Assembly: GCA_019459055.1 (NCBI GenBank)
Contig: JAIBEI010000043.1
Span: 1-64,000, forward strand
Direction: 5' to 3'
Length of the DNA: 64,000 bases
Origin: Thiobacillus sp.
GTDB taxonomy: Bacteria; Pseudomonadota; Gammaproteobacteria; Burkholderiales; Thiobacillaceae
In this document: positions 1-64,000 of the stretch, one piece after another
How positions within the stretch are numbered: the first letter of the stretch is position 1
Layout of the letters: every line of letters begins with the position of its first letter
Program-made: the position numbers and the translations under genes
Notes under the pieces: generated by a model
Databases searched by the model: none
Told to the model about the DNA's origin: nothing
The model's input: only the letters and a program-made list of their open reading frames with translations

Positions 1-44
1 GGGGTCCTGCCACGGCTTCAGCTGCGCGCTTGTTGATTGAAGAT

Positions 45-98
45 GGGGGCAGTCTTTGCACCTTCTGGGGAAAATCGGTGCACGTTGTGCACCCTACG
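45..98. repeat. Dispersed palindromic repeat, degraded copy
   Basis: The right arm (ggtgcacgttgtgcaccctac) matches the right arm of six other copies in this window at about 2.2, 11.5, 23.3, 24.6, 52.8 and 57.4 kb. The left arm is decayed and keeps only the tgcacc core. It lies just downstream of the MscS gene end. Bases 1-156 hold no gene that I can support. Confidence 0.6.
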
Positions 99-156
99 CA
101 CCGTGGGTCGCCACGGCTCCGCGAACCTTGCGACGGCAGAATAAGCCAGCGTTTTC

Positions 157-1254
157 CTAATCGGCCATTTGCGCTTCACCCGGGCCAGATTCGATATGCA
201 GGGTGCGGGTGGGGAAGGCGATTTCCGCGCCGTGGGCCTGGATGATGGCCGCGACTTTCAGCAGCACATCCTGCTTGACCTCGTGGTAATGCACCCACTC
301 GACGGTTTTGGTGAAGGTGTAGATGAAGAAATTCAGTGACGACGCAGCAAATTCGTTGAAATTGACGATCAGGGTGGCATTGGGATCGATTTCGGGGTGG
401 GCCTGCAGCATGGCTTTCACGTCGGCAACGATGGGGGCCATTTTGTCGAGGTCGGCATAGCGGATGCCGATGGTCTCCTTGATGCGCCGGTTGGTCATGC
501 GGGTTGGGTTTTCCACCACGATGGTGGTGAACAGGGCGTTCGGCACGTAGATCGGGTTCTTGTTGAAGGCGCGCACGCGGGTGTGGCGCCAGCCGATGTA
601 TTCCACCGTGCCTTCGATCTGTTTTTCCGGGGAGCGGATCCATTCGCCCACCGCAAACGGGCGGTCCAGGTAGATGGTCAGGCCGCCGAAGAAGTTGGCC
701 AGCATGTCCTTGGCAGCGAACCCCACGGCAATGCCGCCGATGCCGCCGAAGGCCAGCACGCCGGAAATGCTGAATCCCAGGGTTTGCAGGATGACCAGGG
801 CGGAGATGATGACGACCGAGAAGCGACCCAGCTTGGAGAGGGCATCGAGCGTGGTGTAGTCCAGCGCATCCCCCATCGCCGCGCTGCGGCTCATGATGGT
901 GTGGGTGGCGTGTCGGATCAGCTTCAACAGGAACCAGGCCAGCGCGGCGACGATGACCGTGTCGCGGGTGGGAACGACAAAAGCAAAAACCGGTACGCCG
1001 CTGTGCTCGTGCACGATCTGAAAGGCGAAGGCCACTCCCGTGACCCAGACGATGAGCGTCAGAGGTTTGCGGGCGGACTTGATCAGGGCGTCGTCCCAGC
1101 CGGCCGGCGTGTGCGCGGCGATCTTCTCGATATGGCGCAGCAGGTAATAAACGCCGATATTGATGGCGATGACCGCGACAATCACCGTCAGCACCTGGGG
1201 AAGCCAGGAAGCGGCCAGGAAGGATTCACCGAGTTGTTGTGCCAGATCGTTCAT
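157..1254 (-). CDS. MscS-family small-conductance mechanosensitive ion channel
   Basis: A 365-residue inner-membrane protein with hydrophobic segments in the first ~160 residues, then the MscS signature. The pore-lining helix is Gly/Ala rich (GVLAFGGIGGIAVGFAAKDM). A beta domain follows (FFGGLTIYLDRPFAVGEW), then the C-terminal alpha/beta region. Members open under membrane tension and release solutes on osmotic downshock. A longer reading frame extends to 1389, but the extra residues look non-coding, so the start at 1254 (MNDLAQQ) was chosen; no strong Shine-Dalgarno sequence decides it. The gene stands alone and is divergent from the lipoprotein gene at 1435. The family call is secure; which MscS subtype is not. 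Confidence 0.9.
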   Translation of the reverse strand: MNDLAQQLGESFLAASWLPQVLTVIVAVIAINIGVYYLLRHIEKIAAHTPAGWDDALIKSARKPLTLIVWVTGVAFAFQIVHEHSGVPVFAFVVPTRDTVIVAALAWFLLKLIRHATHTIMSRSAAMGDALDYTTLDALSKLGRFSVVIISALVILQTLGFSISGVLAFGGIGGIAVGFAAKDMLANFFGGLTIYLDRPFAVGEWIRSPEKQIEGTVEYIGWRHTRVRAFNKNPIYVPNALFTTIVVENPTRMTNRRIKETIGIRYADLDKMAPIVADVKAMLQAHPEIDPNATLIVNFNEFAASSLNFFIYTFTKTVEWVHYHEVKQDVLLKVAAIIQAHGAEIAFPTRTLHIESGPGEAQMAD

Positions 1255-1434
1255 GAGCGGGGTTTTCTGTACGCGTGGGTTTGAGAAGGCAGGGCGTCCG
1301 GGGGATTCCAGGTTGAAAGCGATGAAGCATAGCGTGCCTCGCGCCCGGGCGCGGAAAGCCTCCGGGCGTGGGTGCGCTCTGTCGTTCAATTATTTCCTAT
1401 AGTAAGTGCTCCAAGTTCAAGAAGGAGTATGACC

Positions 1435-1893
1435 ATGAATCAGCGAATTGCATTGCCGTTGGTGTTGTGCGCGGCCTTGGTGGGAGGCTGCGCCGATATG
1501 GGCAGCCTGGGCGGGACGAAATATGGCGAGACGGGTAGCACGGCAGCGATCCAGTCGGAGCGCGACGGCACCATTGCCCAGCTTCAAAACATCGAGGTGG
1601 ATGACAAGTACAAGCTCGGGGTGGGGACGGCCGTGGGCGCAGTTGCGGGTGGTCTGCTTGGCGCGGGGGTGGGTGACAGCACCACCGCCACGGTAGCGGG
1701 CGCGGTATTGGGCGGTGTGGCAGGCACCTATGCCGAGAGCAAAATCGATAAAAGGGATGCGCAGCGGATCACCGTCGATATGGTGACGGGAGGGCGCGTA
1801 ACGATTAGCCAGCCGATTGATGCCCGCCTGCGGGAAGGCATGCGCGTGCGGGTTGAAGGCAGCGGCGAGAACGCCCGCGTGGTGCCACGATAA
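1435..1893 (+). CDS. Glycine-zipper outer-membrane lipoprotein (SlyB/Rick_17kDa-like)
   Basis: A 152-residue protein with a lipoprotein signal peptide (LCAALVGGC, lipobox Cys about residue 18). A glycine zipper follows around residues 65-100 (VGAVAGGLLGAGVGD and AVLGGVAGTY), then a polar C-terminus ending VEGSGENARVVPR. The family sits in the outer membrane and is often tied to envelope integrity; a specific role cannot be read here. The start was chosen because GAAGGAG at 1421-1427 is 7 bases from the ATG at 1435, whereas the ATG at 1429 is too close. Monocistronic and divergent from mscS. Confidence 0.88.
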   Translation: MNQRIALPLVLCAALVGGCADMGSLGGTKYGETGSTAAIQSERDGTIAQLQNIEVDDKYKLGVGTAVGAVAGGLLGAGVGDSTTATVAGAVLGGVAGTYAESKIDKRDAQRITVDMVTGGRVTISQPIDARLREGMRVRVEGSGENARVVPR

Positions 1894-2119
1894 ATAAATA
1901 GTGCGGCGCGGTGGCGGAAGGCCGGCTTGCGCCCGTCACGCCGTCCGCTTCTGTCAACGGCCATGGCGAGTTGCCGCAGCCGCCTGCCTGGTGCGGCCAT
2001 CGCCTGTCCCACCGGGCGGACGCCGCGAGGTGCGCAGCGACGCGACATGCATTCCCCATGGGCTTCAGCCCATAGTGGGTCGGAGTCCTTTAGTGCAATC
2101 CTGAAATGCCCGCTTGATC

Positions 2120-2172
2120 AATACGCTGGATTGCCGTGCGCGTTCTTGCCCTCTGGGTGCTCGCAATGGCGA
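2120..2172 (-). repeat. CATTGCGAG-type dispersed repeat with a short inserted motif
   Basis: On the minus strand it reads CCATTGCGAG, then CACCCAGAGGGCAAGAA, then CGCACGGCAATCCAG. The flanks match the widespread CATTGCGAG...GCAATCC repeat seen intact at 45022-45105. The middle CCCAGAGGGCA motif also occurs after GCGAG at 33315 and 52635. Confidence 0.6.
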
Positions 2173-2214
2173 CTATGAATTAATTCAGATTGCCCATTGG
2201 GCATGCGGTGTTCA

Positions 2215-2301
2215 GTAGGGTGCGCCACACGCACCGATCCATGTTTCATGGTGCGCACGGCGCACCCTACGAGCTTTAAATCGGCGAATGGACAATCCGG
2301 G
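2215..2301 (+). repeat. Dispersed palindromic repeat with conserved tail
   Basis: A 56-bp palindrome from GTAGGG (2215) to CCCTAC (2270), with arms of the form GTAGGGTGCGCC / GGCGCACCCTAC. The tail GAATGGACAATCCGGG resembles the GAATGAACAATCCGGG tails after copies at 11503 and 57412. It should fold as a strong hairpin in RNA. Confidence 0.75.
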
Positions 2302-2449
2302 ATTAACCAGCGTTCCCCGAGTAAAAACATTGCTTATCACGGGGACTTTCACAGCCATTCGTACCAGCCATACCGGACATTATTGACTGTGCGCGTGACG
2401 GCACTTGCCGGGTAGGATGCCGTCACTCCAATACCAATACTCAGCCGTC

Positions 2450-5407
2450 ATGGCCCGTGTTCCCACCCCGCTCACCGATAGTCGCATCCTCCAGGCAAGG
2501 CCCGTCGACAAGCCGGTCAAGCTGGCGGACGGCGGCGGCATGTATTTGCTGCTGCGGCAGGACGGTTCGTGCTACTGGCGGCTGGATTACCGTTTCGATG
2601 GCAAGCGCAAGACCCTGGCGCTGGGGGTGTATCCGGAGGTTTCGCTCGACGAGGCGAGAAAGCGGCGCAGCGCCGCCAAGGCCCTGCTGGCGGAGGGGCT
2701 TGACCCCTGCGCGCTGAAGAAAGCGGAGAAGGCCGGCCGCACGCCGCACGCTGGAGGGGGGAAACAGGCCCAAGCGCTGGCGCTGGTCATGCAGCGGCGC
2801 AATCTTTTCCTGCAGACGATGGCGGCGATCAACGAAATGCTCATGGCGGGACTGCCCGACCAGGCGCTGATGTTGCGCGTCTGCCAGGAACTGATCCGGG
2901 GCGACCTGTTCCGCATGGCCTGGATCGGCCTGGTGGATGAGGACGGTGTGACGGTGCGTCGGGTGGCCGAGGCCGGCTTTGCCCGGGACGATCCCGCCCA
3001 GGCGGATGTTCGCTGCGACGACTCGCCACAGGGGCGGGGGACGACCGGCACCGCAATCCGCATGGGCGCCACGGTGGTCAACAACGATACCGAAATCAAC
3101 CAGAGATTCGCGTTGTGGCGGGGGCATGCGCGTGCCCAGGGTTACCGGTCGTCGGCCGCCACGCCGTTGCGGATCGGCGGGAAGTTGGTGGGCGCACTCA
3201 ATGTCTATTGCCACGAACCGCACGCATTCGGGCTTGAGAAAGTGATGCTGCTGGAAAAGCTGGCCACCGATCTCGGCCTTGCCATCGACCATCGCGCGTC
3301 GCTGGCGGCCCTGCGCGAAAGCGAGGAGCGTTTCCGCCTGCTGCTGGATTCATCGTCCGAGGCGATTTTCGGGGTCGACACCCAGGGCCTCTGCACCTTC
3401 GTCAACCCGGCCTGCCTCGACATGCTGGGCTACACGCAGGAGGAAATGCTCGGCAAGAACGTGCATTGCCTCATCCATCACACCTATCCGGACGGCCGGC
3501 CGTATCCCAAGGAAGACTGCCACGTTCGCTGCGCCACCCTGCAGGGCAAGCCCACGCACGTGGACAGCGAGGTGCACTGGCGCAAGGACGGCAGCAGCTT
3601 CCCGGTGGAATACTGGTCGCACCCCATTTACCGCAACGGCGAACTGGTGGGAACGGTGGTCAATTTCCTGGACATCAGCGAGCGCAAGCGCATGGAGCGG
3701 GCGTTGCTGGACAGCGAGGCGCGTTACCGGCTGATTTGCAGCATGGCCACCGATCTGCTGTATTCGTGTGTACGGAAGGAAGATGGTCATTTTGCCATCG
3801 AATGGGCGACCGCCTCGTCGGACCGGATCTTTGGTTATTCGGTGGACGAGGTCCTGAATCAGGGTTGCTGGCGCTGCCATGTGCATCCGGACGATCAGAC
3901 TGAATTCGATCGCAATATCGATCATCTTTTGCCGGGACAGCGCAGCGAATGCGAGCTGCGCATCATCGCCAAGGATGGCGCCACACGGCATATCCGGGCC
4001 TATTCCATGGTGGTGGTGTCGGAGGATGCGCAACAGCCGCACCGGCTGTATGGCGCCTGCCAGGACATTACCGAACGCAAGCAGGCGGAGGAACGCATCG
4101 AGTTCCTGGCCCACCACGATGCCTTGACCGGCCTGCCCAACCGCATCCTGCTGCGCGACCGCTTTGCGCATGCGCTGGCCATGGCGGCACGCTCCCGGTC
4201 ACGGGTGGCGCTGCTGTTCCTCGACCTGGACAACTTCAAGCGGGTGAACGACACGCTGGGGCACGCAGCCGGCGACCAGTTGCTGCTGGAGGCGGTTACG
4301 CGCCTGTCCCGCTGCATGCGTGAGAGCGACACCATCTGCCGCCAGGGCGGCGACGAATTCATCGTGCTGCTGAATGACATCCCTTGCCTGGAAACGGTGG
4401 AACGGATTGCCGGCAACATCCTTAGCCATCTGGCCGAGCCGGTCGAGATCTGCGGGCACATACTGAATACCTCCTGCAGCATCGGCGTGGCCATATTCCC
4501 CGAGGACGGAAACGACATCGACAGCCTGCTGCAAAAGGCCGATACGGCGATGTACAGCGCCAAGGACAGCGGCCGCAACGCGTACCGTTTTTTCGACGCG
4601 CAGATGAACCGGCAGGCGCACGAGCACCTGTTGCTGCAGAACCGGTTGCACCAGGCGCTTTTCCGCGACGAGTTTTCCCTGCACTATCAGCCGCAACTGG
4701 AGATCGACAGCGGCAAGGTGGTTGGCGTCGAGGCGTTGCTGCGCTGGCAAAGCCCGGAGCTGGGCGAGGTGGCGCCGGCCCGCTTCATTCCGGTGGCGGA
4801 AGACAGTGGCCTGATCGTTCCGATCGGCGCCTGGGTGCTGGAGGAAGCCTGCCGTCAGGCGCAGGTCTGGCGCCTGGCCGGATGGCCCGAGCTGTCCATG
4901 TCGGTCAACCTGTCCGCCCTGCAGTTCCGGCGTCCCGGCCTGATCGAAACCGTGGCGGGTGCGCTCGACCGCAGCGGCCTGCCGCCGCATTTGCTGGAAC
5001 TGGAACTGACCGAGTCGATCCTGCTGCAAGATGTGGAAAAAAACCTCGAATTGGTGCGGCGACTGAAGGCGCTTGGCGTGCGGCTGTCGATCGACGATTT
5101 CGGCACCGGCTATTCGTCGCTCAGCTATCTCAAGCGCTTCGCCGTCGACCGCCTGAAGATCGACCGCGCCTTCGTACGCGACATCAACCTCGACCCGGAC
5201 GATGCCGCCATTGTCCGCGCGGTGATCCAGCTGGCACGCAGCCTGCGTCTGGGCATCATCGCCGAAGGGGTGGAAACACAGGAACAACTGGCGTTTCTGC
5301 GTGACGAGGGATGTCCGGAAGTGCAGGGTTTCCTCTACAGCCGGCCGCTGGCGCCGGCGCAGATCGAAATCTTTTTGCGCGAGCACCTGGCAGCCAGCCT
5401 GGTTTGA
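2450..5407 (+). CDS. Integrase-arm DNA-binding domain fused to GAF-PAS-PAS-GGDEF-EAL
   Basis: A 985-residue single open frame. Residues ~6-90 match the arm-type DNA-binding domain (DUF4102) at the N-terminus of phage/island tyrosine integrases: KLADGGGMYLLL, WRLDYRFDGKRKTLALGVYP, SLDEARKRRSAAKALLAEG. No recombinase catalytic domain follows. Instead come GAF (~120-285), two PAS (~290-415, ~420-545), GGDEF (~550-715; GGDEF intact, RESD I-site five residues upstream) and EAL (~725-980; [26 protein letters not shown]). Predicted to be cytoplasmic, with no membrane segment. The GGDEF and EAL motifs suggest both c-di-GMP synthesis and breakdown are possible. The frame opens at 2405; MARVP at 2450 begins where integrase homology starts, but no clear ribosome site decides. 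DNA binding is inference from the domain. Confidence 0.88.
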   Translation: MARVPTPLTDSRILQARPVDKPVKLADGGGMYLLLRQDGSCYWRLDYRFDGKRKTLALGVYPEVSLDEARKRRSAAKALLAEGLDPCALKKAEKAGRTPHAGGGKQAQALALVMQRRNLFLQTMAAINEMLMAGLPDQALMLRVCQELIRGDLFRMAWIGLVDEDGVTVRRVAEAGFARDDPAQADVRCDDSPQGRGTTGTAIRMGATVVNNDTEINQRFALWRGHARAQGYRSSAATPLRIGGKLVGALNVYCHEPHAFGLEKVMLLEKLATDLGLAIDHRASLAALRESEERFRLLLDSSSEAIFGVDTQGLCTFVNPACLDMLGYTQEEMLGKNVHCLIHHTYPDGRPYPKEDCHVRCATLQGKPTHVDSEVHWRKDGSSFPVEYWSHPIYRNGELVGTVVNFLDISERKRMERALLDSEARYRLICSMATDLLYSCVRKEDGHFAIEWATASSDRIFGYSVDEVLNQGCWRCHVHPDDQTEFDRNIDHLLPGQRSECELRIIAKDGATRHIRAYSMVVVSEDAQQPHRLYGACQDITERKQAEERIEFLAHHDALTGLPNRILLRDRFAHALAMAARSRSRVALLFLDLDNFKRVNDTLGHAAGDQLLLEAVTRLSRCMRESDTICRQGGDEFIVLLNDIPCLETVERIAGNILSHLAEPVEICGHILNTSCSIGVAIFPEDGNDIDSLLQKADTAMYSAKDSGRNAYRFFDAQMNRQAHEHLLLQNRLHQALFRDEFSLHYQPQLEIDSGKVVGVEALLRWQSPELGEVAPARFIPVAEDSGLIVPIGAWVLEEACRQAQVWRLAGWPELSMSVNLSALQFRRPGLIETVAGALDRSGLPPHLLELELTESILLQDVEKNLELVRRLKALGVRLSIDDFGTGYSSLSYLKRFAVDRLKIDRAFVRDINLDPDDAAIVRAVIQLARSLRLGIIAEGVETQEQLAFLRDEGCPEVQGFLYSRPLAPAQIEIFLREHLAASLV

Positions 5408-5479
5408 AGACGCACGACACCATTCGCGCTGCGGCTGCCCGGGTTCTATCCTGAAAGCATCGTTCCTTGAGGAGCAGCC

Positions 5480-5755
5480 ATGCGCCACAAATATGAGAGC
5501 TTGCTGCATGCCATTTTTGAAGGTCCCGTCAGCGGCAACGTCCATTGGCGCGAGGTGGAGTCGATGCTGACGCACCTGGGCGCCAGGGTTGAGCCGCATC
5601 ATGGCGCGAGCTTCCGCGTGGTATTGAACGGGGTGGAGGGATTCATCCATCGCCCGCACAACAGCCCTACCTGCACCAAACAGGAACTGCGCCATGTGCG
5701 CGATTACCTGGCGGCGGCCGGGGTGAGTCCCGTGCAGCCCAAGGCGGAGGAGTAA
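5480..5755 (+). CDS. HicA-like mRNA interferase family protein (orphan)
   Basis: A 91-residue protein with the layout of HicA toxins: an N-terminal helix (YESLLHAIFEGP), W-R-EVESMLTHLGA, then the His-containing strand (EPHHGASFRVVLNG) and a C-terminal helix (KQELRHVRDYLAAAG). HicA proteins are double-stranded-RNA-binding-fold ribonucleases, normally paired with a HicB antitoxin. No HicB-like gene lies on either side, so it may be a solitary relative rather than an active toxin. GAGGAG ends about six bases before the ATG at 5480. It is transcribed in the same direction as the upstream GGDEF-EAL gene, 72 bases away. Confidence 0.65.
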   Translation: MRHKYESLLHAIFEGPVSGNVHWREVESMLTHLGARVEPHHGASFRVVLNGVEGFIHRPHNSPTCTKQELRHVRDYLAAAGVSPVQPKAEE

Positions 5756-5889
5756 CCAGCTCCCCTCAGGCGAAGATTGCGGGATCGTCGCCTGCATTCG
5801 CCCCGAATTCGCATCATCGACGCCAATATGGATTTCAAATTTTGTCGGGGGCGTTTATATTCCAGTAGTCCAAAAACAAAGGCACCCGC

Positions 5890-6294
5890 ATGAACATCTC
5901 AAATTACACGGATCTGTTGAACGCCGCCAGGCAGCAGCCGGAACCACAACGGCTTCTCTTCGTTTTTACGCAATCCGAGCTGCCCGAAGGCTATACCGAA
6001 GTCCAGACGCAGCGTTTCAAAGCCGGGAAGGGGGGCGTGTTGACCCCCAAAATGTGCACCGACAAAGCGCTGGACGAGTTGGGTGACTTTTCCGACCTGG
6101 TCGAGGAATCACGCAAGACCGGGCTGGACTGGAAAATCGTGTTTGTCGCCTGCCTGGCCGGGCGTGGGGGGGTCATGCCGAGCACCGAAGACGCGCAGAC
6201 GCCCCTGAAAAAGATGGTCGATTCCATCCTGAATGGCGCGATCTCCCAGTATCTGGCCTACGATTCGGATGGGAATCAGGTTCGGTTTTCCTGA
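5890..6294 (+). CDS. Conserved hypothetical small cytosolic protein
   Basis: 134 residues, no signal peptide or membrane segment, mixed alpha/beta. Recognisable patches are [34 protein letters not shown] and [14 protein letters not shown]. Related proteins in betaproteobacteria have sometimes been labelled ribonucleotide reductase subunit alpha, but nothing here supports that: it is far too short and lacks radical or allosteric motifs. Its last 19 bases overlap the 3' end of the opposing GGDEF-EAL gene. Function unknown. Confidence 0.7.
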
Positions 6295-9239
6295 GAAATA
6301 CAACCGGGCGGCAGCCCCTTCAGCAAGGCCTCGAATTCATCGGCCGGCAGCGGCCTGGAGAACAGGAATCCTTGCGCATAGTCGCAGCCCGCCTGGGTCA
6401 GCAGCGCCCGCTGCGCTTCCGTCTCCACCCCTTCGGCGATCACCTTGAGGCCAAGCTTGTGCGCCATCACAATGATGGCCTCGGACAATGCCCGGTCATT
6501 CGAGTCGATCACCAGATCGCGCACGAATGACTGGTCGATCTTCAGGTAATCGATATCGAATTTCTTCAGGTAGGACAGCGACGAATAGCCCGTTCCGAAG
6601 TCGTCGATCGCGATCTGAATACCCGCTTCATGGAATCCGAGCAACTCATCGGTGACGCCGGTTTCGGAATTGAGTAGCAAGCCTTCGGTGATCTCAACGA
6701 CCAGGCTTTGCGCAGGCAGTTCCAGTTCCTGCAAATAAACGAGCCATGCCTTGCTCAGGCAGCCGGCAACGCCGCCGAACTGCGCGGGTGACAGGTTCAC
6801 GCTGACCTGTAGCCTGCTGTTGTACAACACTTCCCAGTGTTTCAGCTGGCGCGCCGATTCCTTGAATACCCAGTCGCCGATTTCGACAATCAAGCCGCTC
6901 TCTTCGGCCAGCGGGATAAGCTGCGCCGGGCTGACCATGCCGAGTTCCGGGTGTAGCCAGCGGATGAGCGCTTCTGCCTTGTGGATGCGGCCGGTAGCCA
7001 GATCGACGATGGGCTGGTAGTAAATCTTGAACTGCTTGGCTTCCAGCGCGCCGCGCAACTCGTTGGTCAGGCGCAGGCGGGCCTGGGCGGATTGCTGCAT
7101 GGCCGGGGTGAAATAGCTGAATCGGTTGCGCCCTTCGTTCTTGGCGGCATACATCGCCTGATCGGCGTTCTTGAGTAGATCGTCCACATTGGTGGCGTCG
7201 TTGGGATAGAGCGTGATGCCGATGCTGGTTGATATATAGACCATTTCGTTTTTCAGCAGAAACGGCTTGGCCAGGCTTTGCCGGATGTTTCCCGCGACCC
7301 GCTCGACGCTGCCGGTATCGCCAAGCTCGGCCAGGATGACGATGAACTCGTCACCGCCCAGGCGTGCCACGGTGTCGGTCTCGCGCACGCAGCCACCAAT
7401 GCGGCGCGCGGCTTCCTGCAGCAGGATGTCGCCCATGGTGTGCCCTAGCGTATCGTTGACCTCCTTGAATTTGTCGAGGTCGATGAACAGCAGGCCTATT
7501 TCGAGTTCGGCGCGATCCGCCTTCTTGATTTCCTGCACCATCCGATCGTGGAACATGTGGCGGTTGGGCAGGCCGGTCAAGGTGTCGAAATTGGCCTGTT
7601 TCCAGATCAGCTCCTCGGATTCTTTCTGCTGGGTAATATCGCGGATGAAGCCATTGAACTCACACTCGCCCGCCGTGTTGACTGCGGTAATGGACAATTC
7701 GACTGGGAACTCATGGCCATCGCGATGCAAGCCCGCAACTTCGAACCGCGGATTCAAAATAGTCCCCTCGCCGGCAAACAGAAAGCGTTTCAATCCCTGC
7801 GTATGCGCCTCGCGGTACTGGGGCGGGATAATGGTCTCGCTCAGCACCCGCCCGAGCGCTTCCTCGCGGCTCCAGCCGAAAATATTTTCCGCCTGGCTGC
7901 TCCAGCCAGTGATGATGCCTTCGCGGTTCATCTGCACCACGGCATCCAGTGCGGAGTCGAGGATGGCGCGCAGGCGCGCTTTATCTTCGCGGTGCGTTTC
8001 AAGCAGGGCTTTTAATCCATCGGCCATTTCATTGAAGCTGTCGCCCACCTGGCTGAGCTCGTCGCGCGTGCCAAGCTGGATGCGTGTGTTCAGATCGCCG
8101 CCGGCAAAGGTGCGCGCGCAGCGGGCTATCATCTGAATGCTGCCGACAATGGCATAGTAAAAACTGACCGACAGATAGACCGCCAGCAGGAGCACCAGCA
8201 GGGCAATGCCGAGGCTGGCGAACAGCTCGTTTTTTGCGCGGTCGATATGCGCCTGGGCCAGACTCCGGGCCATTGGCAGCAGGGCATCGTACAGTTGCGC
8301 ATAACTGCGGTCGATTTGTTCCGTGGCGGCATTCAGGAAGGTTTCAGGAGGGAGGGCAAAGCGGCCGGAGAGAATGTCCGTTGCCACAAGCCCGGTCACC
8401 TGCCTGACCGAATTGTCGATATCGCGGGATACCGCCTGAAGCGCGCTGTGAATGGCCGGATTGTGGCGTTCGACACTTTCGGTGCCGAGGTTGAAATGTC
8501 GCATCGCATCGTCCAGCCCGGCCATCATTAACCGAAGTTCGACGCGCTGGTCCTCGTCGAGCCGCTTTCCAGTCAGCGCGTTCCGGGTCAGTGCGCCCGT
8601 GCCGTAGGCGCGCAGGCGGCCAAGCTGTTCCAGCACGCGCATCAGCCTGTTGGTGGCGATGTCGACCAGGTAATACGCAGCGATGTCCGTATCCATGACC
8701 AGCAGGTGTTGCTCGGAAACCAGCTGTTCGAGGAATTGCAGATGCTCGATCAGCCCGGTATGCGCGGCAAGATTGTCGGCCACGGTCAACGCCAGGCCTT
8801 CCTTTTGCAGCCGTGTCCAGTCGGTGCGGATGCGGCGGTAGTCTTCGGTCCCGGTCAGGCTGTGGGGAAGCTTTTCTTCCAACGTCCCGAGGGCATCGGC
8901 GACGATCTTTTCCTGGGCGGCGCGCCGGTCGCGCATGGACGTGTTGCCGCCCAGAAAGGCGGCCGAGAGCCCGCGGTGCAATTGCAGGGCCTGCGTGGCA
9001 CGGGTGACCGGCTCGATCAGGGCAAGGCCTTCCAGCCGCTGTTGCGAGGGCTGAATGACGCGTTCCAGATTGACAATAAGGCTGTACACCATCACGCCAA
9101 TCGCAATCAGCGACACCACCCACAGCAGCGTGAACTTCTTGGTGTAGTTCAGGCGATTCAGCATGAAAATGGCAGGGGAGAAGATTCTTTGCATTGATGC
9201 TTTCCCGCCGTTTTCGTTGTGCATGCCCGTTCTTCTCAT
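6276..9239 (-). CDS. Membrane sensor HAMP-PAS-GGDEF-EAL protein
   Basis: 987 residues. Membrane helix ~37-56, then a large, mostly helical periplasmic region ~60-335 containing [15 protein letters not shown], which resembles the start of NIT-type helical sensor domains. Second membrane helix ~341-364, HAMP ~365-415, PAS ~423-540, GGDEF ~545-710 (RETD I-site and GGDEF intact), EAL ~725-975 ([26 protein letters not shown]). Predicted bifunctional c-di-GMP enzyme. Start uncertain: ATGs at 9239, 9224 and 9194 are all possible, and MQRIF at 9194 begins the likely membrane topology. Its 3' end overlaps the convergent gene at 5890-6294. Ligand unknown. Confidence 0.88.
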
Positions 9240-9240
9240 G

Positions 9241-9252
9241 AAGAACGTTCTT
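9241..9252. promoter_or_regulatory. Perfect 12-bp palindrome at a gene start
   Basis: AAGAACGTTCTT is a perfect inverted repeat directly upstream of the farthest candidate start (9239) of the GGDEF-EAL gene. It could be an operator, or could lie in the 5' leader if translation starts at 9194. No family is assigned. Confidence 0.25.
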
Positions 9253-9443
9253 TATAGTGGGTGCCGTGCCGAATGACCTTGCGCCGTCCGGCCACTGCGG
9301 ATGGTGTCTTATCCCGGGCATTGCCGTCAATACGGGCGGCCGGCATGCGGTGTGAATGCGCTTTGTCGCTCGCGGCGAGATTGTCCGTCCGCAATGTTCG
9401 TCATGCTGGAAATCGAGCACCGGCCGTCTGCGGCCTGCCGCAA

Positions 9444-10967
9444 TTACTTATCGATGCTGACGATGTCGGCCCGCTCGTCGGCGCCGAGCGGTTCCTCGGT
9501 GTCGAGCTGATACTGCAGCACGGCGAGGTCGGCCTCCGAGGCATCCTTGCCTTCGTGTGACCGCTGGACGATGCGTTCGCGCAGGGTGGCGACGGGGACG
9601 GGGAAATCGAGGATGCGGAATTCAACCTTGCGGGTGCGCGCCGCTTCGCGCAGCAGGTCGCGCTGCCAGCGCGAAGTGAAGGTGGCGTCGACGATCACCG
9701 GCCAGTCGGCGTCGAGGATTCCGCCTGCCAGCCGTGCCAGGTGGTCGTAGGTGCGGCGGGTGGCGTCGGCCGCATAAAGTTGTTGCCCGACACCGGAACT
9801 GCTTTTCGCCAGGGCGTCGAGTCCAGCCAGGCGCTTGCGTTCGACGTCGGAGCGCAAGCGGATGGCGCCCGCCGTCTGCAACAATTTCCGGGTGACGGTG
9901 GTCTTGCCGGAACCCGACAGGCCATGGGTGATGTCGAGTCGGACGGGCCGGGGACGCGTCAGCGTGGTGGCCAGGCTCAGCAGCGAGCGCACCCCGGCGA
10001 GGGCGGCGTCGCGTTCGGGGCCGGCGGTCTGCGCAGTGCGGATTGCCGCGACCTTGGCGCGCACCAGCGCGCGGTACACCGTGTAGTAGCGCAGCAGCGC
10101 GAGTCCTGCGTAGTCGCCGGACTGTTCCAGCCAGGCGTTGAGGAAGAGCCAGGCCCAGTCGGCATGGCCGCGCTGCAGAAGATCCATATAGCAGAACGCG
10201 ACTTCGGACTGGATGTCGATCCAGCGCAGCTCGGGATTGAATTCGATGCAGTCGAACACCAGCAATTGATCGTCGACCCAGGCGAGGTTGCCGAGATGGA
10301 GGTCGCCGTGGCATTCGCGCACGAAGTCGTCGCGCTTGCGCGCCGCCATCAGCGGGGCGAGCCGGGCGTGCTCGGCTTCGCTCCAGCGCTGCAGGGCGTC
10401 GAGACCCTGCCGGTCGGCCGGGTCGTCGAGGCGCGGCGCGATCTGCGCGAAGTTCTGCGCCACCGGCTGCCAGACCTTTTCCGGGTCGCCCCAGGGGCTG
10501 TCTGCGGCGGCGCGCGCACAGCCTTCGCGGTGGAAGCGGGCGAGGGTGGCGGCGATGGCTTCGACGTGACGCGCGGTCAGTCCGCCTTCGGCGTCGAGCC
10601 GGTCGAGCGTGGCGTCGGCCGGAAACTGGCGCATCTTCACCGCATATTCGAACGTCTCGCCGCTGCCGTTGACGCGCGGGGCGGCCGGCGTGCCGGTGAT
10701 CGGCACCACGTCGAGATAGATTTCTGGCGCGAGCCGCCGGTTGAGTTGCACTTCGTCGCAGCAGGCGTGCAGGCGCTTGTCGAGGCTGCTGAAATCGAGG
10801 AAGCCGAGGTTAAGCGGCTTCTTGACCTTGTAGGCGAATTCGCCGGTGAGCAGGACCCAGGAAATATGGGTTTCGATCAGCCGGACCGGGCCTGCCGCAT
10901 GGTCGTAGCAGGCCGGGTCACGCAGGCTGCGGATCAGTTGAGGCAGATCGTCTTTCAATTCCGGCAT
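9444..10967 (-). CDS. Bifunctional APH-like kinase / P-loop ATP-binding protein
   Basis: 507 residues. The N-terminal ~330 residues are aminoglycoside-phosphotransferase-like: ETHISWVLLTGEFAYKVKKP near the start, Brenner-type HGDLHLGNL and the following metal-binding region VFDCIEF. The C-terminal ~160 residues form a P-loop kinase domain with Walker A GLSGSGKTT near residue 350. Proteins of this architecture are widespread and their substrate is unknown; antibiotic resistance should not be assumed. The frame is open to 11123, but MPELKDD at 10967 begins the conserved region. A shorter paralogue lacking the P-loop half lies at 22164-23216. Confidence 0.85.
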   Translation of the reverse strand: MPELKDDLPQLIRSLRDPACYDHAAGPVRLIETHISWVLLTGEFAYKVKKPLNLGFLDFSSLDKRLHACCDEVQLNRRLAPEIYLDVVPITGTPAAPRVNGSGETFEYAVKMRQFPADATLDRLDAEGGLTARHVEAIAATLARFHREGCARAAADSPWGDPEKVWQPVAQNFAQIAPRLDDPADRQGLDALQRWSEAEHARLAPLMAARKRDDFVRECHGDLHLGNLAWVDDQLLVFDCIEFNPELRWIDIQSEVAFCYMDLLQRGHADWAWLFLNAWLEQSGDYAGLALLRYYTVYRALVRAKVAAIRTAQTAGPERDAALAGVRSLLSLATTLTRPRPVRLDITHGLSGSGKTTVTRKLLQTAGAIRLRSDVERKRLAGLDALAKSSSGVGQQLYAADATRRTYDHLARLAGGILDADWPVIVDATFTSRWQRDLLREAARTRKVEFRILDFPVPVATLRERIVQRSHEGKDASEADLAVLQYQLDTEEPLGADERADIVSIDK

Positions 10968-11005
10968 CACGCAATTCCGCTTCGGATCGATTGTGCGGTG
11001 CTGGA

Positions 11006-11404
11006 TCACATTTTCGGGTGGCCTTCCTGCGCATACTCCCGTTCGCGTCTTTCCTGGCACACAATGCAGCGCTTGGCGGTCGGGTAGGCCTGCAGGCGGG
11101 CGAAATCGATGTCCTCCCCGCAATCGGTGCAGACGCCGTATTCCCCGTCCTTGATGCGCTGGAACGCGCCTTCGATGTCGCGCATGCCCTGTATATGGCG
11201 GTCCAGGATCGCCACGTTGAAGTCCGACAGGGCGTTGGCGATCGACTCGTCGCCGGTGTCGCCCGGCTCGCTGTTGAGCAGGTCGATGCGGTGCTGATCG
11301 CCCGAGTTTTCCAGCTCATCACGCACTTCGCGCAACAGCGCCTGGTTGTCCTCGTTCAGCCTTTTGGCGAGTTGATCTAGCTGGGACTGGGTAAGTGCGG
11401 CCAT
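11006..11404 (-). CDS. DksA/TraR-family C4 zinc-finger protein
   Basis: 132 residues. An N-terminal coiled coil (LTQSQLDQLAKRLNEDNQ) and a C-terminal four-cysteine zinc finger: CTDCG...17 residues...CIVC. DksA relatives bind in the RNA polymerase secondary channel and tune initiation with ppGpp. This is a shorter paralogue type, not the canonical DksA. The start at 11404 has a strong AGGAGGT site. The open frame continues upstream only because it reads through a palindromic repeat at 11448-11502. Confidence 0.85.
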   Translation of the reverse strand: MAALTQSQLDQLAKRLNEDNQALLREVRDELENSGDQHRIDLLNSEPGDTGDESIANALSDFNVAILDRHIQGMRDIEGAFQRIKDGEYGVCTDCGEDIDFARLQAYPTAKRCIVCQERREREYAQEGHPKM

Positions 11405-11447
11405 CGAACCTCCTGTGCAAATGTGATTGAATAAACCCGGGTTGCTT

Positions 11448-11534
11448 GTAGGGTGCACTCCGTGCATCTTCGACGTCAATCGGTGCACGGAGTGCACCCT
11501 ACGCAAAGCATCTCGCCCGAATGAACAATCCGGG
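11448..11534 (+). repeat. Dispersed palindromic repeat with conserved tail
   Basis: A 55-bp palindrome from GTAGGGTGCACTCCGTGCA (11448) to GTGCACCCTAC (11502), followed by a ~30-bp tail, GCAAAGCATCTCG then GAATGAACAATCCGGG. The same tail follows the copy at 57356 and, inverted, precedes the copy at 52824. It lies between the DksA-like gene and the next GGDEF-EAL gene. Confidence 0.85.
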
Positions 11535-11628
11535 ACAAGAACCCGTTTCACTGTTCAGGATAGCAAGCGCCCATTCAATGGCGTCAGAATCTTCGGATGC
11601 AGAATGAATTACCGTCATTTGCCTTGGG

Positions 11629-14600
11629 CTACGCTGGGGCGGCATTTCGACCTTTGATGAATGCCAGCGCCGCCGCTGCCGGCAGGGGCTTGCTGAACAG
11701 ATAGCCCTGCATGAAATCGCATTGGTGCGCGGTCAGCAACAGCCGCTGCGCTTCGGTCTCCACACCTTCTGCGATCACGGCCAGTCCCAGGTTATGGGCC
11801 AGGGCGATGGTGGCGGTGCAGATGGTGACATCGTTGCTGTCGGTCTCGATGTCGCGGACGAAGGACTGGTCGAGCTTCAGGGTATGGATCGGCAGCAGCT
11901 TGAGATAGCTGAGCGACGAATAGCCGGTGCCGAAATCGTCGATCGACAGGCGCACGCCCAGGCCGCGCAGGGCCTTCAGCTTGCTGATGCTGGCGGCGGG
12001 GTCGTGCATGGCTACCGATTCGGTGATTTCAAGTTCGAGATCGGCGCCCCTCAGCCCGTGTTTTTTCAGCGTGTGCGCAACCTGCGCCAGCAGAGCGGGG
12101 GCGTGCAGCTGGTGCGCCGACAGGTTCACCGCCATGGTCACGTCCGCCAGTCCCTCATCCCGCCACGCGCGGAGCTGGCGGCAGGCTTCGTCCAGCACCC
12201 ACTCGCCCAGTTGCAGGATGAGGCCGGTTTCCTCGGCAAGCGGAATGAATTCCGCGGGCGGGATCAGGCCTTCATGCGGATGACGCCAGCGCACCAGCGC
12301 CTCGACGCCCACAATGCGGCCATCGCGGCTGTCCAGCTGGGGCTGGTAGTGCAGCTCGAACTGTTTTGTTTCCATCGCCACCCGCAACTCATGGTCCAGC
12401 TTCAGGCGTTTCAGCGTGATCCGGTTCATCTCGGCCGTAAAGAACTGGATGTTGTTGCGACCCTGCGATTTGGCGTAATACATGGCGATATCGGCGTTTT
12501 TTATCAGGGTCTCGCCGTCTTCGCCGTCGTCCGGGTAAAAGGCGAGGCCGATGCTCACCGCCGAATGCAACTCGTTCTTGCCGATGAGGTAAGGCTGCGC
12601 CAGCACATGCAGGATCTTGTCCGCCAAACGGGCGGCGGCTGTGGCATCTTCCACCTCGGTCAGCACCACCACGAACTCGTCGCCGCCCAGACGTGCCACG
12701 ATATCGCTCTCGCGCACGCTCTCGCGCAGGCGCTGCGCCACCATGATGAGCAATTCATCGCCGACGGCATGGCCCAGGGTGTCGTTGATGGTTTTGAAAC
12801 GATCCATATCGAGGAACATCACTGCCACGGCATGGCGTTCCCGTCGTGCCGTGGCCAGCGCCTGTTCCATCTGGCTGTTGAGGCTGAAGCGATTGAGCAG
12901 GCCGGTCAGGGTGTCGTGGTAGGCCAGCTGGCTGATATGCGCTTCGGCCTGCTTGCGTTCGGTAATGTCCGTAAAACTGGCGGTGTAATGGCTGATATTC
13001 CCCTCGACATCGCGCACCACCGAAATCGATAACCACTTCGGGTAGAGCGAGCCATCCTTGCGTCGATCCACGACTTCGCCCTGCCAGTAGCCGGTTTTCT
13101 CCAATGCCGTCCACATGGCGCAATAGGTTTCGTCAGGTGTCTGTCCGGAAGCGAGGACATTGGGGTTTTCGCCACGGATCTCGTCGATGGCGTATCCCGT
13201 CAGGCGGGTAAAGGCAGGGTTCACCGCCAGGATGCGCTTTTCGCTGTCGGTGATGAGAATGGCCTCGCCACTATGCTCGAACACGTTAGCGTAGAGCCGC
13301 AGCGCTTCTTCCGCAAGTTTGAGTTCGGTGATGTCCTGCAGGGTGCCCGTGGAGCGGATGGCCTTGCCCTGCTCGTTGTAGTGCGTCTCGCAGCGTTCGT
13401 TCACCCACTTGATGCGGCCGTCCGGCAGGCGCAGGCGGTGGGCGATTTCGTAGGGCGAACGGGTCTCCAGCGAGTCGGTGTAGGCCTGGTTGACCCGCTC
13501 GCGGTCTTCCGGATGGATGGCGTTCAAAAAAGCCTCGTAGGAAGTACCGAATGCCCCCTTGTCGATTTCGAAGATGCGGAATATCTCGTCCGACCAGGTC
13601 AGCTTGCCGCTGTTCAGATCGAGCTCCCAACTGCCGACCTGGGCGATGCGCTGTGCCTCGTTGAGGCGTTGCGCGCTTTCCTTGAGCGTCGCCTCGGCCA
13701 GACTTTTTTCGGTCACGTCCGTGCCGATGCACACAATGAATTCCATCTCGCCTTGTTTGTCGAGCAACAGGGAATTCGACCATTCGACCAGTCGCCGGGT
13801 GCCGTCGCGGGCGATCCAGCAGTTGCTATACGCACTGAGCAGGGCGTGCGTATTGCGGGCGATGGCGTTAAATGCCGCTTCATGCTCGACTTGTTCTTCC
13901 GGCGGCAACAGGAAATCCCAGACAAATTTCCCTTCGACTTCCGCAAACGAATACTGCGACAACTCCTCGCAGGCACGATTAAAGCGGCGGACGCGTCCTT
14001 CGCGATCGAGCACCACCACCAGGGCGCCGGCTTTATCGAGAATCTCGTTCTGCAACGCGGAAATTTCACGCAACGCCTTTGAGCGTGCCTCTACCTGAGC
14101 CTCAAGGTTGTTGCGTGCATCGGCCAGGGCGTCCGTCATATGATTGAAGGCATGGGCCAGCCGGCCCAGTTCATCGATGCTTTCCTGGGGCGCGCGCTGC
14201 GAGAGATCGCCCGCGGCGATACGATCGGCCACCCGGGTGAGGTTCTGGATCGGACGTGACAATCCTCGCCCCAGAAAGTAGGCCACGACGCCGGAAAACA
14301 GCAGGAACAGCGCCAATGCAAGATAGGTGATGCGACGTAACTGGGCAGTCGGCGCCAGCGCCTCTGCGGTGTCGATCTTGACCACCATGCCCCAGCCCAG
14401 GGCAGGCAGATAGCGCCACGCCGCCACGCCTTCAATGCCGGCATAGTCGCGAATGACGCCCTGGCCGTGGTCGCCGGCCAGGGCCTGCTGCATCGGCAAG
14501 GCCGCCTTCCGGAGCGGCACCCGGTAGCGATAGGCCGCGTCCTCCACATGCCTGAGCGGACCGGTGTAAAAAGCGTCGCCCCCGTCTTTTTGCGCCAGCA

Positions 14601-15273
14601 CCGTTTCGCCGCTACGGCCCAGGCCGGTTCGGTCGACGGTCACTGACTCCAGCTTGCTCACATCCAGTTGCAAGGCCAGTACGCCGATCAATACCCCATT
14701 TTCCTGTACCGGCGCCGTCAGAAAAGCCGCGGCCCGATTTCCGGAAGGCGCATAAAACGCAAAGCGGGTGAGGTGGGTTTGCAGCGTATGCAGCGTCAGG
14801 TCGAATCCCTTCGCCAGTTGGGTATCACGATAGGGGCCGTCTTTCAGACTGGTGCCCAGATCCGACTCTTGCGTAAGTGAAAACACCACGTTTCCGGTTG
14901 GGTCGATCAACAACACATCGTAATAATCGTCTTCTCCGTAGGCGGTATTCAATTCCTCGCGTAGCTGGCGGGCGACGGCCTGATAGGCGGGGGCGCTCAA
15001 TCCTCCGGCATGAAAGGCACGCCCCAGCGTGGCAACCCCATTGCGGACGATGTTTCTCTGACTGAGCAGCCGGGCATCCGCCAGCCGTTCGACCATGTAG
15101 CTATCGATCTGCTCGGTTTTTTTATTCGCGATGGTGACCATGTTCAACAACACGGTTTCGCGCAGCGACGTTTCGAACGATGCCAGATAAAAAGCGGCGA
15201 GCCCCGCCAGCGGCAGCACGGCTACCAACAGGTAGCTCAACAACAGGCGGGGAGAAATGGCGTGTGCGCTCAT
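11629..15273 (-). CDS. dCache-HAMP-PASx3-GGDEF-EAL membrane protein
   Basis: 1214 residues. Membrane helix ~12-31, periplasmic double-Cache-like region ~35-315 (DDYYDVLLIDPTGNVVFS; GMVVKIDTAEA), second helix ~322-345, HAMP ~345-400. Three PAS/PAC units follow between ~410 and ~790, then GGDEF (RESD I-site, GGDEF) and EAL ([26 protein letters not shown]). The ATG at 15273 overlaps the stop of the upstream periplasmic binding protein gene (ATGA), implying translational coupling. The binding protein may therefore present a ligand to this sensor. Both c-di-GMP activities are plausible from intact motifs. Confidence 0.9.
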   Translation of the reverse strand: MSAHAISPRLLLSYLLVAVLPLAGLAAFYLASFETSLRETVLLNMVTIANKKTEQIDSYMVERLADARLLSQRNIVRNGVATLGRAFHAGGLSAPAYQAVARQLREELNTAYGEDDYYDVLLIDPTGNVVFSLTQESDLGTSLKDGPYRDTQLAKGFDLTLHTLQTHLTRFAFYAPSGNRAAAFLTAPVQENGVLIGVLALQLDVSKLESVTVDRTGLGRSGETVLAQKDGGDAFYTGPLRHVEDAAYRYRVPLRKAALPMQQALAGDHGQGVIRDYAGIEGVAAWRYLPALGWGMVVKIDTAEALAPTAQLRRITYLALALFLLFSGVVAYFLGRGLSRPIQNLTRVADRIAAGDLSQRAPQESIDELGRLAHAFNHMTDALADARNNLEAQVEARSKALREISALQNEILDKAGALVVVLDREGRVRRFNRACEELSQYSFAEVEGKFVWDFLLPPEEQVEHEAAFNAIARNTHALLSAYSNCWIARDGTRRLVEWSNSLLLDKQGEMEFIVCIGTDVTEKSLAEATLKESAQRLNEAQRIAQVGSWELDLNSGKLTWSDEIFRIFEIDKGAFGTSYEAFLNAIHPEDRERVNQAYTDSLETRSPYEIAHRLRLPDGRIKWVNERCETHYNEQGKAIRSTGTLQDITELKLAEEALRLYANVFEHSGEAILITDSEKRILAVNPAFTRLTGYAIDEIRGENPNVLASGQTPDETYCAMWTALEKTGYWQGEVVDRRKDGSLYPKWLSISVVRDVEGNISHYTASFTDITERKQAEAHISQLAYHDTLTGLLNRFSLNSQMEQALATARRERHAVAVMFLDMDRFKTINDTLGHAVGDELLIMVAQRLRESVRESDIVARLGGDEFVVVLTEVEDATAAARLADKILHVLAQPYLIGKNELHSAVSIGLAFYPDDGEDGETLIKNADIAMYYAKSQGRNNIQFFTAEMNRITLKRLKLDHELRVAMETKQFELHYQPQLDSRDGRIVGVEALVRWRHPHEGLIPPAEFIPLAEETGLILQLGEWVLDEACRQLRAWRDEGLADVTMAVNLSAHQLHAPALLAQVAHTLKKHGLRGADLELEITESVAMHDPAASISKLKALRGLGVRLSIDDFGTGYSSLSYLKLLPIHTLKLDQSFVRDIETDSNDVTICTATIALAHNLGLAVIAEGVETEAQRLLLTAHQCDFMQGYLFSKPLPAAAALAFIKGRNAAPA

Positions 15274-16499
15274 GGCGTTGCACCGAAACGTACTTCCACC
15301 AGCCGCTGCCATTCGAGTCGCGAGCGATAGTCGGGAAAAGGAGCCGGACGGAGCAACTCACCGGAACCCCACACCAGATCGAACTGGCCATCCGCGCGTG
15401 CCTTGCCGATGTGCACCTGCTTCCACAGGTGGCGCGTGTCACGATCAATCGCGGCAATTCCCGACGGCGCAGCCGTGCTCTGCTGCAATACGGCGTGGTT
15501 GACCTGTTCCGGTGCGTCTGTCCCCGCCTCGCGCACGGCCTGGGCCCACAGCCGCACCCCGACATAGGTGGCTTCGATCGGGTCGTTGGTTGCGCGATCC
15601 GCGCCGTAGCGTTGCTGGAAGGCGGCGACAAAACGTAGGTTGGCTTCACCCGGCAGGCTCTGAAAATAGTTCCAGACCGCGTAATGGTTGGGGTGATGCG
15701 CTTCGGGTTCGATATCGACCAAACCGACTTCGGCAACACTGAAAGACACCACCGGCACGGTGCCAAGACCGGCCGCATGCAGCGCGCGAAAAAAATGCGT
15801 ATTGCTTTCGCCGTTGATGGTATTGAACACCACGTCTGGCTTCAGCGCACGAATTTCAGCAACGATCGCGCCAAAATCGGCATCGCCCAGCGGGCGGTAG
15901 CGTTCCGCCAGCACGGTACCGTTGTTGGCATCGACCATGTCGCGAATGATGAAATTGGCGGCATACGGAAAGAGGTAATCCGAGCCCAGCAGATAGACCC
16001 TTTTGCCCAGCGTATCCAGCGCCCAGCGCGTCCCGGGAATGATCTGCTGGTTGGGAACGGAACCGGTGTAAAAAATGGCTGGCGACTGTTCCAGCCCTTC
16101 ATACTGCAGCGGGTAGAACATCAGGTTCTGGTGTTTTTCCACAACGGGCTTGACTGCCTTGCGGCACGTCGAGGTCCAGCAGGCAAACAGGGCGCTGACC
16201 TTTTCCGCCGCGATCAGGCGTTCGGCTTCGGCAGCGAACACGTCATTGTCGGAGCGGCCATCTGCGACCACCATTTCCACCGGCCGCCCCAGCAACCCCC
16301 CTGCTGCATTGATTTCCTCAACCGCCAGGCGCACCGCGTCAACCAGCGGACGCTCGTTCATGGACATGGTGCCGCTCATGGAATGCAGCACGCCGATACG
16401 GATCGGGGGGGCAGGGCTGGGACGCAGGAATAGAACCCCCGCAAGCACCGTTGCCAGCGTGGCGGCAATGACAAGCAGATGGCTGCGTCGAAGAGGCAT
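15270..16499 (-). CDS. Periplasmic urea/amide-type substrate-binding protein
   Basis: 409 residues with an N-terminal signal anchor (SHLLVIAATLATVLAGVLFL) and a type I periplasmic-binding fold of the UrtA/FmdD/AmiC class: IRIGVLHSMSGTMS, AVEEINAAGGLLGRPVEMVV, FACWTSTCRKAVKPVVEK, NFIIRD, VFNTINGESNTHFFRAL. In this class the ligands are urea, short-chain amides or related molecules. No ABC permease or ATPase gene accompanies it. Instead it overlaps by four bases the Cache-GGDEF-EAL gene, pointing to sensing rather than uptake. The exact ligand cannot be read from the sequence. Confidence 0.85.
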   Translation of the reverse strand: MPLRRSHLLVIAATLATVLAGVLFLRPSPAPPIRIGVLHSMSGTMSMNERPLVDAVRLAVEEINAAGGLLGRPVEMVVADGRSDNDVFAAEAERLIAAEKVSALFACWTSTCRKAVKPVVEKHQNLMFYPLQYEGLEQSPAIFYTGSVPNQQIIPGTRWALDTLGKRVYLLGSDYLFPYAANFIIRDMVDANNGTVLAERYRPLGDADFGAIVAEIRALKPDVVFNTINGESNTHFFRALHAAGLGTVPVVSFSVAEVGLVDIEPEAHHPNHYAVWNYFQSLPGEANLRFVAAFQQRYGADRATNDPIEATYVGVRLWAQAVREAGTDAPEQVNHAVLQQSTAAPSGIAAIDRDTRHLWKQVHIGKARADGQFDLVWGSGELLRPAPFPDYRSRLEWQRLVEVRFGATP

Positions 16500-16596
16500 T
16501 GAATGATTGTAATCCGGAGAATATTATTGTTTAGCAAAACCTGCATAAGCATTGATTAATAAAGAAACTGGATATCTCCATCCCTCGCCTGGGCCT

Positions 16597-16632
16597 CTGT
16601 TTTTCTTCGCGTTCCTTCGCGTCCTTCGCGGA
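16597..16632. repeat. Short GC-rich direct-repeat remnant
   Basis: Tandem pieces of TTCGCGTTCC / TTCGCGTCC / TTCGCGG. This wording recurs in intergenic repeats of many environmental proteobacteria. Only one copy was seen here. The rest of 16500-16648 has no gene. Confidence 0.35.
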
Positions 16633-16648
16633 AAACGGTTTGATCCAT

Positions 16649-17887
16649 TCATCGGTTGACGAACATTTTTCCCGTTTCCAGGCAGTCGCACAGCGCACGG
16701 TAGACCTCGTGCAGCCGCGTCTTGCTGCAGTCCGGGCCAAGCGCGCGCAGGATGCGGCGGGCGAGCGGCCCGTGTTCGAGCATCACGCGCAGGGTCTCGG
16801 CCCAGAAGGTGGAACGGTTCAGCGCTGTCCGGGTGATGAGGTGCCGCCACAGTTCGCCCGCCCGGTATTGCCGATCGGACAAGCCCAGCAGCCGCAGATA
16901 CCCGGCATCGTCGATCACCGCCTGATCGGCGTCGCGGATGCAGGCGTGCAGGATCTTTAGCAGGCGATCGGTGCGGATCGCTTGCTGCATGGCGAGCAGC
17001 GACCATCTGTCATCGTAGAGCGAGCGGATAACGGCGGTGGTGGCGGCGGCAATGGCGAGGTCGGCCTGCGGACATTCCTGCATGTCGATCACGCGGATCT
17101 CGATGGCGTTGCGGTCGAAGCGCGGGATCGCGCCGCGGGCGTTGAGCCATTCGTGCTGCAGCACGCCATCGTGGTCGAGCGGCGCGATGTCGCGGTACAT
17201 GGGGGCCAACACCTGCGACGCGTATTCGGCACGGCTGTTGAGGGTGTCCGGAATCACCTGGCCGATCACCGACGGGACCTGTTGCACGGCCGTGCAGTAG
17301 GCCGCCATGCGGTTGTCCAGATGGCCGCTGGGCTTGCCGTCGGCGATGGGCGAGCTTGCGGCGAGTGCCGGCAGGATGGGCAGCAGCACCCGCACCGCGG
17401 CGTGCAGACGAGAAAACTCGGCGTCGTTGGCGAAGGGCAGGTTGAGGTGCATGCTCTGCAGGTTGGCCTGACCGTGTTTCCTGCAGCCGAAGATGCGGTC
17501 GTAGGCCTGGTAGATGGACGCCTGGTCGTGGGGCCACAAGCGCGTTTCGGTGGCGGGGTTCATCCACGGGTGCATGGCACTGGGCATCAGCCGCGCGCCC
17601 ATGGGTTCCAGCAGACGGTTGATGCGGTTTACTTCGGCCTGGAAATCGGCGGCAAGCGGTTCGAACGCGGGGTCGGGACGGGCGTTCTTGATCTCGACCA
17701 GGTGCAGCACAATCTCATTGGACCAGCCGAAGCGTCCGCGATCGACTTCCGAAACCTTCCCCCCGGCGGCCGCCTGCAGCAAGGCGTCGGCAATCGGCAT
17801 GACCGCAAGCGTTTGCCGGTCCACGATCATGTATTCCAGCTCGATGCCGTAACCCGCGAACGCATGCAGCGGGGGCGCAGCACGCAT
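16649..17887 (-). CDS. GCS2-family carboxylate-amine ligase
   Basis: 412 residues of the glutamate-cysteine ligase 2 family: GIELEYMIVDRQTL near the N-terminus, SNEIVLHLVEIKNARP, QSMHLNLPFAND, IEIRVIDMQECPQADLAI. The family joins an amine to a glutamate-type carboxylate using ATP; many members are not true glutathione enzymes. The start at 17887 overlaps the stop of the RimK-type gene (TGATG), so the two are translationally coupled. With the ATP-grasp ligase and C39 peptidase upstream it forms a predicted peptide-synthesis or peptide-tagging operon. The substrate is unknown. Confidence 0.87.
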   Translation of the reverse strand: MRAAPPLHAFAGYGIELEYMIVDRQTLAVMPIADALLQAAAGGKVSEVDRGRFGWSNEIVLHLVEIKNARPDPAFEPLAADFQAEVNRINRLLEPMGARLMPSAMHPWMNPATETRLWPHDQASIYQAYDRIFGCRKHGQANLQSMHLNLPFANDAEFSRLHAAVRVLLPILPALAASSPIADGKPSGHLDNRMAAYCTAVQQVPSVIGQVIPDTLNSRAEYASQVLAPMYRDIAPLDHDGVLQHEWLNARGAIPRFDRNAIEIRVIDMQECPQADLAIAAATTAVIRSLYDDRWSLLAMQQAIRTDRLLKILHACIRDADQAVIDDAGYLRLLGLSDRQYRAGELWRHLITRTALNRSTFWAETLRVMLEHGPLARRILRALGPDCSKTRLHEVYRALCDCLETGKMFVNR

Positions 17888-19356
17888 CAGGCATTCACCC
17901 GCTTGCGCGCTTCGATACGGCGCACGAACGAGCCCATGATCTCGCGGTAGAGGGCGTCCTTCAGCACCCCGTCCTCGTTGCCGGCGTCGACGTTGGGATT
18001 GTCGTTGACCTCGATGACGTAGCAGCGGCTGCCGACCTGCTTGACGTCCACGCCATAGAGGCCGTCGCCGATGAGATTGGCCGCCTTGAGGGCGATCTTC
18101 ACCACTTCTTGCGGCGCTTCGGCCACCGCCACGGCCTCGACCGAACCTTCCTGGTAGCCCGCGCGGCCGGGCTCGCGCTTGACGATCTGCCAGTGGCCGG
18201 CGGCCATGAAGTACTTGCACACGAACAGCGGCCGCCGGTCGAGAATGCCGACGCGCCAGTCGAACTCGGTGGGCAGCCATTCCTGCGCGACGATCAGTTC
18301 CGACTTTTGCAGCAGGGCGTCCACCCTCGCAAGCAATTCCTGCTCCGAGTCCAGCCTGGTCACCCCGAGCGAAAACGAGCTGTCCGGCTGCTTCAGCACG
18401 CAGGGCAGGCCGAGGCTGGAAACAATCTGGCCCACGTTGTCGTGATGCACCATCAGCGTGCGCGGCGCGGGAATATTGTGGTGGTTGAGCAGCTCGGCGA
18501 GATAGACCTTGTTGTTGCACTTGAGGATGGATTCCGGATCGTCGATCACCACCAGGCCTTCCGCGGTCGCCCGCCGCGAAAAGCGATAGGTGTAGTGGTT
18601 GACGAAGGTGGTGTCGCGGATGAACAGCGCGTCGAACTCGGGCAGCCGGGCAAGATCGGCGCGGCCGATGAATTCCACGGCGAGGCCCACATCCTCCGCG
18701 GCCTTTTCGAATTTCTGCAGCGCACGCGCGTTGGAAGGCGATTCCGGGTTGTCGGGGTCGTGCAGGATGGACAGGTCGAAACGCGGCACAGGGCGCTTGT
18801 GCGTGCGCCGCCGCCGGCCCATGAAATACGCGGTGGCGGCCTCCACCACGAAGTCGTGATGCGGCGGCGGGATGTCACTAGCGGCGATGGCGCGCACGCT
18901 GCGCAAACTCCAGTGGTCGCGATGGCGCTCGAAATGCGCGCGCAGCAAGGGCGCCTGCAGCAGGCTGAAGAGTCGGTGACTGAGCGCATCGTAGCGGATC
19001 GCCACGTTGCGGCCGAAATAGATGCTGAGCTCGAACGTGTCCGACTTGATTGGCGCGAGCGACTTCTGCACCAGCGCGTCGAGATCCTCGGTGAGCAGCC
19101 GCACCAGGTTCTGCGACTGCAGGTCCTCCATCGTGCTCACACGGGGCAGCGGCTTGTGGCCGCGCGCCTCGGCCAGCAGGGAGACGTAGTAGCCCAGGCT
19201 CTGGTAGCGATAGGAGCGGCACAGGTTGAATACCTTGGCCGAATGCCCCTCGCCATAGACGGGGTCGGTCAGGTAGGCGCGCGCCGGGACGACGCCCACG
19301 CCGGGCAGGTCGAGCGGCCAGTCACGCGGGTTGTCGACCACGATAAGGATGCTCAC
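17887..19356 (-). CDS. RimK-type ATP-grasp ligase with RLAN N-terminal domain
   Basis: 489 residues. The N-terminal ~200 residues match the RimK-associated RLAN-type region (VVDNPRDWPLDLPGV, GYYVSLLAEARGHKPLP). ATP-grasp lies at ~270-480: LGLPCVLKQPDSSFSLGV (ATP-binding Lys), VAQEWLPTEFDWRVGIL and the metal-binding VIEVNDNPNVDAG. Such enzymes add amino acids, classically glutamate, to carboxylates on proteins or small molecules. It is the middle gene of the C39-RimK-GCS2 operon, overlapping both neighbours by 4 bases and 1 base. The acceptor is unknown. Confidence 0.9.
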   Translation of the reverse strand: MSILIVVDNPRDWPLDLPGVGVVPARAYLTDPVYGEGHSAKVFNLCRSYRYQSLGYYVSLLAEARGHKPLPRVSTMEDLQSQNLVRLLTEDLDALVQKSLAPIKSDTFELSIYFGRNVAIRYDALSHRLFSLLQAPLLRAHFERHRDHWSLRSVRAIAASDIPPPHHDFVVEAATAYFMGRRRRTHKRPVPRFDLSILHDPDNPESPSNARALQKFEKAAEDVGLAVEFIGRADLARLPEFDALFIRDTTFVNHYTYRFSRRATAEGLVVIDDPESILKCNNKVYLAELLNHHNIPAPRTLMVHHDNVGQIVSSLGLPCVLKQPDSSFSLGVTRLDSEQELLARVDALLQKSELIVAQEWLPTEFDWRVGILDRRPLFVCKYFMAAGHWQIVKREPGRAGYQEGSVEAVAVAEAPQEVVKIALKAANLIGDGLYGVDVKQVGSRCYVIEVNDNPNVDAGNEDGVLKDALYREIMGSFVRRIEARKRVNA

Positions 19357-20084
19357 GGCGTCTCCTTCGGCGCCGATCGCGACGGGTAGATCACCAGCAG
19401 ATTGGCATCATGGGTGACGATGCCGAGCAGCACCGCGCCGATCACGCGATCGATGCTGACCCAGTATTCGTGCGACGGGCTGTAGGGGTGCAAGCCGTAG
19501 GGGTCGGCTATCAGCACGCTGCGTTTTTTGCGGTCGTAGCCCGCGATAACGACGAAATGCCCGGCTGGCAGGCCGCGAATGTCGTCCGGCACATCGTCCG
19601 GTCCGTATTCGCGCGCAGCGCGATACAGGTAGGTGGAACTCAGGCCGGTGATGATGGGCAGGTTGCGGCGCAGCAGGCCGCGGATCAGCGGCCGCGAGAG
19701 ATCGGCCAGGCGCAGCCGTCCGCCGAGGCGCAGGAATTCCAGATAGCCCTCGGTGACATGCTGCAGCCGGGCGTCCGGTTTCACCGCGCGCTGGCGCTGC
19801 AGGCGCTCGGCAATGTCCACCCCCGGCGCAAACCAGGTGGGGTCGAATACCGTCAGGTTGTAGGTGTAGAGGGTGGCCTGGTAGCCATGGCGCAGGGCGT
19901 CGCAGGCGAGGAAGATCGCGAAGGTGCCGCCGTGCGTCATCCTGTGGGTGCGGGCGATTATCTCCTCAAGGCGCGCATCCTCGCCCCAGTAGCGGTAAAC
20001 GGCCTGCAGGCAGGTCGGGCCGCAGGTCGTCTCGTCCGGCTGCGGCAGCATCTGGAGCGGCAGGCGATGGAGGGGCGGATGCAT
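19353..20084 (-). CDS. C39-like cysteine peptidase
   Basis: 243 residues, no signal peptide. The peptidase C39 pattern is complete: catalytic Cys in DETTCGPTCLQAVYRYWG (~residue 21), His in AGHFVVIAGYDR and Asp in IADPYGLHPYS. C39 peptidases usually cut double-glycine leader peptides; stand-alone cytoplasmic versions have other jobs. Its stop overlaps the RimK-type start by four bases, so it likely processes the ligase product or removes the tag. First gene of the operon; 45 bases separate it from the BCAM0308 gene. Confidence 0.85.
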   Translation of the reverse strand: MHPPLHRLPLQMLPQPDETTCGPTCLQAVYRYWGEDARLEEIIARTHRMTHGGTFAIFLACDALRHGYQATLYTYNLTVFDPTWFAPGVDIAERLQRQRAVKPDARLQHVTEGYLEFLRLGGRLRLADLSRPLIRGLLRRNLPIITGLSSTYLYRAAREYGPDDVPDDIRGLPAGHFVVIAGYDRKKRSVLIADPYGLHPYSPSHEYWVSIDRVIGAVLLGIVTHDANLLVIYPSRSAPKETP

Positions 20085-20129
20085 GGTGGCAGGCCGCGCC
20101 TCAGGGTGATGCGGGGTCGAGCGGAACGG

Positions 20130-20624
20130 TCAACGGGTCCACACCACGCGCAGCAGGTTCTCCTGTTCGTGGTAGTGGTACTCCAGCTCCCCCTGGTAGG
20201 CGTGGTGCAGCGCCTCGCCGATGCCGCGGGCGAGATGGATGTCGGTGGTGGTGATCTGCACGCCGTCATCCTGGTCCTCGATCTTCATGATGCGCTTCAG
20301 CGGATGCTCGGCCTTGGCCCGCGCTTCCTCGTTTCTGGCCAGGTGCAGCAATTCCTCGCGGTGATCCTTGAAGAACGAGCCGCCCACGCTCACGTAGCCG
20401 GCCGGGAAGTCGTCGTGGATGCGGTGGCAGGCCGGGCACATCTCCTCGTGGGATTTTTCGGGCTTCGCCAGCCACTGCCAGCGGCCCTCGTGGAACACGG
20501 CGCCGCATTGCGGACATACCGTGGGTTCCGGCAGCTTGTGTTTGGCCTTATAGGCGTCGTGCCGGTTTTCCTGGACCAGACGGTCACGCCGGACAGGGTG
20601 AAACTCAGTGAAATTGGTTTTCAT
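20130..20624 (-). CDS. BCAM0308-like zinc-ribbon protein
   Basis: 164 residues with two CxxC pairs (CPQCGAVFHEGRWQW and CPACHRIHDDFPAG) that form a likely zinc ribbon resembling the NMD3 N-terminal type. A basic and acidic C-terminus includes IEDQDDGVQITTTDIHLARGIGEAL. These proteins are uncharacterised and often found near stress genes. GAGCG close to the ATG at 20624 could serve as the ribosome site. The 187 bases upstream (20625-20811) hold no gene. Confidence 0.75.
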   Translation of the reverse strand: MKTNFTEFHPVRRDRLVQENRHDAYKAKHKLPEPTVCPQCGAVFHEGRWQWLAKPEKSHEEMCPACHRIHDDFPAGYVSVGGSFFKDHREELLHLARNEEARAKAEHPLKRIMKIEDQDDGVQITTTDIHLARGIGEALHHAYQGELEYHYHEQENLLRVVWTR

Positions 20625-20811
20625 TTTGCGCTCCTGTTGAGGGCCTCAAAAAACATGCTTACATCCATTTTTTCCGCGGCGGCACGCCGCTCTCCCCGCA
20701 GCGTGCCCGGCACGGCGAAGACCCGCGTCGGTTCATCGAGGAAGAGGGGGGCACGAGGGCGGCCTCAACTTCGTCCGCGCCGCCGAGGACCCGCGGAGGG
20801 CGATGAATTGC

Positions 20812-21324
20812 CTACCGTGATGCCTTTCCCAGCAGCCTGACCATTTCGCGCATGAAGGCGGGCAGGTCGGCGGGTTGTCGGGACGTGACCAGCTTGCCGT
20901 CCACCACCACCTCCTGATCTGCGTACAGAGCGCCTGCCTGTTTCAGCTCTTCGGCAACCGAAGGGGCGCAGGTGGCGCGCCGCCCCACCATCACGCCAGC
21001 GCTGATCAGGATCTGCGGTCCATGGCAGATGGCGGCGACCGGTTTGCCGCTGCGCATGAAATCCTGTGCGATCGCAATGGCGGTCGCCTCCTTGCGCAGG
21101 GTCGCGGGCGCCGTGCCGCCGGGAAGAACGAGCAGGTCGTACGCCTGCGGGTCGACCTCCGCCAGCGCCTTGTCCGCGACGACCTCGTAGCCGTGCTTGC
21201 CGCGGATGTTTCCCATCGAAATCGAGGCGACGTCCACGGCAAGTCCCGCCTCCTGCAGCCGGTAGAGCGGAAACAGAAGCTCGGAATCCTCGAAATGGTC
21301 GGCGCTGACGATCAGGGCTTTCAT
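20812..21324 (-). CDS. DJ-1/PfpI family protein
   Basis: 170 residues of the class I glutamine-amidotransferase-like fold. The nucleophile elbow is PVAAICHGPQIL with the conserved Cys and His; the upstream acidic residue lies in DHFEDSELLFP, and YDLLVLPGGTAPATLR is typical. Members act as chaperones, glyoxalases or deglycases; the sequence does not discriminate. The ATG at 21324 overlaps the stop of the 54-residue membrane protein gene (ATGA), so the two are co-translated. Confidence 0.9.
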   Translation of the reverse strand: MKALIVSADHFEDSELLFPLYRLQEAGLAVDVASISMGNIRGKHGYEVVADKALAEVDPQAYDLLVLPGGTAPATLRKEATAIAIAQDFMRSGKPVAAICHGPQILISAGVMVGRRATCAPSVAEELKQAGALYADQEVVVDGKLVTSRQPADLPAFMREMVRLLGKASR

Positions 21325-21485
21325 GGGGTTTTACGTTCCAGCGAAATGCCGACCAGCTCGATCACCACCCCCAGCGCAAGCACCGCCAGCCCGCCCCACA
21401 CCTCGGGCGCCAGATACATCAGGATGCCGCCCAGCACCACCAGAAACAGGGCGAGCGCACGCCTCGAACGCCGATACCTCACCAT
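21321..21485 (-). CDS. 54-residue membrane protein coupled to pfpI-like gene
   Basis: Translation starts MVRYRRSRRA, followed by two short hydrophobic stretches (LALFLVVLGGILMYLAP and GGLAVLALGVVIELVG) and ends ERKTP. A positive-inside N-terminus suggests an inner-membrane protein with one or two passes. GAGGGAG lies 9 bases before the ATG, and the stop overlaps the DJ-1/PfpI start by four bases; both support a real gene. Homology not recognised. Confidence 0.65.
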   Translation of the reverse strand: MVRYRRSRRALALFLVVLGGILMYLAPEVWGGLAVLALGVVIELVGISLERKTP

Positions 21486-21524
21486 GGCGGCAGCTCCCTC
21501 GCATCAATCAAGGCCGGACGATGG

Positions 21525-22025
21525 CTACTCATAGCGCAGCAGCGTTTCGGCGAGCGTGTCGGCGCCAAAATGCTCGATCAGCGCGTCGATCTCCGGCAGC
21601 AACGTATCGTCCTCGTCGTCCTCCAGTTCGCCGTCGCCCACCAGACGCGCGCCGAGGCCGGCCAGGATGGCATCCCTGACGGTGCCCAGCGTGGGTGGAT
21701 TTTCGCGGTTCTCGTCGCCGACCACCGCCTCGATCGCACGCGACAAGGACTCGCTGGCGCTGGCCTGGACAAAATCGACCGCCAATGCGGCGCCGCCGAA
21801 TTCCTCAATCAGGGCATCCAGTTCGTCGAGGATCGATACGTCGACATCGAAGTGATGGAGTTGCGCGGCCTCCGTGAAGTCGTCCGGCAACAGACCGGCG
21901 AGAAAGCGACGTACCGCCATGAGCGTAACGGGTTGCTCGCACTCCGGATCGTCGACCCGGCTGCCGAGCAGTGTCGACAAGCGTGGGCTGACGCGGCTGG
22001 CAACATCGATGGGATTACGAATCAT
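21525..22025 (-). CDS. Acidic protein made of two tandem ~70-residue repeats
   Basis: 166 residues, no signal or membrane segment. Two copies of one unit are visible. Copy 1 (~25-95) has PVTLMAVRRFLAGLLPDDF then ILDELDALIEEFGGAALA. Copy 2 (~105-166) has PPTLGTVRDAILAGLGARL then LLPEIDALIEHFGADTLA. The second copy has an acidic GELEDDEDD insert. This looks like an internal gene duplication of a helical module. Family not recognised and no function proposed. Confidence 0.65.
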   Translation of the reverse strand: MIRNPIDVASRVSPRLSTLLGSRVDDPECEQPVTLMAVRRFLAGLLPDDFTEAAQLHHFDVDVSILDELDALIEEFGGAALAVDFVQASASESLSRAIEAVVGDENRENPPTLGTVRDAILAGLGARLVGDGELEDDEDDTLLPEIDALIEHFGADTLAETLLRYE

Positions 22026-22163
22026 GGCGTTTCCTGCTGATTTGGTGTCGCATGGAGCTCGAACGATTTGCCTAAAACCACTTTCTATTTAAATGTATAG
22101 CAGATGGTTTCCTGGGCAAGGTCGCCCCCATTTCCGGGAACGTGGCTCGCCTATCATTACTCG

Positions 22164-23216
22164 ATGGACAAAAGCCGCCCTCCACACGCTTCAACCCGGC
22201 CGGAGCCGGCCGCCAGCCTCGAAACCAAGCTCGATTTCCTGGGGCAGCCGGCTGCCTACCCCGAGGCGCCGTCGCGGGTGGAAGCGCTGGAGACCCACAT
22301 GTCCTGGGTTTTTCTCACCGATACCCATGCCTACAAGCTGAAAAAACCGGTGCGCTACGACTACCTCGACTTCAGCACGGTCGATGCGCGGCGCCTGGAC
22401 TGCGAAGGGGAGGTGCGGCTCAATCGCCGCCTGGCCGCCGAGGTCTACCTGGGGGTGATCCCGCTGGTGCTGGACGCGGCGGGCAACCTGAGCCTGGGCG
22501 GAGCAGGGGAGACGGTCGACTGGCTGGTGTGGATGCAGCGACTGCCGGCGGACCGCATGCTCGACCATCTACTCCGCAACGGGGCGGTCAAGCAGCCGGA
22601 AATCGTTCAACTGGCCCGCCGGCTTGCCCACTTCTACGCCGCGCTTCCCGCGGAACCCCTCGCGCCCGAAGCGTACCGGCAATCCCTGGCAGGGCGGATT
22701 GAGGACAACTTGCGCGAACTCGTGAGCCCGGAATTCGGCCTGCCCCGGGACGTGCCGGCGGGACTCGCCCGCTTTCAGCTTGATTTCCTGGAACATCATG
22801 CGGGGCTGTTCGACCGGCGCGTGCTGGCGGGCCGCATCGTCGAGGGTCACGGCGATCTGCGGCCGGAGCACGTATGCCTGCTGGCGCAACCGGTCGTCAT
22901 CGACTGCCTGGAATTCAAGCGCGAATACCGCATCCTCGACCCGGCCGACGAATTGGGCTATCTGGCCATGGAATGCGAGCGGCTGCACGCGCCGCACGTG
23001 GCCGGCTGGCTGCTGGAAGAATATGGCGAGGCGAGTGGCGATGCGCCGCCCGCCGGCCTGCTGCATTTCTACCAGAGCTGCCGGGCGATGCTGCGCGCCA
23101 AACTCGCCCTGTGGCACCTCCGCGACGACGGGCGGCAGCTGCCGGAAAAATGGATTGCCACGGCGAGGGGCTATCTCGAATGGGCGCAACGGCACGCCGA
23201 TGCTGCGGACACCTAG
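22164..23216 (+). CDS. APH-like kinase-fold protein (lacks P-loop half)
   Basis: 350 residues, paralogous to the N-terminal part of the gene at 9444-10967: ETHMSWVFLTDTHAYKLKKP and EVRLNRRLAAEVYLGVIPLV line up directly. The Brenner-like motif is altered (EGHGDLRPEHVCLL, with His where Asn is usual) and is followed by VIDCLEF. No P-loop domain follows; the protein ends at EWAQRHADA. The start at 22164 (MDKSRPP) is preferred to 22104 on sequence quality; no clear ribosome site. Function unknown. Confidence 0.75.
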   Translation: MDKSRPPHASTRPEPAASLETKLDFLGQPAAYPEAPSRVEALETHMSWVFLTDTHAYKLKKPVRYDYLDFSTVDARRLDCEGEVRLNRRLAAEVYLGVIPLVLDAAGNLSLGGAGETVDWLVWMQRLPADRMLDHLLRNGAVKQPEIVQLARRLAHFYAALPAEPLAPEAYRQSLAGRIEDNLRELVSPEFGLPRDVPAGLARFQLDFLEHHAGLFDRRVLAGRIVEGHGDLRPEHVCLLAQPVVIDCLEFKREYRILDPADELGYLAMECERLHAPHVAGWLLEEYGEASGDAPPAGLLHFYQSCRAMLRAKLALWHLRDDGRQLPEKWIATARGYLEWAQRHADAADT

Positions 23217-23236
23217 GCGTGCAGCAGATGCTTGGA

Positions 23237-23291
23237 GTAGGGTGCACTCCGTGCACCTTCTGGCGTCAACGGTGCACAAAGTGCACCCTAC
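23237..23291. repeat. Dispersed palindromic repeat
   Basis: A 55-bp palindrome, GTAGGGTGCACTCCGTGCACC to GTGCACCCTAC, between convergent genes. A short cagatgctt flank on the left matches part of the conserved tail in inverted orientation. It could also act as a bidirectional terminator. Confidence 0.85.
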
Positions 23292-23316
23292 GCACCTCAT
23301 ACCACCCTCACGCACC

Positions 23317-24303
23317 TCATACCTGCAGCAGTTCGACCAGCGAGCCGCCGCTGTGCAGGCGGTAGATGGCCTCGGCGAACAGCGGGGCGGCGGCCAGCAC
23401 CTTCACCCGACTTTCCAGCAGTGCCTGTGGCAGGCGGAAGGGCGGGACCGAGTCGGTGACCAGCACGTTGTCCAGCCCCGGGTCGGCCAGCACCGCGTCG
23501 GCCCGGCCGACGAACATGCCGTGGCTGGCTGCCGCGTACACCTGGTTTGCCCCCAGTGCCTTGCAGGCGGCGGCGGCACGGGCCAGGGTGGTGCCGCTGC
23601 TGATCAGGTCGTCGATGATGATGGCCGTTCTACCGCCAACGTCGCCCACCACCGCTTCGCCGGACACCACGCTTTCGCTGCGGCGCTTTTCCATGAAGGC
23701 GGCGGCAATGGGGCGGCCCAGCGTCTGGCTGAGGGCCTGGCGAAAGGTTTCCGCCCGTTTCACCCCGCCGGCGTCGGGTGAAACCACTACCACGGGCTCG
23801 TCCTGCAGCCACGCCGTGAACCAGGCGACGAACAGACCCTGGGCTTCGAGGTGCTCGGCCGGGATGCGGAAGGCATTCTGATAGGCGGCCGGGTTGTGCA
23901 CGTCCAGCGTCACCATGCGGTCGGCGCCCACCGACTCGAACAACTGGGCGACATAGCGGCTGCTGACCGGGTCGCGCGACTTGGTTTTGCGATCCTTGCG
24001 GGAATAGGCCAGGTAGGGGCAGACGGCGGTGACCCGGCCGGCCGAGGCGTCCTTCAGGGCGCCGATGAAAAACAGCAGGCGGACCAGCTTGTCGTTGACG
24101 CTCATGCCCGGCTCGCCGTAGAGCGACTGAATCACGTAGACGTCCTTGCCGCGCACATTTTCCAGCGGCCGCGCCTTGTGCTCGCCGTCCTCGAATTTCC
24201 TTTCCTCGTGGCTGGACAGCGCAACGCCCAGCACCTTCGCCACCCGCTCGCCGAAAGGGCGGCTGGCGTCAAGCGCAAACAGGCAAAGCGCATCCGGGGT
24301 CAT
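23317..24303 (-). CDS. Ribose-phosphate diphosphokinase (PRPP synthetase) homologue
   Basis: 328 residues. Phosphoribosyltransferase-fold repeat with [38 protein letters not shown] and the PRPP loop [14 protein letters not shown]. The reaction would be ribose 5-phosphate + ATP to PRPP + AMP. It deviates from the housekeeping enzyme: the usual MDLHA stretch reads [13 protein letters not shown] and the N-terminus is [14 protein letters not shown]. It is therefore probably a second, divergent Prs-like protein rather than the essential copy. Single gene, convergent with 22164-23216. Confidence 0.8.
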
Positions 24304-24387
24304 CGGCGTCTCCCTAAATGGCGGCTGGCGGCATTTTCATAATATGCCAGACTCAAATGGATGTCGGTCCAGCAGAAAGGCAGGAAC

Positions 24388-24558
24388 ATGGAACCCAAGG
24401 AGTGTTTTTATCACGAGCAGTTCGGCTACTGCTGGCTGTCGGATGGGCGGTGGCTGTTTCAGGCGGTGGATGTGCACGGGGAGCCACTGGACAAACCAGT
24501 CGGGGTCGAGCTGGCGGAACTGGTCTTCCATCACGATCAGGACGAAGAGCTGCATTAG
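24388..24558 (+). CDS. Small acidic hypothetical protein
   Basis: 56 residues beginning MEPKECFYHEQFGYCWLSDG and ending HHDQDEELH. The frame is also open from an ATG at 24361, and AGGAA lies just before 24388, so the start is uncertain. Two Cys and several Trp/Tyr/Phe suggest a small folded domain. It sits between the PRPP synthetase homologue (divergent) and a palindromic repeat. No family recognised. Confidence 0.45.
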   Translation: MEPKECFYHEQFGYCWLSDGRWLFQAVDVHGEPLDKPVGVELAELVFHHDQDEELH

Positions 24559-24607
24559 CGCGCCGACATGAATCCCGGACGACTACGACACGCTGCCGAT
24601 GCTTTGG

Positions 24608-24664
24608 GTAGGGTGCACTCCGTGCACCGATGGAATGCCCGAAGATGCACGGAGTGCACCCTAC
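24608..24664. repeat. Dispersed palindromic repeat
   Basis: A 57-bp palindrome, GTAGGGTGCACTCCGTGCACC to GGAGTGCACCCTAC. It is flanked by gatgcttt on the left and CCAATGAACAATCTGG on the right, both pieces of the tail seen at other copies. Confidence 0.85.
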
Positions 24665-24724
24665 GCGCCATCAATCGTCCAATGAACAATCTGGATTCAA
24701 CAACCTGAACGAAAGGACGACACG

Positions 24725-25273
24725 ATGAAAACACCCCTGCAAATCACATTCCGGGGCTTTGAACACTCCGACGCGCTGGAGACGCATATCCGTGAAAAGG
24801 CCGACAAGCTGGAGACTTTTTTCGAGCCGATCATGTCCTGCCGGGTGGTGGTGGAATTGCCGCATCAGCACAAGAACCAGGGCAGGGCCTTCAACGTGCG
24901 GGTCGACATCGGCGTGCCGGGAAGCGAAATCGTGGTGAATCGGGACCAGCACGAGGATGTCTATGTCGCCCTGCGCGACGCCTTTGATGCGGCCAGGCGC
25001 CAGCTTGAGGACTATGGCCGGCGCTTGCGCCGCGAAACCAAGACCCATTCGCAGGAATACACCGGCCTGGTGGCGCGCCTTTTTCCCGAGGAAAGGTATG
25101 GCTTCATCCGACGTGCCGACGGCAACGAGCTGTATTTCAACTTTGACAACCTGGTGAATACCACGTTCGATCAACTCAAGGCGGGCGACGAGGTGAAATT
25201 CATCGAGGAGATGGCCGCCGAAGGCCCGCAGGCCAAGCGCGTGAGCGTCGGCCAACACCACATTCCGCTGTAA
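24725..25273 (+). CDS. HPF/RaiA-type ribosome factor fused to a cold-shock-like domain
   Basis: 182 residues. Residues 1-~105 resemble the ribosome hibernation/RaiA domain (LQITFRGFEHSDALETHIREKADKLE, VYVALRDAFDAARRQLEDY). Residues ~117-178 form a cold-shock-like OB fold (TGLVARLFPEERYGFIRRADGNELYF, GDEVKFI). The first part would bind the 30S decoding region and the second RNA. This is not the standard long HPF, whose C-terminal domain is different. AAAGGA precedes the ATG. Monocistronic. Likely stress or stationary-phase related by family. Confidence 0.8.
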   Translation: MKTPLQITFRGFEHSDALETHIREKADKLETFFEPIMSCRVVVELPHQHKNQGRAFNVRVDIGVPGSEIVVNRDQHEDVYVALRDAFDAARRQLEDYGRRLRRETKTHSQEYTGLVARLFPEERYGFIRRADGNELYFNFDNLVNTTFDQLKAGDEVKFIEEMAAEGPQAKRVSVGQHHIPL

Positions 25274-25274
25274 T

Positions 25275-25308
25275 CCATTCACCACAGAGACACGGAGAAA
25301 ACGAAAAC
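25275..25308 (+). repeat. CACCACAGAGACACGGAG-type dispersed repeat
   Basis: CATTCACCACAGAGACACGG followed by AGAAAACG. A related sequence lies on the minus strand at 57553-57590 (CATTCACCACGGAGGCAC...AGAGAAAA). Such repeats are common in intergenic regions of environmental bacteria. Confidence 0.55.
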
Positions 25309-25368
25309 AACGGCTTGCAACCTGTCCCGACCCGGTCTACCGGTTTCGATGCAAGCGGTCGAAGAGGG

Positions 25369-25695
25369 CTAATACCTCGGCGAAGGCTGGGCCGGTTTCG
25401 GCTGCATGGTCGCCCCAGGCTCGACCTTGGGTTGATCGCTGGCTTTCTTGGTGCGGTATTTGTCGAATTCCTCCTGGTCAAGCTGCTCATCCCCGTTGAT
25501 GTCGGCGGCTTTGAAGGCCAGGTCGTCCTTGCCTTGGGCCTTGAATTCATCCAGGGAGAGGTTTCCATCCTTGTTGGTGTCGAAATCCTTGAAGGACATT
25601 GCGGTTCGATCGCCGGCGGCATACGCAGGCAACATCGCGACGCCCAACAGAAGTGCGGCAAGTCGTGTTTGGATTTTGCTGGTTCCTGATTTCAT
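25369..25695 (-). CDS. Secreted EF-hand calcium-binding protein
   Basis: 108 residues with a Sec signal peptide (TRLAALLLGVAMLPAYAAG). Two EF-hand loops follow, DTNKDGNLSLDEF and DINGDEQLDQEEF, about 21 residues apart, then a Lys/Pro/Gln-rich tail (PGATMQPKPAQPSPRY). Likely a periplasmic calcium-binding protein. AGGAGAG sits five bases before the ATG at 25695. The open frame upstream of that ATG has poor composition and was not used. Confidence 0.85.
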   Translation of the reverse strand: MKSGTSKIQTRLAALLLGVAMLPAYAAGDRTAMSFKDFDTNKDGNLSLDEFKAQGKDDLAFKAADINGDEQLDQEEFDKYRTKKASDQPKVEPGATMQPKPAQPSPRY

Positions 25696-26163
25696 GAGTC
25701 TCTCCTGCATTTTCGGTTCTGCTGCACGGACACATTGGGCCGCAGCACATTGCGGCCCGCCATCAGCCAGGCGCCAAGAACAAAAGCCGCCTGCGCGAGG
25801 GGATATTGTTTCGGCGTGCATGGCTCTTGATACCCGATGAAAAGGAAAATCGAGCAGATATTTTTTGTATATAGATGACTTTTTGATTTTATTCAGAGCA
25901 GGCGATTTTTCAGCCCGAATCGGGTTCCACAACGGACGTCGGAATGGATGCTGACGAGCACGCCTTCCTGCGGAAGCGCGGGTTCCCATGGCGGGCCGCC
26001 TCTCCTGTCGCGCTACCGATCCCGCGCATGGATTCTTTTTTGTTACTATCCAGGCTGTTGGAATGGCTTATTCATGTTCATGGTGATGACGAACACCTGT
26101 TTCAGATCTGGCGCCGGGGAGATTTGATGGCCTTGATGTTTCACCATTCCGCTTCCTGAGCGT
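25696..26163. other. 468-bp AT-richer intergenic region
   Basis: It separates divergent transcription units. The part around 25840-25905 is clearly AT-rich (atattttttgtatatagatg) and is the likely promoter zone for one or both sides. A weak open frame at 25944-26159 has no ribosome site and unlikely composition, so it is not called. Confidence 0.5.
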
Positions 26164-29100
26164 ATGCCTGTCAAAAAGGTTGCCTCCCAGGAAAAACCCG
26201 GCCAAGCCGTGGCCGAGCTCGCTGCCAACCGCAGGAAGGCAGCGCCATCATCGCCAAATACGAAGAACACAGAATCCGCCGCGCGGCCGCCGCAGGCGGT
26301 GGTGGGCATTGTCGCCTCGGCGGGCGGCCTGGAAGCCTTCAAGCAATTCCTCCAGGCGATGCCGGCAGACAGCGGGATGGCCTTTGTGCTCATTCCCCAC
26401 CTCGACCCCAAGCACGAAAGCCTGATGGCTCCGCTGCTGTCCAAGCAGACCGCCATGCCGGTGGCGGAAGCCACGGACGGCCAACGTCTCGCAGCCGACC
26501 ATGTCTACGTCATCCCGCCCAATCATTACCTGACCCTGCTCAAGGGGGTCATCCAGTTGAGCGCGCCCCCCGAACGGGGTGCCGGCCTGACCGCCATCGA
26601 TCCCTTTCTGCGCTCGCTGGCAGCGGACCAGCAGGAACGCGCCATCTGCATCATCCTGTCCGGCACCGGCAGCCACGGCTCGCTGGGGCTCAAGGCCGTC
26701 AAGGCCGAGGGCGGCATGGCCATGGTGCAGGAGCCGTCCAGCGCCGAGTACGACCGCATGCCGCTCTCCGCCGTCGACACCGGGCTTGCGGACTACATTC
26801 TGCCGCCCGGCCAGATGCCGGAGGAATTGCTCAAATACGTGCGGCACTTCGTTGTCGGAACCGCCACGCATCCCGAAACGACTGCCGTCCAGGACGACCT
26901 GACCCAGGTGCTGGCCCTGCTGCGGGCACGCACCAAGTTCGATTTCCGCGCCTATCGCAAGCGCATGCTGCTGCGCCGCGTGCTGCGGCGCATGGGGCTC
27001 AACCACCTGGACCGGCTTACCGACTATCTGGCGCTGCTGCGCGAGCGGCCGGACGAGCTCGCCCAGCTGGGCAGGGACTTGCTGATCAGCGTCACCAGCT
27101 TCTTTCGCGATCCCGAAATGTTTCAGGTGCTGGAAACCCAGGTGCTGCCCGAGCTGATCGAGACGCGCGATGCGGACACGCCGGTACGGGTGTGGGTGCC
27201 CGGCTGCGCCACCGGAGAGGAGGCCTATTCGATCGCCATGCTTCTCATCGAGCGTATCGCCGTGACGGGCAAAGCCTGCCCCGTCCAGATCTTTGCCACC
27301 GATGTGGACGAGGCCGCCCTCGAAGTGGCCCGCCGCGGCATCTATCCGGATGCGCTGGTAGCCGACCTCTCGCGCCACCAGCTGGAGAGATTTTTCACCC
27401 GGACCGATGCCCACCACTGGCAGGTGAATAAGCGGTTGCGGGAAACCGTGCTGTTTGCGCCGCAGAACATTCTGGCCGATGCGCCTTTCTCCAAGCTGGA
27501 TCTGGTGAGCTGCCGCAATCTGTTGATCTACCTGGAGCCGGAGGTGCAGCAGAAGCTCCTTCAGTTGTTCCATTTCGCCCTCAACGAAGGCGGGTACCTG
27601 ATCCTCGGCCCCTCCGAGAGCATCGGCCGGAAGACCGAACTCTATCGGCCGGTCTCCAAGAAGTGGCGCATCTTTCACCGCGTGCACGTGGAGCGACTGG
27701 CCCGATCCGGCTTTCCGCTTCAGGCCGGCACACGGATGAGCGAATTGCAGCCGGCAGCGCCTTCGGTTCCGGCCCCGCATAAAAACCTGGCCGAGCTGGC
27801 CCGCAAGATCCTGCTGGAGGAATACGCGCCGGCCGCCGTGGTGATCAACCGGCGCTATGAAGTGCTGTATTACTCGGGGCCGACGCAGCTATATCTGCAA
27901 CAGCCCGGCGGGCCGCCGTCGCACGACTTGCTGACCCTGGCCCTTGCCGCGTTGCGGCCGCGTATCCGCGCCGCGGCGATCAAGGCTATCAATGAGGAGA
28001 CGCGGGTCGACATCGGCGGCATTCGCATCAAGCGCGCAGGGTGTGCCGTCCTGGTGCGCCTTTCGGTTCAGCCTTTGCCAAGCAAACTGGCGGACGAGCG
28101 GCTGCTGCTGGTCATTTTTCAGGATGAACCGGAAGTGCCCCAGATCGCGGGCGCAGGCGACGAACAGGCGAGGGCCGACGAACATCTGGTGGGCCAACTG
28201 GAATACGAGCTGAAGACCACCCGCGAGGAGCTGCAGAGCACCATCGAGGAACTGGAGAGCAGCAACGAGGAACTCAAGGCTTCCAACGAGGAAGTCATGT
28301 CGATGAACGAGGAGCTGCAGTCCACCAACGAGGAGCTGGAAACCTCGAAGGAGGAGCTGCAGTCGCTCAACGAGGAATTGAGCACGGTCAACTCCCAGCT
28401 GCGCGACAAGGTCGACGAGCTGGAGAATTCCAACGACGACATGACCAATCTGCTGGCCAGCGTCGACAACGCCACCCTGTTTCTCGGGGTGGACCGCACC
28501 ATCCAGCGCTTCACGCCCAGCGCCACCCGCCTGTTCAACCTGATCGCCACCGACATCGGCCGTCCCATCGGCCACATCACCGCCCGCTTCGAGGATCCGG
28601 AATTGTCGCGGGATATCGACCGGGTGCTGCAGGACCTGGCGCCCTGCGAGCGCGAAGTGTCGCGCGACGAAGAGCAATGGTTCCTGCGCCGCATCACGCC
28701 CTACCGGACCGCGGACAACCGCATCAGCGGCGTGGTGCTGAGCCTGACCGACATTACGCAGATCAAGCGAGCCGAGCTGGATCTGCGCGATCTGACGGCG
28801 CGTCTCGAGCAGCGGATGAGCGAGAACAGCACGCAACTGCAATACGAGCGAAATTTCATCGACGCCATCCTGAATACCGTGGGCGCTCTCATCCTCGTGA
28901 TCGACACCGAAGAACGGGTGGTCCGGTTCAACACGGCCTGCAACACCACGACGGGCTATGATTTTGCCGAATTCCAGAACAGCTCCACGTGGCAAAACCT
29001 GATTCCCGCCGTCGAACAGGACGGGGTGCGCCGCGTCAACGACAGGCTCCGGTCCGGCGAGGACCATATCAAACACGAAAACCACTGGCTTCACCGGGAC

Positions 29101-29928
29101 GGCTCCATGCGCCTGATCAGCTGGTGCAATTCGGTGCTGCGGGACGACGCGGGGCAGGTTCAATACATTATCGGCACCGGCATCGACATCACCGAACAGC
29201 GCCGTGCCGAGAACCGGGCGCGGGAAGCACTGGAAGAAGCCTCCCGCCTGCAACGCCTGCAGACCGCCAACGAGCTGGCGACCCTGCTCGCCCACGAACT
29301 CAACCAGCCGCTGGCCGCCATCGCGACCTATGCCGAAACGGGCAAGCAGCTCCTGCGCCACATGCCGACGGATCATGACAAGCTGGCCGCCAATCTGGAG
29401 CGGATCAGCCAGCAGTCCCTGCGCGCCGGCGAAGCCATCCGGCATTTGCGCACGTTCGTGGGGCGGGGCCGGATCGACCCGGTGCCCATGGACCTGGATG
29501 CCGCGGTGCGCAGCACCTGCACCCTGATGGCGCCGAAGGCGCGTGCCCGGGGGATCGACATCGCGCTCGACCTGGCAACGCTGCCGCCGGTATTGGCGGT
29601 GGACGTGCACATCGAGCAGGTGCTGCTCAATCTGCTGCGCAACGCCATCGACGCCATCCGCGACGCCAACATGAGCAGCGGCAGCATCACCGTGATGACA
29701 CGGCGGTCCGAAAACATGGCCCAGGTCAGCGTCATCGACAGTGGCCCCGGCATCCCTGCGGCGGTGGTCGACAAGGTGTTCGAGCCGCTGGCCAGCCACA
29801 AGGAATATGGGCTGGGCGTGGGGCTGCGCATCAGCCGCAGCCTGATCGAGGCCCACGGCGGCCGGCTGTGGGTCGAGCCCCACACACCCGGCGGCATCTT
29901 CCATTTCGTTCTTCCCTTTGCCCCATGA
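26164..29928 (+). CDS. CheB-CheR-PAS hybrid sensor histidine kinase
   Basis: 1254 residues, cytoplasmic. CheB-like methylesterase ~45-230 (GIVASAGGLEAF with Ser; LIPHLDPKH with His). CheR methyltransferase ~250-510 (VWVPGCATGEEAYSIAM, LDLVSCRNLLIYL). Glu/Ser/Asn-rich coiled coil ~670-760. Two PAS domains, ~765-880 and ~890-1010. HisKA with phospho-acceptor LLAHELNQPLAAIA near 1042, then HATPase (NLLRNAIDAI, DSGPGIP, GLGVGLRISRSLIEAHGG). The CheB motif GTGSHG has His where the catalytic Asp is expected, so methylesterase activity is doubtful. The stop overlaps the start of a FixJ-type regulator (ATGA). Confidence 0.92.
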   Translation: MPVKKVASQEKPGQAVAELAANRRKAAPSSPNTKNTESAARPPQAVVGIVASAGGLEAFKQFLQAMPADSGMAFVLIPHLDPKHESLMAPLLSKQTAMPVAEATDGQRLAADHVYVIPPNHYLTLLKGVIQLSAPPERGAGLTAIDPFLRSLAADQQERAICIILSGTGSHGSLGLKAVKAEGGMAMVQEPSSAEYDRMPLSAVDTGLADYILPPGQMPEELLKYVRHFVVGTATHPETTAVQDDLTQVLALLRARTKFDFRAYRKRMLLRRVLRRMGLNHLDRLTDYLALLRERPDELAQLGRDLLISVTSFFRDPEMFQVLETQVLPELIETRDADTPVRVWVPGCATGEEAYSIAMLLIERIAVTGKACPVQIFATDVDEAALEVARRGIYPDALVADLSRHQLERFFTRTDAHHWQVNKRLRETVLFAPQNILADAPFSKLDLVSCRNLLIYLEPEVQQKLLQLFHFALNEGGYLILGPSESIGRKTELYRPVSKKWRIFHRVHVERLARSGFPLQAGTRMSELQPAAPSVPAPHKNLAELARKILLEEYAPAAVVINRRYEVLYYSGPTQLYLQQPGGPPSHDLLTLALAALRPRIRAAAIKAINEETRVDIGGIRIKRAGCAVLVRLSVQPLPSKLADERLLLVIFQDEPEVPQIAGAGDEQARADEHLVGQLEYELKTTREELQSTIEELESSNEELKASNEEVMSMNEELQSTNEELETSKEELQSLNEELSTVNSQLRDKVDELENSNDDMTNLLASVDNATLFLGVDRTIQRFTPSATRLFNLIATDIGRPIGHITARFEDPELSRDIDRVLQDLAPCEREVSRDEEQWFLRRITPYRTADNRISGVVLSLTDITQIKRAELDLRDLTARLEQRMSENSTQLQYERNFIDAILNTVGALILVIDTEERVVRFNTACNTTTGYDFAEFQNSSTWQNLIPAVEQDGVRRVNDRLRSGEDHIKHENHWLHRDGSMRLISWCNSVLRDDAGQVQYIIGTGIDITEQRRAENRAREALEEASRLQRLQTANELATLLAHELNQPLAAIATYAETGKQLLRHMPTDHDKLAANLERISQQSLRAGEAIRHLRTFVGRGRIDPVPMDLDAAVRSTCTLMAPKARARGIDIALDLATLPPVLAVDVHIEQVLLNLLRNAIDAIRDANMSSGSITVMTRRSENMAQVSVIDSGPGIPAAVVDKVFEPLASHKEYGLGVGLRISRSLIEAHGGRLWVEPHTPGGIFHFVLPFAP

Positions 29929-30527
29929 ACCAGACCGTATTCGTAGTCGACGACGACGCCGCGATGCGCGATGCCCTGGTCGAGTTGCTGGAGACGGCCG
30001 GCTTGCAGGTAGAGGCTCACGCCGACGGCCCCGCTTTCCTGGCGGCCTATGAGGCAGACCGCACCGGCTGCCTGTTGCTGGACATGGCCATGCCGGGCAT
30101 GACCGGGCTTGAAGTCCAGGCGGCGCTGAACACGCGCGGCCTGACCATTCCCACCCTCTTCCTCACCGGCCATGGTGACATCCCCATGGCCGTGCGGGCA
30201 GTGCAGACCGGCGCCGTGGATTTCCTGGAAAAGCCCATTCAGGGCGCCGCACTGCTCGAACGGGTGCAGCGAGCCCTGGCACTGGACCTGGAATGGCGCC
30301 AGACACTGGGCCGCACCCAAGATATCCAGCAGCACTATGCGCGCTTGAGTTCACGCGAGCGCGAGTGCATGACATTCATTGCGGCCGGCCTCACCAGCAA
30401 GGAGATCGCCCGGGAACTGGGCATCAGCCCGCGCACGGTGGAAGTCCACCGTACCCATGTCATGCACAAGATGGGCGCCGCCAACCTGGCGGAGCTGCTC
30501 AACATGGCCGCTTGCTGCAAACCCTGA
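29925..30527 (+). CDS. FixJ/NarL-type response regulator
   Basis: 200 residues. Receiver domain 1-~120 with acidic pocket VVDDDAAMRD, phospho-acceptor LLLDMAMPGMTG, T/S switch FLTGHGD and Lys in FLEKPIQG. LuxR-type HTH at ~135-195 (LSSRERECMTFIAAGLTSKEIARELGISPRTVEVHRTHVMHKM). Translationally coupled to the CheB-CheR histidine kinase by a four-base overlap, so it is the cognate partner. Targets unknown; the RpoS-like sigma gene directly downstream is an obvious candidate. Confidence 0.93.
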   Translation: MNQTVFVVDDDAAMRDALVELLETAGLQVEAHADGPAFLAAYEADRTGCLLLDMAMPGMTGLEVQAALNTRGLTIPTLFLTGHGDIPMAVRAVQTGAVDFLEKPIQGAALLERVQRALALDLEWRQTLGRTQDIQQHYARLSSRERECMTFIAAGLTSKEIARELGISPRTVEVHRTHVMHKMGAANLAELLNMAACCKP

Positions 30528-30787
30528 GTCCGAAAATCGCGGCGAGGGCAGCCCTCCCATAGGTCCCTGAACAAGGGAAGCCTGGGCCGAAGCCGTATTT
30601 CCGCTACCACATCCCTGTTTCCTCCTTGTTACGACTCCACTACGTGGTTTCACTGAGTGTCCGCACGAATGATGCCGGGACGCCATGATCGATACTCTTT
30701 GTTACCTGTCGATTGACTCATGGCAGTCGGTGCATTTTGGCCGGCTTCGCTATCGGGTTCTCCAAATTAAAAGGTGGAGGAAGGATC

Positions 30788-30931
30788 ATGGCCAAACATG
30801 TCAAACCGATTGCCTTGAATTTCGCGCTGGAGATCCAGCATCGTTCAAGCGGGGCATGTGCTTTGCCATCGACCGGCCCCCGCCATCCCGTACAACAATT
30901 TCAGATCGGAGGCGAACATGTGGCACGATAA
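30788..30931 (+). CDS. Possible 47-residue leader ORF overlapping the sigma factor start
   Basis: Starts MAKHVKPIALNFALEIQHRS after a strong GGAGGAAGGA site and ends 14 bases inside the sigma factor gene in another frame. The overlap, and a second ribosome site (GGAGG at 30909) within it, suggest translation of this ORF could affect sigma factor initiation. The peptide itself resembles nothing known. Confidence 0.4.
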   Translation: MAKHVKPIALNFALEIQHRSSGACALPSTGPRHPVQQFQIGGEHVAR

Positions 30932-31880
30932 TTTTCATGATTCAGAAACGCGTTACCGCGCACCGGAAAGCGCCGTCGATGCCGTCGAGATCGATGCACC
31001 GCAGACCAGCGGGGAGGCTGCCACCGGGATTCATGTCGAGGACGAGTACGCCCTGGACATCACCCAGCGCTATTTCGAAGACATCAGCCGCCTGCGGATA
31101 TTGAAGGCCGACGAGGAGCAGGCATACGCCCGGCGTATGCGCGACGGCGATGAAGAGGCACGCGAGGTACTGATCACGCACAACCTCAGGCTGGTCGTAT
31201 ATGTCGCCAAGCGCTATCTGGGGCGTGGCCTGCCGCTGCTGGATCTGGTCGAGGAGGGCAATCTGGGACTGATGCACGCCCTGGAGAAATTCGATCCGGA
31301 TCGCGGTTTCCGCCTGTCGACCTACGCCACCTGGTGGATCCGGCAATCCGTCGAGCGGGCCCTGATGAACCAGTCGCGCACCATCCGCCTGCCCGTGCAT
31401 GTGGTCAAGGAACTCAATGTCTGCCTGCGTGCCCGCAGCAAGCTGGACAAACAGGGCGTGTCGGACCCGGGGGCGGAGGCGATCGCCCATCTCACGGGCA
31501 AATCCATCGAGGCGGTGCGCAAGGTCATGCAGCTGAACCGGCCGCCTGTTTCCCTCGATGCCCCCCTCGACATCGACCCCGACCTGACCCTGGGCGAAGC
31601 CATCGCCGACGAGCATTGCGTGCCCCCCGACGAGCACCTGTATCAAGCCCAACTTGAAGGGTTCGTGAAGGAGTGGCTGGCCAAACTTTCGGACAAGCAT
31701 CGCTGGGTGATCGAGCGGCGCTTCGGGCTGAACAATCAGGACATTGCCACCCTGGAAGAACTGGCCAAGGACCTCAAGGTCACGCGCGAGCGGGTCCGGC
31801 AGATCCAGGTGGAGGCGCAAAAAGAACTGGCCATCGGCCTCAGGGAAAAGGGTGTGTTCAAAGAGAACTGGCTGCCATGA
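30918..31880 (+). CDS. rpoS: RpoS-like group 2 sigma factor
   Basis: 320 residues. Regions 1.2-2 at ~45-160 (DITQRYFEDISRLRILKADEE; LRLVVYVAKRYLGRGLPLLDLVEEGNLGLMHA; GFRLSTYATWWIRQSVERA). Region 3 ~165-235 (VRKVMQLNRPPVSLDAPL). Region 4 ~250-310 (IERRFGLNNQDIATLEELAKDLKVTRERVRQIQVEA). Length and lack of the large RpoD insert fit RpoS, the stationary-phase sigma factor; a second RpoS-like paralogue is possible. GGAGG is four bases before the ATG at 30918. The gene follows the sensor kinase/regulator pair and a small leader ORF. Confidence 0.85.
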   Translation: MWHDNFHDSETRYRAPESAVDAVEIDAPQTSGEAATGIHVEDEYALDITQRYFEDISRLRILKADEEQAYARRMRDGDEEAREVLITHNLRLVVYVAKRYLGRGLPLLDLVEEGNLGLMHALEKFDPDRGFRLSTYATWWIRQSVERALMNQSRTIRLPVHVVKELNVCLRARSKLDKQGVSDPGAEAIAHLTGKSIEAVRKVMQLNRPPVSLDAPLDIDPDLTLGEAIADEHCVPPDEHLYQAQLEGFVKEWLAKLSDKHRWVIERRFGLNNQDIATLEELAKDLKVTRERVRQIQVEAQKELAIGLREKGVFKENWLP

Positions 31881-31917
31881 CGCCCCGCGCGAACAAAGTC
31901 CGGGCGGCCGTCGGATC

Positions 31918-32268
31918 ATGAGCCGCATACTGATTGCCCTGCATGGCCATCTGGTCAAACGGTCGGTGCTGAATGCCGTCTTCGAATACTGCATGAAGAT
32001 GAAATTCAAGGTCAATGTCCTGCTGGTGGACGATGAAGATGCGCCATCGCCGGTACTGGCGGATTTCGTGGCCCGATTGAAGCAGGCCGGGCTGAATGGC
32101 TGCCTGTACCGGCAGGCGGGATGTCTCGGTCAGGCTGTGCTGAAACATGCGAGTCGTCACAAGGACATTCGCCTGATCCTGGTGGACAGCATGAAGAACT
32201 GGGGCAGAGTCCCCTTGAGAGCCCTGTCGCAACCCATTGGCCTGTTCAGCGGCGTTGTGGCCTCCTGA
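31918..32268 (+). CDS. Small alpha/beta protein, universal-stress-like
   Basis: 116 residues starting MSRILIALHGHLVKRSVLNAVF, with alternating strands and helices (FKVNVLLVDDEDAP; KDIRLILVDSMKNWG). The first strand followed by a helix recalls Usp domains, but the ATP-binding G-2x-G-9x-G(S/T) motif is not visible. Lies 37 bases after the sigma factor gene and is probably co-transcribed with it. Function unknown. Confidence 0.6.
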   Translation: MSRILIALHGHLVKRSVLNAVFEYCMKMKFKVNVLLVDDEDAPSPVLADFVARLKQAGLNGCLYRQAGCLGQAVLKHASRHKDIRLILVDSMKNWGRVPLRALSQPIGLFSGVVAS

Positions 32269-32309
32269 TAGCGGCCGGCCAACAGGCAGCAGGGCGAAGA
32301 AAGAATGCC

Positions 32310-33269
32310 ATGGATCGTCTAGTTCACTACAGGGATCATTCTATGCCTGGTGCTTCGATGCCGACATCGGACAAGCGCACGCTGGACACGCATCTTCCGA
32401 ACGCTTTTGAGTATTTTCCCGACGCGCTCATCCTGGCCGATGGCGAAGCCCGGATTTCCTACCTCAACCCGGCAGCGGAGCGGCTGCTCGGCCTGTCACT
32501 GGGAAAAGCACGCGGCCATCTGCTCGACAAGGTGATCACCCTGCAGGACAGGGAGACCCGGAAATCCATTCAAATAGACGACTTCCCCGATCCGCACGCG
32601 TCGTTTTCCGGGGCGTTCCATCTGCTTGTGCGCAACGGGGGCGGCGCCATTCCCGTGCAATGCAGCGTCACGTTGACCCGAAATGGTTCCGGGGCGACGG
32701 GCGGCTACATGATCGTGCTGCGCAATGCCAGCGGCCTGCAGCAGTACATCGACAAGCTGGTGGAACAGTCGATGCACGACGAGCATACGCGCCTGCTGCG
32801 GCGCGCCGAGCTGGTCAAGCGCCTGTGGCGGCTGCTGCAGGAGGCCGACGGCGACGAGACCCAGGCATTGCTGTACCTGGATCTGGACAACTTCAAATCC
32901 GTCAACGACACGGCCGGGCACGCAGCAGGCGACCTCGCCATCCGCCAGATCGCGGCGCGTCTCAAGAGCGTGGTGCGCGGCCGCGACACCCTGGCGCGGC
33001 TGGGCGGGGATGAATTCGGCCTGCTGCTGGAGCGCTGCCCGGTGGAGCGCGCGCGCGAGCGTGCCGAGCAATTGCATCGAGCGGTGGAATCCTATGCCCT
33101 GCACTGGAACGGCGAAACCTTCCGCCTGGGTGTCAGCATCGGCGTCGCCTTCTTCAAAACGCGCAACCACAGCCTCAACACCATTCTGGCTGCGGCGGAT
33201 ACAGCGTGCTACCAGGCCAAGCGCAGCAGCGGCAATGGGCCCCACATCCAGGAAGTCGCACTCGACTGA
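32310..33269 (+). CDS. PAS-GGDEF diguanylate cyclase
   Basis: 319 residues, cytoplasmic. PAS ~28-150 (FEYFPDALILADGEARISYLNPAAERLLG) and GGDEF ~165-315 with LYLDLDNFKSVNDTAGH, the I-site RGRD and RLGGDEFGLLL, followed by LGVSIGVAFF. All catalytic and product-inhibition residues are present, so c-di-GMP synthesis is likely. The start at 32310 (MDRLVHY) is uncertain; 32343 is an alternative. Follows the sigma factor and Usp-like genes in one direction, suggesting a shared stress regulon. Confidence 0.88.
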   Translation: MDRLVHYRDHSMPGASMPTSDKRTLDTHLPNAFEYFPDALILADGEARISYLNPAAERLLGLSLGKARGHLLDKVITLQDRETRKSIQIDDFPDPHASFSGAFHLLVRNGGGAIPVQCSVTLTRNGSGATGGYMIVLRNASGLQQYIDKLVEQSMHDEHTRLLRRAELVKRLWRLLQEADGDETQALLYLDLDNFKSVNDTAGHAAGDLAIRQIAARLKSVVRGRDTLARLGGDEFGLLLERCPVERARERAEQLHRAVESYALHWNGETFRLGVSIGVAFFKTRNHSLNTILAAADTACYQAKRSSGNGPHIQEVALD

Positions 33270-33310
33270 GGCTTGTTCGGCGCGGGCCGGATCAAGACAG
33301 CGCGACGTTC

Positions 33311-33335
33311 GGGGCGAGTACCCAGAGGGCATAAA
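33311..33335 (+). repeat. Isolated GCGAG-TACCCAGAGGGCATAAA motif
   Basis: GGCGAG followed by TACCCAGAGGGCATAAA, identical over 17 bases to the insert at 52635-52651. The rest of the CATTGCGAG repeat is not present here. Confidence 0.5.
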
Positions 33336-33414
33336 AGCGGCCATCCCACGGGTTCCTGGCAAGATTCATGAGACTGGACAATGTTTTTTCTGGATGGCGG
33401 AACGGAGAAAATGT

Positions 33415-34407
33415 ATGCAAGATAATCATACTTGGGCGGTGGTGCTGGCGGCGGGTGAAGGCAAACGCCTTGCCGCACTGACGATGGACGAAGCGGGCAG
33501 GCATGTGCCCAAGCAATTCTGCTCGCTTCACGGCGGACCTTCGCTGTTCGGTCTTGCGCTGACGCGGGCAAGGGCCGTCGTTCCCGATGATCGTGTCTGT
33601 GCGGTCGTTGCAAAAGGGCATGAGCGCTGGTGGCGCGAAAACCCCCATGACATCCGCACGGACAACCTGATCGTCCAGCCGCGCAACCGTGGCACGGGCA
33701 ACGGCGTGCTGCTTGCTCTCGCGTACATTCTCAAGCGTGATCCCCAGGCCCGGTTGATCTTCCTCCCCGCCGACCATCACGTGCTGAACGAGGAAGCCTT
33801 GATTCAGGCCATGTCTTCCATGCTTGCCGGAATGCCGGCCCGGGCCAGGGAAATTTTCCTGCTGGGGGTCGAGCCGGACGATGCAGACCCGGAACTGGGC
33901 TACATCATTCCGCAGAAGGCGACCCGACAGAATGCACAAGGGGTACGGCATTTTGTCGAGAAGCCGTCCCGCGCCGTGGCGGGCAAGCTGATCGAGGAAG
34001 GCGCCCTGTGGAACAGCGGCATTTTCGCGGCGGCGGGCGACCTCCTGCTCGAACTGTTCAAGATGCGCTTTCCGAACCACGCCCACAGCATCGACATCAC
34101 CACGGCGAGGATCGCCGACCCCGCCAATCCGTCCTGGGCACTGGGCTATCTGTATCAGCAGATTCCAGACGTCGATTTCTCGCACCACATCCTACAGCTC
34201 CAGGTCGCGGATTTGCGGGTGGTTCCGGTGCCGCAATGCGGCTGGTCGGATCTCGGCACGCCGCACCGGGTAAGCGAACGGCTGAACCGGATTTCCGGCA
34301 ACCGCTTCAGCGCCAACGACTCTTTTGGCGATGCGATTTTTCTCGACCTGGCGGACACGGCGATCAGGGCAAACGAACGCGAGCAGGTTACCCGGGCGGC
34401 AATGTAA
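33415..34407 (+). CDS. Mannose-1-phosphate guanylyltransferase-type nucleotidyltransferase
   Basis: 330 residues. The nucleotidyltransferase signature WAVVLAAGEGKRLAALT is followed by PKQFCSLHG, LIFLPADHHV, LGYIIPQ, FVEKP and LWNSGIFAA, typical of GDP-mannose pyrophosphorylases. It lacks the C-terminal isomerase domain of bifunctional ManC. The product would feed exopolysaccharide or LPS synthesis. GGAG lies 7 bases before the ATG at 33415; the frame is open far upstream through the preceding gene but that part is antisense-quality sequence. A phosphoglycerate-mutase-like pseudogene follows. Confidence 0.85.
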   Translation: MQDNHTWAVVLAAGEGKRLAALTMDEAGRHVPKQFCSLHGGPSLFGLALTRARAVVPDDRVCAVVAKGHERWWRENPHDIRTDNLIVQPRNRGTGNGVLLALAYILKRDPQARLIFLPADHHVLNEEALIQAMSSMLAGMPARAREIFLLGVEPDDADPELGYIIPQKATRQNAQGVRHFVEKPSRAVAGKLIEEGALWNSGIFAAAGDLLLELFKMRFPNHAHSIDITTARIADPANPSWALGYLYQQIPDVDFSHHILQLQVADLRVVPVPQCGWSDLGTPHRVSERLNRISGNRFSANDSFGDAIFLDLADTAIRANEREQVTRAAM

Positions 34408-34446
34408 GCGGATTGCCCATGGGCGCGATGAACCGCTGAGCCCATC

Positions 34447-34680
34447 ATGAGCGCCCCAAGCGATATCTCGTCGGTAAGAACTTTCCCGCGCCGGTGGCCG
34501 CATCGTCTATCTGGTGCTGGATGGCGCCGGCGGCCTGCGCGACGGTGCAAACGGGAAGACCGCCCAGGAAGAAGACCGCCCAGGAAATGGCCCGCACGCC
34601 AAATCTCGACCGGGTCATGCGCGACTCGGCATGCGGGTTGCTGGAACTGGTCGCTAGGAAGGGTAATGCCATCACATTAG
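34447..34680 (+). pseudogene. Remnant of an archaeal-type phosphoglycerate-mutase-like gene
   Basis: The frame from 34496 reads GRIVYLVLDGAGGLRDGANG. After a frame change it continues MARTPNLDRVMRDSACGLLE, the N-terminus of a cofactor-independent phosphoglycerate mutase / alkaline-phosphatase superfamily protein. A perfect 16-bp tandem duplication (34555-34586, GAAGACCGCCCAGGAA twice) breaks the frame; removing one copy restores it. A second frame change lies before 34496. Homology is lost after ~34640. The gene is dead and truncated. Confidence 0.7.
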
Positions 34681-34819
34681 CTGCTCAAGCATGCGCTGAT
34701 TTCGTCAAAGAACGCATAAGTTTCACAGTAGGCCATTGTATTTCCCTGAAGTTGATTCTCTGGCGGCCACGCGGATGGCCGCTACCCGCCAGCAAGATTC
34801 GCGTCATGACCCGAGGCAG

Positions 34820-34890
34820 GAGCCTCATGCGGCAATTCCGCACGTACGGATCTGTGCAGGGGTGTCGGGTAACCGGCATTTCCGGGTCAG
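34820..34890 (+). mobile_element. 3' end (domains V-VI) of a group II intron, remnant
   Basis: GAGCC...TGCGG-caatt-CCGCA-CGTACGGATC at 34820-34852 has the size, AGC triad and bulged stem of group II intron domain V. The next hairpin, TGTCGG-GTAA-CCGGCA with a GNRA-like loop, fits domain VI. No reverse transcriptase ORF or 5' end is present, so only a 5'-truncated remnant survives, next to the pseudogene and the start of the low-GC island. Confidence 0.55.
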
Positions 34891-35054
34891 TTCAGTCCGA
34901 CCCCACGACCCCATTTATGCTCTTGCATACGTAAGGCGATATCCCTCATACTCGGAGCGGTTATTGGCAATAGCCCTCCCTTCAATCGTGGCATCGCGTG
35001 GCGGTTAACGCAATTTGTTGCGTGCGCAACGCATAATCGACGGAACGTCAAGTC

Positions 35055-37037
35055 ATGACATTGGTTTTTCACTCGCCAGCCGTTGCGCTCATACTTGGGC
35101 TAATGTTGGCATTACCAGTAACCGGATTAGCGAACGATGCGGAGAAAGAGAGGGACACTTGGCCCGCCACGGCCATACGCACCCAGGAACGCCTCAGCCT
35201 GCAGCATGCGTCCAAGGGGCTGCACGAGCTTCGCGCCGGCAGCTATAGCGAAGCTTCTCGTTATTTCAACACTGCCCTCAAGTACGAACCGGAGAATGCG
35301 CATCTCCACTTCTTGAATGGCTTTTCCTATCATTTGCTATATACCCAAGGACACCACGCCAACCGGGACTTGGCGGAAACCGCTTACAACCTTGCATTGA
35401 GGCTTGAGCCGGATCACGCGCTTTCTGCCTATTACCTGGGACTTCTTCACCTTGATGCCCGGCAGTATGCCAAGGCACAAGCTGCCTTCGCCCATGCGCT
35501 CCTGCTTGAACGTGACGATCCATCGCTTTTGCACGCACTTGCTGTAGCGTCCTATTACGCATACGACCTGGGCATGGCTCAATGGGCAGTTGAACGTCTC
35601 GAGGAAAGCCAGGACACAAGCGCAGACAACCTGAGAACTGCCGCTCTCGTCTATGCCGCAGCCGGGCGCATTGAAGATGCCCTCAAACGAACCGACAAGC
35701 TCCAGGCCATGGCCGGTCCTGATGCCGGCCATGTACGCAAGCGAGTGAAGCATTGGCGGGCGTATCATGAATCAAACTCTGCAAGACTAATTCGCACCGC
35801 CAATCAAACAACCCCAGTGGCTCCTGAAGCGCCATCAGAGGCGAAGCCGACCCAGACAGCTTCACCGTCCTCCCCACCCCCTGCGGCGGCGGCGCCAGAG
35901 ACGACGCCAAGTGTAGTGGACGAAAACGCCGTCCGTAATTGGAGTGACTGCCCCCAAAACGCCGCAGCACTGCTAAATAACTCATCCTACTCATGGACAC
36001 TTCCCTACTCCTCTTCCTCGAACGATATCCAGGATGAAACGTCCTCCTTGCCGGCGCTGCCTGCACCTTGCGACCGCAGGTTCCTGCCTCGCATGGCGTT
36101 ACTAGATACCGCTATCGTCAGCACTTTCGACAACATCACTACCAAGAAGGGCATCAATTTGCTGGACGGTCTTCGTCTGCTCCTTACCGCATCCCTGGAA
36201 ATCAGCAAGGGCACTGGCACACCACGGACAAGAACCTACAATCGCAAAGCATCCCTGATTAATTCACTGGATCAAGATGGAATTCTTGCCTACTCGCTCA
36301 ATATTGCCAATGCAGGCAATGAATGGAACCAAGTGCTCGCCCGCCCCACTCTGGTTTCCCTGGATCGCCAGCCATCCACCTTTTTTTCGGGAACTTCTCT
36401 GGTCACGACTATTCAGGGTACCGCCAATAACACTGGCAGCCTCGTCGAGCAACCAGCAGGAATCAGTCTGTCCGTGACCCCCACGTTCATCGACGACGAA
36501 ACGATTCTCTTGTCCGTCAAAGTTGCGCGCTCATTCTTCGCTGGCGGGACAGATCTGAAAGACACCGTCACCCAATCACGCAACGCAGTTTCAGCCAATG
36601 TACTGATAAAAATGGGCGAGACCCTGATCCTCAGCGGCCTCACAGAGCGCCAACTATACGAATCCAAAGACGGTGTACCGCTGATGAAGGATATTCCGCT
36701 GCTGCAATACATGTTTTCGACTGAGAGCAAAAATGAATTTACCCAGTCTGTCCTTGTAATGATCACACCCCGTCCACCAGCTACCGGCGTCAACGCCTCA
36801 TTGACGCTCCGGGATCAAGCCACCGATCCGCGTCAGCAATCAAGTCTGGATGAATTACGTGAGCAAATTCCCCAATCTTTACGCCCAGCCCCCAATCTCG
36901 ATACGGTATTTTTAGATATGGATGACAACCGCCTGTTCCGTGAGTTTCGGGCGGGAGACCTGCGCCCCCAGGACTGGCGCCGACCTTCTTTTGTTGAACG
37001 CACTCTCAGGCAGATTGGCGATTTTCTCTACTATTAG
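35055..37037 (+). CDS. TPR-secretin fusion (orphan outer-membrane secretin)
   Basis: 660 residues with a signal peptide (PAVALILGLMLALPVTGLAN). TPR-like repeats ~50-230 (AGSYSEASRYFNTALKYEPENAHLHF; ARQYAKAQAAFAHALLLERDDPSLLHALA), a Pro/Ala/Thr linker ~245-295, then secretin ~385-590: KGINLLDGLRL, VLARPTLVSLDRQPSTFFSG, GISLSVTPTFIDDETILLSV, VLIKMGETLILSGL, PLMKDIPLLQYMF and SVLVMITPRPP. Secretins form export channels for type II/III systems, type IV and Tad pili. No ATPase, inner-membrane platform or pilin gene is nearby. No clear ribosome site at 35055. GC is visibly lower than in the flanks, suggesting transfer. Confidence 0.82.
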   Translation: MTLVFHSPAVALILGLMLALPVTGLANDAEKERDTWPATAIRTQERLSLQHASKGLHELRAGSYSEASRYFNTALKYEPENAHLHFLNGFSYHLLYTQGHHANRDLAETAYNLALRLEPDHALSAYYLGLLHLDARQYAKAQAAFAHALLLERDDPSLLHALAVASYYAYDLGMAQWAVERLEESQDTSADNLRTAALVYAAAGRIEDALKRTDKLQAMAGPDAGHVRKRVKHWRAYHESNSARLIRTANQTTPVAPEAPSEAKPTQTASPSSPPPAAAAPETTPSVVDENAVRNWSDCPQNAAALLNNSSYSWTLPYSSSSNDIQDETSSLPALPAPCDRRFLPRMALLDTAIVSTFDNITTKKGINLLDGLRLLLTASLEISKGTGTPRTRTYNRKASLINSLDQDGILAYSLNIANAGNEWNQVLARPTLVSLDRQPSTFFSGTSLVTTIQGTANNTGSLVEQPAGISLSVTPTFIDDETILLSVKVARSFFAGGTDLKDTVTQSRNAVSANVLIKMGETLILSGLTERQLYESKDGVPLMKDIPLLQYMFSTESKNEFTQSVLVMITPRPPATGVNASLTLRDQATDPRQQSSLDELREQIPQSLRPAPNLDTVFLDMDDNRLFREFRAGDLRPQDWRRPSFVERTLRQIGDFLYY

Positions 37038-37038
37038 A

Positions 37039-37070
37039 GATTCTGTGTTGGTTTGTGCTGACACAGAATC
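37039..37070 (+). terminator. Hairpin after the secretin gene
   Basis: GATTCTGTGT (37039-37048) and ACACAGAATC (37061-37070) form a perfect 10-bp stem two bases after the stop codon. No T-run follows, so it may be an mRNA 3' stabiliser or a Rho-dependent end rather than a classical terminator. Confidence 0.4.
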
Positions 37071-37176
37071 CATGCGAGCCATTTGATTCTTGATTACGTG
37101 TAATGTCCGCGCACGTACGTCAGCAATACGTAGTTAAAGCGGACTTACTTGATGCAAAAGAAGGAGTAATAAAAAA

Positions 37177-37593
37177 ATGAAATCGATCTTCTTGTTTGTC
37201 CTGTTAATGTGTTCTACCGTTATGTCGTTTGCGGCAGAACCGAACATGCCAGAAACAGTTGACCCCGCTCTCGGTCAACAATTACAGCAAATACATCAAA
37301 GAGGTATGCAGTACAAAGCGGGGAACCTTAAAGCGCAAGTAAACCCCTTGCAAATAGAACGCACACGCAAGGCACTTGAAGCAACACAGTGCGCCAGTTT
37401 CTCACCGCAGCAAAGCCAGGGTATGGTCGGCAAAGGCCTTAATTACTGCCCGCATTGTGGCTGGGTAAAATGCACGGCGTGTACTGCATACATAGCTGCG
37501 GCTGTTGCCGTTTGCGCAGGAATAGAAGATATTCCCTGCATAATCGTAGCACTAGGAGCTGCTGAAAATTGCATCAACTGTCTCGTAAAATAG
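37177..37593 (+). CDS. Secreted cysteine-rich protein of unknown function
   Basis: 138 residues. Sec signal peptide (SIFLFVLLMCSTVMSFAAE), a Gln-rich middle, then a C-terminal third with nine cysteines, including YCPHCG, KCTAC and NCINC around a hydrophobic AYIAAAVAVCAG segment. The pattern suggests a disulfide-rich or metal-binding exported protein, possibly with a membrane-inserting segment. AAGGAG lies just upstream of the ATG at 37177. It follows the secretin gene by 139 bases in the same direction and shares its low GC, so a cargo or accessory role is an inference. No family recognised. Confidence 0.65.
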   Translation: MKSIFLFVLLMCSTVMSFAAEPNMPETVDPALGQQLQQIHQRGMQYKAGNLKAQVNPLQIERTRKALEATQCASFSPQQSQGMVGKGLNYCPHCGWVKCTACTAYIAAAVAVCAGIEDIPCIIVALGAAENCINCLVK

Positions 37594-37732
37594 CGGGGCA
37601 AATACCGATGTCAGTTGAAAACATCAATCAGATAGCCGTGACATCAGGGATGTGATCGTGATGCGAAAAGCGAGGGGGAATATATTTGCTCGATACCCCC
37701 TCGCTATCGACTCAAGTATTCAAAAATAAAGG

Positions 37733-38050
37733 ATCAATGGGGTGTGAATCGCCGGCTTCAGTAGAGTTCGAGAAGCAATATTTCAACCGGCTCGAAGTGT
37801 CTAGGAAAGCCGGAGCGATTCAAGCACACCTTCATACGGCGCTATCGGCCGCAAACCAAGGCAAGGCCGATCGCTTCATTCAAGCCTGTTTGCGCGAATG
37901 GGCCTATGGCAGGGTCTGGGACAACAGTGCGGAGCGCACTGCCTTGTTGCCAGCATTTCTGGCTTACTACAACGCGCGAAGCCTCACTCGGCTCTCAGCT
38001 ATAAACCTCCAGCTTCACGGCTCGCCGGGAACAACCTATTGCAACTCAAC
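37733..38050 (+). pseudogene. Fused remnants of two transposase C-termini
   Basis: The frame reads MGCESPASVEFEKQYFNRLE, resembling the C-terminal end of IS3-family OrfB. It then runs into NQGKADRFIQACLREWAYGR and RTALLPAFLAYYNAR, resembling the C-terminal DDE region of IS481-family transposases. Both are truncated and lack catalytic N-terminal parts. They lie directly before the MITE-like element. Family assignments are by eye. Confidence 0.5.
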
Positions 38051-38052
38051 AG

Positions 38053-38218
38053 CTAGTGTCGTGAATCAGAAATAGCGGGACAAATAAAACGGATGGATTT
38101 TTTCGCAGGGCAAGGCGCGAGGAGGCGACATAGCCCGGACTATGGCAACGACGAGCAACGCCGCCATGCGGAAAAAGACGCCGTTTTATGTTTCGATATT
38201 TCTGATTCACGACACTAG
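38053..38218. mobile_element. 166-bp MITE-like element with perfect 22-bp inverted ends
   Basis: The ends are perfect inverted repeats beginning CTAGTGTCGTGAATCAGAAA (38053-38074 and 38197-38218). The inner sequence is a further imperfect palindrome centred near tagcccggacta (38131-38142). The outer CTAG tetranucleotides are either part of the repeat or a 4-bp target duplication. The element encodes nothing and would be mobilised in trans. Its right end supplies the TAG stop of the minus-strand gene at 38215-40629. Confidence 0.75.
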
Positions 38219-40629
38219 GGAGGCGCATGCCCGGGAAGGCGTATCTCCGCAATCAGGGGCAGGTGGTCGGAGGCGACGCGCGCCAGTTCGGAATGGGGAA
38301 CCTCGATGCCGCTCACTTCAAGCCCGGGGCTGATGAAGATGTGGTCGATGCGCATGCGCGGAAGGCGGCTGGAAAAGGTGGCCTGGGGGCGACCGTGTTT
38401 CGCCTCGGCTTGAGCATCCCTGAGCGGACCGCCGATCCGGCGGCAGACTGGCGATGACGGCAACGCGTTGAAGTCGCCGCACAGGATCACCGGTTCCCGG
38501 CACTGTTCGTGCGCCAGCCAGTCGCTGCCGAGCAGAGCCGCGGCCTGCGCGATGCGTTCGTGCGGGTAGAGGCCCAGATGGGTATTGATGATCTGAACTT
38601 CCCTGCCATGCAGGTCGACGGCAACCCAGAGCGCGCCGCGCGGTTCGAGGTGCGGCTTGCCGGCGAGCCCGGGCAGCGAACCGGCCTTGACCAGGCGCTG
38701 CGGCAGATGCGTCAGGATGGCGTCCCCGTAGCGTTCTTCCTCCAGGTGCATGGCCGGATGAAAGTGGAATTCCATCTCCAGGTAACGGGCGATCCGGTGC
38801 GCCTGGTCCATGCCCTGGCTGCGCAGGCGGCCTACGTCCAGTTCCTGCAGCGCCACCACGTCCGGCCGGGCGCGGGCGATCACGCGGGCGATGCGCTCGG
38901 CGTCGAGCTTGCCGTCCATGCCGACGCAGCCGTGCACGTTGTAGGTCATGACGCGAAGTGTGTCCGTCTGCGCCGTGGCGGCCCGTTTGCCGGCAGGGCG
39001 GGGCTGCTGCTCGGGACGCTCCAGATGTTGCAGCGCCGCGTTACGCAGGTCGATCGGCCGCAGATATTCGTGCTCGCGTGCCGCCAGCGGCGTGTCCGCG
39101 GGAAGCAGGGCGAAGGCGTGGGTTTCTTCCGGCGTGGCGCCGGCGTGCGCGCCGTTCTCCATGGCAAAGCTCATCGGCGCCACGCCGTCGCGCCAGCCGA
39201 GCAGGACGAGGTCGCCGGCCTCCGCATGTTCGCACAGGCGCACCAGGTCCTCGCCGACCGAATCGAGAAACGGATGCTGCGCGCCAAACAGCGCGGCGCG
39301 GTCCCGTGGCAAACGGAATTCGCCGGCATCGGTGCGGGCGCACAGTGTGCCCGGGGCATCCACGCTGAGCACGAGCGGAACCTTGTGCGTGCGCGCCAGT
39401 TCGCGGGCGACAAAATCGCGCGCGTCGGCGGCCATGTCCTGCGGCAAATAGAGATGGCCCACCGGGCCGAGGGCGGCGACGAGCGGGTATTGTTCGTCCG
39501 CTTCCTCGCCATTGATGCCGAGCACCGAAAACAGGCGCTGAAGTTTCCGCCCGCCCAGAAAGCGAACCCGCTGCGTCTGGATGCCCCCCGCGTTTTGGGT
39601 GCGAACATTCAGCCCGGTAGCGCCCAGTTTCTCGAACACCGCCGTCACCGCATCCTCCAGGCTATAGCCCTGGACCTGCGGATAGGACCGGACGGCGGTC
39701 TGCCCGTGGTCGGAATAAACCCAGACTTCGTAGTGCCGCCATGCCGAATGGCTGGCGGCGCGCCACAGGCGGGCGACGGCGTCGTCGATCCCCTTCAGCG
39801 TCCAGTGGGCAAACAGCGAACGCGGGCCGCGGCGGTGCGACTGTTCGTCGTACCCGAGGAAATTGATGTGGATGACGGGCAGGCCGCGGCTGATATCGAT
39901 CTTGCCGCCGATCACGCAGAGTTCGCGCAGCAGGATGGAAATGGCGGCCCGTGTGGGAACGAATTTCAGTTCCTTGAAGAAATCGTGCCCTGCGATCAGG
40001 CCGCGCACAAAATCGTGCAGCGCCAGCCCCAGCTCCATCACCAACAGCACGGCGACGCGCAGGAAACTGTAGAAATTGCTGAGCAGAAACGCCAGCAGCA
40101 CCAGCGGATTGGCCGCACGAAACGTCGGCCCCCAACCCATCGATGAGGGACAGAAATGCGATTCCGCGGCGCCGCCGGTGTAACAGTCCGAGTAGGCGCT
40201 GCCGTCCTTGAGTAGCATCTCGTTGCCGTTGGCCGCGTGCAGCGCCTCGACGCGCGCCGCCGTGTCCGGCTCGTACATGCGCACGATCCGGCGCGATTCG
40301 CGGTCCCTGAAGGAGAACGCCGGGACGGCGCATTTGACGCCATAAAAGAGTTCGGCCTGGACCGCGGGCGTCGTCGACGGCAGGCCCGAATAGTGGTCAT
40401 GCAGCCGGTAGTGCTCGCGCCTGAGCAGCCGCCGCAGGAACGGCAGTTCACCGCGTTTGAGGGCGCGCTCGAACTGCGGGTGCGAGAGCCCGTCGATCTG
40501 GATCATGATCAGCCCCGGCCGTGTCGACGATCCTTCCGACACGGGCAGGCGCAGCAGACGCGCCAGCCAGACGCTGCGGCTGAGGCTGCGGCGCAGGCGC
40601 CGAAGAACGGTCTCGATTCGGCTGAGCAT
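38215..40629 (-). CDS. Alkaline-phosphatase-superfamily domain fused to endonuclease/exonuclease/phosphatase domain
   Basis: 804 residues. The N-terminal ~520 residues form a phosphodiesterase/sulfatase-type domain (LIMIQIDGLSHPQF, GLPSTTPAVQAELFYG with likely Thr nucleophile, VIHINFLGYDEQSHRRG, WVYSDHGQT). Two hydrophobic stretches at ~175-205 may anchor it. The C-terminal ~240 residues are an EEP-fold hydrolase (LRVMTYNVHGCVGMDG, DVVALQELD, NTHLGLYPHERIAQ, CGDFNALPSSP, RIDHIFIS, ASDHLPLIAEI). Both halves cleave phosphodiesters in other proteins; a phospholipid or glycolipid head group is plausible given the operon. The last codons abut the MITE, whose end provides the stop. Confidence 0.85.
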   Translation of the reverse strand: MLSRIETVLRRLRRSLSRSVWLARLLRLPVSEGSSTRPGLIMIQIDGLSHPQFERALKRGELPFLRRLLRREHYRLHDHYSGLPSTTPAVQAELFYGVKCAVPAFSFRDRESRRIVRMYEPDTAARVEALHAANGNEMLLKDGSAYSDCYTGGAAESHFCPSSMGWGPTFRAANPLVLLAFLLSNFYSFLRVAVLLVMELGLALHDFVRGLIAGHDFFKELKFVPTRAAISILLRELCVIGGKIDISRGLPVIHINFLGYDEQSHRRGPRSLFAHWTLKGIDDAVARLWRAASHSAWRHYEVWVYSDHGQTAVRSYPQVQGYSLEDAVTAVFEKLGATGLNVRTQNAGGIQTQRVRFLGGRKLQRLFSVLGINGEEADEQYPLVAALGPVGHLYLPQDMAADARDFVARELARTHKVPLVLSVDAPGTLCARTDAGEFRLPRDRAALFGAQHPFLDSVGEDLVRLCEHAEAGDLVLLGWRDGVAPMSFAMENGAHAGATPEETHAFALLPADTPLAAREHEYLRPIDLRNAALQHLERPEQQPRPAGKRAATAQTDTLRVMTYNVHGCVGMDGKLDAERIARVIARARPDVVALQELDVGRLRSQGMDQAHRIARYLEMEFHFHPAMHLEEERYGDAILTHLPQRLVKAGSLPGLAGKPHLEPRGALWVAVDLHGREVQIINTHLGLYPHERIAQAAALLGSDWLAHEQCREPVILCGDFNALPSSPVCRRIGGPLRDAQAEAKHGRPQATFSSRLPRMRIDHIFISPGLEVSGIEVPHSELARVASDHLPLIAEIRLPGHAPP

Positions 40630-40682
40630 CGGCTATCCGCCCGCACTCAAACCCGAATGCTGTCCGGGCCGCGCATCATGCA

Positions 40683-41969
40683 TCAGTCCTCCTTGTCGGA
40701 AAACAGGCCGGCGCCGAAGGCCGCATCGCCCGCGCCGGCCACGCTTTTCAGAATGTCCCACTCCGTACTGATCGCGGTCATGACCTCTTCCCAGGCGCTC
40801 ACATCCTCGCCCGACTCGGTAGGTTTTCCGGGTTTGAGCGCTTCGTAACAGGCCAGGGCCTTGTCCGCCGCGCGGGGCATGGAAAAGGCCTCGGCGGTTT
40901 CGAGTGCGGCCTGTTTCAGGTCGCGCAAGGATTCGGGAGGCAATGCGGCCACCCACTGCAGGGCGGCGCTGAATCCCGCGGACGTCGCCTCGTGCAGCAG
41001 GCGGCCATTGTGCCGGTCCCGCACCACTTCCCGGGCGCCCGGCGCATCCAGGGCGACGACCGGCAGACCGGCCGCCATGGCTTCGGTCAGCACCATGCCC
41101 TGCGTCTCGCTGGTCGACGCGAAGGCGAACAGATCCATGGCGTGCAGGGCGTCGGCCAGTTCCTGCTGTTTCAGGATGCCGCCGACATGCAGCCGCGCTT
41201 CGAGTCCGGCCCGGACAAACACGTCGCGCATGGCGGTTTCGGAGGGACCGCTGCCGATCACCAGAAAATGCGCGCGCGGGTGGCTGCCGACAAAGTCGGC
41301 AACCGCCTGCGCCAGGAATTCCAGGTTCTTTTCCGGCGCCAGGCGGCCCAGGTGACCGACCACGAAGGCGTCCGCCGGAATCCCCATCTGCCGGCGGACG
41401 GCGGGACCGTCACCGTGCGCGAAGTGTTCCAGCCGAACCCCGGTGGGCACCACGGCAATCGGCGTGACGACGCCGCGCTGCTGCAACAGGTCGCGGATAC
41501 TCTCGCTGGGGGCGAACACCTGATCGGCGAGGTTGGCGTAGCCGGTGGCGAGTTCGATGGTGAAACGCTTCAGCGCGGGGGAGTCGCCGGGAACATAGTG
41601 CGTGTATTGCTCGTACAAGGTGTGGTGGGTGAAGACCAGCGGCAGGCCCCGGCGGCGCGCGACCCGCACCGCGGTCATGCCGAGCAGGAAGGGGTGCTGG
41701 GAATGCACGATGTCGGGGCGGAAGGCGTCGATCGTGTCGGAGAGCGCTGGATGGATCGGCAGCACCACCGAGAAATCACTGGCGTTGAAATTCTGGATCG
41801 CGGGAATGCGCACCACGTCGATCTCGCTCTGCGGCATGTCGGGGAATTCGGGCGCCACCACCAGAACCCGATGTCCGCGCGTGCGGTATTCCTCGGTGAA
41901 TGCTTCCACCGAGCGCGCCACCCCGCCGACGTGCGGGGTGAAGGTATTGGTGAAGATAAGAATGTTCAT
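40683..41969 (-). CDS. Family 4 glycosyltransferase (diglucosyl/sulfoquinovosyl-lipid type)
   Basis: 428 residues, GT-B fold. N-terminal HVGGVARSVEAFTEEYRTRGHRV, VHSQHPFLLGM, FTHHTLYEQYTHYVP; C-terminal GHLGRLAPEKNLEFLAQA, FLVIGSGPSE, then the donor-site SETQGMVLTEAMAAGLPVVALDAPGAREVV. The layout resembles glycosyltransferases acting on lipid acceptors. It overlaps the upstream hydrolase gene by four bases (ATGA at 41966-41969) and is followed after 53 bases by the phosphoesterase fusion. The ~45 extra C-terminal residues are acidic. Confidence 0.88.
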   Translation of the reverse strand: MNILIFTNTFTPHVGGVARSVEAFTEEYRTRGHRVLVVAPEFPDMPQSEIDVVRIPAIQNFNASDFSVVLPIHPALSDTIDAFRPDIVHSQHPFLLGMTAVRVARRRGLPLVFTHHTLYEQYTHYVPGDSPALKRFTIELATGYANLADQVFAPSESIRDLLQQRGVVTPIAVVPTGVRLEHFAHGDGPAVRRQMGIPADAFVVGHLGRLAPEKNLEFLAQAVADFVGSHPRAHFLVIGSGPSETAMRDVFVRAGLEARLHVGGILKQQELADALHAMDLFAFASTSETQGMVLTEAMAAGLPVVALDAPGAREVVRDRHNGRLLHEATSAGFSAALQWVAALPPESLRDLKQAALETAEAFSMPRAADKALACYEALKPGKPTESGEDVSAWEEVMTAISTEWDILKSVAGAGDAAFGAGLFSDKED

Positions 41970-44218
41970 GCGCCCCCATCCCGTTTGACGAGAACCACCG
42001 AGCCGGCGCCGGCGTGCGGGCTGGCCGGCGCGAAACCGGGCAAGCGGACCTCGATCGGCGGCGCGCTGCGATGCCAGTCGGCCTGCCAATCGACGCGCGG
42101 CGGATTGCCGGGAACTGGCGTGATGCGGATCGTCACCGTGCCAAAACTTGTCGGCGCGGGGCCGAAACGGATCGGCGCAGCCTGGTCGAGCCAGCGCGCG
42201 GGAATTCCCGCGCACAGGATGAGGCCTTCGCCTTCCTCGCGCACGAAGCAGTTGCGGATCATCAGCAGCCACTCGGCGGCGGCCCAGACGTGGTGACCGT
42301 CGCCCATGCAGCCGCCCCCGGTCAGAGGATGGATCGCCTCCGGCCACTGGCCGGTCGGCGAAGCCAGGGCGGCGACCGTATCCATCAATTCGAGGTGGCG
42401 CGGGTCGCCGGCGCGCAGCAGCACCTGGGCGACGTGCAGGGTGAGGTAGGCGTTGAGGCCGGAATGGATCATGTCCTGGTAGAACGCGCCATTGACGAAG
42501 CAGCGGTCGAGCAGGAATTCGGCGCAATCGAGCAGGCGCGGATCGTCCGCCGCACAGAGTTGCACCGGATAGCCGAACGCCAGCGAACCGATGGCGCCGG
42601 CATCCAGACGGCGATAGGGCGACGCCGGCATGGCCGGGCGGCCGAGCCTTTTTTCGCAGCCGGCCAGGCTGGTTTCCACCGTCGCCGCAAAGTCGTCGGC
42701 GGCCTGCGCGAATTCCCGGCTGTGGGCGGGGTCCGTGTCCGCCAGCATGGCCGCCGCCGCGCGCAGGCCGGCAATTCCCCAGAAATCGTCCCAGTAGTAA
42801 TAGTCGTTGGGCCCCAGGTGTTCGGCGCTGAAGCCGGCCGGCAGCAGCCCGGCGTGCGGCGCGTCCAGATCGTCGCTGAGCCGCTTGCGCATGATCCAGC
42901 GGGCGCCGCGCCGGATCGGGCCGAGCCATTCGGGAGCGGGGGGGCGGTTGGTCAGGGCGAAGAAGCGCTGCAGGATCCACAGCACCTCGCCGTTGGCGTC
43001 CCATTCGCCCTCCTGCGAACGAAAATAGCCGAGCGCCGTCTGCCGCGACGGGAAGCGCGCCAGCGCGCGTTCGGCGCGATCCGTGAGACCGGCGCAGAGC
43101 AGGGCATGGATGATGAAGGCGGCATCGCGAAACCAGAACCGCTTGTAGGTGTAGGGGCCGGGGTAGACGTCGTCCGGCGAATGCAGGATCAGCGAGGTGA
43201 CCGCGGCATCGTAGAGAAACTGATAACGCGGCTCCGGACAAGCAAGCGTGCAGTGTCCTCGTTGCGCCGACTGCCAGGCATGCGCGGGGAGGGGGTCGGC
43301 TGCGGTGGCCGGCAGCGGGATGGTTGCGGTGATTTCGGCGTCTTCGCCGGCCTTGACCGGGAACAACGCCGCCGCGGTGACCATCCCCACGCCGCAGGTG
43401 CCTTCGGTCTGATCGTCCCGATCCCTGAGATGAATGAACACATCCCCGTGGCGGTAATCGGAGACGTGATGCCGCGCGGCGGCGCTGCCGAATTCGACCC
43501 GCTGATCGTCGTCGACGATCCAGGCATCGCGCGCCGGCGACAGGCTGACCTGGTGGATGAAGCTGATGCCTTCCGGGTTTGCCGGGCGCAGCGCCAGCAC
43601 CAGCCAGGCGGCGCTGTCGGCCCGCGCCCGCAGATTCAGCTTGCAGACCGGGACGCCCGATTCAAGCTCGACCCAGGCGCGGCTGGTCAGCGACAGCCCG
43701 GTCGTTTCCGTTTCGGTGGTGATGCGAACACCGGTGTCCATGTCCTGCCGCTGGCGGCACTCGTCGGCCCGCGAGGGCAGCAGGCAGCGCCCGTCCTCGG
43801 CCATCAGCCAGCCGTCGAGCGACCAGCCGTCGAGCAGGGGGGTCAACAGCCCGCGCGGATCGACAATTGGCAATTCCGGGCAATCCGGATAGCCGACCGC
43901 GGTCCAGTTGCGATGGGTGAGATTGACATGGGTGATGGAGAAGGCGCGCGGGATGAAGGACACGTCGAGCGGGTCGAACTGGCGTTCGATCCAGTAGGGC
44001 CAGACCCAGTCCAGGTTGTGCTGAATGACCCGGCTGTTGATCAGGCCGCGGGCGTGGAACACCACGCCGGCGCGCAGCAGCTCGATCGGCTCACCCACTT
44101 CGGACGGCTGGGCGAAGCTATGCAGCCGCGCCAAGAGGGCGATGGGGTCCAGGAAGCCCTGGCGGCGCGCGGCATACCGCACGACAAAGCGCCAGGGCAG
44201 CCACTTCATCCAGCTCAC
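41966..44218 (-). CDS. (alpha/alpha)6 glycoside hydrolase, GH15/amyloglucosidase-like
   Basis: 750 residues. The N-terminal half is mostly beta; the C-terminal half has the six-hairpin pattern YKRFWFRDAAFIIHALLCAGL, EGEWDANGEVLWILQRF, NDYYYWDDFWGIAGLRAA and GDGHHVWAAAEWLLMIRN, as in glucoamylases and debranching enzymes. The start was taken as the GTG at 44218, because GGAGG lies seven bases upstream and GTGA overlaps the stop of the TVP38 gene; the ATG at 44209 is the alternative. No signal peptide, so likely cytoplasmic. Substrate unknown; an alpha-glucan or glycolipid sugar is possible. Confidence 0.75.
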   Translation of the reverse strand: MSWMKWLPWRFVVRYAARRQGFLDPIALLARLHSFAQPSEVGEPIELLRAGVVFHARGLINSRVIQHNLDWVWPYWIERQFDPLDVSFIPRAFSITHVNLTHRNWTAVGYPDCPELPIVDPRGLLTPLLDGWSLDGWLMAEDGRCLLPSRADECRQRQDMDTGVRITTETETTGLSLTSRAWVELESGVPVCKLNLRARADSAAWLVLALRPANPEGISFIHQVSLSPARDAWIVDDDQRVEFGSAAARHHVSDYRHGDVFIHLRDRDDQTEGTCGVGMVTAAALFPVKAGEDAEITATIPLPATAADPLPAHAWQSAQRGHCTLACPEPRYQFLYDAAVTSLILHSPDDVYPGPYTYKRFWFRDAAFIIHALLCAGLTDRAERALARFPSRQTALGYFRSQEGEWDANGEVLWILQRFFALTNRPPAPEWLGPIRRGARWIMRKRLSDDLDAPHAGLLPAGFSAEHLGPNDYYYWDDFWGIAGLRAAAAMLADTDPAHSREFAQAADDFAATVETSLAGCEKRLGRPAMPASPYRRLDAGAIGSLAFGYPVQLCAADDPRLLDCAEFLLDRCFVNGAFYQDMIHSGLNAYLTLHVAQVLLRAGDPRHLELMDTVAALASPTGQWPEAIHPLTGGGCMGDGHHVWAAAEWLLMIRNCFVREEGEGLILCAGIPARWLDQAAPIRFGPAPTSFGTVTIRITPVPGNPPRVDWQADWHRSAPPIEVRLPGFAPASPHAGAGSVVLVKRDGGA

Positions 44219-44970
44219 GGCAAGTCCTCCTCGATCGCGCCTTGTTCCGCATAGCGGGCCAGCGCCCGGCGCGCCAGCCGACTGAGGATGACGACACCGA
44301 GCACGGCGGCGACGAAGCCGGCACCGTAAAGAGCCCATTCCAGCGGCGAGCGGTCCGCGCTGCGCGCGCCCAGGGTCGAGAGGTCGGCGGCGAGCGAGCC
44401 GAGATACACGCTATAGAGGGAGAAGGGGATGAAACCCAGCAGCGAACCGCCAACGTACCCGCGCAGGGAGAACGGCGTCAGCCCGAAAAAATAGTTGGCG
44501 ATCTTGCTGGGGAAGAACGGGATCAGCCGCGTCAGCAGAACGATCTTCCAGCCGTGCGGCGTCAGTTCGTCGCTCACCAGCCGGAGCCGGCTGCGGACCA
44601 TGACGAACTGCCTGGCGCGTTGCCCGAACAGATAGCGTGCGATGAGGAAGGCCAGCGTCGCCCCGAGCGTCGTGCCCGCCACCACGTAGACCGATCCCTC
44701 CACGACACCGAACACAAACCCCGCGCCGGTGGTGAACAGCACCCCCGGCAGCACCAGCACCACCACCGCCGTCATGATCAGGATGAACAACAGCGGTGCC
44801 CACGCGCCCTGCGCGTCGAACCACCGCAGCAGGTGCAACACCTGCTCGTGCGCGCCGAAATGGATCAACACGGCGAGCACCGCAGCGACGAACAGGATGC
44901 TGGCCGCAATTCCCCATAGTGGCGACTGGATGCGGCTGCCAAGTGATTTCTTCGAGGTCGGTTTCGTCAT
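44215..44970 (-). CDS. TVP38/TMEM64 (DedA/VTT-like) membrane protein
   Basis: 251 residues with about five hydrophobic segments. The VTT-type core is PGVLFTTGAGFVFGVVEGSVYVVAGTTLGATLAFLIARYLFG, followed by RLIPFFPSKIANYFFGLTPFSLRGYVGGSLLGFIP. The family is linked to lipid scrambling or flipping and membrane homeostasis. First gene of the operon with glycoside hydrolase, glycosyltransferase and phosphoesterase, which fits a lipid-sugar pathway. The start at 44970 (MTKPTSKK) is preferred over 45012; neither has a strong ribosome site. Confidence 0.85.
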   Translation of the reverse strand: MTKPTSKKSLGSRIQSPLWGIAASILFVAAVLAVLIHFGAHEQVLHLLRWFDAQGAWAPLLFILIMTAVVVLVLPGVLFTTGAGFVFGVVEGSVYVVAGTTLGATLAFLIARYLFGQRARQFVMVRSRLRLVSDELTPHGWKIVLLTRLIPFFPSKIANYFFGLTPFSLRGYVGGSLLGFIPFSLYSVYLGSLAADLSTLGARSADRSPLEWALYGAGFVAAVLGVVILSRLARRALARYAEQGAIEEDLP

Positions 44971-45021
44971 CTGCCGATTCTTTGCTGATTCTTTGGGGTG
45001 ACGATCAATCATTCTTTTTTT

Positions 45022-45105
45022 TTGTCATTGCGAGCGCAGCGAAGCAATCCAGAACGCCTGCCTGATCCAATGCACTGGATTGCTTCATTGCGCTCGATGA
45101 CGGCC
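45022..45105. repeat. CATTGCGAG dispersed inverted repeat
   Basis: TGTCATTGCGAGCGCAGCGA then AGCAATCC (45023-45050), and the inverted GGATTGCTTCATTGCGCTCG then ATGACG (45077-45102). This is a very widespread intergenic repeat type in bacteria. It lies upstream of the TVP38 gene. Confidence 0.75.
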
Positions 45106-45265
45106 ATGTCGAGTGAATACGCGTGAATCCCGTGTCACGTGAAGAACCCTTACAGCGATCCTCGTCGCCGGGATGGCTGTCTCGTTGCACTGTGAGAGTA
45201 TAGGCTCAGCGTAGACCAAAGCTGCGAACCGGGCAGGGGACGGGGTTTTCGTCCGCAACTGGCGC

Positions 45266-45910
45266 TCAGGCGCGCCAGCGCTCGTGCAGTTTTTCGATGT
45301 TCCTGCTGTGGGTGATGATCATGACCTCGTCGCCCCGCCTTAATTTGTTGTCCGGCTCCGGCAACATGAATTTCTCGTTCCGGTACAGAAACATCACCCG
45401 GCTGTCCCGTGGAAGATCCAGCGCATCGATGGGCTTCTCGTCCTCTTCTCGGGCGACGAAGGAAAACACCCGCGCCTCGTCCTTGACCAGCGCGATGATC
45501 TCCATATGGTCGCGGCCTTCGAACATGTCCGCGAGATAGCGGCCGGTGGTCCGCGCCGGAATGATCGCATCCTCCAGGCCGAGCTCGATGCACAGGTGCT
45601 CGAACTCCGGGTCGTCGATCCTCGGCACCACCCGGCCATAGCCGAGCGAGCGGCCGGCCAGGCTTGCCAGGATATTGGTCTGGTCGTTTCCGGTGAGGCA
45701 GAACAGGAAATCGGTCGTTGACGGATCGGCTTCGCGCAGCAGCGCCGGCTTGCTGCCGTCGCCATGCAGAAAACCGCAGTCCATCTCCTCCGCAAGCGCA
45801 TCGATACGATCCTTGTTCCAGTCGATCATGACCACCTCGTGGCCGCGCTTGAGCAGGAGACGTGCCGTCATCACCGCCAGCGATCCCGCCCCTACGAATA
45901 CCGCCCTCAT
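45266..45910 (-). CDS. trkA: TrkA-like potassium-channel RCK subunit
   Basis: 214 residues, one RCK_N-RCK_C unit rather than the two units of classical E. coli TrkA. NAD-binding Rossmann motif VFVGAGSLAVMTARLLLKRGHEV with Asp in MIDWNKDRID, then the TrkA_C domain ending LRRGDEVMIITHSRNIEKLHE. It gates the TrkH channel in response to nucleotides. The ATG at 45910 overlaps the trkH stop by four bases. Confidence 0.87.
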   Translation of the reverse strand: MRAVFVGAGSLAVMTARLLLKRGHEVVMIDWNKDRIDALAEEMDCGFLHGDGSKPALLREADPSTTDFLFCLTGNDQTNILASLAGRSLGYGRVVPRIDDPEFEHLCIELGLEDAIIPARTTGRYLADMFEGRDHMEIIALVKDEARVFSFVAREEDEKPIDALDLPRDSRVMFLYRNEKFMLPEPDNKLRRGDEVMIITHSRNIEKLHERWRA

Positions 45911-47355
45911 ACCGTCTCCGATCGCTTGCCGAACCAGGTGCCCGGATACAGCACCACCAGCAGCGCAAAGATTTCCATCCGCCCGGCCAGCATATCGAAG
46001 CATAGTACGACCTTCAGAAACGGCTCCAGATCCGGCCGCGTAATACCGGTCGACAACCCGACCGTGCCGCTTGCGGAAGCCACTTCGAACAAGGCATCCA
46101 GCGCCGGATAGCCGTGGGCGACGAAGGCCAGCCACGACAGGAAAACCAGCAGCACGAACATCACCATCAGCAGCATGGCGCGCCACAGGTCCTCGTCATC
46201 CACCCGCCACCCGCCGAGCCGCACGTCAATCACCGCGTGGCGCGGCGCGGCCGTGCGTACCAGGACCCGTTGCAGCAGTTGCAGCAACAGCAGCAGCCGC
46301 AGCAGCTTGAAGCCACCGGCGGAGGAGCCGACGCTCCCGCCGATCAGCATGGCACCGGTCATGGCGAGCTTGGAGGCGTCATCAAGGCCGCTGACAACCA
46401 CCGTGGAGAATCCGGTCGTGCTCTGGGCGCTCATGCCCATGAGCAGCGCGTCCAGCCAGCCGCCGCCCGTCGGCATCCACAGGGTCAGCAGCGTGCCCAG
46501 CAGCGCGGTGGCAACGATCAGCGCACGCAGCTCGGGATCCCGGAAGAGACCGGCCGGGCCTTTCTGCCAGGCGAGGTAGTAGAGAGGCAAGGACACCGCC
46601 CCCAGCCACGCAAACCCCGTGATTACCGCAGCCGCGCCGTGCCCCAGTCCCGCCAGGCTGTCGTCGAAGGTGGAGAAGCCGCCGGTGGAGACCGCGCTCA
46701 GGCCGTGCGCCAGCGCAACGAAGCCGTCGCCGACCGCCAGCCAGATGCCGAGCACGCCGCACACCGTGAGCACCCCGTACACGATGGCGACGCGCCGCGC
46801 GTAGGTCCGCGTGGTGGAAACCAGGGTGTCGCCGGTGGCTTCGGTGTCCATCAGCCGCCGCCCGGCTACGCCGTTGTGCAGGAACAGGGCCAGCGACAGG
46901 ATCACAATCCCGAGGCCGCCGTACCACTGCATCCAGGCACGGGCGAACAGGAACGCGCGGGATTTGTCCTCCACCGAGGCCGTGGTGCTAAGGCCGGTGG
47001 TGGTGATGCCGGAAACCGCCTCGAACCAGCCATCGAGCCAGCTGTCGCCGGCCGCCCCGAGGGGGTAGCTCATCGCCAGCGAGCCGAGAACAAATGCCAG
47101 CGCCACCACCGCCAACGCCTCGTTCACCTGCAGGCGGTCGGGGGCCGTCATGCGCGCCAGCGGCAGGGCCAGCGCCAGCAGCACGGCCAGCGCCATGGCG
47201 TAACGTCCGGTCACCGCGAACTCGCCGAGCAACGCGGCGACCGCGAAGGGCACGCTGTTCAGCGCGGCCAGCACGACGCCGAGCATGCCCAGGTACTTCA
47301 GCAGCACCCGCCAGCGCACGGCATAACACAGGGTTTCGATTCGTTCGGCCGTCAT
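45907..47355 (-). CDS. trkH: TrkH-family potassium uptake protein
   Basis: 482 residues with repeated membrane-pore-membrane units. Selectivity-filter-like loops are EAVSGITTTGLSTTAS, HGLSAVSTGGFSTFDDS, MGMSAQSTTGFSTV and EVASASGTVGLSTGITRPD. The GSVGSSAGGFKLLRL segment between pores is typical. It forms the K+ channel of the Trk system with the TrkA subunit encoded immediately downstream. Confidence 0.93.
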   Translation of the reverse strand: MTAERIETLCYAVRWRVLLKYLGMLGVVLAALNSVPFAVAALLGEFAVTGRYAMALAVLLALALPLARMTAPDRLQVNEALAVVALAFVLGSLAMSYPLGAAGDSWLDGWFEAVSGITTTGLSTTASVEDKSRAFLFARAWMQWYGGLGIVILSLALFLHNGVAGRRLMDTEATGDTLVSTTRTYARRVAIVYGVLTVCGVLGIWLAVGDGFVALAHGLSAVSTGGFSTFDDSLAGLGHGAAAVITGFAWLGAVSLPLYYLAWQKGPAGLFRDPELRALIVATALLGTLLTLWMPTGGGWLDALLMGMSAQSTTGFSTVVVSGLDDASKLAMTGAMLIGGSVGSSAGGFKLLRLLLLLQLLQRVLVRTAAPRHAVIDVRLGGWRVDDEDLWRAMLLMVMFVLLVFLSWLAFVAHGYPALDALFEVASASGTVGLSTGITRPDLEPFLKVVLCFDMLAGRMEIFALLVVLYPGTWFGKRSETV

Positions 47356-47560
47356 GAACGGTTCTCGCCGGATTTGCGGGTCAGATTAAGCCTAGCAGCC
47401 TGTCGGACTTGAAGAGAATCTGCTGCTGGCAGCCTGCCAGGCTGGCACCGGAACGGGCGAATACCCCCAGCAACGACGATTGTTTAGGTAAAATCACCTG
47501 GTTTTTCAGTCCATGCGGACAGGGCCTTTCGCAGTGCATCCATCCTCCAGGGGAAGCCTC

Positions 47561-47659
47561 ATGTCGCACGATTCCATGCCAGCCGACCTGCCGGCGTTCA
47601 AGGCAATCGATTTCCTCAGCGCTCCGACCACGAAGCGCGTCCAGACCGGCTACCGATGA
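47561..47659 (+). CDS. 32-residue ORF coupled to the chorismatase gene
   Basis: Starts MSHDSMPADLPAFKAIDFLS and ends KRVQTGYR. AGGGGA lies about six bases before the ATG, and its TGA overlaps the next ATG (ATGATG at 47656-47659). It may be a genuine small protein, a remnant of a longer gene or a translational leader for the chorismatase. No homology recognised. Confidence 0.45.
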   Translation: MSHDSMPADLPAFKAIDFLSAPTTKRVQTGYR

Positions 47660-48729
47660 TGCCTGCGGAAGCAACTCTGCGGCTGGAGGTTCTGCCCGCG
47701 TCCCGGCTTTCCCGCCTGAATGGCCAGGACAGCGTGCTGGGCGGCGCCTGCTTTTCCCATTCCGCCCGCCCGCTCGATGGGGCAGAACTGCCGCTGCTGG
47801 CCGTGGACATGAGCCTGCCGGCCGGGGAGGAGGCGATCTGCGAAGTCTGGCATTGCGGGGAACCCCTGGAATCCGGCCGCCATGGCCCCATTCGCTACCG
47901 GCAGGGCGAAACGCTGCTGTTCGGCTGCCTGAGCCTGGACGAAGCCGCGCCGGAGGGTGCGCGCGCGCCCCTGCAGGTCGCCACGGAGGCGGCCTATCAG
48001 GCCATCTTCGAACTGCTGGAATCCCGCGGCTATCAAACCGTCCTGCGCTTCTGGAACTATTTCCCCGCGATCAACCGGGAAAGCCACGGCATGGAGCGCT
48101 ACCGCCAGTTCAATATCGGCCGCCAGGATGCCTTCCTGGCCCACGGCCGCTCGGTAATCGACAAGGTGCCCGCCGCCTGCGCCCTGGGCTCCGCCGGCGG
48201 CGGCCTCCAGATTGCCTTCCTGGCGGCGCGGGCGAACGTGGTCGGCGTCGAGAATCCGCGCCAGCTCAGCGCCTACCACTACCCCAGCCAGTACGGGCCG
48301 CGCAGCCCGACCTTCGCGCGCGCAGGGCTGGTCAGGCTGGGGGGGCGCGACATGCTGTTCATCTCCGGCACCGCCAGCATCGTCGGCCATCAAACCCTGC
48401 ATCACGGCGATGTCGCGGCGCAGACGCGGGAATGCCTGCACAACATCGCGGCCATCGTCGCCGAGGCCAACCGCAAGGCGCCAGGCGCCGACTTCCGCCT
48501 CGACGGCCTTGCCTACAAGGTCTATGTCCGGCACTCCGAAGACCTGGCCACGGTGCGCCGCGAAATGACGCAATTCATCGGCGCCCCGGTGTCGGCGGTG
48601 TTCCTGCAGGCCGATGTCTGCCGCGCCGAGCTGCTGGTCGAAGTCGAAGCCTCGGGCGGCCATGCCATCGGCTCCGGACAGGCGGATATTCCAACAGCGG
48701 ACACGCCATGCCTCTCCACCCCCGCCTGA
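47656..48729 (+). CDS. Chorismatase (FkbO/Hyg5/XanB2-like)
   Basis: 357 residues. Typical patches are VATEAAYQAIFELLESRGYQ, LRFWNYFPAINRESHGMERY, FNIGRQDAFLAHGR, YHYPSQYGPRSPTFARAGLV, LFISGTASIVGHQT and YVRHSEDLATV. The family hydrolyses chorismate to 3- or 4-hydroxybenzoate or a dihydroxy-cyclohexadiene carboxylate; XanB2-type enzymes feed pigments and ubiquinone. Translationally coupled to a 32-residue ORF upstream and overlapping mipA by 22 bases. Which product forms cannot be decided by eye. Confidence 0.87.
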   Translation: MMPAEATLRLEVLPASRLSRLNGQDSVLGGACFSHSARPLDGAELPLLAVDMSLPAGEEAICEVWHCGEPLESGRHGPIRYRQGETLLFGCLSLDEAAPEGARAPLQVATEAAYQAIFELLESRGYQTVLRFWNYFPAINRESHGMERYRQFNIGRQDAFLAHGRSVIDKVPAACALGSAGGGLQIAFLAARANVVGVENPRQLSAYHYPSQYGPRSPTFARAGLVRLGGRDMLFISGTASIVGHQTLHHGDVAAQTRECLHNIAAIVAEANRKAPGADFRLDGLAYKVYVRHSEDLATVRREMTQFIGAPVSAVFLQADVCRAELLVEVEASGGHAIGSGQADIPTADTPCLSTPA

Positions 48730-49550
48730 TCCCGCTTGCCGCGCTGCTGCTCGCCGGCTTTCATTCCAGCCACGGCTTTGCCGCCGAAAGGCCTTTGTGG
48801 GAGCTGGGCGCGGGCATCAGCGCCCTGTCCTTGCCGGACTATCGCGGCTCGGACCAGTCCAGCCTCTACGCCATCCCGTTTCCCTATCTGATCTACCGCG
48901 GCGAATTTCTCAAGGCGGACCGGAACGGCATTCGCGGCACCTTGTTCGGCAGCGACCGCATCGAACTCAACCTCAGCCTCGGCGCCTCGCTGCCGGTGAA
49001 CAGCGACGACAACCGGGCGCGCCAGGGCATGCCCGATCTGCAGCCGACGGTGGAATTCGGCCCCTCGCTCAACCTCAACCTGTGGCGCACCCCCGACCTG
49101 CGCACCCATCTGGACCTGCGCCTGCCGATACGCACCGCCGTCACCGTGAAAGGGGGGATGAACGGGGTCGGCTGGGTATTCTCGCCGCGCCTCAACCTCG
49201 ACATCGCCGATGTCGCGGGACGCCCCGGCTGGAACATGAACGTGCTCGCCGGGCCCATGGTCGGCTCGGAACGCAACCATGACTATTTCTATTCAGTGGC
49301 GCCGCAATATGCCACCGCAGACCGCCCGGCCTTCGACGCCAAGAGCGGCTACGCCGGCAGCCAGTTCATGATGACGATATCGAAGCGCTACCCAAAATAC
49401 TGGCTGGGCGCGTTTGTGCGCCAGGACACCCTCAAGGGCGCCGTCTTCACCGACAGTCCGCTGGTCAAGCGGGAAGGCTACTTTGCCGCCGGCATCGGCA
49501 TCGCCTGGATCCTCGGCGAATCGTCCACCCGCGTCGAGGCGGTCGAGTGA
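48708..49550 (+). CDS. MipA/OmpV-family outer-membrane protein
   Basis: 280 residues. Signal peptide (LIPLAALLLAGFHSSHGFAAE), then the MipA pattern WELGAGISALSLPDYRGSDQS, YAIPFPYLIYRGEFLKADRNG and a C-terminal beta strand FAAGIGIAWILGES. Expected to be a small beta-barrel; some relatives scaffold murein synthesis enzymes. It overlaps the chorismatase gene by 22 bases and the acyltransferase start by four (GTGA). Confidence 0.88.
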   Translation: MPLHPRLIPLAALLLAGFHSSHGFAAERPLWELGAGISALSLPDYRGSDQSSLYAIPFPYLIYRGEFLKADRNGIRGTLFGSDRIELNLSLGASLPVNSDDNRARQGMPDLQPTVEFGPSLNLNLWRTPDLRTHLDLRLPIRTAVTVKGGMNGVGWVFSPRLNLDIADVAGRPGWNMNVLAGPMVGSERNHDYFYSVAPQYATADRPAFDAKSGYAGSQFMMTISKRYPKYWLGAFVRQDTLKGAVFTDSPLVKREGYFAAGIGIAWILGESSTRVEAVE

Positions 49551-50377
49551 ACACTCAACTGGCTTCGCTGCCCAGCCTGCCGCGGCGCTGGCTGCATCGG
49601 CTCTACGAATATTTCGCGCTGTGGTTCGGCCTCGTGCTGCTCGGCGCGATTTCGCTGACCTGGTCGGCGCTGTCCGTGCCGCTCTATTACGTCCTGCCCC
49701 GGCGCTGGGCCGTTCCGCTCGGACGCTGGACCGTCACCACCGGGTTTCGCATCTATCTCGGCGCGCTGTCCCTGATTGGCGCCTGCCGCTTCGACCTTTC
49801 CGCGCTCGATTCCCTGCGCGGCGAAGGCCCGCTGATCATCGCCCCCAACCACCCCTGTCTGCTCGACGCCGTGATGGTCATTTCGCGCCTGCCCAACATG
49901 GCGTGCATCATGAAAGCCGATATCGTCGACAACGTCTTTCTCGGCGCCGGCGCCCGTCTGGCCGGCTACATCCGCAACGACGCGCAACTGAGCATGATCA
50001 AGCAAGCCATCGCCGAACTGAAAAGCGGCAGCCACCTGCTGCTCTTCCCCGAAGGCACCCGCACCACCCGCTGGCCGGTCAACGCCTGCAAGGGGACCGC
50101 CGCGCTCATCGCGAGCCGGGCCCGGGTGCCGATTCAGACCGTGTTCATCGAGACCGACTCGGGTTACCTCGGCAAGGGCTGGCCGCTGTTCCGTCGGCCA
50201 ACGATGCCGATCACCTATCGCATCCGTCTCGGCCGCCGCTTCGATCCTCAGGAGAAGGCCGGGACCTTTACCGGGGAACTGGAACGCTACTTCATCGAAG
50301 CGCTGCGCGATGCGCCGCGCTTTCTGCCGCCCGACGCCCCGCAGGCCGCGGAATCCGGGGCAGCGCGGCCCATCTGA
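49547..50377 (+). CDS. Lysophospholipid acyltransferase family protein
   Basis: 276 residues, GTG start overlapping the mipA stop. N-terminal membrane segments (YFALWFGLVLLGAISLTW), then the PlsC acyltransferase motifs: PNHPCLLDAVMV (NHxxxxD), and FPEGTRTTRWPVN, with a basic substrate pocket. It transfers acyl groups to a lipid or sugar acceptor. The coupling with GT2 and methyltransferase genes resembles aryl-polyene or xanthomonadin-type loci, where acyltransferases attach the polyene to a lipid; that link is inference. Confidence 0.87.
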   Translation: MNTQLASLPSLPRRWLHRLYEYFALWFGLVLLGAISLTWSALSVPLYYVLPRRWAVPLGRWTVTTGFRIYLGALSLIGACRFDLSALDSLRGEGPLIIAPNHPCLLDAVMVISRLPNMACIMKADIVDNVFLGAGARLAGYIRNDAQLSMIKQAIAELKSGSHLLLFPEGTRTTRWPVNACKGTAALIASRARVPIQTVFIETDSGYLGKGWPLFRRPTMPITYRIRLGRRFDPQEKAGTFTGELERYFIEALRDAPRFLPPDAPQAAESGAARPI

Positions 50378-51156
50378 TGGACGTGAACGCCTCCGCCAGC
50401 CACCTGGTGCTGATCCCCAGCTATAACCCCGGGGCGCAGGTCTACGAAACGGTGCGCGCCGCCCGTGCCCAGTGGGCGCCGGTGTGGGTGGTGGTGGACG
50501 GCAGCAGCGACGGCACGGCCGCAGGCCTCAAGGACATGGCTGCAAACGACCCCCACCTGAAGGTGCTGGTGCTGCCCGAAAACGGCGGCAAGGGCGCGGC
50601 CGTGCTGCACGGCCTGGACCTCGCCGCGCGGCAGGGTTTCACCCACGCGCTGACCATGGACTCCGACGGCCAGCACCCGGCCGACCTCATCCCGGCCTTC
50701 ATGGCCGCCTCGCAGCAGGCACCCGCGGCGATGATCCTCGGCAAGCCGGTGTTCGATGCCGATGCCCCCGCGCTGCGGGTACAGGGCCGCAAGATCTCCA
50801 ACGGCTGGGCCAACCTGGAAACCCTGTGGGCGGGCATCGGCGATTCGCTCTACGGCTTTCGCATCTATCCCATCGAGCCGCTGCGCCAGGTGATGCGCGG
50901 CCAGCGCTGGATGCGCCGCTTCGACTTCGACCCCGAGGCCGTGGTGCGCCTGTGCTGGCGCGGCGTGCGCCCGATCAATCTGCCCGCGCCGGTGAAGTAC
51001 CTGCGCGTCGACGAAGGTGGCGTTTCCCACTTCAACTACCTGCGCGACAACACCCTGCTCACCTGGATGCACCTCCGGCTGGTGCTGGGTTTCCTGCTGC
51101 GCCTGCCACTTCTCCTGCTGCGGCGCCTGAACATTCTCCGGTCAAACACCCCATGA
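50377..51156 (+). CDS. Family 2 glycosyltransferase
   Basis: 259 residues, GT-A fold. [51 protein letters not shown] and the DxD-type [12 protein letters not shown]. It ends in a hydrophobic/basic helix ([14 protein letters not shown]) that likely contacts the membrane. The start overlaps the acyltransferase stop by one base (TGATG) and the stop overlaps the methyltransferase start (ATGA). The acceptor is probably a lipid or polyene. Confidence 0.88.
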
Positions 51157-51926
51157 AAAACACCCCCGATTCGTCCGCACACACGGTGCACGCCCCGCAT
51201 CCGCCCCTCACCGGCTACTACGCCAGCGAACAGGAGCGGCGCGGTTTCGTCGGCAATCTATTCGACCGCACCGCCGCCGACTACGACCGCATCGACCGCC
51301 TGCTGGCGCTGGGCAGCGGCCCCTGGTACCGCAACCAGGCGCTGCAGCGAGCAGGGCTGAAACCCGGCATGCGCATCGTCGACATCGGCGTCGGCACCGG
51401 CCTGATGGCGCGCGAAGCGGTGACGCTGGTCGGCGATCCCGCCCTGGTGGTGGGCGTCGATCCCAGCGCCGGCATGATGGCCTGCGCCAACCTGCCGGGC
51501 GTCCAGCTCATCGAGGGGCGGGCGGAAGCCATCCCGTTTCCCGATGCCAGCTTCGACTTCCTCAGCATGGGCTACGCGCTGCGCCATATCAGCGACCTCT
51601 CGGTCGCCTTCAACGAATTCCATCGCGTCCTCAAGCCCGGCGGTCGCCTGTGCCTGCTCGAGATCACCAAACCGGAACGCGCCTGGAGCCAGGCCCTGCT
51701 CAAGATCTACATGCGCGGCGTGGTGCCGGTGCTGGCCCGCGTGGCCGGCAGCAGCGCCGAGTCGGCCAAACTGTGGCGCTACTACTGGGACACCATCGAA
51801 GCCTGCGTGCCGCCGAGCGGGGTGCTCGACACGCTGGAAAGTGCAGGTTTCACGGGCGTGAAACGGCACATCGAAAGCCGTGCGCTGTCGGTCCTGGCGG
51901 AGTACCAGGCGGTCAAGCCGGATTGA
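51153..51926 (+). CDS. UbiE-like class I SAM methyltransferase
   Basis: 257 residues. Motif I IVDIGVGTGLMAREAV, then VGVDPSAGMMACA, IPFPDASFDFLSMGYALRHI and RVLKPGGRLCLLE are typical of UbiE/Coq5-like enzymes. The N-terminal VGNLFDRTAADYDRI is also UbiE-like. The protein may methylate an aromatic head group supplied by the chorismatase upstream. Coupled to GT2 by a four-base overlap. Confidence 0.87.
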   Translation: MKNTPDSSAHTVHAPHPPLTGYYASEQERRGFVGNLFDRTAADYDRIDRLLALGSGPWYRNQALQRAGLKPGMRIVDIGVGTGLMAREAVTLVGDPALVVGVDPSAGMMACANLPGVQLIEGRAEAIPFPDASFDFLSMGYALRHISDLSVAFNEFHRVLKPGGRLCLLEITKPERAWSQALLKIYMRGVVPVLARVAGSSAESAKLWRYYWDTIEACVPPSGVLDTLESAGFTGVKRHIESRALSVLAEYQAVKPD

Positions 51927-51945
51927 TCCGCACGCGGAGAACCTC

Positions 51946-52569
51946 ATGCCCTCTGCCTTTCCATCCATCCGGTTCACGCAGCCTGGCGCGGGTTTATCGG
52001 CGCTTGCGTTGTGCCTGCTTTCAAACCCCGCCAGCGTGTACGCCCAGGACCATCCGGCCGACCGTTGGGAGGTAGTGGTCGAGGCGGGCTATCTGGAAAA
52101 GATCCGACACAACTCCCCGCTGGACTATGTCATTGCGCCCCTGCAGGTGGCCTGGCGCTCGCCCGCGATGTTCGATCTGTGGAGCGGGGAGAGCGGCGCT
52201 CGTCTGGCAGTGCGCAATCGCGTGGCGGTCGTGCTTGAAACCTACCTGGAAGGCGGCGAAGACTACTATTTTGCTTTTGCGGGCGCGCCAAGCTTCGAGT
52301 TGTGGGCCGCGGATAAAAAATCGGCGCTGTTCTTTGAAATCGGCGGCGGCGCCGGCCTGACCAATTCAAAAGACATCCCCGGCGGGCAAGGGCAGGATCT
52401 CACATTCAACTGGTTTAGCCAGCTTGGCGCACGCTACCAATTCAACAAAGACCGGGCGATCACCGCGGCCGGCTATTTCACGCACCACTCCAATCTGGGC
52501 ATGACCGACCCCAACCCGGGAATCGACGCCTTAGGCCTCAATGTGGGGATGGTTTGGCAATTTGATTGA
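51946..52569 (+). CDS. pagL: PagL-type lipid A 3-O-deacylase
   Basis: 207 residues. Signal peptide (LSALALCLLSNPASVYAQD), then an eight-strand outer-membrane barrel pattern. The C-terminal AAGYFTHHSNLGMTDPNPGIDALGLNVG contains the His-Ser pair of PagL active sites, and the last residue region (MVWQFD) is typical of barrels. It would remove the 3-position acyl chain of lipid A. GGAGA precedes the ATG at 51946; only 19 bases from the methyltransferase stop, so probably co-transcribed. Confidence 0.82.
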   Translation: MPSAFPSIRFTQPGAGLSALALCLLSNPASVYAQDHPADRWEVVVEAGYLEKIRHNSPLDYVIAPLQVAWRSPAMFDLWSGESGARLAVRNRVAVVLETYLEGGEDYYFAFAGAPSFELWAADKKSALFFEIGGGAGLTNSKDIPGGQGQDLTFNWFSQLGARYQFNKDRAITAAGYFTHHSNLGMTDPNPGIDALGLNVGMVWQFD

Positions 52570-52622
52570 ATATCGACCGGGTGGGTCGCAGGCGGCTATC
52601 CGCTTCATCCGTCCTCTCGTTT

Positions 52623-52663
52623 TGTCATTGCGAGTACCCAGAGGGCATAAACTCAGCGAAGCA
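52623..52663 (+). repeat. CATTGCGAG repeat interrupted by a 17-19 bp motif
   Basis: TGTCATTGCGAG (52623-52634), then TACCCAGAGGGCATAAA (52635-52651), then CTCAGCGAAGCAA. Compared with the uninterrupted copy at 45023, the insert sits exactly between GCGAG and CAGCGAAGCAA. Confidence 0.65.
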
Positions 52664-52795
52664 ACGACAAAGCGGGCGGATGCGCCTCAATGCCGCCCCT
52701 GACCACCACCATCCTCGGCAGCCGCCGCAACCCTGCATCGTGCCGACTGATTTCCCGGCGTCGGCTATCTTGAATAGCAGGTCCGTCAAACCGGG

Positions 52796-52871
52796 ATTGT
52801 TCATCATGACGAGATGCTTTGCGCAGGGTGCACTCCGTGCACCTTCGGGCGTCAAGCGGTGCACGTTGTGA
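52796..52871 (-). repeat. Dispersed palindromic repeat, inverted, right arm decayed
   Basis: The tail comes first (ATTGTTCATCATGACGAGAT then GCTTTGCGC), followed by AGGGTGCACTCCGTGCACC and a right arm GGTGCACGTTGTG that is truncated at about 52871. Orientation is opposite to the copies at 11448 and 57356. Confidence 0.75.
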
Positions 52872-52898
52872 GCGTGGCCCGAGGGACACGCCGCGGCA

Positions 52899-53099
52899 TC
52901 AGTCGAGGACGAAAGTGAGCTTGAGAACCACCCGGTATTTCATGATTTTCCCGTTCTCGACGACGACCGACTGTTCCTTCACCCATGCGCCCTGGATGTT
53001 GCGCACGGTTTTGGCGCCGGTCTCGATGCCCTGACGAATGGCGTCTTCGAAGCTGCTGGTGGATTCGGAACTGATTTCGATGATTTTGGCGACTGACAT
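52899..53099 (-). CDS. Dodecin family flavin-binding protein
   Basis: 66 residues, the full length of dodecins: VAKIIEISSESTSSFEDAIR, then ...GIETGAKTVRNIQGAWVKEQ and ...KYRVVLKLTFVLD. Dodecins assemble as dodecameric flavin stores. A strong GAGGAGG lies before the ATG at 53099. Divergent from the membrane sensor gene at 53278. Confidence 0.9.
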   Translation of the reverse strand: MSVAKIIEISSESTSSFEDAIRQGIETGAKTVRNIQGAWVKEQSVVVENGKIMKYRVVLKLTFVLD

Positions 53100-53277
53100 G
53101 GTGTCCTCCTCGTGGCCACTGCCGCGTGTGCAGCAGGTCATTGACCAATATAGTCGAACAAACGGGCGGCTCGCGCGTGCCTTCGTCTGGACCATGCGCC
53201 ATCTCCCTATCGGCGCTGGCAGCCTTCCGCCACGAGAGCGCACCGAAGACCCGATTCATTACCTGAGGAGGAGCAAC

Positions 53278-53868
53278 ATGACTGAAATCAATCCGTACGA
53301 ACAGGCGTCTGACGCACCGGGATTCTGGCATCGCTACCGCCTGCCGATCGTTGTCGCCGTGATCGGCATCGCCCTCATCGGCTGGCTTTATGTCTCCAAG
53401 GGCATCGCGGTAAGACAGGCACAGGATGCGGTGACACAGGCGCAGGCGTCCGTGGCGGCCCAGCGCGCGGAATGGGACAAGCAGGCCGAGGCCCGCCAGG
53501 CCGCCATGGTGAAGCAGTCGCTCAACCAGTTCGGCGTGCCGCTGGCGTGGGCGATCCGTCGCGAAATGATGGGGGGCAACCTGGATCAGGTGGATCAGTA
53601 TGTGACCGATCTGGTGAAGCTGGACGGCTTCGAGGGGGTGACGGTGGCGAAGGCGGACGGCGTGATCGCCGTGGCCAGCGACCGCCGGCATCTGGGCGCC
53701 GCCTTCGGCAGCCTTTATGCCGAGCGCTATCTGACTGCGGAGCAAATCACCGCCGAGGAGACCGCGCCCGGGCAGTGGCTTCTGGTCGTGCCGGTGATGG
53801 GGCTGAATGCGCGCCTCGGCACGGTAGCCATCGACTACCGGGCGCCGCCGTCCGCACCGGGCGAGTAA
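53278..53868 (+). CDS. Membrane-anchored periplasmic sensor-like protein without output domain
   Basis: 196 residues. One membrane helix (LPIVVAVIGIALIGWLYVSKG, ~22-42), a coiled coil (VRQAQDAVTQAQASVAAQRAE), then a PAS/Cache-like domain (GVPLAWAIRREMMGGNLDQV, FEGVTVAKADGVIAVASDRRHLG, WLLVVPVMGLNARLGTVAIDY). It ends there, with no HAMP, kinase or GGDEF part. GAGGAGGAG precedes the ATG. It could modulate another signal protein or be a scavenged sensor module. Divergent from dodecin, convergent with glgX. Confidence 0.7.
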   Translation: MTEINPYEQASDAPGFWHRYRLPIVVAVIGIALIGWLYVSKGIAVRQAQDAVTQAQASVAAQRAEWDKQAEARQAAMVKQSLNQFGVPLAWAIRREMMGGNLDQVDQYVTDLVKLDGFEGVTVAKADGVIAVASDRRHLGAAFGSLYAERYLTAEQITAEETAPGQWLLVVPVMGLNARLGTVAIDYRAPPSAPGE

Positions 53869-53874
53869 GGTCGA

Positions 53875-55977
53875 TCAGATCTGGCGTAGCAGCAGCACGA
53901 TGGACCGCGGCGCCACCTCCAGGTGGGCGCCTGCCAGGTGCGGCGGCGCCGCGTCGAGCCAGCCGCGCGCGGTGTCGAGCAGTAGCGCCCAGCGCTCGCC
54001 CCAGGGTTTCCCCGGCAGGGTGAAAACCAGCGCCTCGTGGTGGGCATTGAAGATCAGGTAGAAGCTGGCGTCGGTCACCGGGTCGCCATGGGTGTTGGGA
54101 TTGGGAATGGTGTTGCCGTTGATGAACACGCCGAGGCTCTTGGCATAGCCTTCGCCCCAGTGCTCCTCGCTCATCTGCGTGCCTTTGTGCGTGAACCATG
54201 CGATGTCCTCGCAGTCGGCGCCATGGATGGCGAGCCCCTGGAACCAGCGGCGCCGGCGGAACGCCGGATGGGCATGGCGAAAGGCGATCAGCCGCCGGGT
54301 GAACGCGTGCAGACTCTGGTCGACCTGTTCCCAGTCGAGCCAGGAGAGTTCGTTGTCCTGGCAATAGGCGTTGTTGTTGCCGTTCTGGGTGCGGCCGATT
54401 TCGTCCCCCGCGAGCAGCATCGGCACGCCCTGCGACAGCATCAGGGTGACGAGGATGTTGCGCTGCTGGCGTGCGCGCAGGGCCAGGATATCGGGGTCGT
54501 CGGTGGGGCCTTCGACACCGCAGTTCCAGGCGCGGTTGTCGTCGGTGCCGTCGCGGTTGTCCTCGCCGTTGGCTTCGTTGTGCTTGTTCTGGTAGGACAC
54601 CAGGTCGCGCAGGGTGAAGCCGTCGTGGGCGGTGACGAAGTTGATGCTGGCGTACGGATTGCGCGAGTCGTTGGCGTAGAGGTCGGAGCTGCCGGTGAAG
54701 CGGTAGGCGAACTCGGCCAGAGTTTCGTCGCGGCCGCGCCAGAAGTCGCGCAGGCTGTCGCGGTACTTGCCGTTCCATTCCGACCAGCCGGGGGGAAAAT
54801 TGCCGACCTGGTAGCCGCCTTCGCCAACGTCCCACGGCTCGGCAATCAGTTTGACCTGACTGATCACCGGATCCTGCTGGATCAGGTCGAAGAAGGCGGA
54901 CAGCCGGTGCACATCGTGCAGTTCGCGTGCCAGCGTAGCGGCGAGATCAAAACGGAAGCCATCCACGTGCATCTCGAGCACCCAGTAGCGCAGCGAGTCC
55001 ATGATCAGCTGCAGCACGTGGGGATGACGCATGTTGAGGCTGTTGCCGGTGCCGGTGTAGTCCATGTAGCGGCTGCGGTTGCCTTCCATCAGCCGGTAGT
55101 AATAGGCGTTGTCGATGCCCTTGAAGCCCAGCACCGGGCCGAATTCGTTGCCCTCGGCGGTGTGGTTGTAGACCACATCGAGGATGACCTCGAGCCCGGC
55201 CTGATGCAGTTCCTTCACCATCTGCTTGAACTCGGCGATGGCGCCGCCGGGGCGCTTGTCGGCCGCGTAGTCGGTGTGCGGTGCGAGATAGGCGATGGAG
55301 TTGTAGCCCCAGTAGTTGCGCAATCCCTGGTCGGTCAAGTGCTTGTCGTGGACGAAATGGTGCACCGGCATCAGTTCGACGGCGGTGACGCCCAGACGCT
55401 TCAGGTACTCGATCGACGCCGGATGCGCCAGGCCGGCATAGGTGCCGCGCAGTTCGGACGGCACCTCCGGGTGGCGGGCGGTGAAACCCTTGACGTGCAG
55501 CTCGTAAATGACGGTTTCGTGCCAGGGTCGCTGCAGCAGGCGGTCTCCCGCCCAATCGAAGACGGGCTGCTGGACGAGGCACTTGGGCATGAAAGGCGCG
55601 CTATCGACGTCGCTGCGCACGTCCGGACCTTCGGCGAAGGGGTAGGGGAACACCGCTTCATCCATCTGAACGTCGCCGTCGATGGCTTTGGCGTAGGGAT
55701 CGAGCAGCAGCTTGGCGGGGTTGCAGCGGTGGCCGTTGTGCGGTTGCCACGGGCCGTGCACGCGAAAGCCGTAGCGCTGCCCCGCCTTGATCGCCGGGAA
55801 GTAGCCGTGCCAGCAGTGGCCGCTGACCTCCGGCAGGTCGACGCGGGTTTCGCAACCCGCTTCGTCGAACAGGCACAGTTCGACGCGCTCGGCGACGTCC
55901 GAGAACAGCGAGAAATTGGTGCCGCCATTGTCGCAGGTAGCACCAAGCGGGTAGGAGTTGCCAGGCCAGATTTTCAT
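53875..55977 (-). CDS. glgX: Glycogen debranching enzyme GlgX
   Basis: 700 residues, GH13 subfamily of isoamylase-type debranching enzymes. CBM48 at the N-terminus (GNSYPLGATCDNGGTNFSLFS). GH13 regions: DVVYNHTAEGNE, HVDGFRFDLAATLAR (nucleophile Asp), LIAEPWDVGEGGY (acid Glu), NFVTAHDGFTLRDLV, NNNAYCQDNELSWLDW. It hydrolyses alpha-1,6 branches left by phosphorylase. The start at 55977 follows the CBM48 alignment. Divergent from glgC, 84 bases away, so a shared regulatory region is likely. Confidence 0.95.
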   Translation of the reverse strand: MKIWPGNSYPLGATCDNGGTNFSLFSDVAERVELCLFDEAGCETRVDLPEVSGHCWHGYFPAIKAGQRYGFRVHGPWQPHNGHRCNPAKLLLDPYAKAIDGDVQMDEAVFPYPFAEGPDVRSDVDSAPFMPKCLVQQPVFDWAGDRLLQRPWHETVIYELHVKGFTARHPEVPSELRGTYAGLAHPASIEYLKRLGVTAVELMPVHHFVHDKHLTDQGLRNYWGYNSIAYLAPHTDYAADKRPGGAIAEFKQMVKELHQAGLEVILDVVYNHTAEGNEFGPVLGFKGIDNAYYYRLMEGNRSRYMDYTGTGNSLNMRHPHVLQLIMDSLRYWVLEMHVDGFRFDLAATLARELHDVHRLSAFFDLIQQDPVISQVKLIAEPWDVGEGGYQVGNFPPGWSEWNGKYRDSLRDFWRGRDETLAEFAYRFTGSSDLYANDSRNPYASINFVTAHDGFTLRDLVSYQNKHNEANGEDNRDGTDDNRAWNCGVEGPTDDPDILALRARQQRNILVTLMLSQGVPMLLAGDEIGRTQNGNNNAYCQDNELSWLDWEQVDQSLHAFTRRLIAFRHAHPAFRRRRWFQGLAIHGADCEDIAWFTHKGTQMSEEHWGEGYAKSLGVFINGNTIPNPNTHGDPVTDASFYLIFNAHHEALVFTLPGKPWGERWALLLDTARGWLDAAPPHLAGAHLEVAPRSIVLLLRQI

Positions 55978-56061
55978 ATTGGGGGCGTTGTTGTTTCGTT
56001 GGCTATAAACAATGAGTAACGGAGATATCACCCACGGGGGGAACAGTAGTGGAGAACCGCG

Positions 56062-57330
56062 ATGCTTGAAAGACGGGGGCGCGAAAAAGTGATGGCCTTT
56101 GTCATGGCGGGGGGCGAGGGCTCACGCCTGCGGCCCCTGACGGCAGACCGCTGCAAGCCGGCGGTGCCGTTTGGCAGCCGCTACCGCATCGTCGATTTCG
56201 TGTTGAGCAATCTGGCGAACTCCGATATTCGGTCAATCTATTTGCTGGTGCAATACAAACCGCAGTCGCTCATCGAACATATCCGCAAGGCGTGGACGGT
56301 GTCCGCGCTGTTCTCCGAGCAGTTCGTGACAGTGGTGCCGCCGCAGATGACGCAGGAACATATGCAGTTCGGCGGCACGGCGGACGCTGTGTATCAAAGC
56401 CTGAACCTGATGAACATGCGTCGCCCGGATCTGGTGGCGGTGTTCGGCGCGGACCATGTTTATCGCATGGATGTGCGGCAGATGGTGCGTTTCCATTGCG
56501 AGAACGGGGCGGATGTCACGGTGGCCGCGCTGCCGGTGCCGCTCGATCAGGCTTCGAACTTCGGCATCATCGAAACCGACGCGGCGGGAAGAATCCAGGG
56601 CTTCCAGGAAAAGCCCGCGCAGGCGACGCCAATGCCGAACGATCCGCAGCGCGCCTACGCATCGATGGGGAATTATCTGTTCAGCGCGGACCTGCTGAGG
56701 TCCGCACTGGAGGAGGCGCACCAGCGCGGCGAGACGGATTTCGGCCATCATGTGCTGCCGCGTCTGTCGCAGACCCAGCGGGTGTTTGCCTATGATTTTT
56801 CAACCAATGTGGTGCCCGGCACCAAGCCTTATGAGGAGGCGGGCTACTGGCGCGACGTGGGCACTTTGGACACCTATTTCGAGGCGCACATGGACGTGCT
56901 CGGCATCGAGCCGTGCTTCGACGCGTTCAACCCGCAATGGCCGATCTATTCCAGCCATTACCAGGGCCCGACCGCGCGGGTGATACGCGGCGCGCTCGAC
57001 AACGTGCTGCTGGGTGCGGCGACCATCGTCAGCGAGGCGACCATCCGCAATTCGCTGCTGCGGCGCGAAGTGGTGGTCGAACCGGGGGCCGTGATCGAGG
57101 ACTGCGTGATCATGGACTATGTGCGCATCGGCGCCGGCGCCAGGCTGCGGCATGCGATCATCGACCGGCATAACAAGATCGCGCCCGGCGCCCGGATCGG
57201 ATACGACCACGAGCAGGACCGCGCAGCCGGCTATCATGTCACCGAAGGTGGGCTGGTCGTGCTTCCGCTGGGAGATGTCCGGTATTACGCCCGCGAGGGC
57301 TATCGGAACGGCGGCGGGTATTCCGAGTAG
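56062..57330 (+). CDS. glgC: Glucose-1-phosphate adenylyltransferase GlgC
   Basis: 422 residues. Nucleotidyltransferase motif VMAGGEGSRLRPLTADRCKPAVPFG, FGADHVYRMD and FGIIETDAAGRIQGFQEKP, followed by the left-handed beta-helix C-terminus (TARVIRGALDNVLLGAATIVSEATIRNSLL). It makes ADP-glucose, the committed step of glycogen synthesis. GGAGA lies seven bases before the ATG. Divergent from glgX. Confidence 0.95.
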   Translation: MLERRGREKVMAFVMAGGEGSRLRPLTADRCKPAVPFGSRYRIVDFVLSNLANSDIRSIYLLVQYKPQSLIEHIRKAWTVSALFSEQFVTVVPPQMTQEHMQFGGTADAVYQSLNLMNMRRPDLVAVFGADHVYRMDVRQMVRFHCENGADVTVAALPVPLDQASNFGIIETDAAGRIQGFQEKPAQATPMPNDPQRAYASMGNYLFSADLLRSALEEAHQRGETDFGHHVLPRLSQTQRVFAYDFSTNVVPGTKPYEEAGYWRDVGTLDTYFEAHMDVLGIEPCFDAFNPQWPIYSSHYQGPTARVIRGALDNVLLGAATIVSEATIRNSLLRREVVVEPGAVIEDCVIMDYVRIGAGARLRHAIIDRHNKIAPGARIGYDHEQDRAAGYHVTEGGLVVLPLGDVRYYAREGYRNGGGYSE

Positions 57331-57355
57331 AAGGGGTTTTCCTCTGGCCAGCGCC

Positions 57356-57442
57356 GTAGGGTGCACTCTGTGCACCGATTGACGCCTGAAGGTGCACGGA
57401 GTGCACCCTACCCAAAGCATCTCGCTCGAATGAACAATCCGG
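57356..57442 (+). repeat. Dispersed palindromic repeat with conserved tail
   Basis: Palindrome GTAGGGTGCACTCTGTGCACC (57356) to GTGCACCCTAC (57411), then the tail AAAGCATCTCG...GAATGAACAATCCGGG, nearly identical to the copy at 11448-11534. Confidence 0.85.
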
Positions 57443-57552
57443 GTTTATTGGCCGCCTGCGGGATACCGGAGGGTAGGGGCTTCATCAAAGGGGCAAAACA
57501 TGACTTCAACAGCCAACAGTGACATGGCCAAAAAGAAAAGTCCTGTACGCAC

Positions 57553-57590
57553 AATTTTTCTCTGTGACGCTGTGCCTCCGTGGTGAATGA
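57553..57590 (-). repeat. CACCACGGAGGCAC-type dispersed repeat
   Basis: On the minus strand, TCATTCACCACGGAGGCACA then CACAGAGAAAAA. Related to 25275-25308 in opposite orientation. It sits just upstream of ackA, so it may overlap its leader. Confidence 0.5.
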
Positions 57591-57609
57591 TTTTATTTTC
57601 AGCGCCGAC

Positions 57610-58782
57610 ATGCCCACCGCCCTGCTGATTCTCAACGCCGGCTCTTCCAGCCTCAAATTCGCCATCTATCAGGCCGGGCCGGCGGGCGACCTGCAAGCGG
57701 AGTATCGCGGCGCCATCGAGGAAATCGGCCGCAATGGGCGCTTCCAGGTGTTTCACGCGCCCGACGCCGGCGGCCTGGTCGACCAGGCCGTTACCGCGGC
57801 AAACCACGAACAGGCGCTAAAGCAGGTATTGGACTGGCTGGAAGCCCGCCACCCCGGCCAGGAATTCCACGCCGCCGGGCATCGCGTGGTGCATGGCGGC
57901 GCCGACTTCATCCATCCGGTGCGGATCGATGAACAGGTTCTATCAAAGCTGGAAAGCCTGGTTCCGCTGAGCCCCCTGCACCAGCCCCACAGCCTGGCGG
58001 GCATCCGCGCACTGGCCCGGCTGCGCCCGGACTTGCCGCAGGTCGCCTGTTTCGACACCGCCTTCCACCACACCCTGCCGCCGCTGGCCCGGCAGTTCGC
58101 CCTGCCGCGCGAGTTCGGCGAACGCGGCATCCGCCGCTACGGTTTCCATGGGCTGTCCTACGAGCACATCGCCAGCGTGCTGCCGGATTATCTGGGCGCC
58201 GCGGCCGCGGGGCGGGTGGTGGTCGCCCACCTCGGCAACGGCGCCAGCCTGTGCGCGATGCGGCAACGGCAGAGCGTGGAAACCTCGATGAGCTTCACCC
58301 CGCTGGATGGCCTCCCCATGGCCAGCCGCTGCGGCGCACTCGACCCCGGCGTGCTGCTCTATCTGCTGCGCGAGGAGGGCATGGGCCTGGAGCAGCTCGA
58401 CGACCTGCTGCACCACCGCGCCGGGCTGCTCGGCGTCTCCGGCATCAGCGGCGACGTGCGGACGCTGCTGGAAAGCGACCACCCGCATGCCGCCGAGGCG
58501 CTCGACCAGTTCGCCTACCGCGTAAGCCAGGCCATCGCCGGCCATGCCGTCGCGCTGGAGGGCATCGACGCCCTGGTCTTCACCGCGGGCATCGGCGAGC
58601 ACGCCGCGCCGGTGCGCGCCGCCATCTGCCGCCGCCTGGCCTGGCTCGGCCTGACGCTGGACGAGGCCGCCAACCGTCGTCATGCCCCCTGCATCAGCGC
58701 CCCGCACAGCTCCGTCTCTGCCTGGATCATCCCCACCGACGAAGAGCGGGTGATTGCGCGCCACGCCTGGACCTTGGCGTAA
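57610..58782 (+). CDS. ackA: Acetate kinase AckA
   Basis: 390 residues. ASKHA-fold motifs: LLILNAGSSSLKFAIY, FHAAGHRVVHGGADF, ACFDTAFHHTLPPLARQFALP, RRYGFHGLSYEHI, VVVAHLGNGASLCAM and ALVFTAGIGEHAAPVR. Interconverts acetyl phosphate and acetate with ATP. The start at 57610 (MPTALLIL) is preferred; an upstream in-frame ATG at 57580 lies in the repeat. No pta neighbour is visible. Confidence 0.93.
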   Translation: MPTALLILNAGSSSLKFAIYQAGPAGDLQAEYRGAIEEIGRNGRFQVFHAPDAGGLVDQAVTAANHEQALKQVLDWLEARHPGQEFHAAGHRVVHGGADFIHPVRIDEQVLSKLESLVPLSPLHQPHSLAGIRALARLRPDLPQVACFDTAFHHTLPPLARQFALPREFGERGIRRYGFHGLSYEHIASVLPDYLGAAAAGRVVVAHLGNGASLCAMRQRQSVETSMSFTPLDGLPMASRCGALDPGVLLYLLREEGMGLEQLDDLLHHRAGLLGVSGISGDVRTLLESDHPHAAEALDQFAYRVSQAIAGHAVALEGIDALVFTAGIGEHAAPVRAAICRRLAWLGLTLDEAANRRHAPCISAPHSSVSAWIIPTDEERVIARHAWTLA

Positions 58783-58816
58783 CGGGCCAACACAAAGCGC
58801 CCGTCGGTAATTTTTT
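58783..58816 (+). terminator. Weak terminator after ackA
   Basis: CGGGC (58783-58787) pairs with GCCCG (58799-58803), followed a few bases later by TTTTTT (58811-58816). The stem is short. It lies between the convergent ackA and GGDEF-EAL genes. Confidence 0.3.
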
Positions 58817-58821
58817 CGCCC

Positions 58822-60822
58822 TCAGGCGATCGGCAGGACAGCCGAACAAGGGGTACCTGAAATGACAGAACAGGCCCGGGGCTCGACGCTGATCGCTGAA
58901 AGTCCCACGATGAAATCCGTGCATTCTTCCTGGGACAGGGGGCGGCTGAAATAATAGCCCTGTAGCATCTCCACGCCCATTTCCCGGAGGATGTCGGCGG
59001 TTTCCCTGTCTTCGACGCCTTCGGCAACCAGTGCCAATTGCATTGCGTGCCCCATGTCCACAATCGTTCTGACCAGGACTTTTCCTTCCGGCGTCTTGAT
59101 GCGCCGCACAAAGGAAATATCAATCTTGATTTCGTCGAACGGCAATTCATGCACCAGGGACAGGGAAGAAAATCCCGTGCCGAAATCGTCCAGCGACAAA
59201 GTAAAGCCCGCATCCGAAAGCTTCTGCAGATGGCCCCGGGCTTGCTCGACGCCCTGCAGGGCAATGCTTTCGGTGATTTCCAGCTTGATTTGTCCGGGCA
59301 TCAGGCCAAACCGCTCCACCATGGCCATGATCATCGGGTAAAAGTCATCCGAAACCAATTGGCGGTTTGAAACATTCACCGCCAGTTTTACATCCGTGCA
59401 CAAGCCGCTGCGCTGGCTGAAGTGATGCATCGCCTGCTCGAGAATCTGGCGCCCGACCTCGTTGATGAGCCCCAGGTTTTCGGCCAGGGGAATGAAGCTC
59501 GCCGGGCTGACCCATCCGTATTTGTCGTCGTGCCAACGGGCCAGCGCTTCCACGCCAACCATGTTGGCATGATCGTTGGCGTCCATCACCGGCTGATAAT
59601 TCACCTGGAGCAGGTTTTGTTTGACTGCGGTCACGAAGCGCGACGTCATGTCCACATCTTCGATGCCTGTCGCGTGGATTTGCAGGTCGCTGAACATCTG
59701 AACATTGTTCCGGCCTTGCGATTTCGCATAAAAAAGAGCCTTGTCCGCCAGCATCAGGAGCGATTCGCCGCTATCCCCATCATCGGGATAAACCGCGATG
59801 CCGATACTGAGCGTGACATACATATCGCGATCCCTCTTTTCAAGATTCGTCTGCAGCTTGCGCATCATTTCGCTGGCAACTCTTCGGGCGACTTCGACAT
59901 CTTGAGAAAAAGGCAGCAGCACCACAAATTCATCGCCGCCCCAACGCGCCAGCACATCGGTTGCACGCAGGTGTGCACGAAGAATATTGCCCACATCGAT
60001 CAACAACTGGTCGCCCGACTTGTGCCCGTGCAAGTCATTGACCTGCTTGAAATTGTCGAGATCGATAAACAGCAGTGCGAACTTCGATCCGGTTATATTC
60101 GAACGCTTGATTTCCTTGCCGATTCGATCGTCGAGATAGGTCCGGTTCGGCAGGTTGGTCAGGGTGTCATGCATGGCCATGTGGCTGATGCGCTTTTCCT
60201 GCACGTGCGCTTTGGTCACGTCCCGCAGCACGCCCCGTATACCTTGCACCAAACCTTGCTTCCGATACAAGGCGAAATTCCCCTCGACCCAATGTTCACG
60301 CCGGTCTTTGCGCAACATGCGAAAGCGCATGCTGACCGTATCCCTGTCACCGCTCAGCAAGGCCTGCAGCTGAAATTCCAGCGATTCCCGATCCTGTTTG
60401 TTGATGAAAACCATGAAAGGGTGGCCCAGAAAATGAGCATTGCTGCGCTGGTCGCTGCCCAGCAGCTGAAGCCAGTGATCCGACAGAAATGCCAGTTTGC
60501 CGTCCTGCGACAGTTCGATGACCACCTCATTCAGCAGGCCCAGCGTGTCGTAGAAGGCGGCTCTCGCCTCCGCTTCCGCATTGGCCTGGCTTAAGTCCCT
60601 GATTTCATCCAGTTCGCTGCGGAAATGGAGTTTCTTCAGCAGCTTTTCCAGCAAGCAGAATTTTGTGAAACCGGATTGGAACAGGTTGAAACCCATAAAA
60701 AACAGGAGGGAAAGCCACAGCCACGACCACGCAGGGAACAGATAAATCAATGTTCCGAGGATGAGGATGAATCCCCCCACAATGCTGCGAATCGCCGGCT
60801 CGATATAGGTCTGTCTATTCAT
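58822..60822 (-). CDS. DUF2892-like membrane domain fused to PAS-GGDEF-EAL
   Basis: 666 residues. The N-terminal ~65 residues resemble the DUF2892/YgaP membrane hairpin (IRSIVGGFILILGTLIYLF, LWLSLLFFMGFNLFQSGFTKFCLLEKLLKKL) with two helices. A PAS domain follows at ~90-205, then GGDEF ~210-375 (RATD I-site, RWGGDEFVVLL) and EAL ~395-640 (EALARW, LDDFGTGFSSLSLV, AEGVED). c-di-GMP synthesis and breakdown are both plausible. The start at 60822 is chosen from the DUF2892 match; the frame runs open to 61107. Convergent with ackA. Confidence 0.87.
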   Translation of the reverse strand: MNRQTYIEPAIRSIVGGFILILGTLIYLFPAWSWLWLSLLFFMGFNLFQSGFTKFCLLEKLLKKLHFRSELDEIRDLSQANAEAEARAAFYDTLGLLNEVVIELSQDGKLAFLSDHWLQLLGSDQRSNAHFLGHPFMVFINKQDRESLEFQLQALLSGDRDTVSMRFRMLRKDRREHWVEGNFALYRKQGLVQGIRGVLRDVTKAHVQEKRISHMAMHDTLTNLPNRTYLDDRIGKEIKRSNITGSKFALLFIDLDNFKQVNDLHGHKSGDQLLIDVGNILRAHLRATDVLARWGGDEFVVLLPFSQDVEVARRVASEMMRKLQTNLEKRDRDMYVTLSIGIAVYPDDGDSGESLLMLADKALFYAKSQGRNNVQMFSDLQIHATGIEDVDMTSRFVTAVKQNLLQVNYQPVMDANDHANMVGVEALARWHDDKYGWVSPASFIPLAENLGLINEVGRQILEQAMHHFSQRSGLCTDVKLAVNVSNRQLVSDDFYPMIMAMVERFGLMPGQIKLEITESIALQGVEQARGHLQKLSDAGFTLSLDDFGTGFSSLSLVHELPFDEIKIDISFVRRIKTPEGKVLVRTIVDMGHAMQLALVAEGVEDRETADILREMGVEMLQGYYFSRPLSQEECTDFIVGLSAISVEPRACSVISGTPCSAVLPIA

Positions 60823-61195
60823 TGGGTGCTTCAGGTTTTTGGGCTTGCGCACGGTCACGCCGCGTGAGCCGCGTCCATTCGGGCAAACAGGTTTATTCAC
60901 GCAGAGCGATTGCGTAGGCGCCGGCCATGCCGGCATCGTGAGGCGGGGAGCGATACGCGTGGGCACGAAATTTTCATGTTGTTTTTCAGTTTTTTCAATG
61001 CTTTGAAGGATTGTATTCGGCAGATTTATCCTGTTTCTTGAGGGTTCCGGGAAGCGACGTTGCCTATTGCCCCGCTTGATCGCTTGACTAGAATAAATAC
61101 GAACCATTCAAGTTCGAGTGGTTCAGGATATGCGCGGCAAGACCACGCTGCTCTGCGACGGCCCCTCGTCATACCCGGCACGTAAGGAGATCATG
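60823..61195. promoter_or_regulatory. 373-bp divergent intergenic region with candidate promoter and hairpin
   Basis: On the plus strand TTGCCC (61067-61072) and TAGAAT (61089-61094), 16 bases apart, make a plausible sigma-70 promoter for the small gene at 61196. Just after it lies GAACCATTC-aagttc-GAGTGGTTC (61101-61124), a 9-bp stem with one wobble pair. No gene is supported in the region. Confidence 0.35.
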
Positions 61196-61429
61196 ATGGA
61201 CACACGACTGAACGAAGTGATTTTGCATATCGACGAAGGTCTCGACGAAGACGCATTGCACCGTCTCGAAGACGGGATTCGTCAGGATGCGGGGGTGGTC
61301 TCCGTGGGTCACAACCCGGAAAAGCCCCACATCCTCATGGTGGTCTACGATTCGGATTCCACCCATGCGTCCAGCCTACTCCACAGCTTCAAGGAACGCG
61401 GCCTGCATGCACAGGTCGTCGGCATGTGA
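61196..61429 (+). CDS. Small HMA-like protein
   Basis: 77 residues, ferredoxin-like pattern (LNEVILHIDEGLDEDALHRL, AGVVSVGHNPEKPHILMVVYD, SSLLHSFKERGLHAQVVGM). It resembles heavy-metal-associated domains but has no CxxC metal site, so it may bind something else. AAGGAG is six bases before the ATG at 61196 (and three before 61193). The SDR gene follows after 20 bases. Confidence 0.65.
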   Translation: MDTRLNEVILHIDEGLDEDALHRLEDGIRQDAGVVSVGHNPEKPHILMVVYDSDSTHASSLLHSFKERGLHAQVVGM

Positions 61430-61449
61430 AGATTTGACCGCCAGCGATT

Positions 61450-62157
61450 GTGGCGAGAACGACATCCAGCGTGCTGATCACCGGCGCCAACCGGGGTCTC
61501 GGTCTGGAATGGGCGCGGCAGTACGCCGAGGCCGGCTGGCGGGTCTATGCCAGTTGTCGCCGCCCGGCGGAGGCCGGGGAACTCAATGCCCTGGCTGGCA
61601 GGCATCCGCAGTTGAGCGTGCACCGTCTCGACGTCACCGACAGCGAGCAGCTGCGCACCCTGCAGCTCGACCTGGAGGAAGCGCGGATCGACGTCCTGCT
61701 CAACAATGCCGGCGTGTACCTGGACAAGTTCATGGGCGACCTCGACGGGATCGACTATGAAGTCTGGTTGCGCACCTTCGCCGTCAACACCCTGGGGGCG
61801 GTGCGGGTGACCGAGGCATTGGCCGGGCAGGTGGCCGCCAGCGAAAAAAAGCGGGTCGTGGCGATCAGCAGCCACATGGGTTCCATCGCCGAGATCGCGG
61901 CGCCCGGCAACTACGCCTACCGTTCCAGCAAGGCGGCCCTGAATGCCGCCATGAAAGGCCTCTCGCATGCGCTCGCGCAACGCGGCATCGGCGTGCTGCT
62001 CCTGCATCCGGGCTGGGTGAGAACCCGCATGGGCGGGCCAGATGCGCCGCTCACGCCGGCGCAGAGCGTCCATGGCATGCGCGCCCTGGTGGAGAATTTC
62101 AGGCCGGAAATGAACACCCGCTTCTTCCGCTACGACGGAACCGAGATTCCGTGGTGA
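61450..62157 (+). CDS. Short-chain dehydrogenase/reductase
   Basis: 235 residues. Cofactor motif VLITGANRGLGLEWARQYA, DVLLNNAGVYLDKF, catalytic Ser in VAISSHMGSIAE and Tyr-x3-Lys in YAYRSSKAALNAAMKGL, then the C-terminal HPGWVRTRMGG. GTG start at 61450. The tail KPGWVRT-type pattern and lack of a C-terminal extension fit the C-factor/CsgA-like SDR group. Substrate unknown; the upstream HMA-like gene is probably co-transcribed. Confidence 0.87.
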   Translation: MARTTSSVLITGANRGLGLEWARQYAEAGWRVYASCRRPAEAGELNALAGRHPQLSVHRLDVTDSEQLRTLQLDLEEARIDVLLNNAGVYLDKFMGDLDGIDYEVWLRTFAVNTLGAVRVTEALAGQVAASEKKRVVAISSHMGSIAEIAAPGNYAYRSSKAALNAAMKGLSHALAQRGIGVLLLHPGWVRTRMGGPDAPLTPAQSVHGMRALVENFRPEMNTRFFRYDGTEIPW

Positions 62158-62197
62158 GCGGGGTTTCCCGACCGGCGCTCGAAGGCGGGTTCGCCTC

Positions 62198-64000
62198 TTA
62201 CAGCCTGGCGTGGTCCGGCGCTTCGGGGCCGAGCCATGCCTCGGCGAACTGACCGCGCGCTGCGGCGGCCGCATCCTTTTGGCCGAGGCGCGCATAGCTT
62301 GCCGCCAGGCCATGGAGCGCCCAGCCGTTGTTGGGCGCGCGCAGCAGGCTTTGGCGGAACACCGCAACCGCCTCGTCCGCCTTTCCGGCGGCTAGCAGCA
62401 CGGCACCCAGCGACTGGCGCACGGGGTAGTACCAGTAGGGCGGTTCCGTGTAGGCAAGCTTGTCTTCCAGCGCCACCGCCTGCTCGAACTCGGCGCGTGC
62501 CCGCGCCCAGCTTCCGTGGGACTGGGCGATGCGGCCCAGCACCACATGGCGCGCCAGTTCGATCACGTCCGGCGCCGGCACACCGTTGTCCACCAGGGCG
62601 GAAAAGTCGCTGCCTTGAGCCAGTTTCAGCATGGCGTCCGCCTCTGCCTGAGCGGCCGCATGCTCGCCGCGCCAGGCGTGCGCCACGCCGCGCGCGTAAT
62701 GCCACATCGCCTTGATATAGGGGAGTTCATCCCCGGGGTCGGGCAGGGCGAGTGTGGTGTCGGCCGTGCTGAACTGGACATGGGCAAAATAGGGCGCCAC
62801 CAGGATGGGCTGCACCCAGGCGATGCGGCGTCCGGCATCGACGCTGACCACGCGCGCGAGCTTTTCCGCAGCGGCGACGGCGGTGGTGCCGTCACCCGCC
62901 ATTTGCGCCGAGGTCATCAGGGAATGGATGTTGTGCGGGTAGTAGGCAAGCGGGTAGATACCGTCGGGCCGGGCCCGGGCGATATAGGCCTCGTCCGCCG
63001 CCACCGCGCGCTGGTTCGCCCGCACCGCGTCCTTGTACTGGCCGACGCGGTAGAAGATGTGAAACGGCATGTGCACGATGTGTCCGGCGCCGGGCATCAG
63101 GCTGCCGAGCTTGCGGGCGTAAGGCAGCGCCCGCCCGGGGTTGGTGGAGGCTTCGACCATGTGGATGTAGAAGTGGATGGCGCCGGGGTGGTCGGTCCGC
63201 CGCAGCACGCCTTCCAGCAGTGCGAGAATCTCGGCCGTGCGCCCCTTGGGACGCGCGCCGGCCGCCTCCCAGTATTCCCACGGCGACAGATCCATCAAGG
63301 ACTCGGCATAGAGCACCGCAATGTCGGCGTCGTGCGGGAAGCGCGCCGCCACCTTGGCCATCGCCGCGGCATAGGCGGCGTCCAGCGTGGCGCGCTCGGC
63401 GGCCGCGTCGCTGGAATAGCGCTGGGCGAGCGCCGCGATGAGGGCGCGTTCCCTGGCGCTGGCCTGGGGCGCCAGCCGTTGCGCCTGGGCGAGCGCGGCC
63501 AGCGCGGCGGCGTTGGCCTGCGGGTCCATGGGGGCATTGATGTTCGGCCCCAGCACCAGCGCCTCGCCCCAGTAACACAGGGCGCAGTCCGGATCCAGCG
63601 CGTAGGCCTGGCGGAACGCCCGCGCCGCTTCGGCGTGGTTGAACGCGTAGGCAAGATTCAGCCCTTGGTCGAAATAACGCTGGGCCAGCGCTTGCGAGGT
63701 GCTCACCGCAAAATGCAGGCGCCCGAGGTTTTCCCACAGCGGCGGTGCGACAAAAGCGGCCGTCGCGCCGGCAGGCACGCCGGTCGGGAAGGGGCGAACC
63801 TCGGTCTTGGCGGCGGCGAGCTTTTGGTAATAGCCCATGAGGCGCCGGCCGCGGTCGCCGTCCACGCAGGCGCGACCCTGCGCCTGCAGCAGCGGGTCGA
63901 AATCGGGGGGGGCCGCGGCCGGGCCGGTGGATTGCACCGTGAGCAGGGCCGTTGTAAGCAGGCCTGCGGCGGTCAGTGTGGAAGATAGGGACGGGATGGA
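62198..64000 (-). CDS. Secreted TPR-repeat protein, 5' end outside the window
   Basis: At least 600 residues, running off the right edge: the frame stays open through 64000 and the first visible residues (SIPSLSSTLTAAGLLTTALLTVQS) look like part of a signal peptide. TPR-like repeats: LAYAFNHAEAARAFRQAYALDPDCALCYW, AGKADEAVAVFRQSLLRAPNNGWALHGLA, plus the conserved HFYIHMVEASTNPGRALPYA and HMPFHIFYRVGQYKDAV. This His-rich arrangement is common in uncharacterised periplasmic TPR proteins. A GTG at 63937 is an alternative internal start but the signal-like sequence argues against it. Confidence 0.75.
   Translation of the reverse strand, partial: SIPSLSSTLTAAGLLTTALLTVQSTGPAAAPPDFDPLLQAQGRACVDGDRGRRLMGYYQKLAAAKTEVRPFPTGVPAGATAAFVAPPLWENLGRLHFAVSTSQALAQRYFDQGLNLAYAFNHAEAARAFRQAYALDPDCALCYWGEALVLGPNINAPMDPQANAAALAALAQAQRLAPQASARERALIAALAQRYSSDAAAERATLDAAYAAAMAKVAARFPHDADIAVLYAESLMDLSPWEYWEAAGARPKGRTAEILALLEGVLRRTDHPGAIHFYIHMVEASTNPGRALPYARKLGSLMPGAGHIVHMPFHIFYRVGQYKDAVRANQRAVAADEAYIARARPDGIYPLAYYPHNIHSLMTSAQMAGDGTTAVAAAEKLARVVSVDAGRRIAWVQPILVAPYFAHVQFSTADTTLALPDPGDELPYIKAMWHYARGVAHAWRGEHAAAQAEADAMLKLAQGSDFSALVDNGVPAPDVIELARHVVLGRIAQSHGSWARARAEFEQAVALEDKLAYTEPPYWYYPVRQSLGAVLLAAGKADEAVAVFRQSLLRAPNNGWALHGLAASYARLGQKDAAAAARGQFAEAWLGPEAPDHARL

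Follow-up and report, generated by a model that had tools for sequence, protein, structure and literature searches.

What would the DNA-binding arm of an integrase do in a c-di-GMP enzyme that has no recombinase domain? This question is raised by a 985-aa fusion gene that lies on the forward strand at positions 2450..5407 of the window, as we call the whole 64,000-nucleotide stretch of Thiobacillus sp. DNA analysed here. Its frame is open from the ATG at 2450 to the stop codon ending at 5407, and encodes in that order Arm-DNA-bind_3, GAF, PAS, PAS, GGDEF and EAL domains. The integrase-type arm DNA-binding domain (residues 8-93; 2471..2728) is followed on the same strand by a GAF domain of the GAF_2 type (residues 139-280; 2864..3289), a PAS domain (residues 293-411; 3326..3682), a PAS_3 domain (residues 456-535; 3815..4054), a GGDEF domain with its GGDEF motif and an RxxD I-site (residues 554-710; 4109..4579), and an EAL domain (residues 731-966; 4640..5347) with motifs that we take to be the catalytic ones. 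A preliminary description of this DNA had claimed a single uninterrupted frame running from an arm domain into c-di-GMP modules, with intact GGDEF, I-site and EAL motifs and no recombinase catalytic domain. The open reading frame and the Pfam matches agree with it; the quoted motifs were found in the window protein; and neither a core-binding nor a catalytic tyrosine recombinase domain appeared among its Pfam matches at E-values up to 0.1, whereas the long-frame integrases compared do give such matches. No 19-residue window of the fusion protein exceeds 1.44 on the Kyte-Doolittle scale, and its charge is +8 in the arm and -27 in the remainder. In a full-length model (pLDDT 77.3, pTM 0.36) the domains are folded and their mutual arrangement is unreliable.

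The profile search and the structure prediction that had been recommended for the N-terminus both identified it as an integrase arm. The PF13356 match is complete (profile positions 1-83 of 83; 80.8 bits for a cut-off of 27), and its solved relatives in the PDB are the arms of the HAI7 integrase (3ju0, E 3.2e-34) and of the HPI integrase (3jtz, E 5.4e-25, which shares its sequence entry with 3rmp). The AlphaFold2 model of residues 1-103 (pLDDT 78.6) is predicted to adopt the integrase-arm fold, 3ju0 being found at an rmsd of 0.8 Å, and 3jtz and 3rmp at 1.0 Å. In sequence and predicted fold, the fused arm resembles the arms of these P4-like tyrosine integrases, which continue into recombinase domains, whereas in the fusion protein the arm is followed by the sensor, GGDEF and EAL domains.

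The fusion recurs within the genus. One fused arm each was found in 34 of the 56 Thiobacillus genomes, several of which are incomplete assemblies, with scores of 161-184 bits, the remaining arm genes listed scoring no higher than 141 bits; no fused arm was found in the remaining 22. The isolate T. thioparus DSM 505 is among the carriers (L096). Open frames of 824-1244 aa harbour 33 of the 34 fused arms, the other one occurring in a 127-aa frame of G008 that ends in ambiguous bases. The corresponding 33 fusion proteins, that of the window included, are readable as single frames and can be aligned, and, among the matches listed, that of G006 shows the frame to be open there too, residues 1-304 being 93% identical. 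These data, which provide the relatives that the preliminary description had called for, give no sign of the frameshift or assembly join near 2750 that it had contemplated. The PF13356, GGDEF and EAL families all score in the 33 aligned proteins, and GAF scores in 29 of them; the GGDEF signature and further conserved strings (28 protein letters) are present in 33/33, ELELTES in 31/33, and the strict I-site-plus-GGDEF string in 30/33. In the named records, some of which are titled with other taxa, the arm plus further domains were matched in 32 of 79 loci. Most fusion proteins possess an extra PAS domain between the arm and GAF, as indicated by Pfam for L057 and by the position of the GAF match for the others; the window protein has none. 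Four short forms (L069-L072) have no GAF domain; one of them, L069, retains the usual neighbour genes, which the retrieved flanks of L070-L072 did not show. A decayed copy occurs in L067, and together with the 22 of 56 genomes where no fused arm was found, this makes the fusion gene appear dispensable.

In the samples searched, the fusion is confined to Thiobacillus, none having been seen outside the genus. No fused arm occurred among the matches listed for 399 genomes sampled from the order and 369 sampled from the class; in plasmids and phages, 80% of residues 1-287 were not covered at any single place of a record; and no match spanning the arm to GAF was present among those listed for viral contigs. 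The longest non-fusion arm frame among the matches listed in the order sample (601 aa) belongs to an integrase. Arm genes with frames above 600 aa were considered as further fusions (G055 and G051, 624 aa; G014, 677 aa; G563, 601 aa) and rejected: domain scans of three of them (L275, L277 and L278) identified long integrases, and L276, the fourth, has the same frame length as L275 with a nearly identical score.

How might the arm have been acquired? In a tree of 34 fused and 49 integrase arms (99 columns), the fused arms fall on one side of a branch with a support of 98/96, their sister group being weakly placed. Another genus of the same family has a protein, L062, with the same order of GAF, PAS, GGDEF and EAL domains and no arm domain match. 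The origin by integrase gene capture that had been put forward is therefore well supported by these comparisons, as a single gain of the arm, since the fused arms form one clade beside the P4-like arms, an arm-less relative exists, and repeats of the kind occurring at integrase starts precede the fused gene. The place of the fusion gene is not that of a mobile element or att site, its neighbours being conserved, and there is no tRNA within the window. An mscS-like gene, identified by Pfam, and a 91-aa gene, whose match to HicA is below threshold, flank 21 of the 34 fusion genes, and at least one of them is present at 26 of the 34, some flanks being short. Where the fusion is absent, mscS lies near the 91-aa gene in 7 of 12 stretches (L200, L201, L204, L205, L207, L209 and L210); no mscS frame was found in the remaining five, two of which (L202 and L203) come from genomes carrying the fusion elsewhere.

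The DNA preceding the fusion genes offers a candidate target for the arm. In the alignment of the 34 genes, the upstream regions have diverged except for a common element consisting of TTYGTACCA, 15-17 bp, TTGACGGTAT, 3 bp, TGACGGCAT and a -10-like TAGGATG, with a spacing taken from the 29 matching regions; the short forms L070-L072 carry it as well. At least one direct GACGGYA occurs between -100 and 0 in 32/34 fusion genes (211/8197 background windows), and at least two in 19/34, each time with a 12 bp step (two copies in 2/8197 background windows); L037 and L041 have no GACGGYA upstream and retain the gene. The window species has one intact and one degenerate direct copy, namely GACTGTG at -65 (2385..2391, forward strand) and, 12 bp further on, GACGGCA at -53 (2397..2403, forward strand). 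A -10-like TAGGAT begins 9 bp after the second repeat (2413..2418, forward strand), and an inverted copy (TGCCGTC on the forward strand) lies at -32 on the reverse strand (2418..2424), with counterparts at the corresponding place in L035 and L069, and at -7 in L059. The conserved upstream half of the element (2358..2366), reading TTCGTACCA on the forward and TGGTACGAA on the reverse strand, is possibly a third, inverted and variant arm site on the reverse strand; at the integrase L112, tGGTA variants follow the GACGGTA at distances of 10 and 12 bp. The sequence TA[ATG]GATG is found no more than 30 bp from a repeat at 20/34 fusions, 2/49 integrases and 0/4109 background windows; with only two integrases having it, it is weak as proof that the whole promoter was captured. 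The repeats themselves suggest that the arm was probably captured along with its arm-type operator.

The same repeat marks the starts of related integrase genes. Between -100 and +20, GACGGTA is the most enriched heptamer, being present in 25/49 integrase genes and 32/2612 windows, fusion loci excluded. Of 69 integrase loci given, 68 were scored and 49 were kept after dropping arms at least 90% alike; as they had been picked by likeness to the fused arm, with 20 from the genus list and those of the own genome added, these counts do not represent integrases at large. Their GACGGTA usually falls between -70 and +10 relative to the start, where six of the listed loci (L113, L114, L120, L121, L123 and L152, the first two looking alike) carry a pair of copies at a 12 bp step. 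Of the three other arm genes of the own genome (L001, L003 and L004), the two scored, L001 and L003, have no GACGGTA at their start. The arm residues that best separate the site classes (top of 97 columns) are D46 (codon 2585..2587, forward strand) and R53 (codon 2606..2608, forward strand), each of which occurs in 22/22 integrases with at least two GACGGTA as compared with 6/24 without; position 55 also differs between the classes (p 1.9e-4, uncorrected). In a wider set, GACGGTA was found in 25/30 D46/R53 integrases, 0/23 K46/E53 integrases and 1/41 of all non-D/R ones, whereas TTGGGGG was found in 19/23 K46/E53 integrases and 1/48 others. The five D/R integrases without GACGGTA include L110, which has the best-scoring integrase arm, and TGACGGTA differs from TGGGGGTA by two bases only. 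The pair having been chosen on the cellular set, the viral set alone is out of sample, and there, given upstream DNA, GACGGTA is present in 0/11 K/E and 1/1 D/R cases. All fusions have D46 and R53 (34/34), and their genes share with those of the P4-like D46/R53 integrases the TGACGGTA repeats near the start codon. D46/R53 is thus a candidate specificity pair for GACGGTA that is tied to phylogeny: because correction for kinship leaves only two supported pairs that are independent, short of significance in a sign test, the residue code is a strong pattern, no proof. With D46/R53 going with TGACGGTA and K46/E53 with TTGGGGG, it offers a rule for predicting what P4-like integrase arms recognise, which would be useful for locating the att arms of islands.

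From these lines of evidence, we propose that an integrase arm was captured by a soluble c-di-GMP enzyme, which would now bind the repeats upstream of its own gene and be autoregulated, a reading that we regard as reasonably probable. A soluble hybrid GGDEF-EAL protein with GAF and PAS sensors would have gained the arm once, within the Thiobacillus lineage, from a P4-like tyrosine integrase, most likely along with the arm-type sites located at the start of such integrase genes. The arm would bind the TGACGGYA repeats, 12 bp apart at about -49 to -66, and it is very probable, judging from their shared sequence and position, that these repeats correspond to the arm-type sites of integrases and are bound here. 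In the simplest reading, the captured arm would still recognise the sites captured with it, and the c-di-GMP protein would thereby control its own gene. Autoregulation of the fusion gene is considered likely, and its sign, by analogy with an integrase discussed below, would rather be negative than positive, the arm-bound protein repressing its own promoter. More tentatively, the sensors and the c-di-GMP state of the C-terminal part might gate the binding and thereby set promoter occupancy. GGDEF and PAS proteins are often dimers, which would fit a pair of repeats with a 12 bp step. The preliminary description had suggested that c-di-GMP turnover may be tethered to, or controlled by, specific DNA sites; the TGACGGTA repeats are the candidates for these sites, and its "controlled by" would probably translate into autoregulation.

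The fused arm could also have its main function elsewhere, acting on the arm-type sites of islands, where it would compete with integrases or recruit them. We consider this cross-talk unlikely, and we are similarly doubtful of its corollaries, that excision would respond to c-di-GMP signals or that islands would be guarded against, and of a combined version in which the c-di-GMP or sensor state would control the occupancy of TGACGGTA at the att arms of islands as well as at the protein's own promoter, and hence integration and excision in trans. Were it true, the fusion protein would be a DNA-addressed c-di-GMP regulator reading the same code as the resident islands. The pattern TGACGGYAN{3,5}TGACGGYA has 36 matches in the 56 genomes and none in the reversed control; 19 are just upstream of fusion genes and 17 away from them, and, in our reading of the flanks, 14 of the latter (13 loci) are island-end-like and three lie inside coding-like frames. 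It speaks for cross-talk that nine island-end-like loci share a 'aaacaattgagtggga'-like flank, that no arm gene was found in the 16 stretches of DNA retrieved to surround the 17 sites away from fusion genes, and that the genus has integrases with GACGGYA near their start. However, the conserved sites of the fusion gene itself suffice to explain the conservation of the arm, and the island-like sites show no clear association with the fusion (9/34 fusion genomes as compared with 4/22 others). Likewise, the tandem pattern at up to two mismatches is not in excess in the own genome (14 matches, control 42), where L001 and L003, among the three other arm genes, have, as mentioned above, no GACGGTA at their start. 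A search for a regulon with the composite operator, which matched 17 fusion genes and five other places in the 56 genomes, gave no excess over the reversed control (14).

In another explanation, which we hold to be quite improbable, the arm would be a general DNA tether or a protein-contact domain, and the repeats would be kept for another factor or for RNA polymerase. The two orthologues that retain the gene without repeats (L037 and L041) fit this proposal, but the repeats match those of integrases whose arms belong to the same class, and integrases with arms of another class have a different repeat; since the repeat follows the arm class, an unrelated factor would not predict such a match. 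It is very improbable that the arm is a functionless relic fused by accident, as might be argued from the genomes without a fused arm and the decayed copy in L067, whereas 32 columns are invariant across the 27 aligned arms, D46/R53 is universal among the fusions and the upstream sites are conserved. The arm is under purifying selection, of about the strength acting on the EAL domain, the median dN/dS of close pairs being 0.10 for the arm, 0.10 for PAS1, 0.083 for EAL, 0.132 for GGDEF and 0.21 for GAF. As for an artefact of assembly or frame, its probability is negligible: the Pfam matches, the G006 frame and the fused arms of 33 further genomes, including that of the isolate DSM 505, rule it out.

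The preliminary description knew of no protein of this type, and our searches likewise found, among the matches listed, no integrase-arm/GGDEF protein described in the open-licence literature, outside which most subscription papers lie. In the same literature, no title links TGACGGTA with an integrase, and no HPI integrase paper was among the best matches on the HPI integrase or arm-type sites; the best matches on c-di-GMP with integrase, excision or ICE held nothing evidently on this link. DNA-binding c-di-GMP enzymes are nevertheless known, such as VieA, which has a response-regulator HTH at its C-terminus, whereas the fusion protein has an N-terminal integrase arm and repeats known from integrases. 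VieA is described as a c-di-GMP enzyme with an EAL domain (PMC9303241). A single polypeptide joining such an enzyme to a DNA-binding module is predicted likewise for the fusion protein. What is new, as far as the literature searched shows, is the integrase-arm version, and the conserved repeat element upstream of the fusion genes is new here. If our proposal holds, a mobile-element recombinase domain and its DNA sites would clearly have been recruited into second-messenger signalling, and naming the candidate DNA target of the fused arm makes its binding testable at once.

The closest precedent for the proposed autoregulation is IntS of KplE1, which is reported to repress its own promoter, the latter overlapping its arm sites (PMC2951348). 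The conserved motif of its P' sites is TAAA, and single P' mutations, except that of P'1, did not relieve repression (PMC2951348). A later paper cites this IntS work and has in its reference list a title on the negative regulation of the P4 integrase by Int (PMC7286903). In KplE1, the arm-protein gene has a promoter that is overlapped by the P' sites, much as the repeats of the fusion gene adjoin its putative -10; IntS, however, works as an integrase on an att site, whereas the fusion protein is a signalling enzyme without a recombinase domain. In our own reading of the K-12 intS sequence, GGGTAAA-like repeats extend up to the ATG.

At the starts of the integrase genes, the repeat tracks the arm-domain residues at positions 46 and 53 (numbering of the window protein): D/R goes with TGACGGTA, and K/E with TTGGGGG. 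The integrase loci behind this pattern are L001, L003, L108-L153, L180-L199 and L212-L273. From these sequences, we propose that the residue pair and the start repeat may form a recognition code for P4-like integrases, which we regard as a candidate.

In E. coli K-12 intS (locus L274, positions 480-560), GGGTAAA-like repeats reach as far as the ATG, and an alignment by eye places R/E at both code positions. A few integrases (L275-L278) have unusually long frames of 601-677 amino acids; their N- or C-terminal extensions had no Pfam matches in a scan covering L275, L277 and L278, L276 matching L275 in frame length and very nearly in score. Separately, nine Thiobacillus loci (L164-L168, L173, L175, L177 and L179) carry tandem TGACGGTA sites at apparent genomic-island ends, with a 'aaacaattgagtggga'-like flank common to them.

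In the window, the fusion gene is followed by a gene for a 91-amino-acid HicA-like protein (5480-5755, plus strand; 26.6 bits versus a cut-off of 27), and such a gene comes after the fusion in 25 of 34 cases. Further downstream lies the convergent gene of a second GGDEF-EAL protein, NIT-HAMP-PAS-GGDEF-EAL (6276-9239, minus strand), a close relative of which occurs at that place in loci L035 and L067 as well.

In locus L067 (genome G037), the fusion gene is present in decayed form at about 5000-5950, flanked by its usual neighbors, the mscS-like gene and the 91-amino-acid gene. Three genomes (L070-L072) possess a shorter fusion lacking the GAF domain (domains scanned for L070), which, as far as the retrieved flanks show, is located apart from the usual neighbors and is preceded by the same upstream repeats as most other fusion genes.
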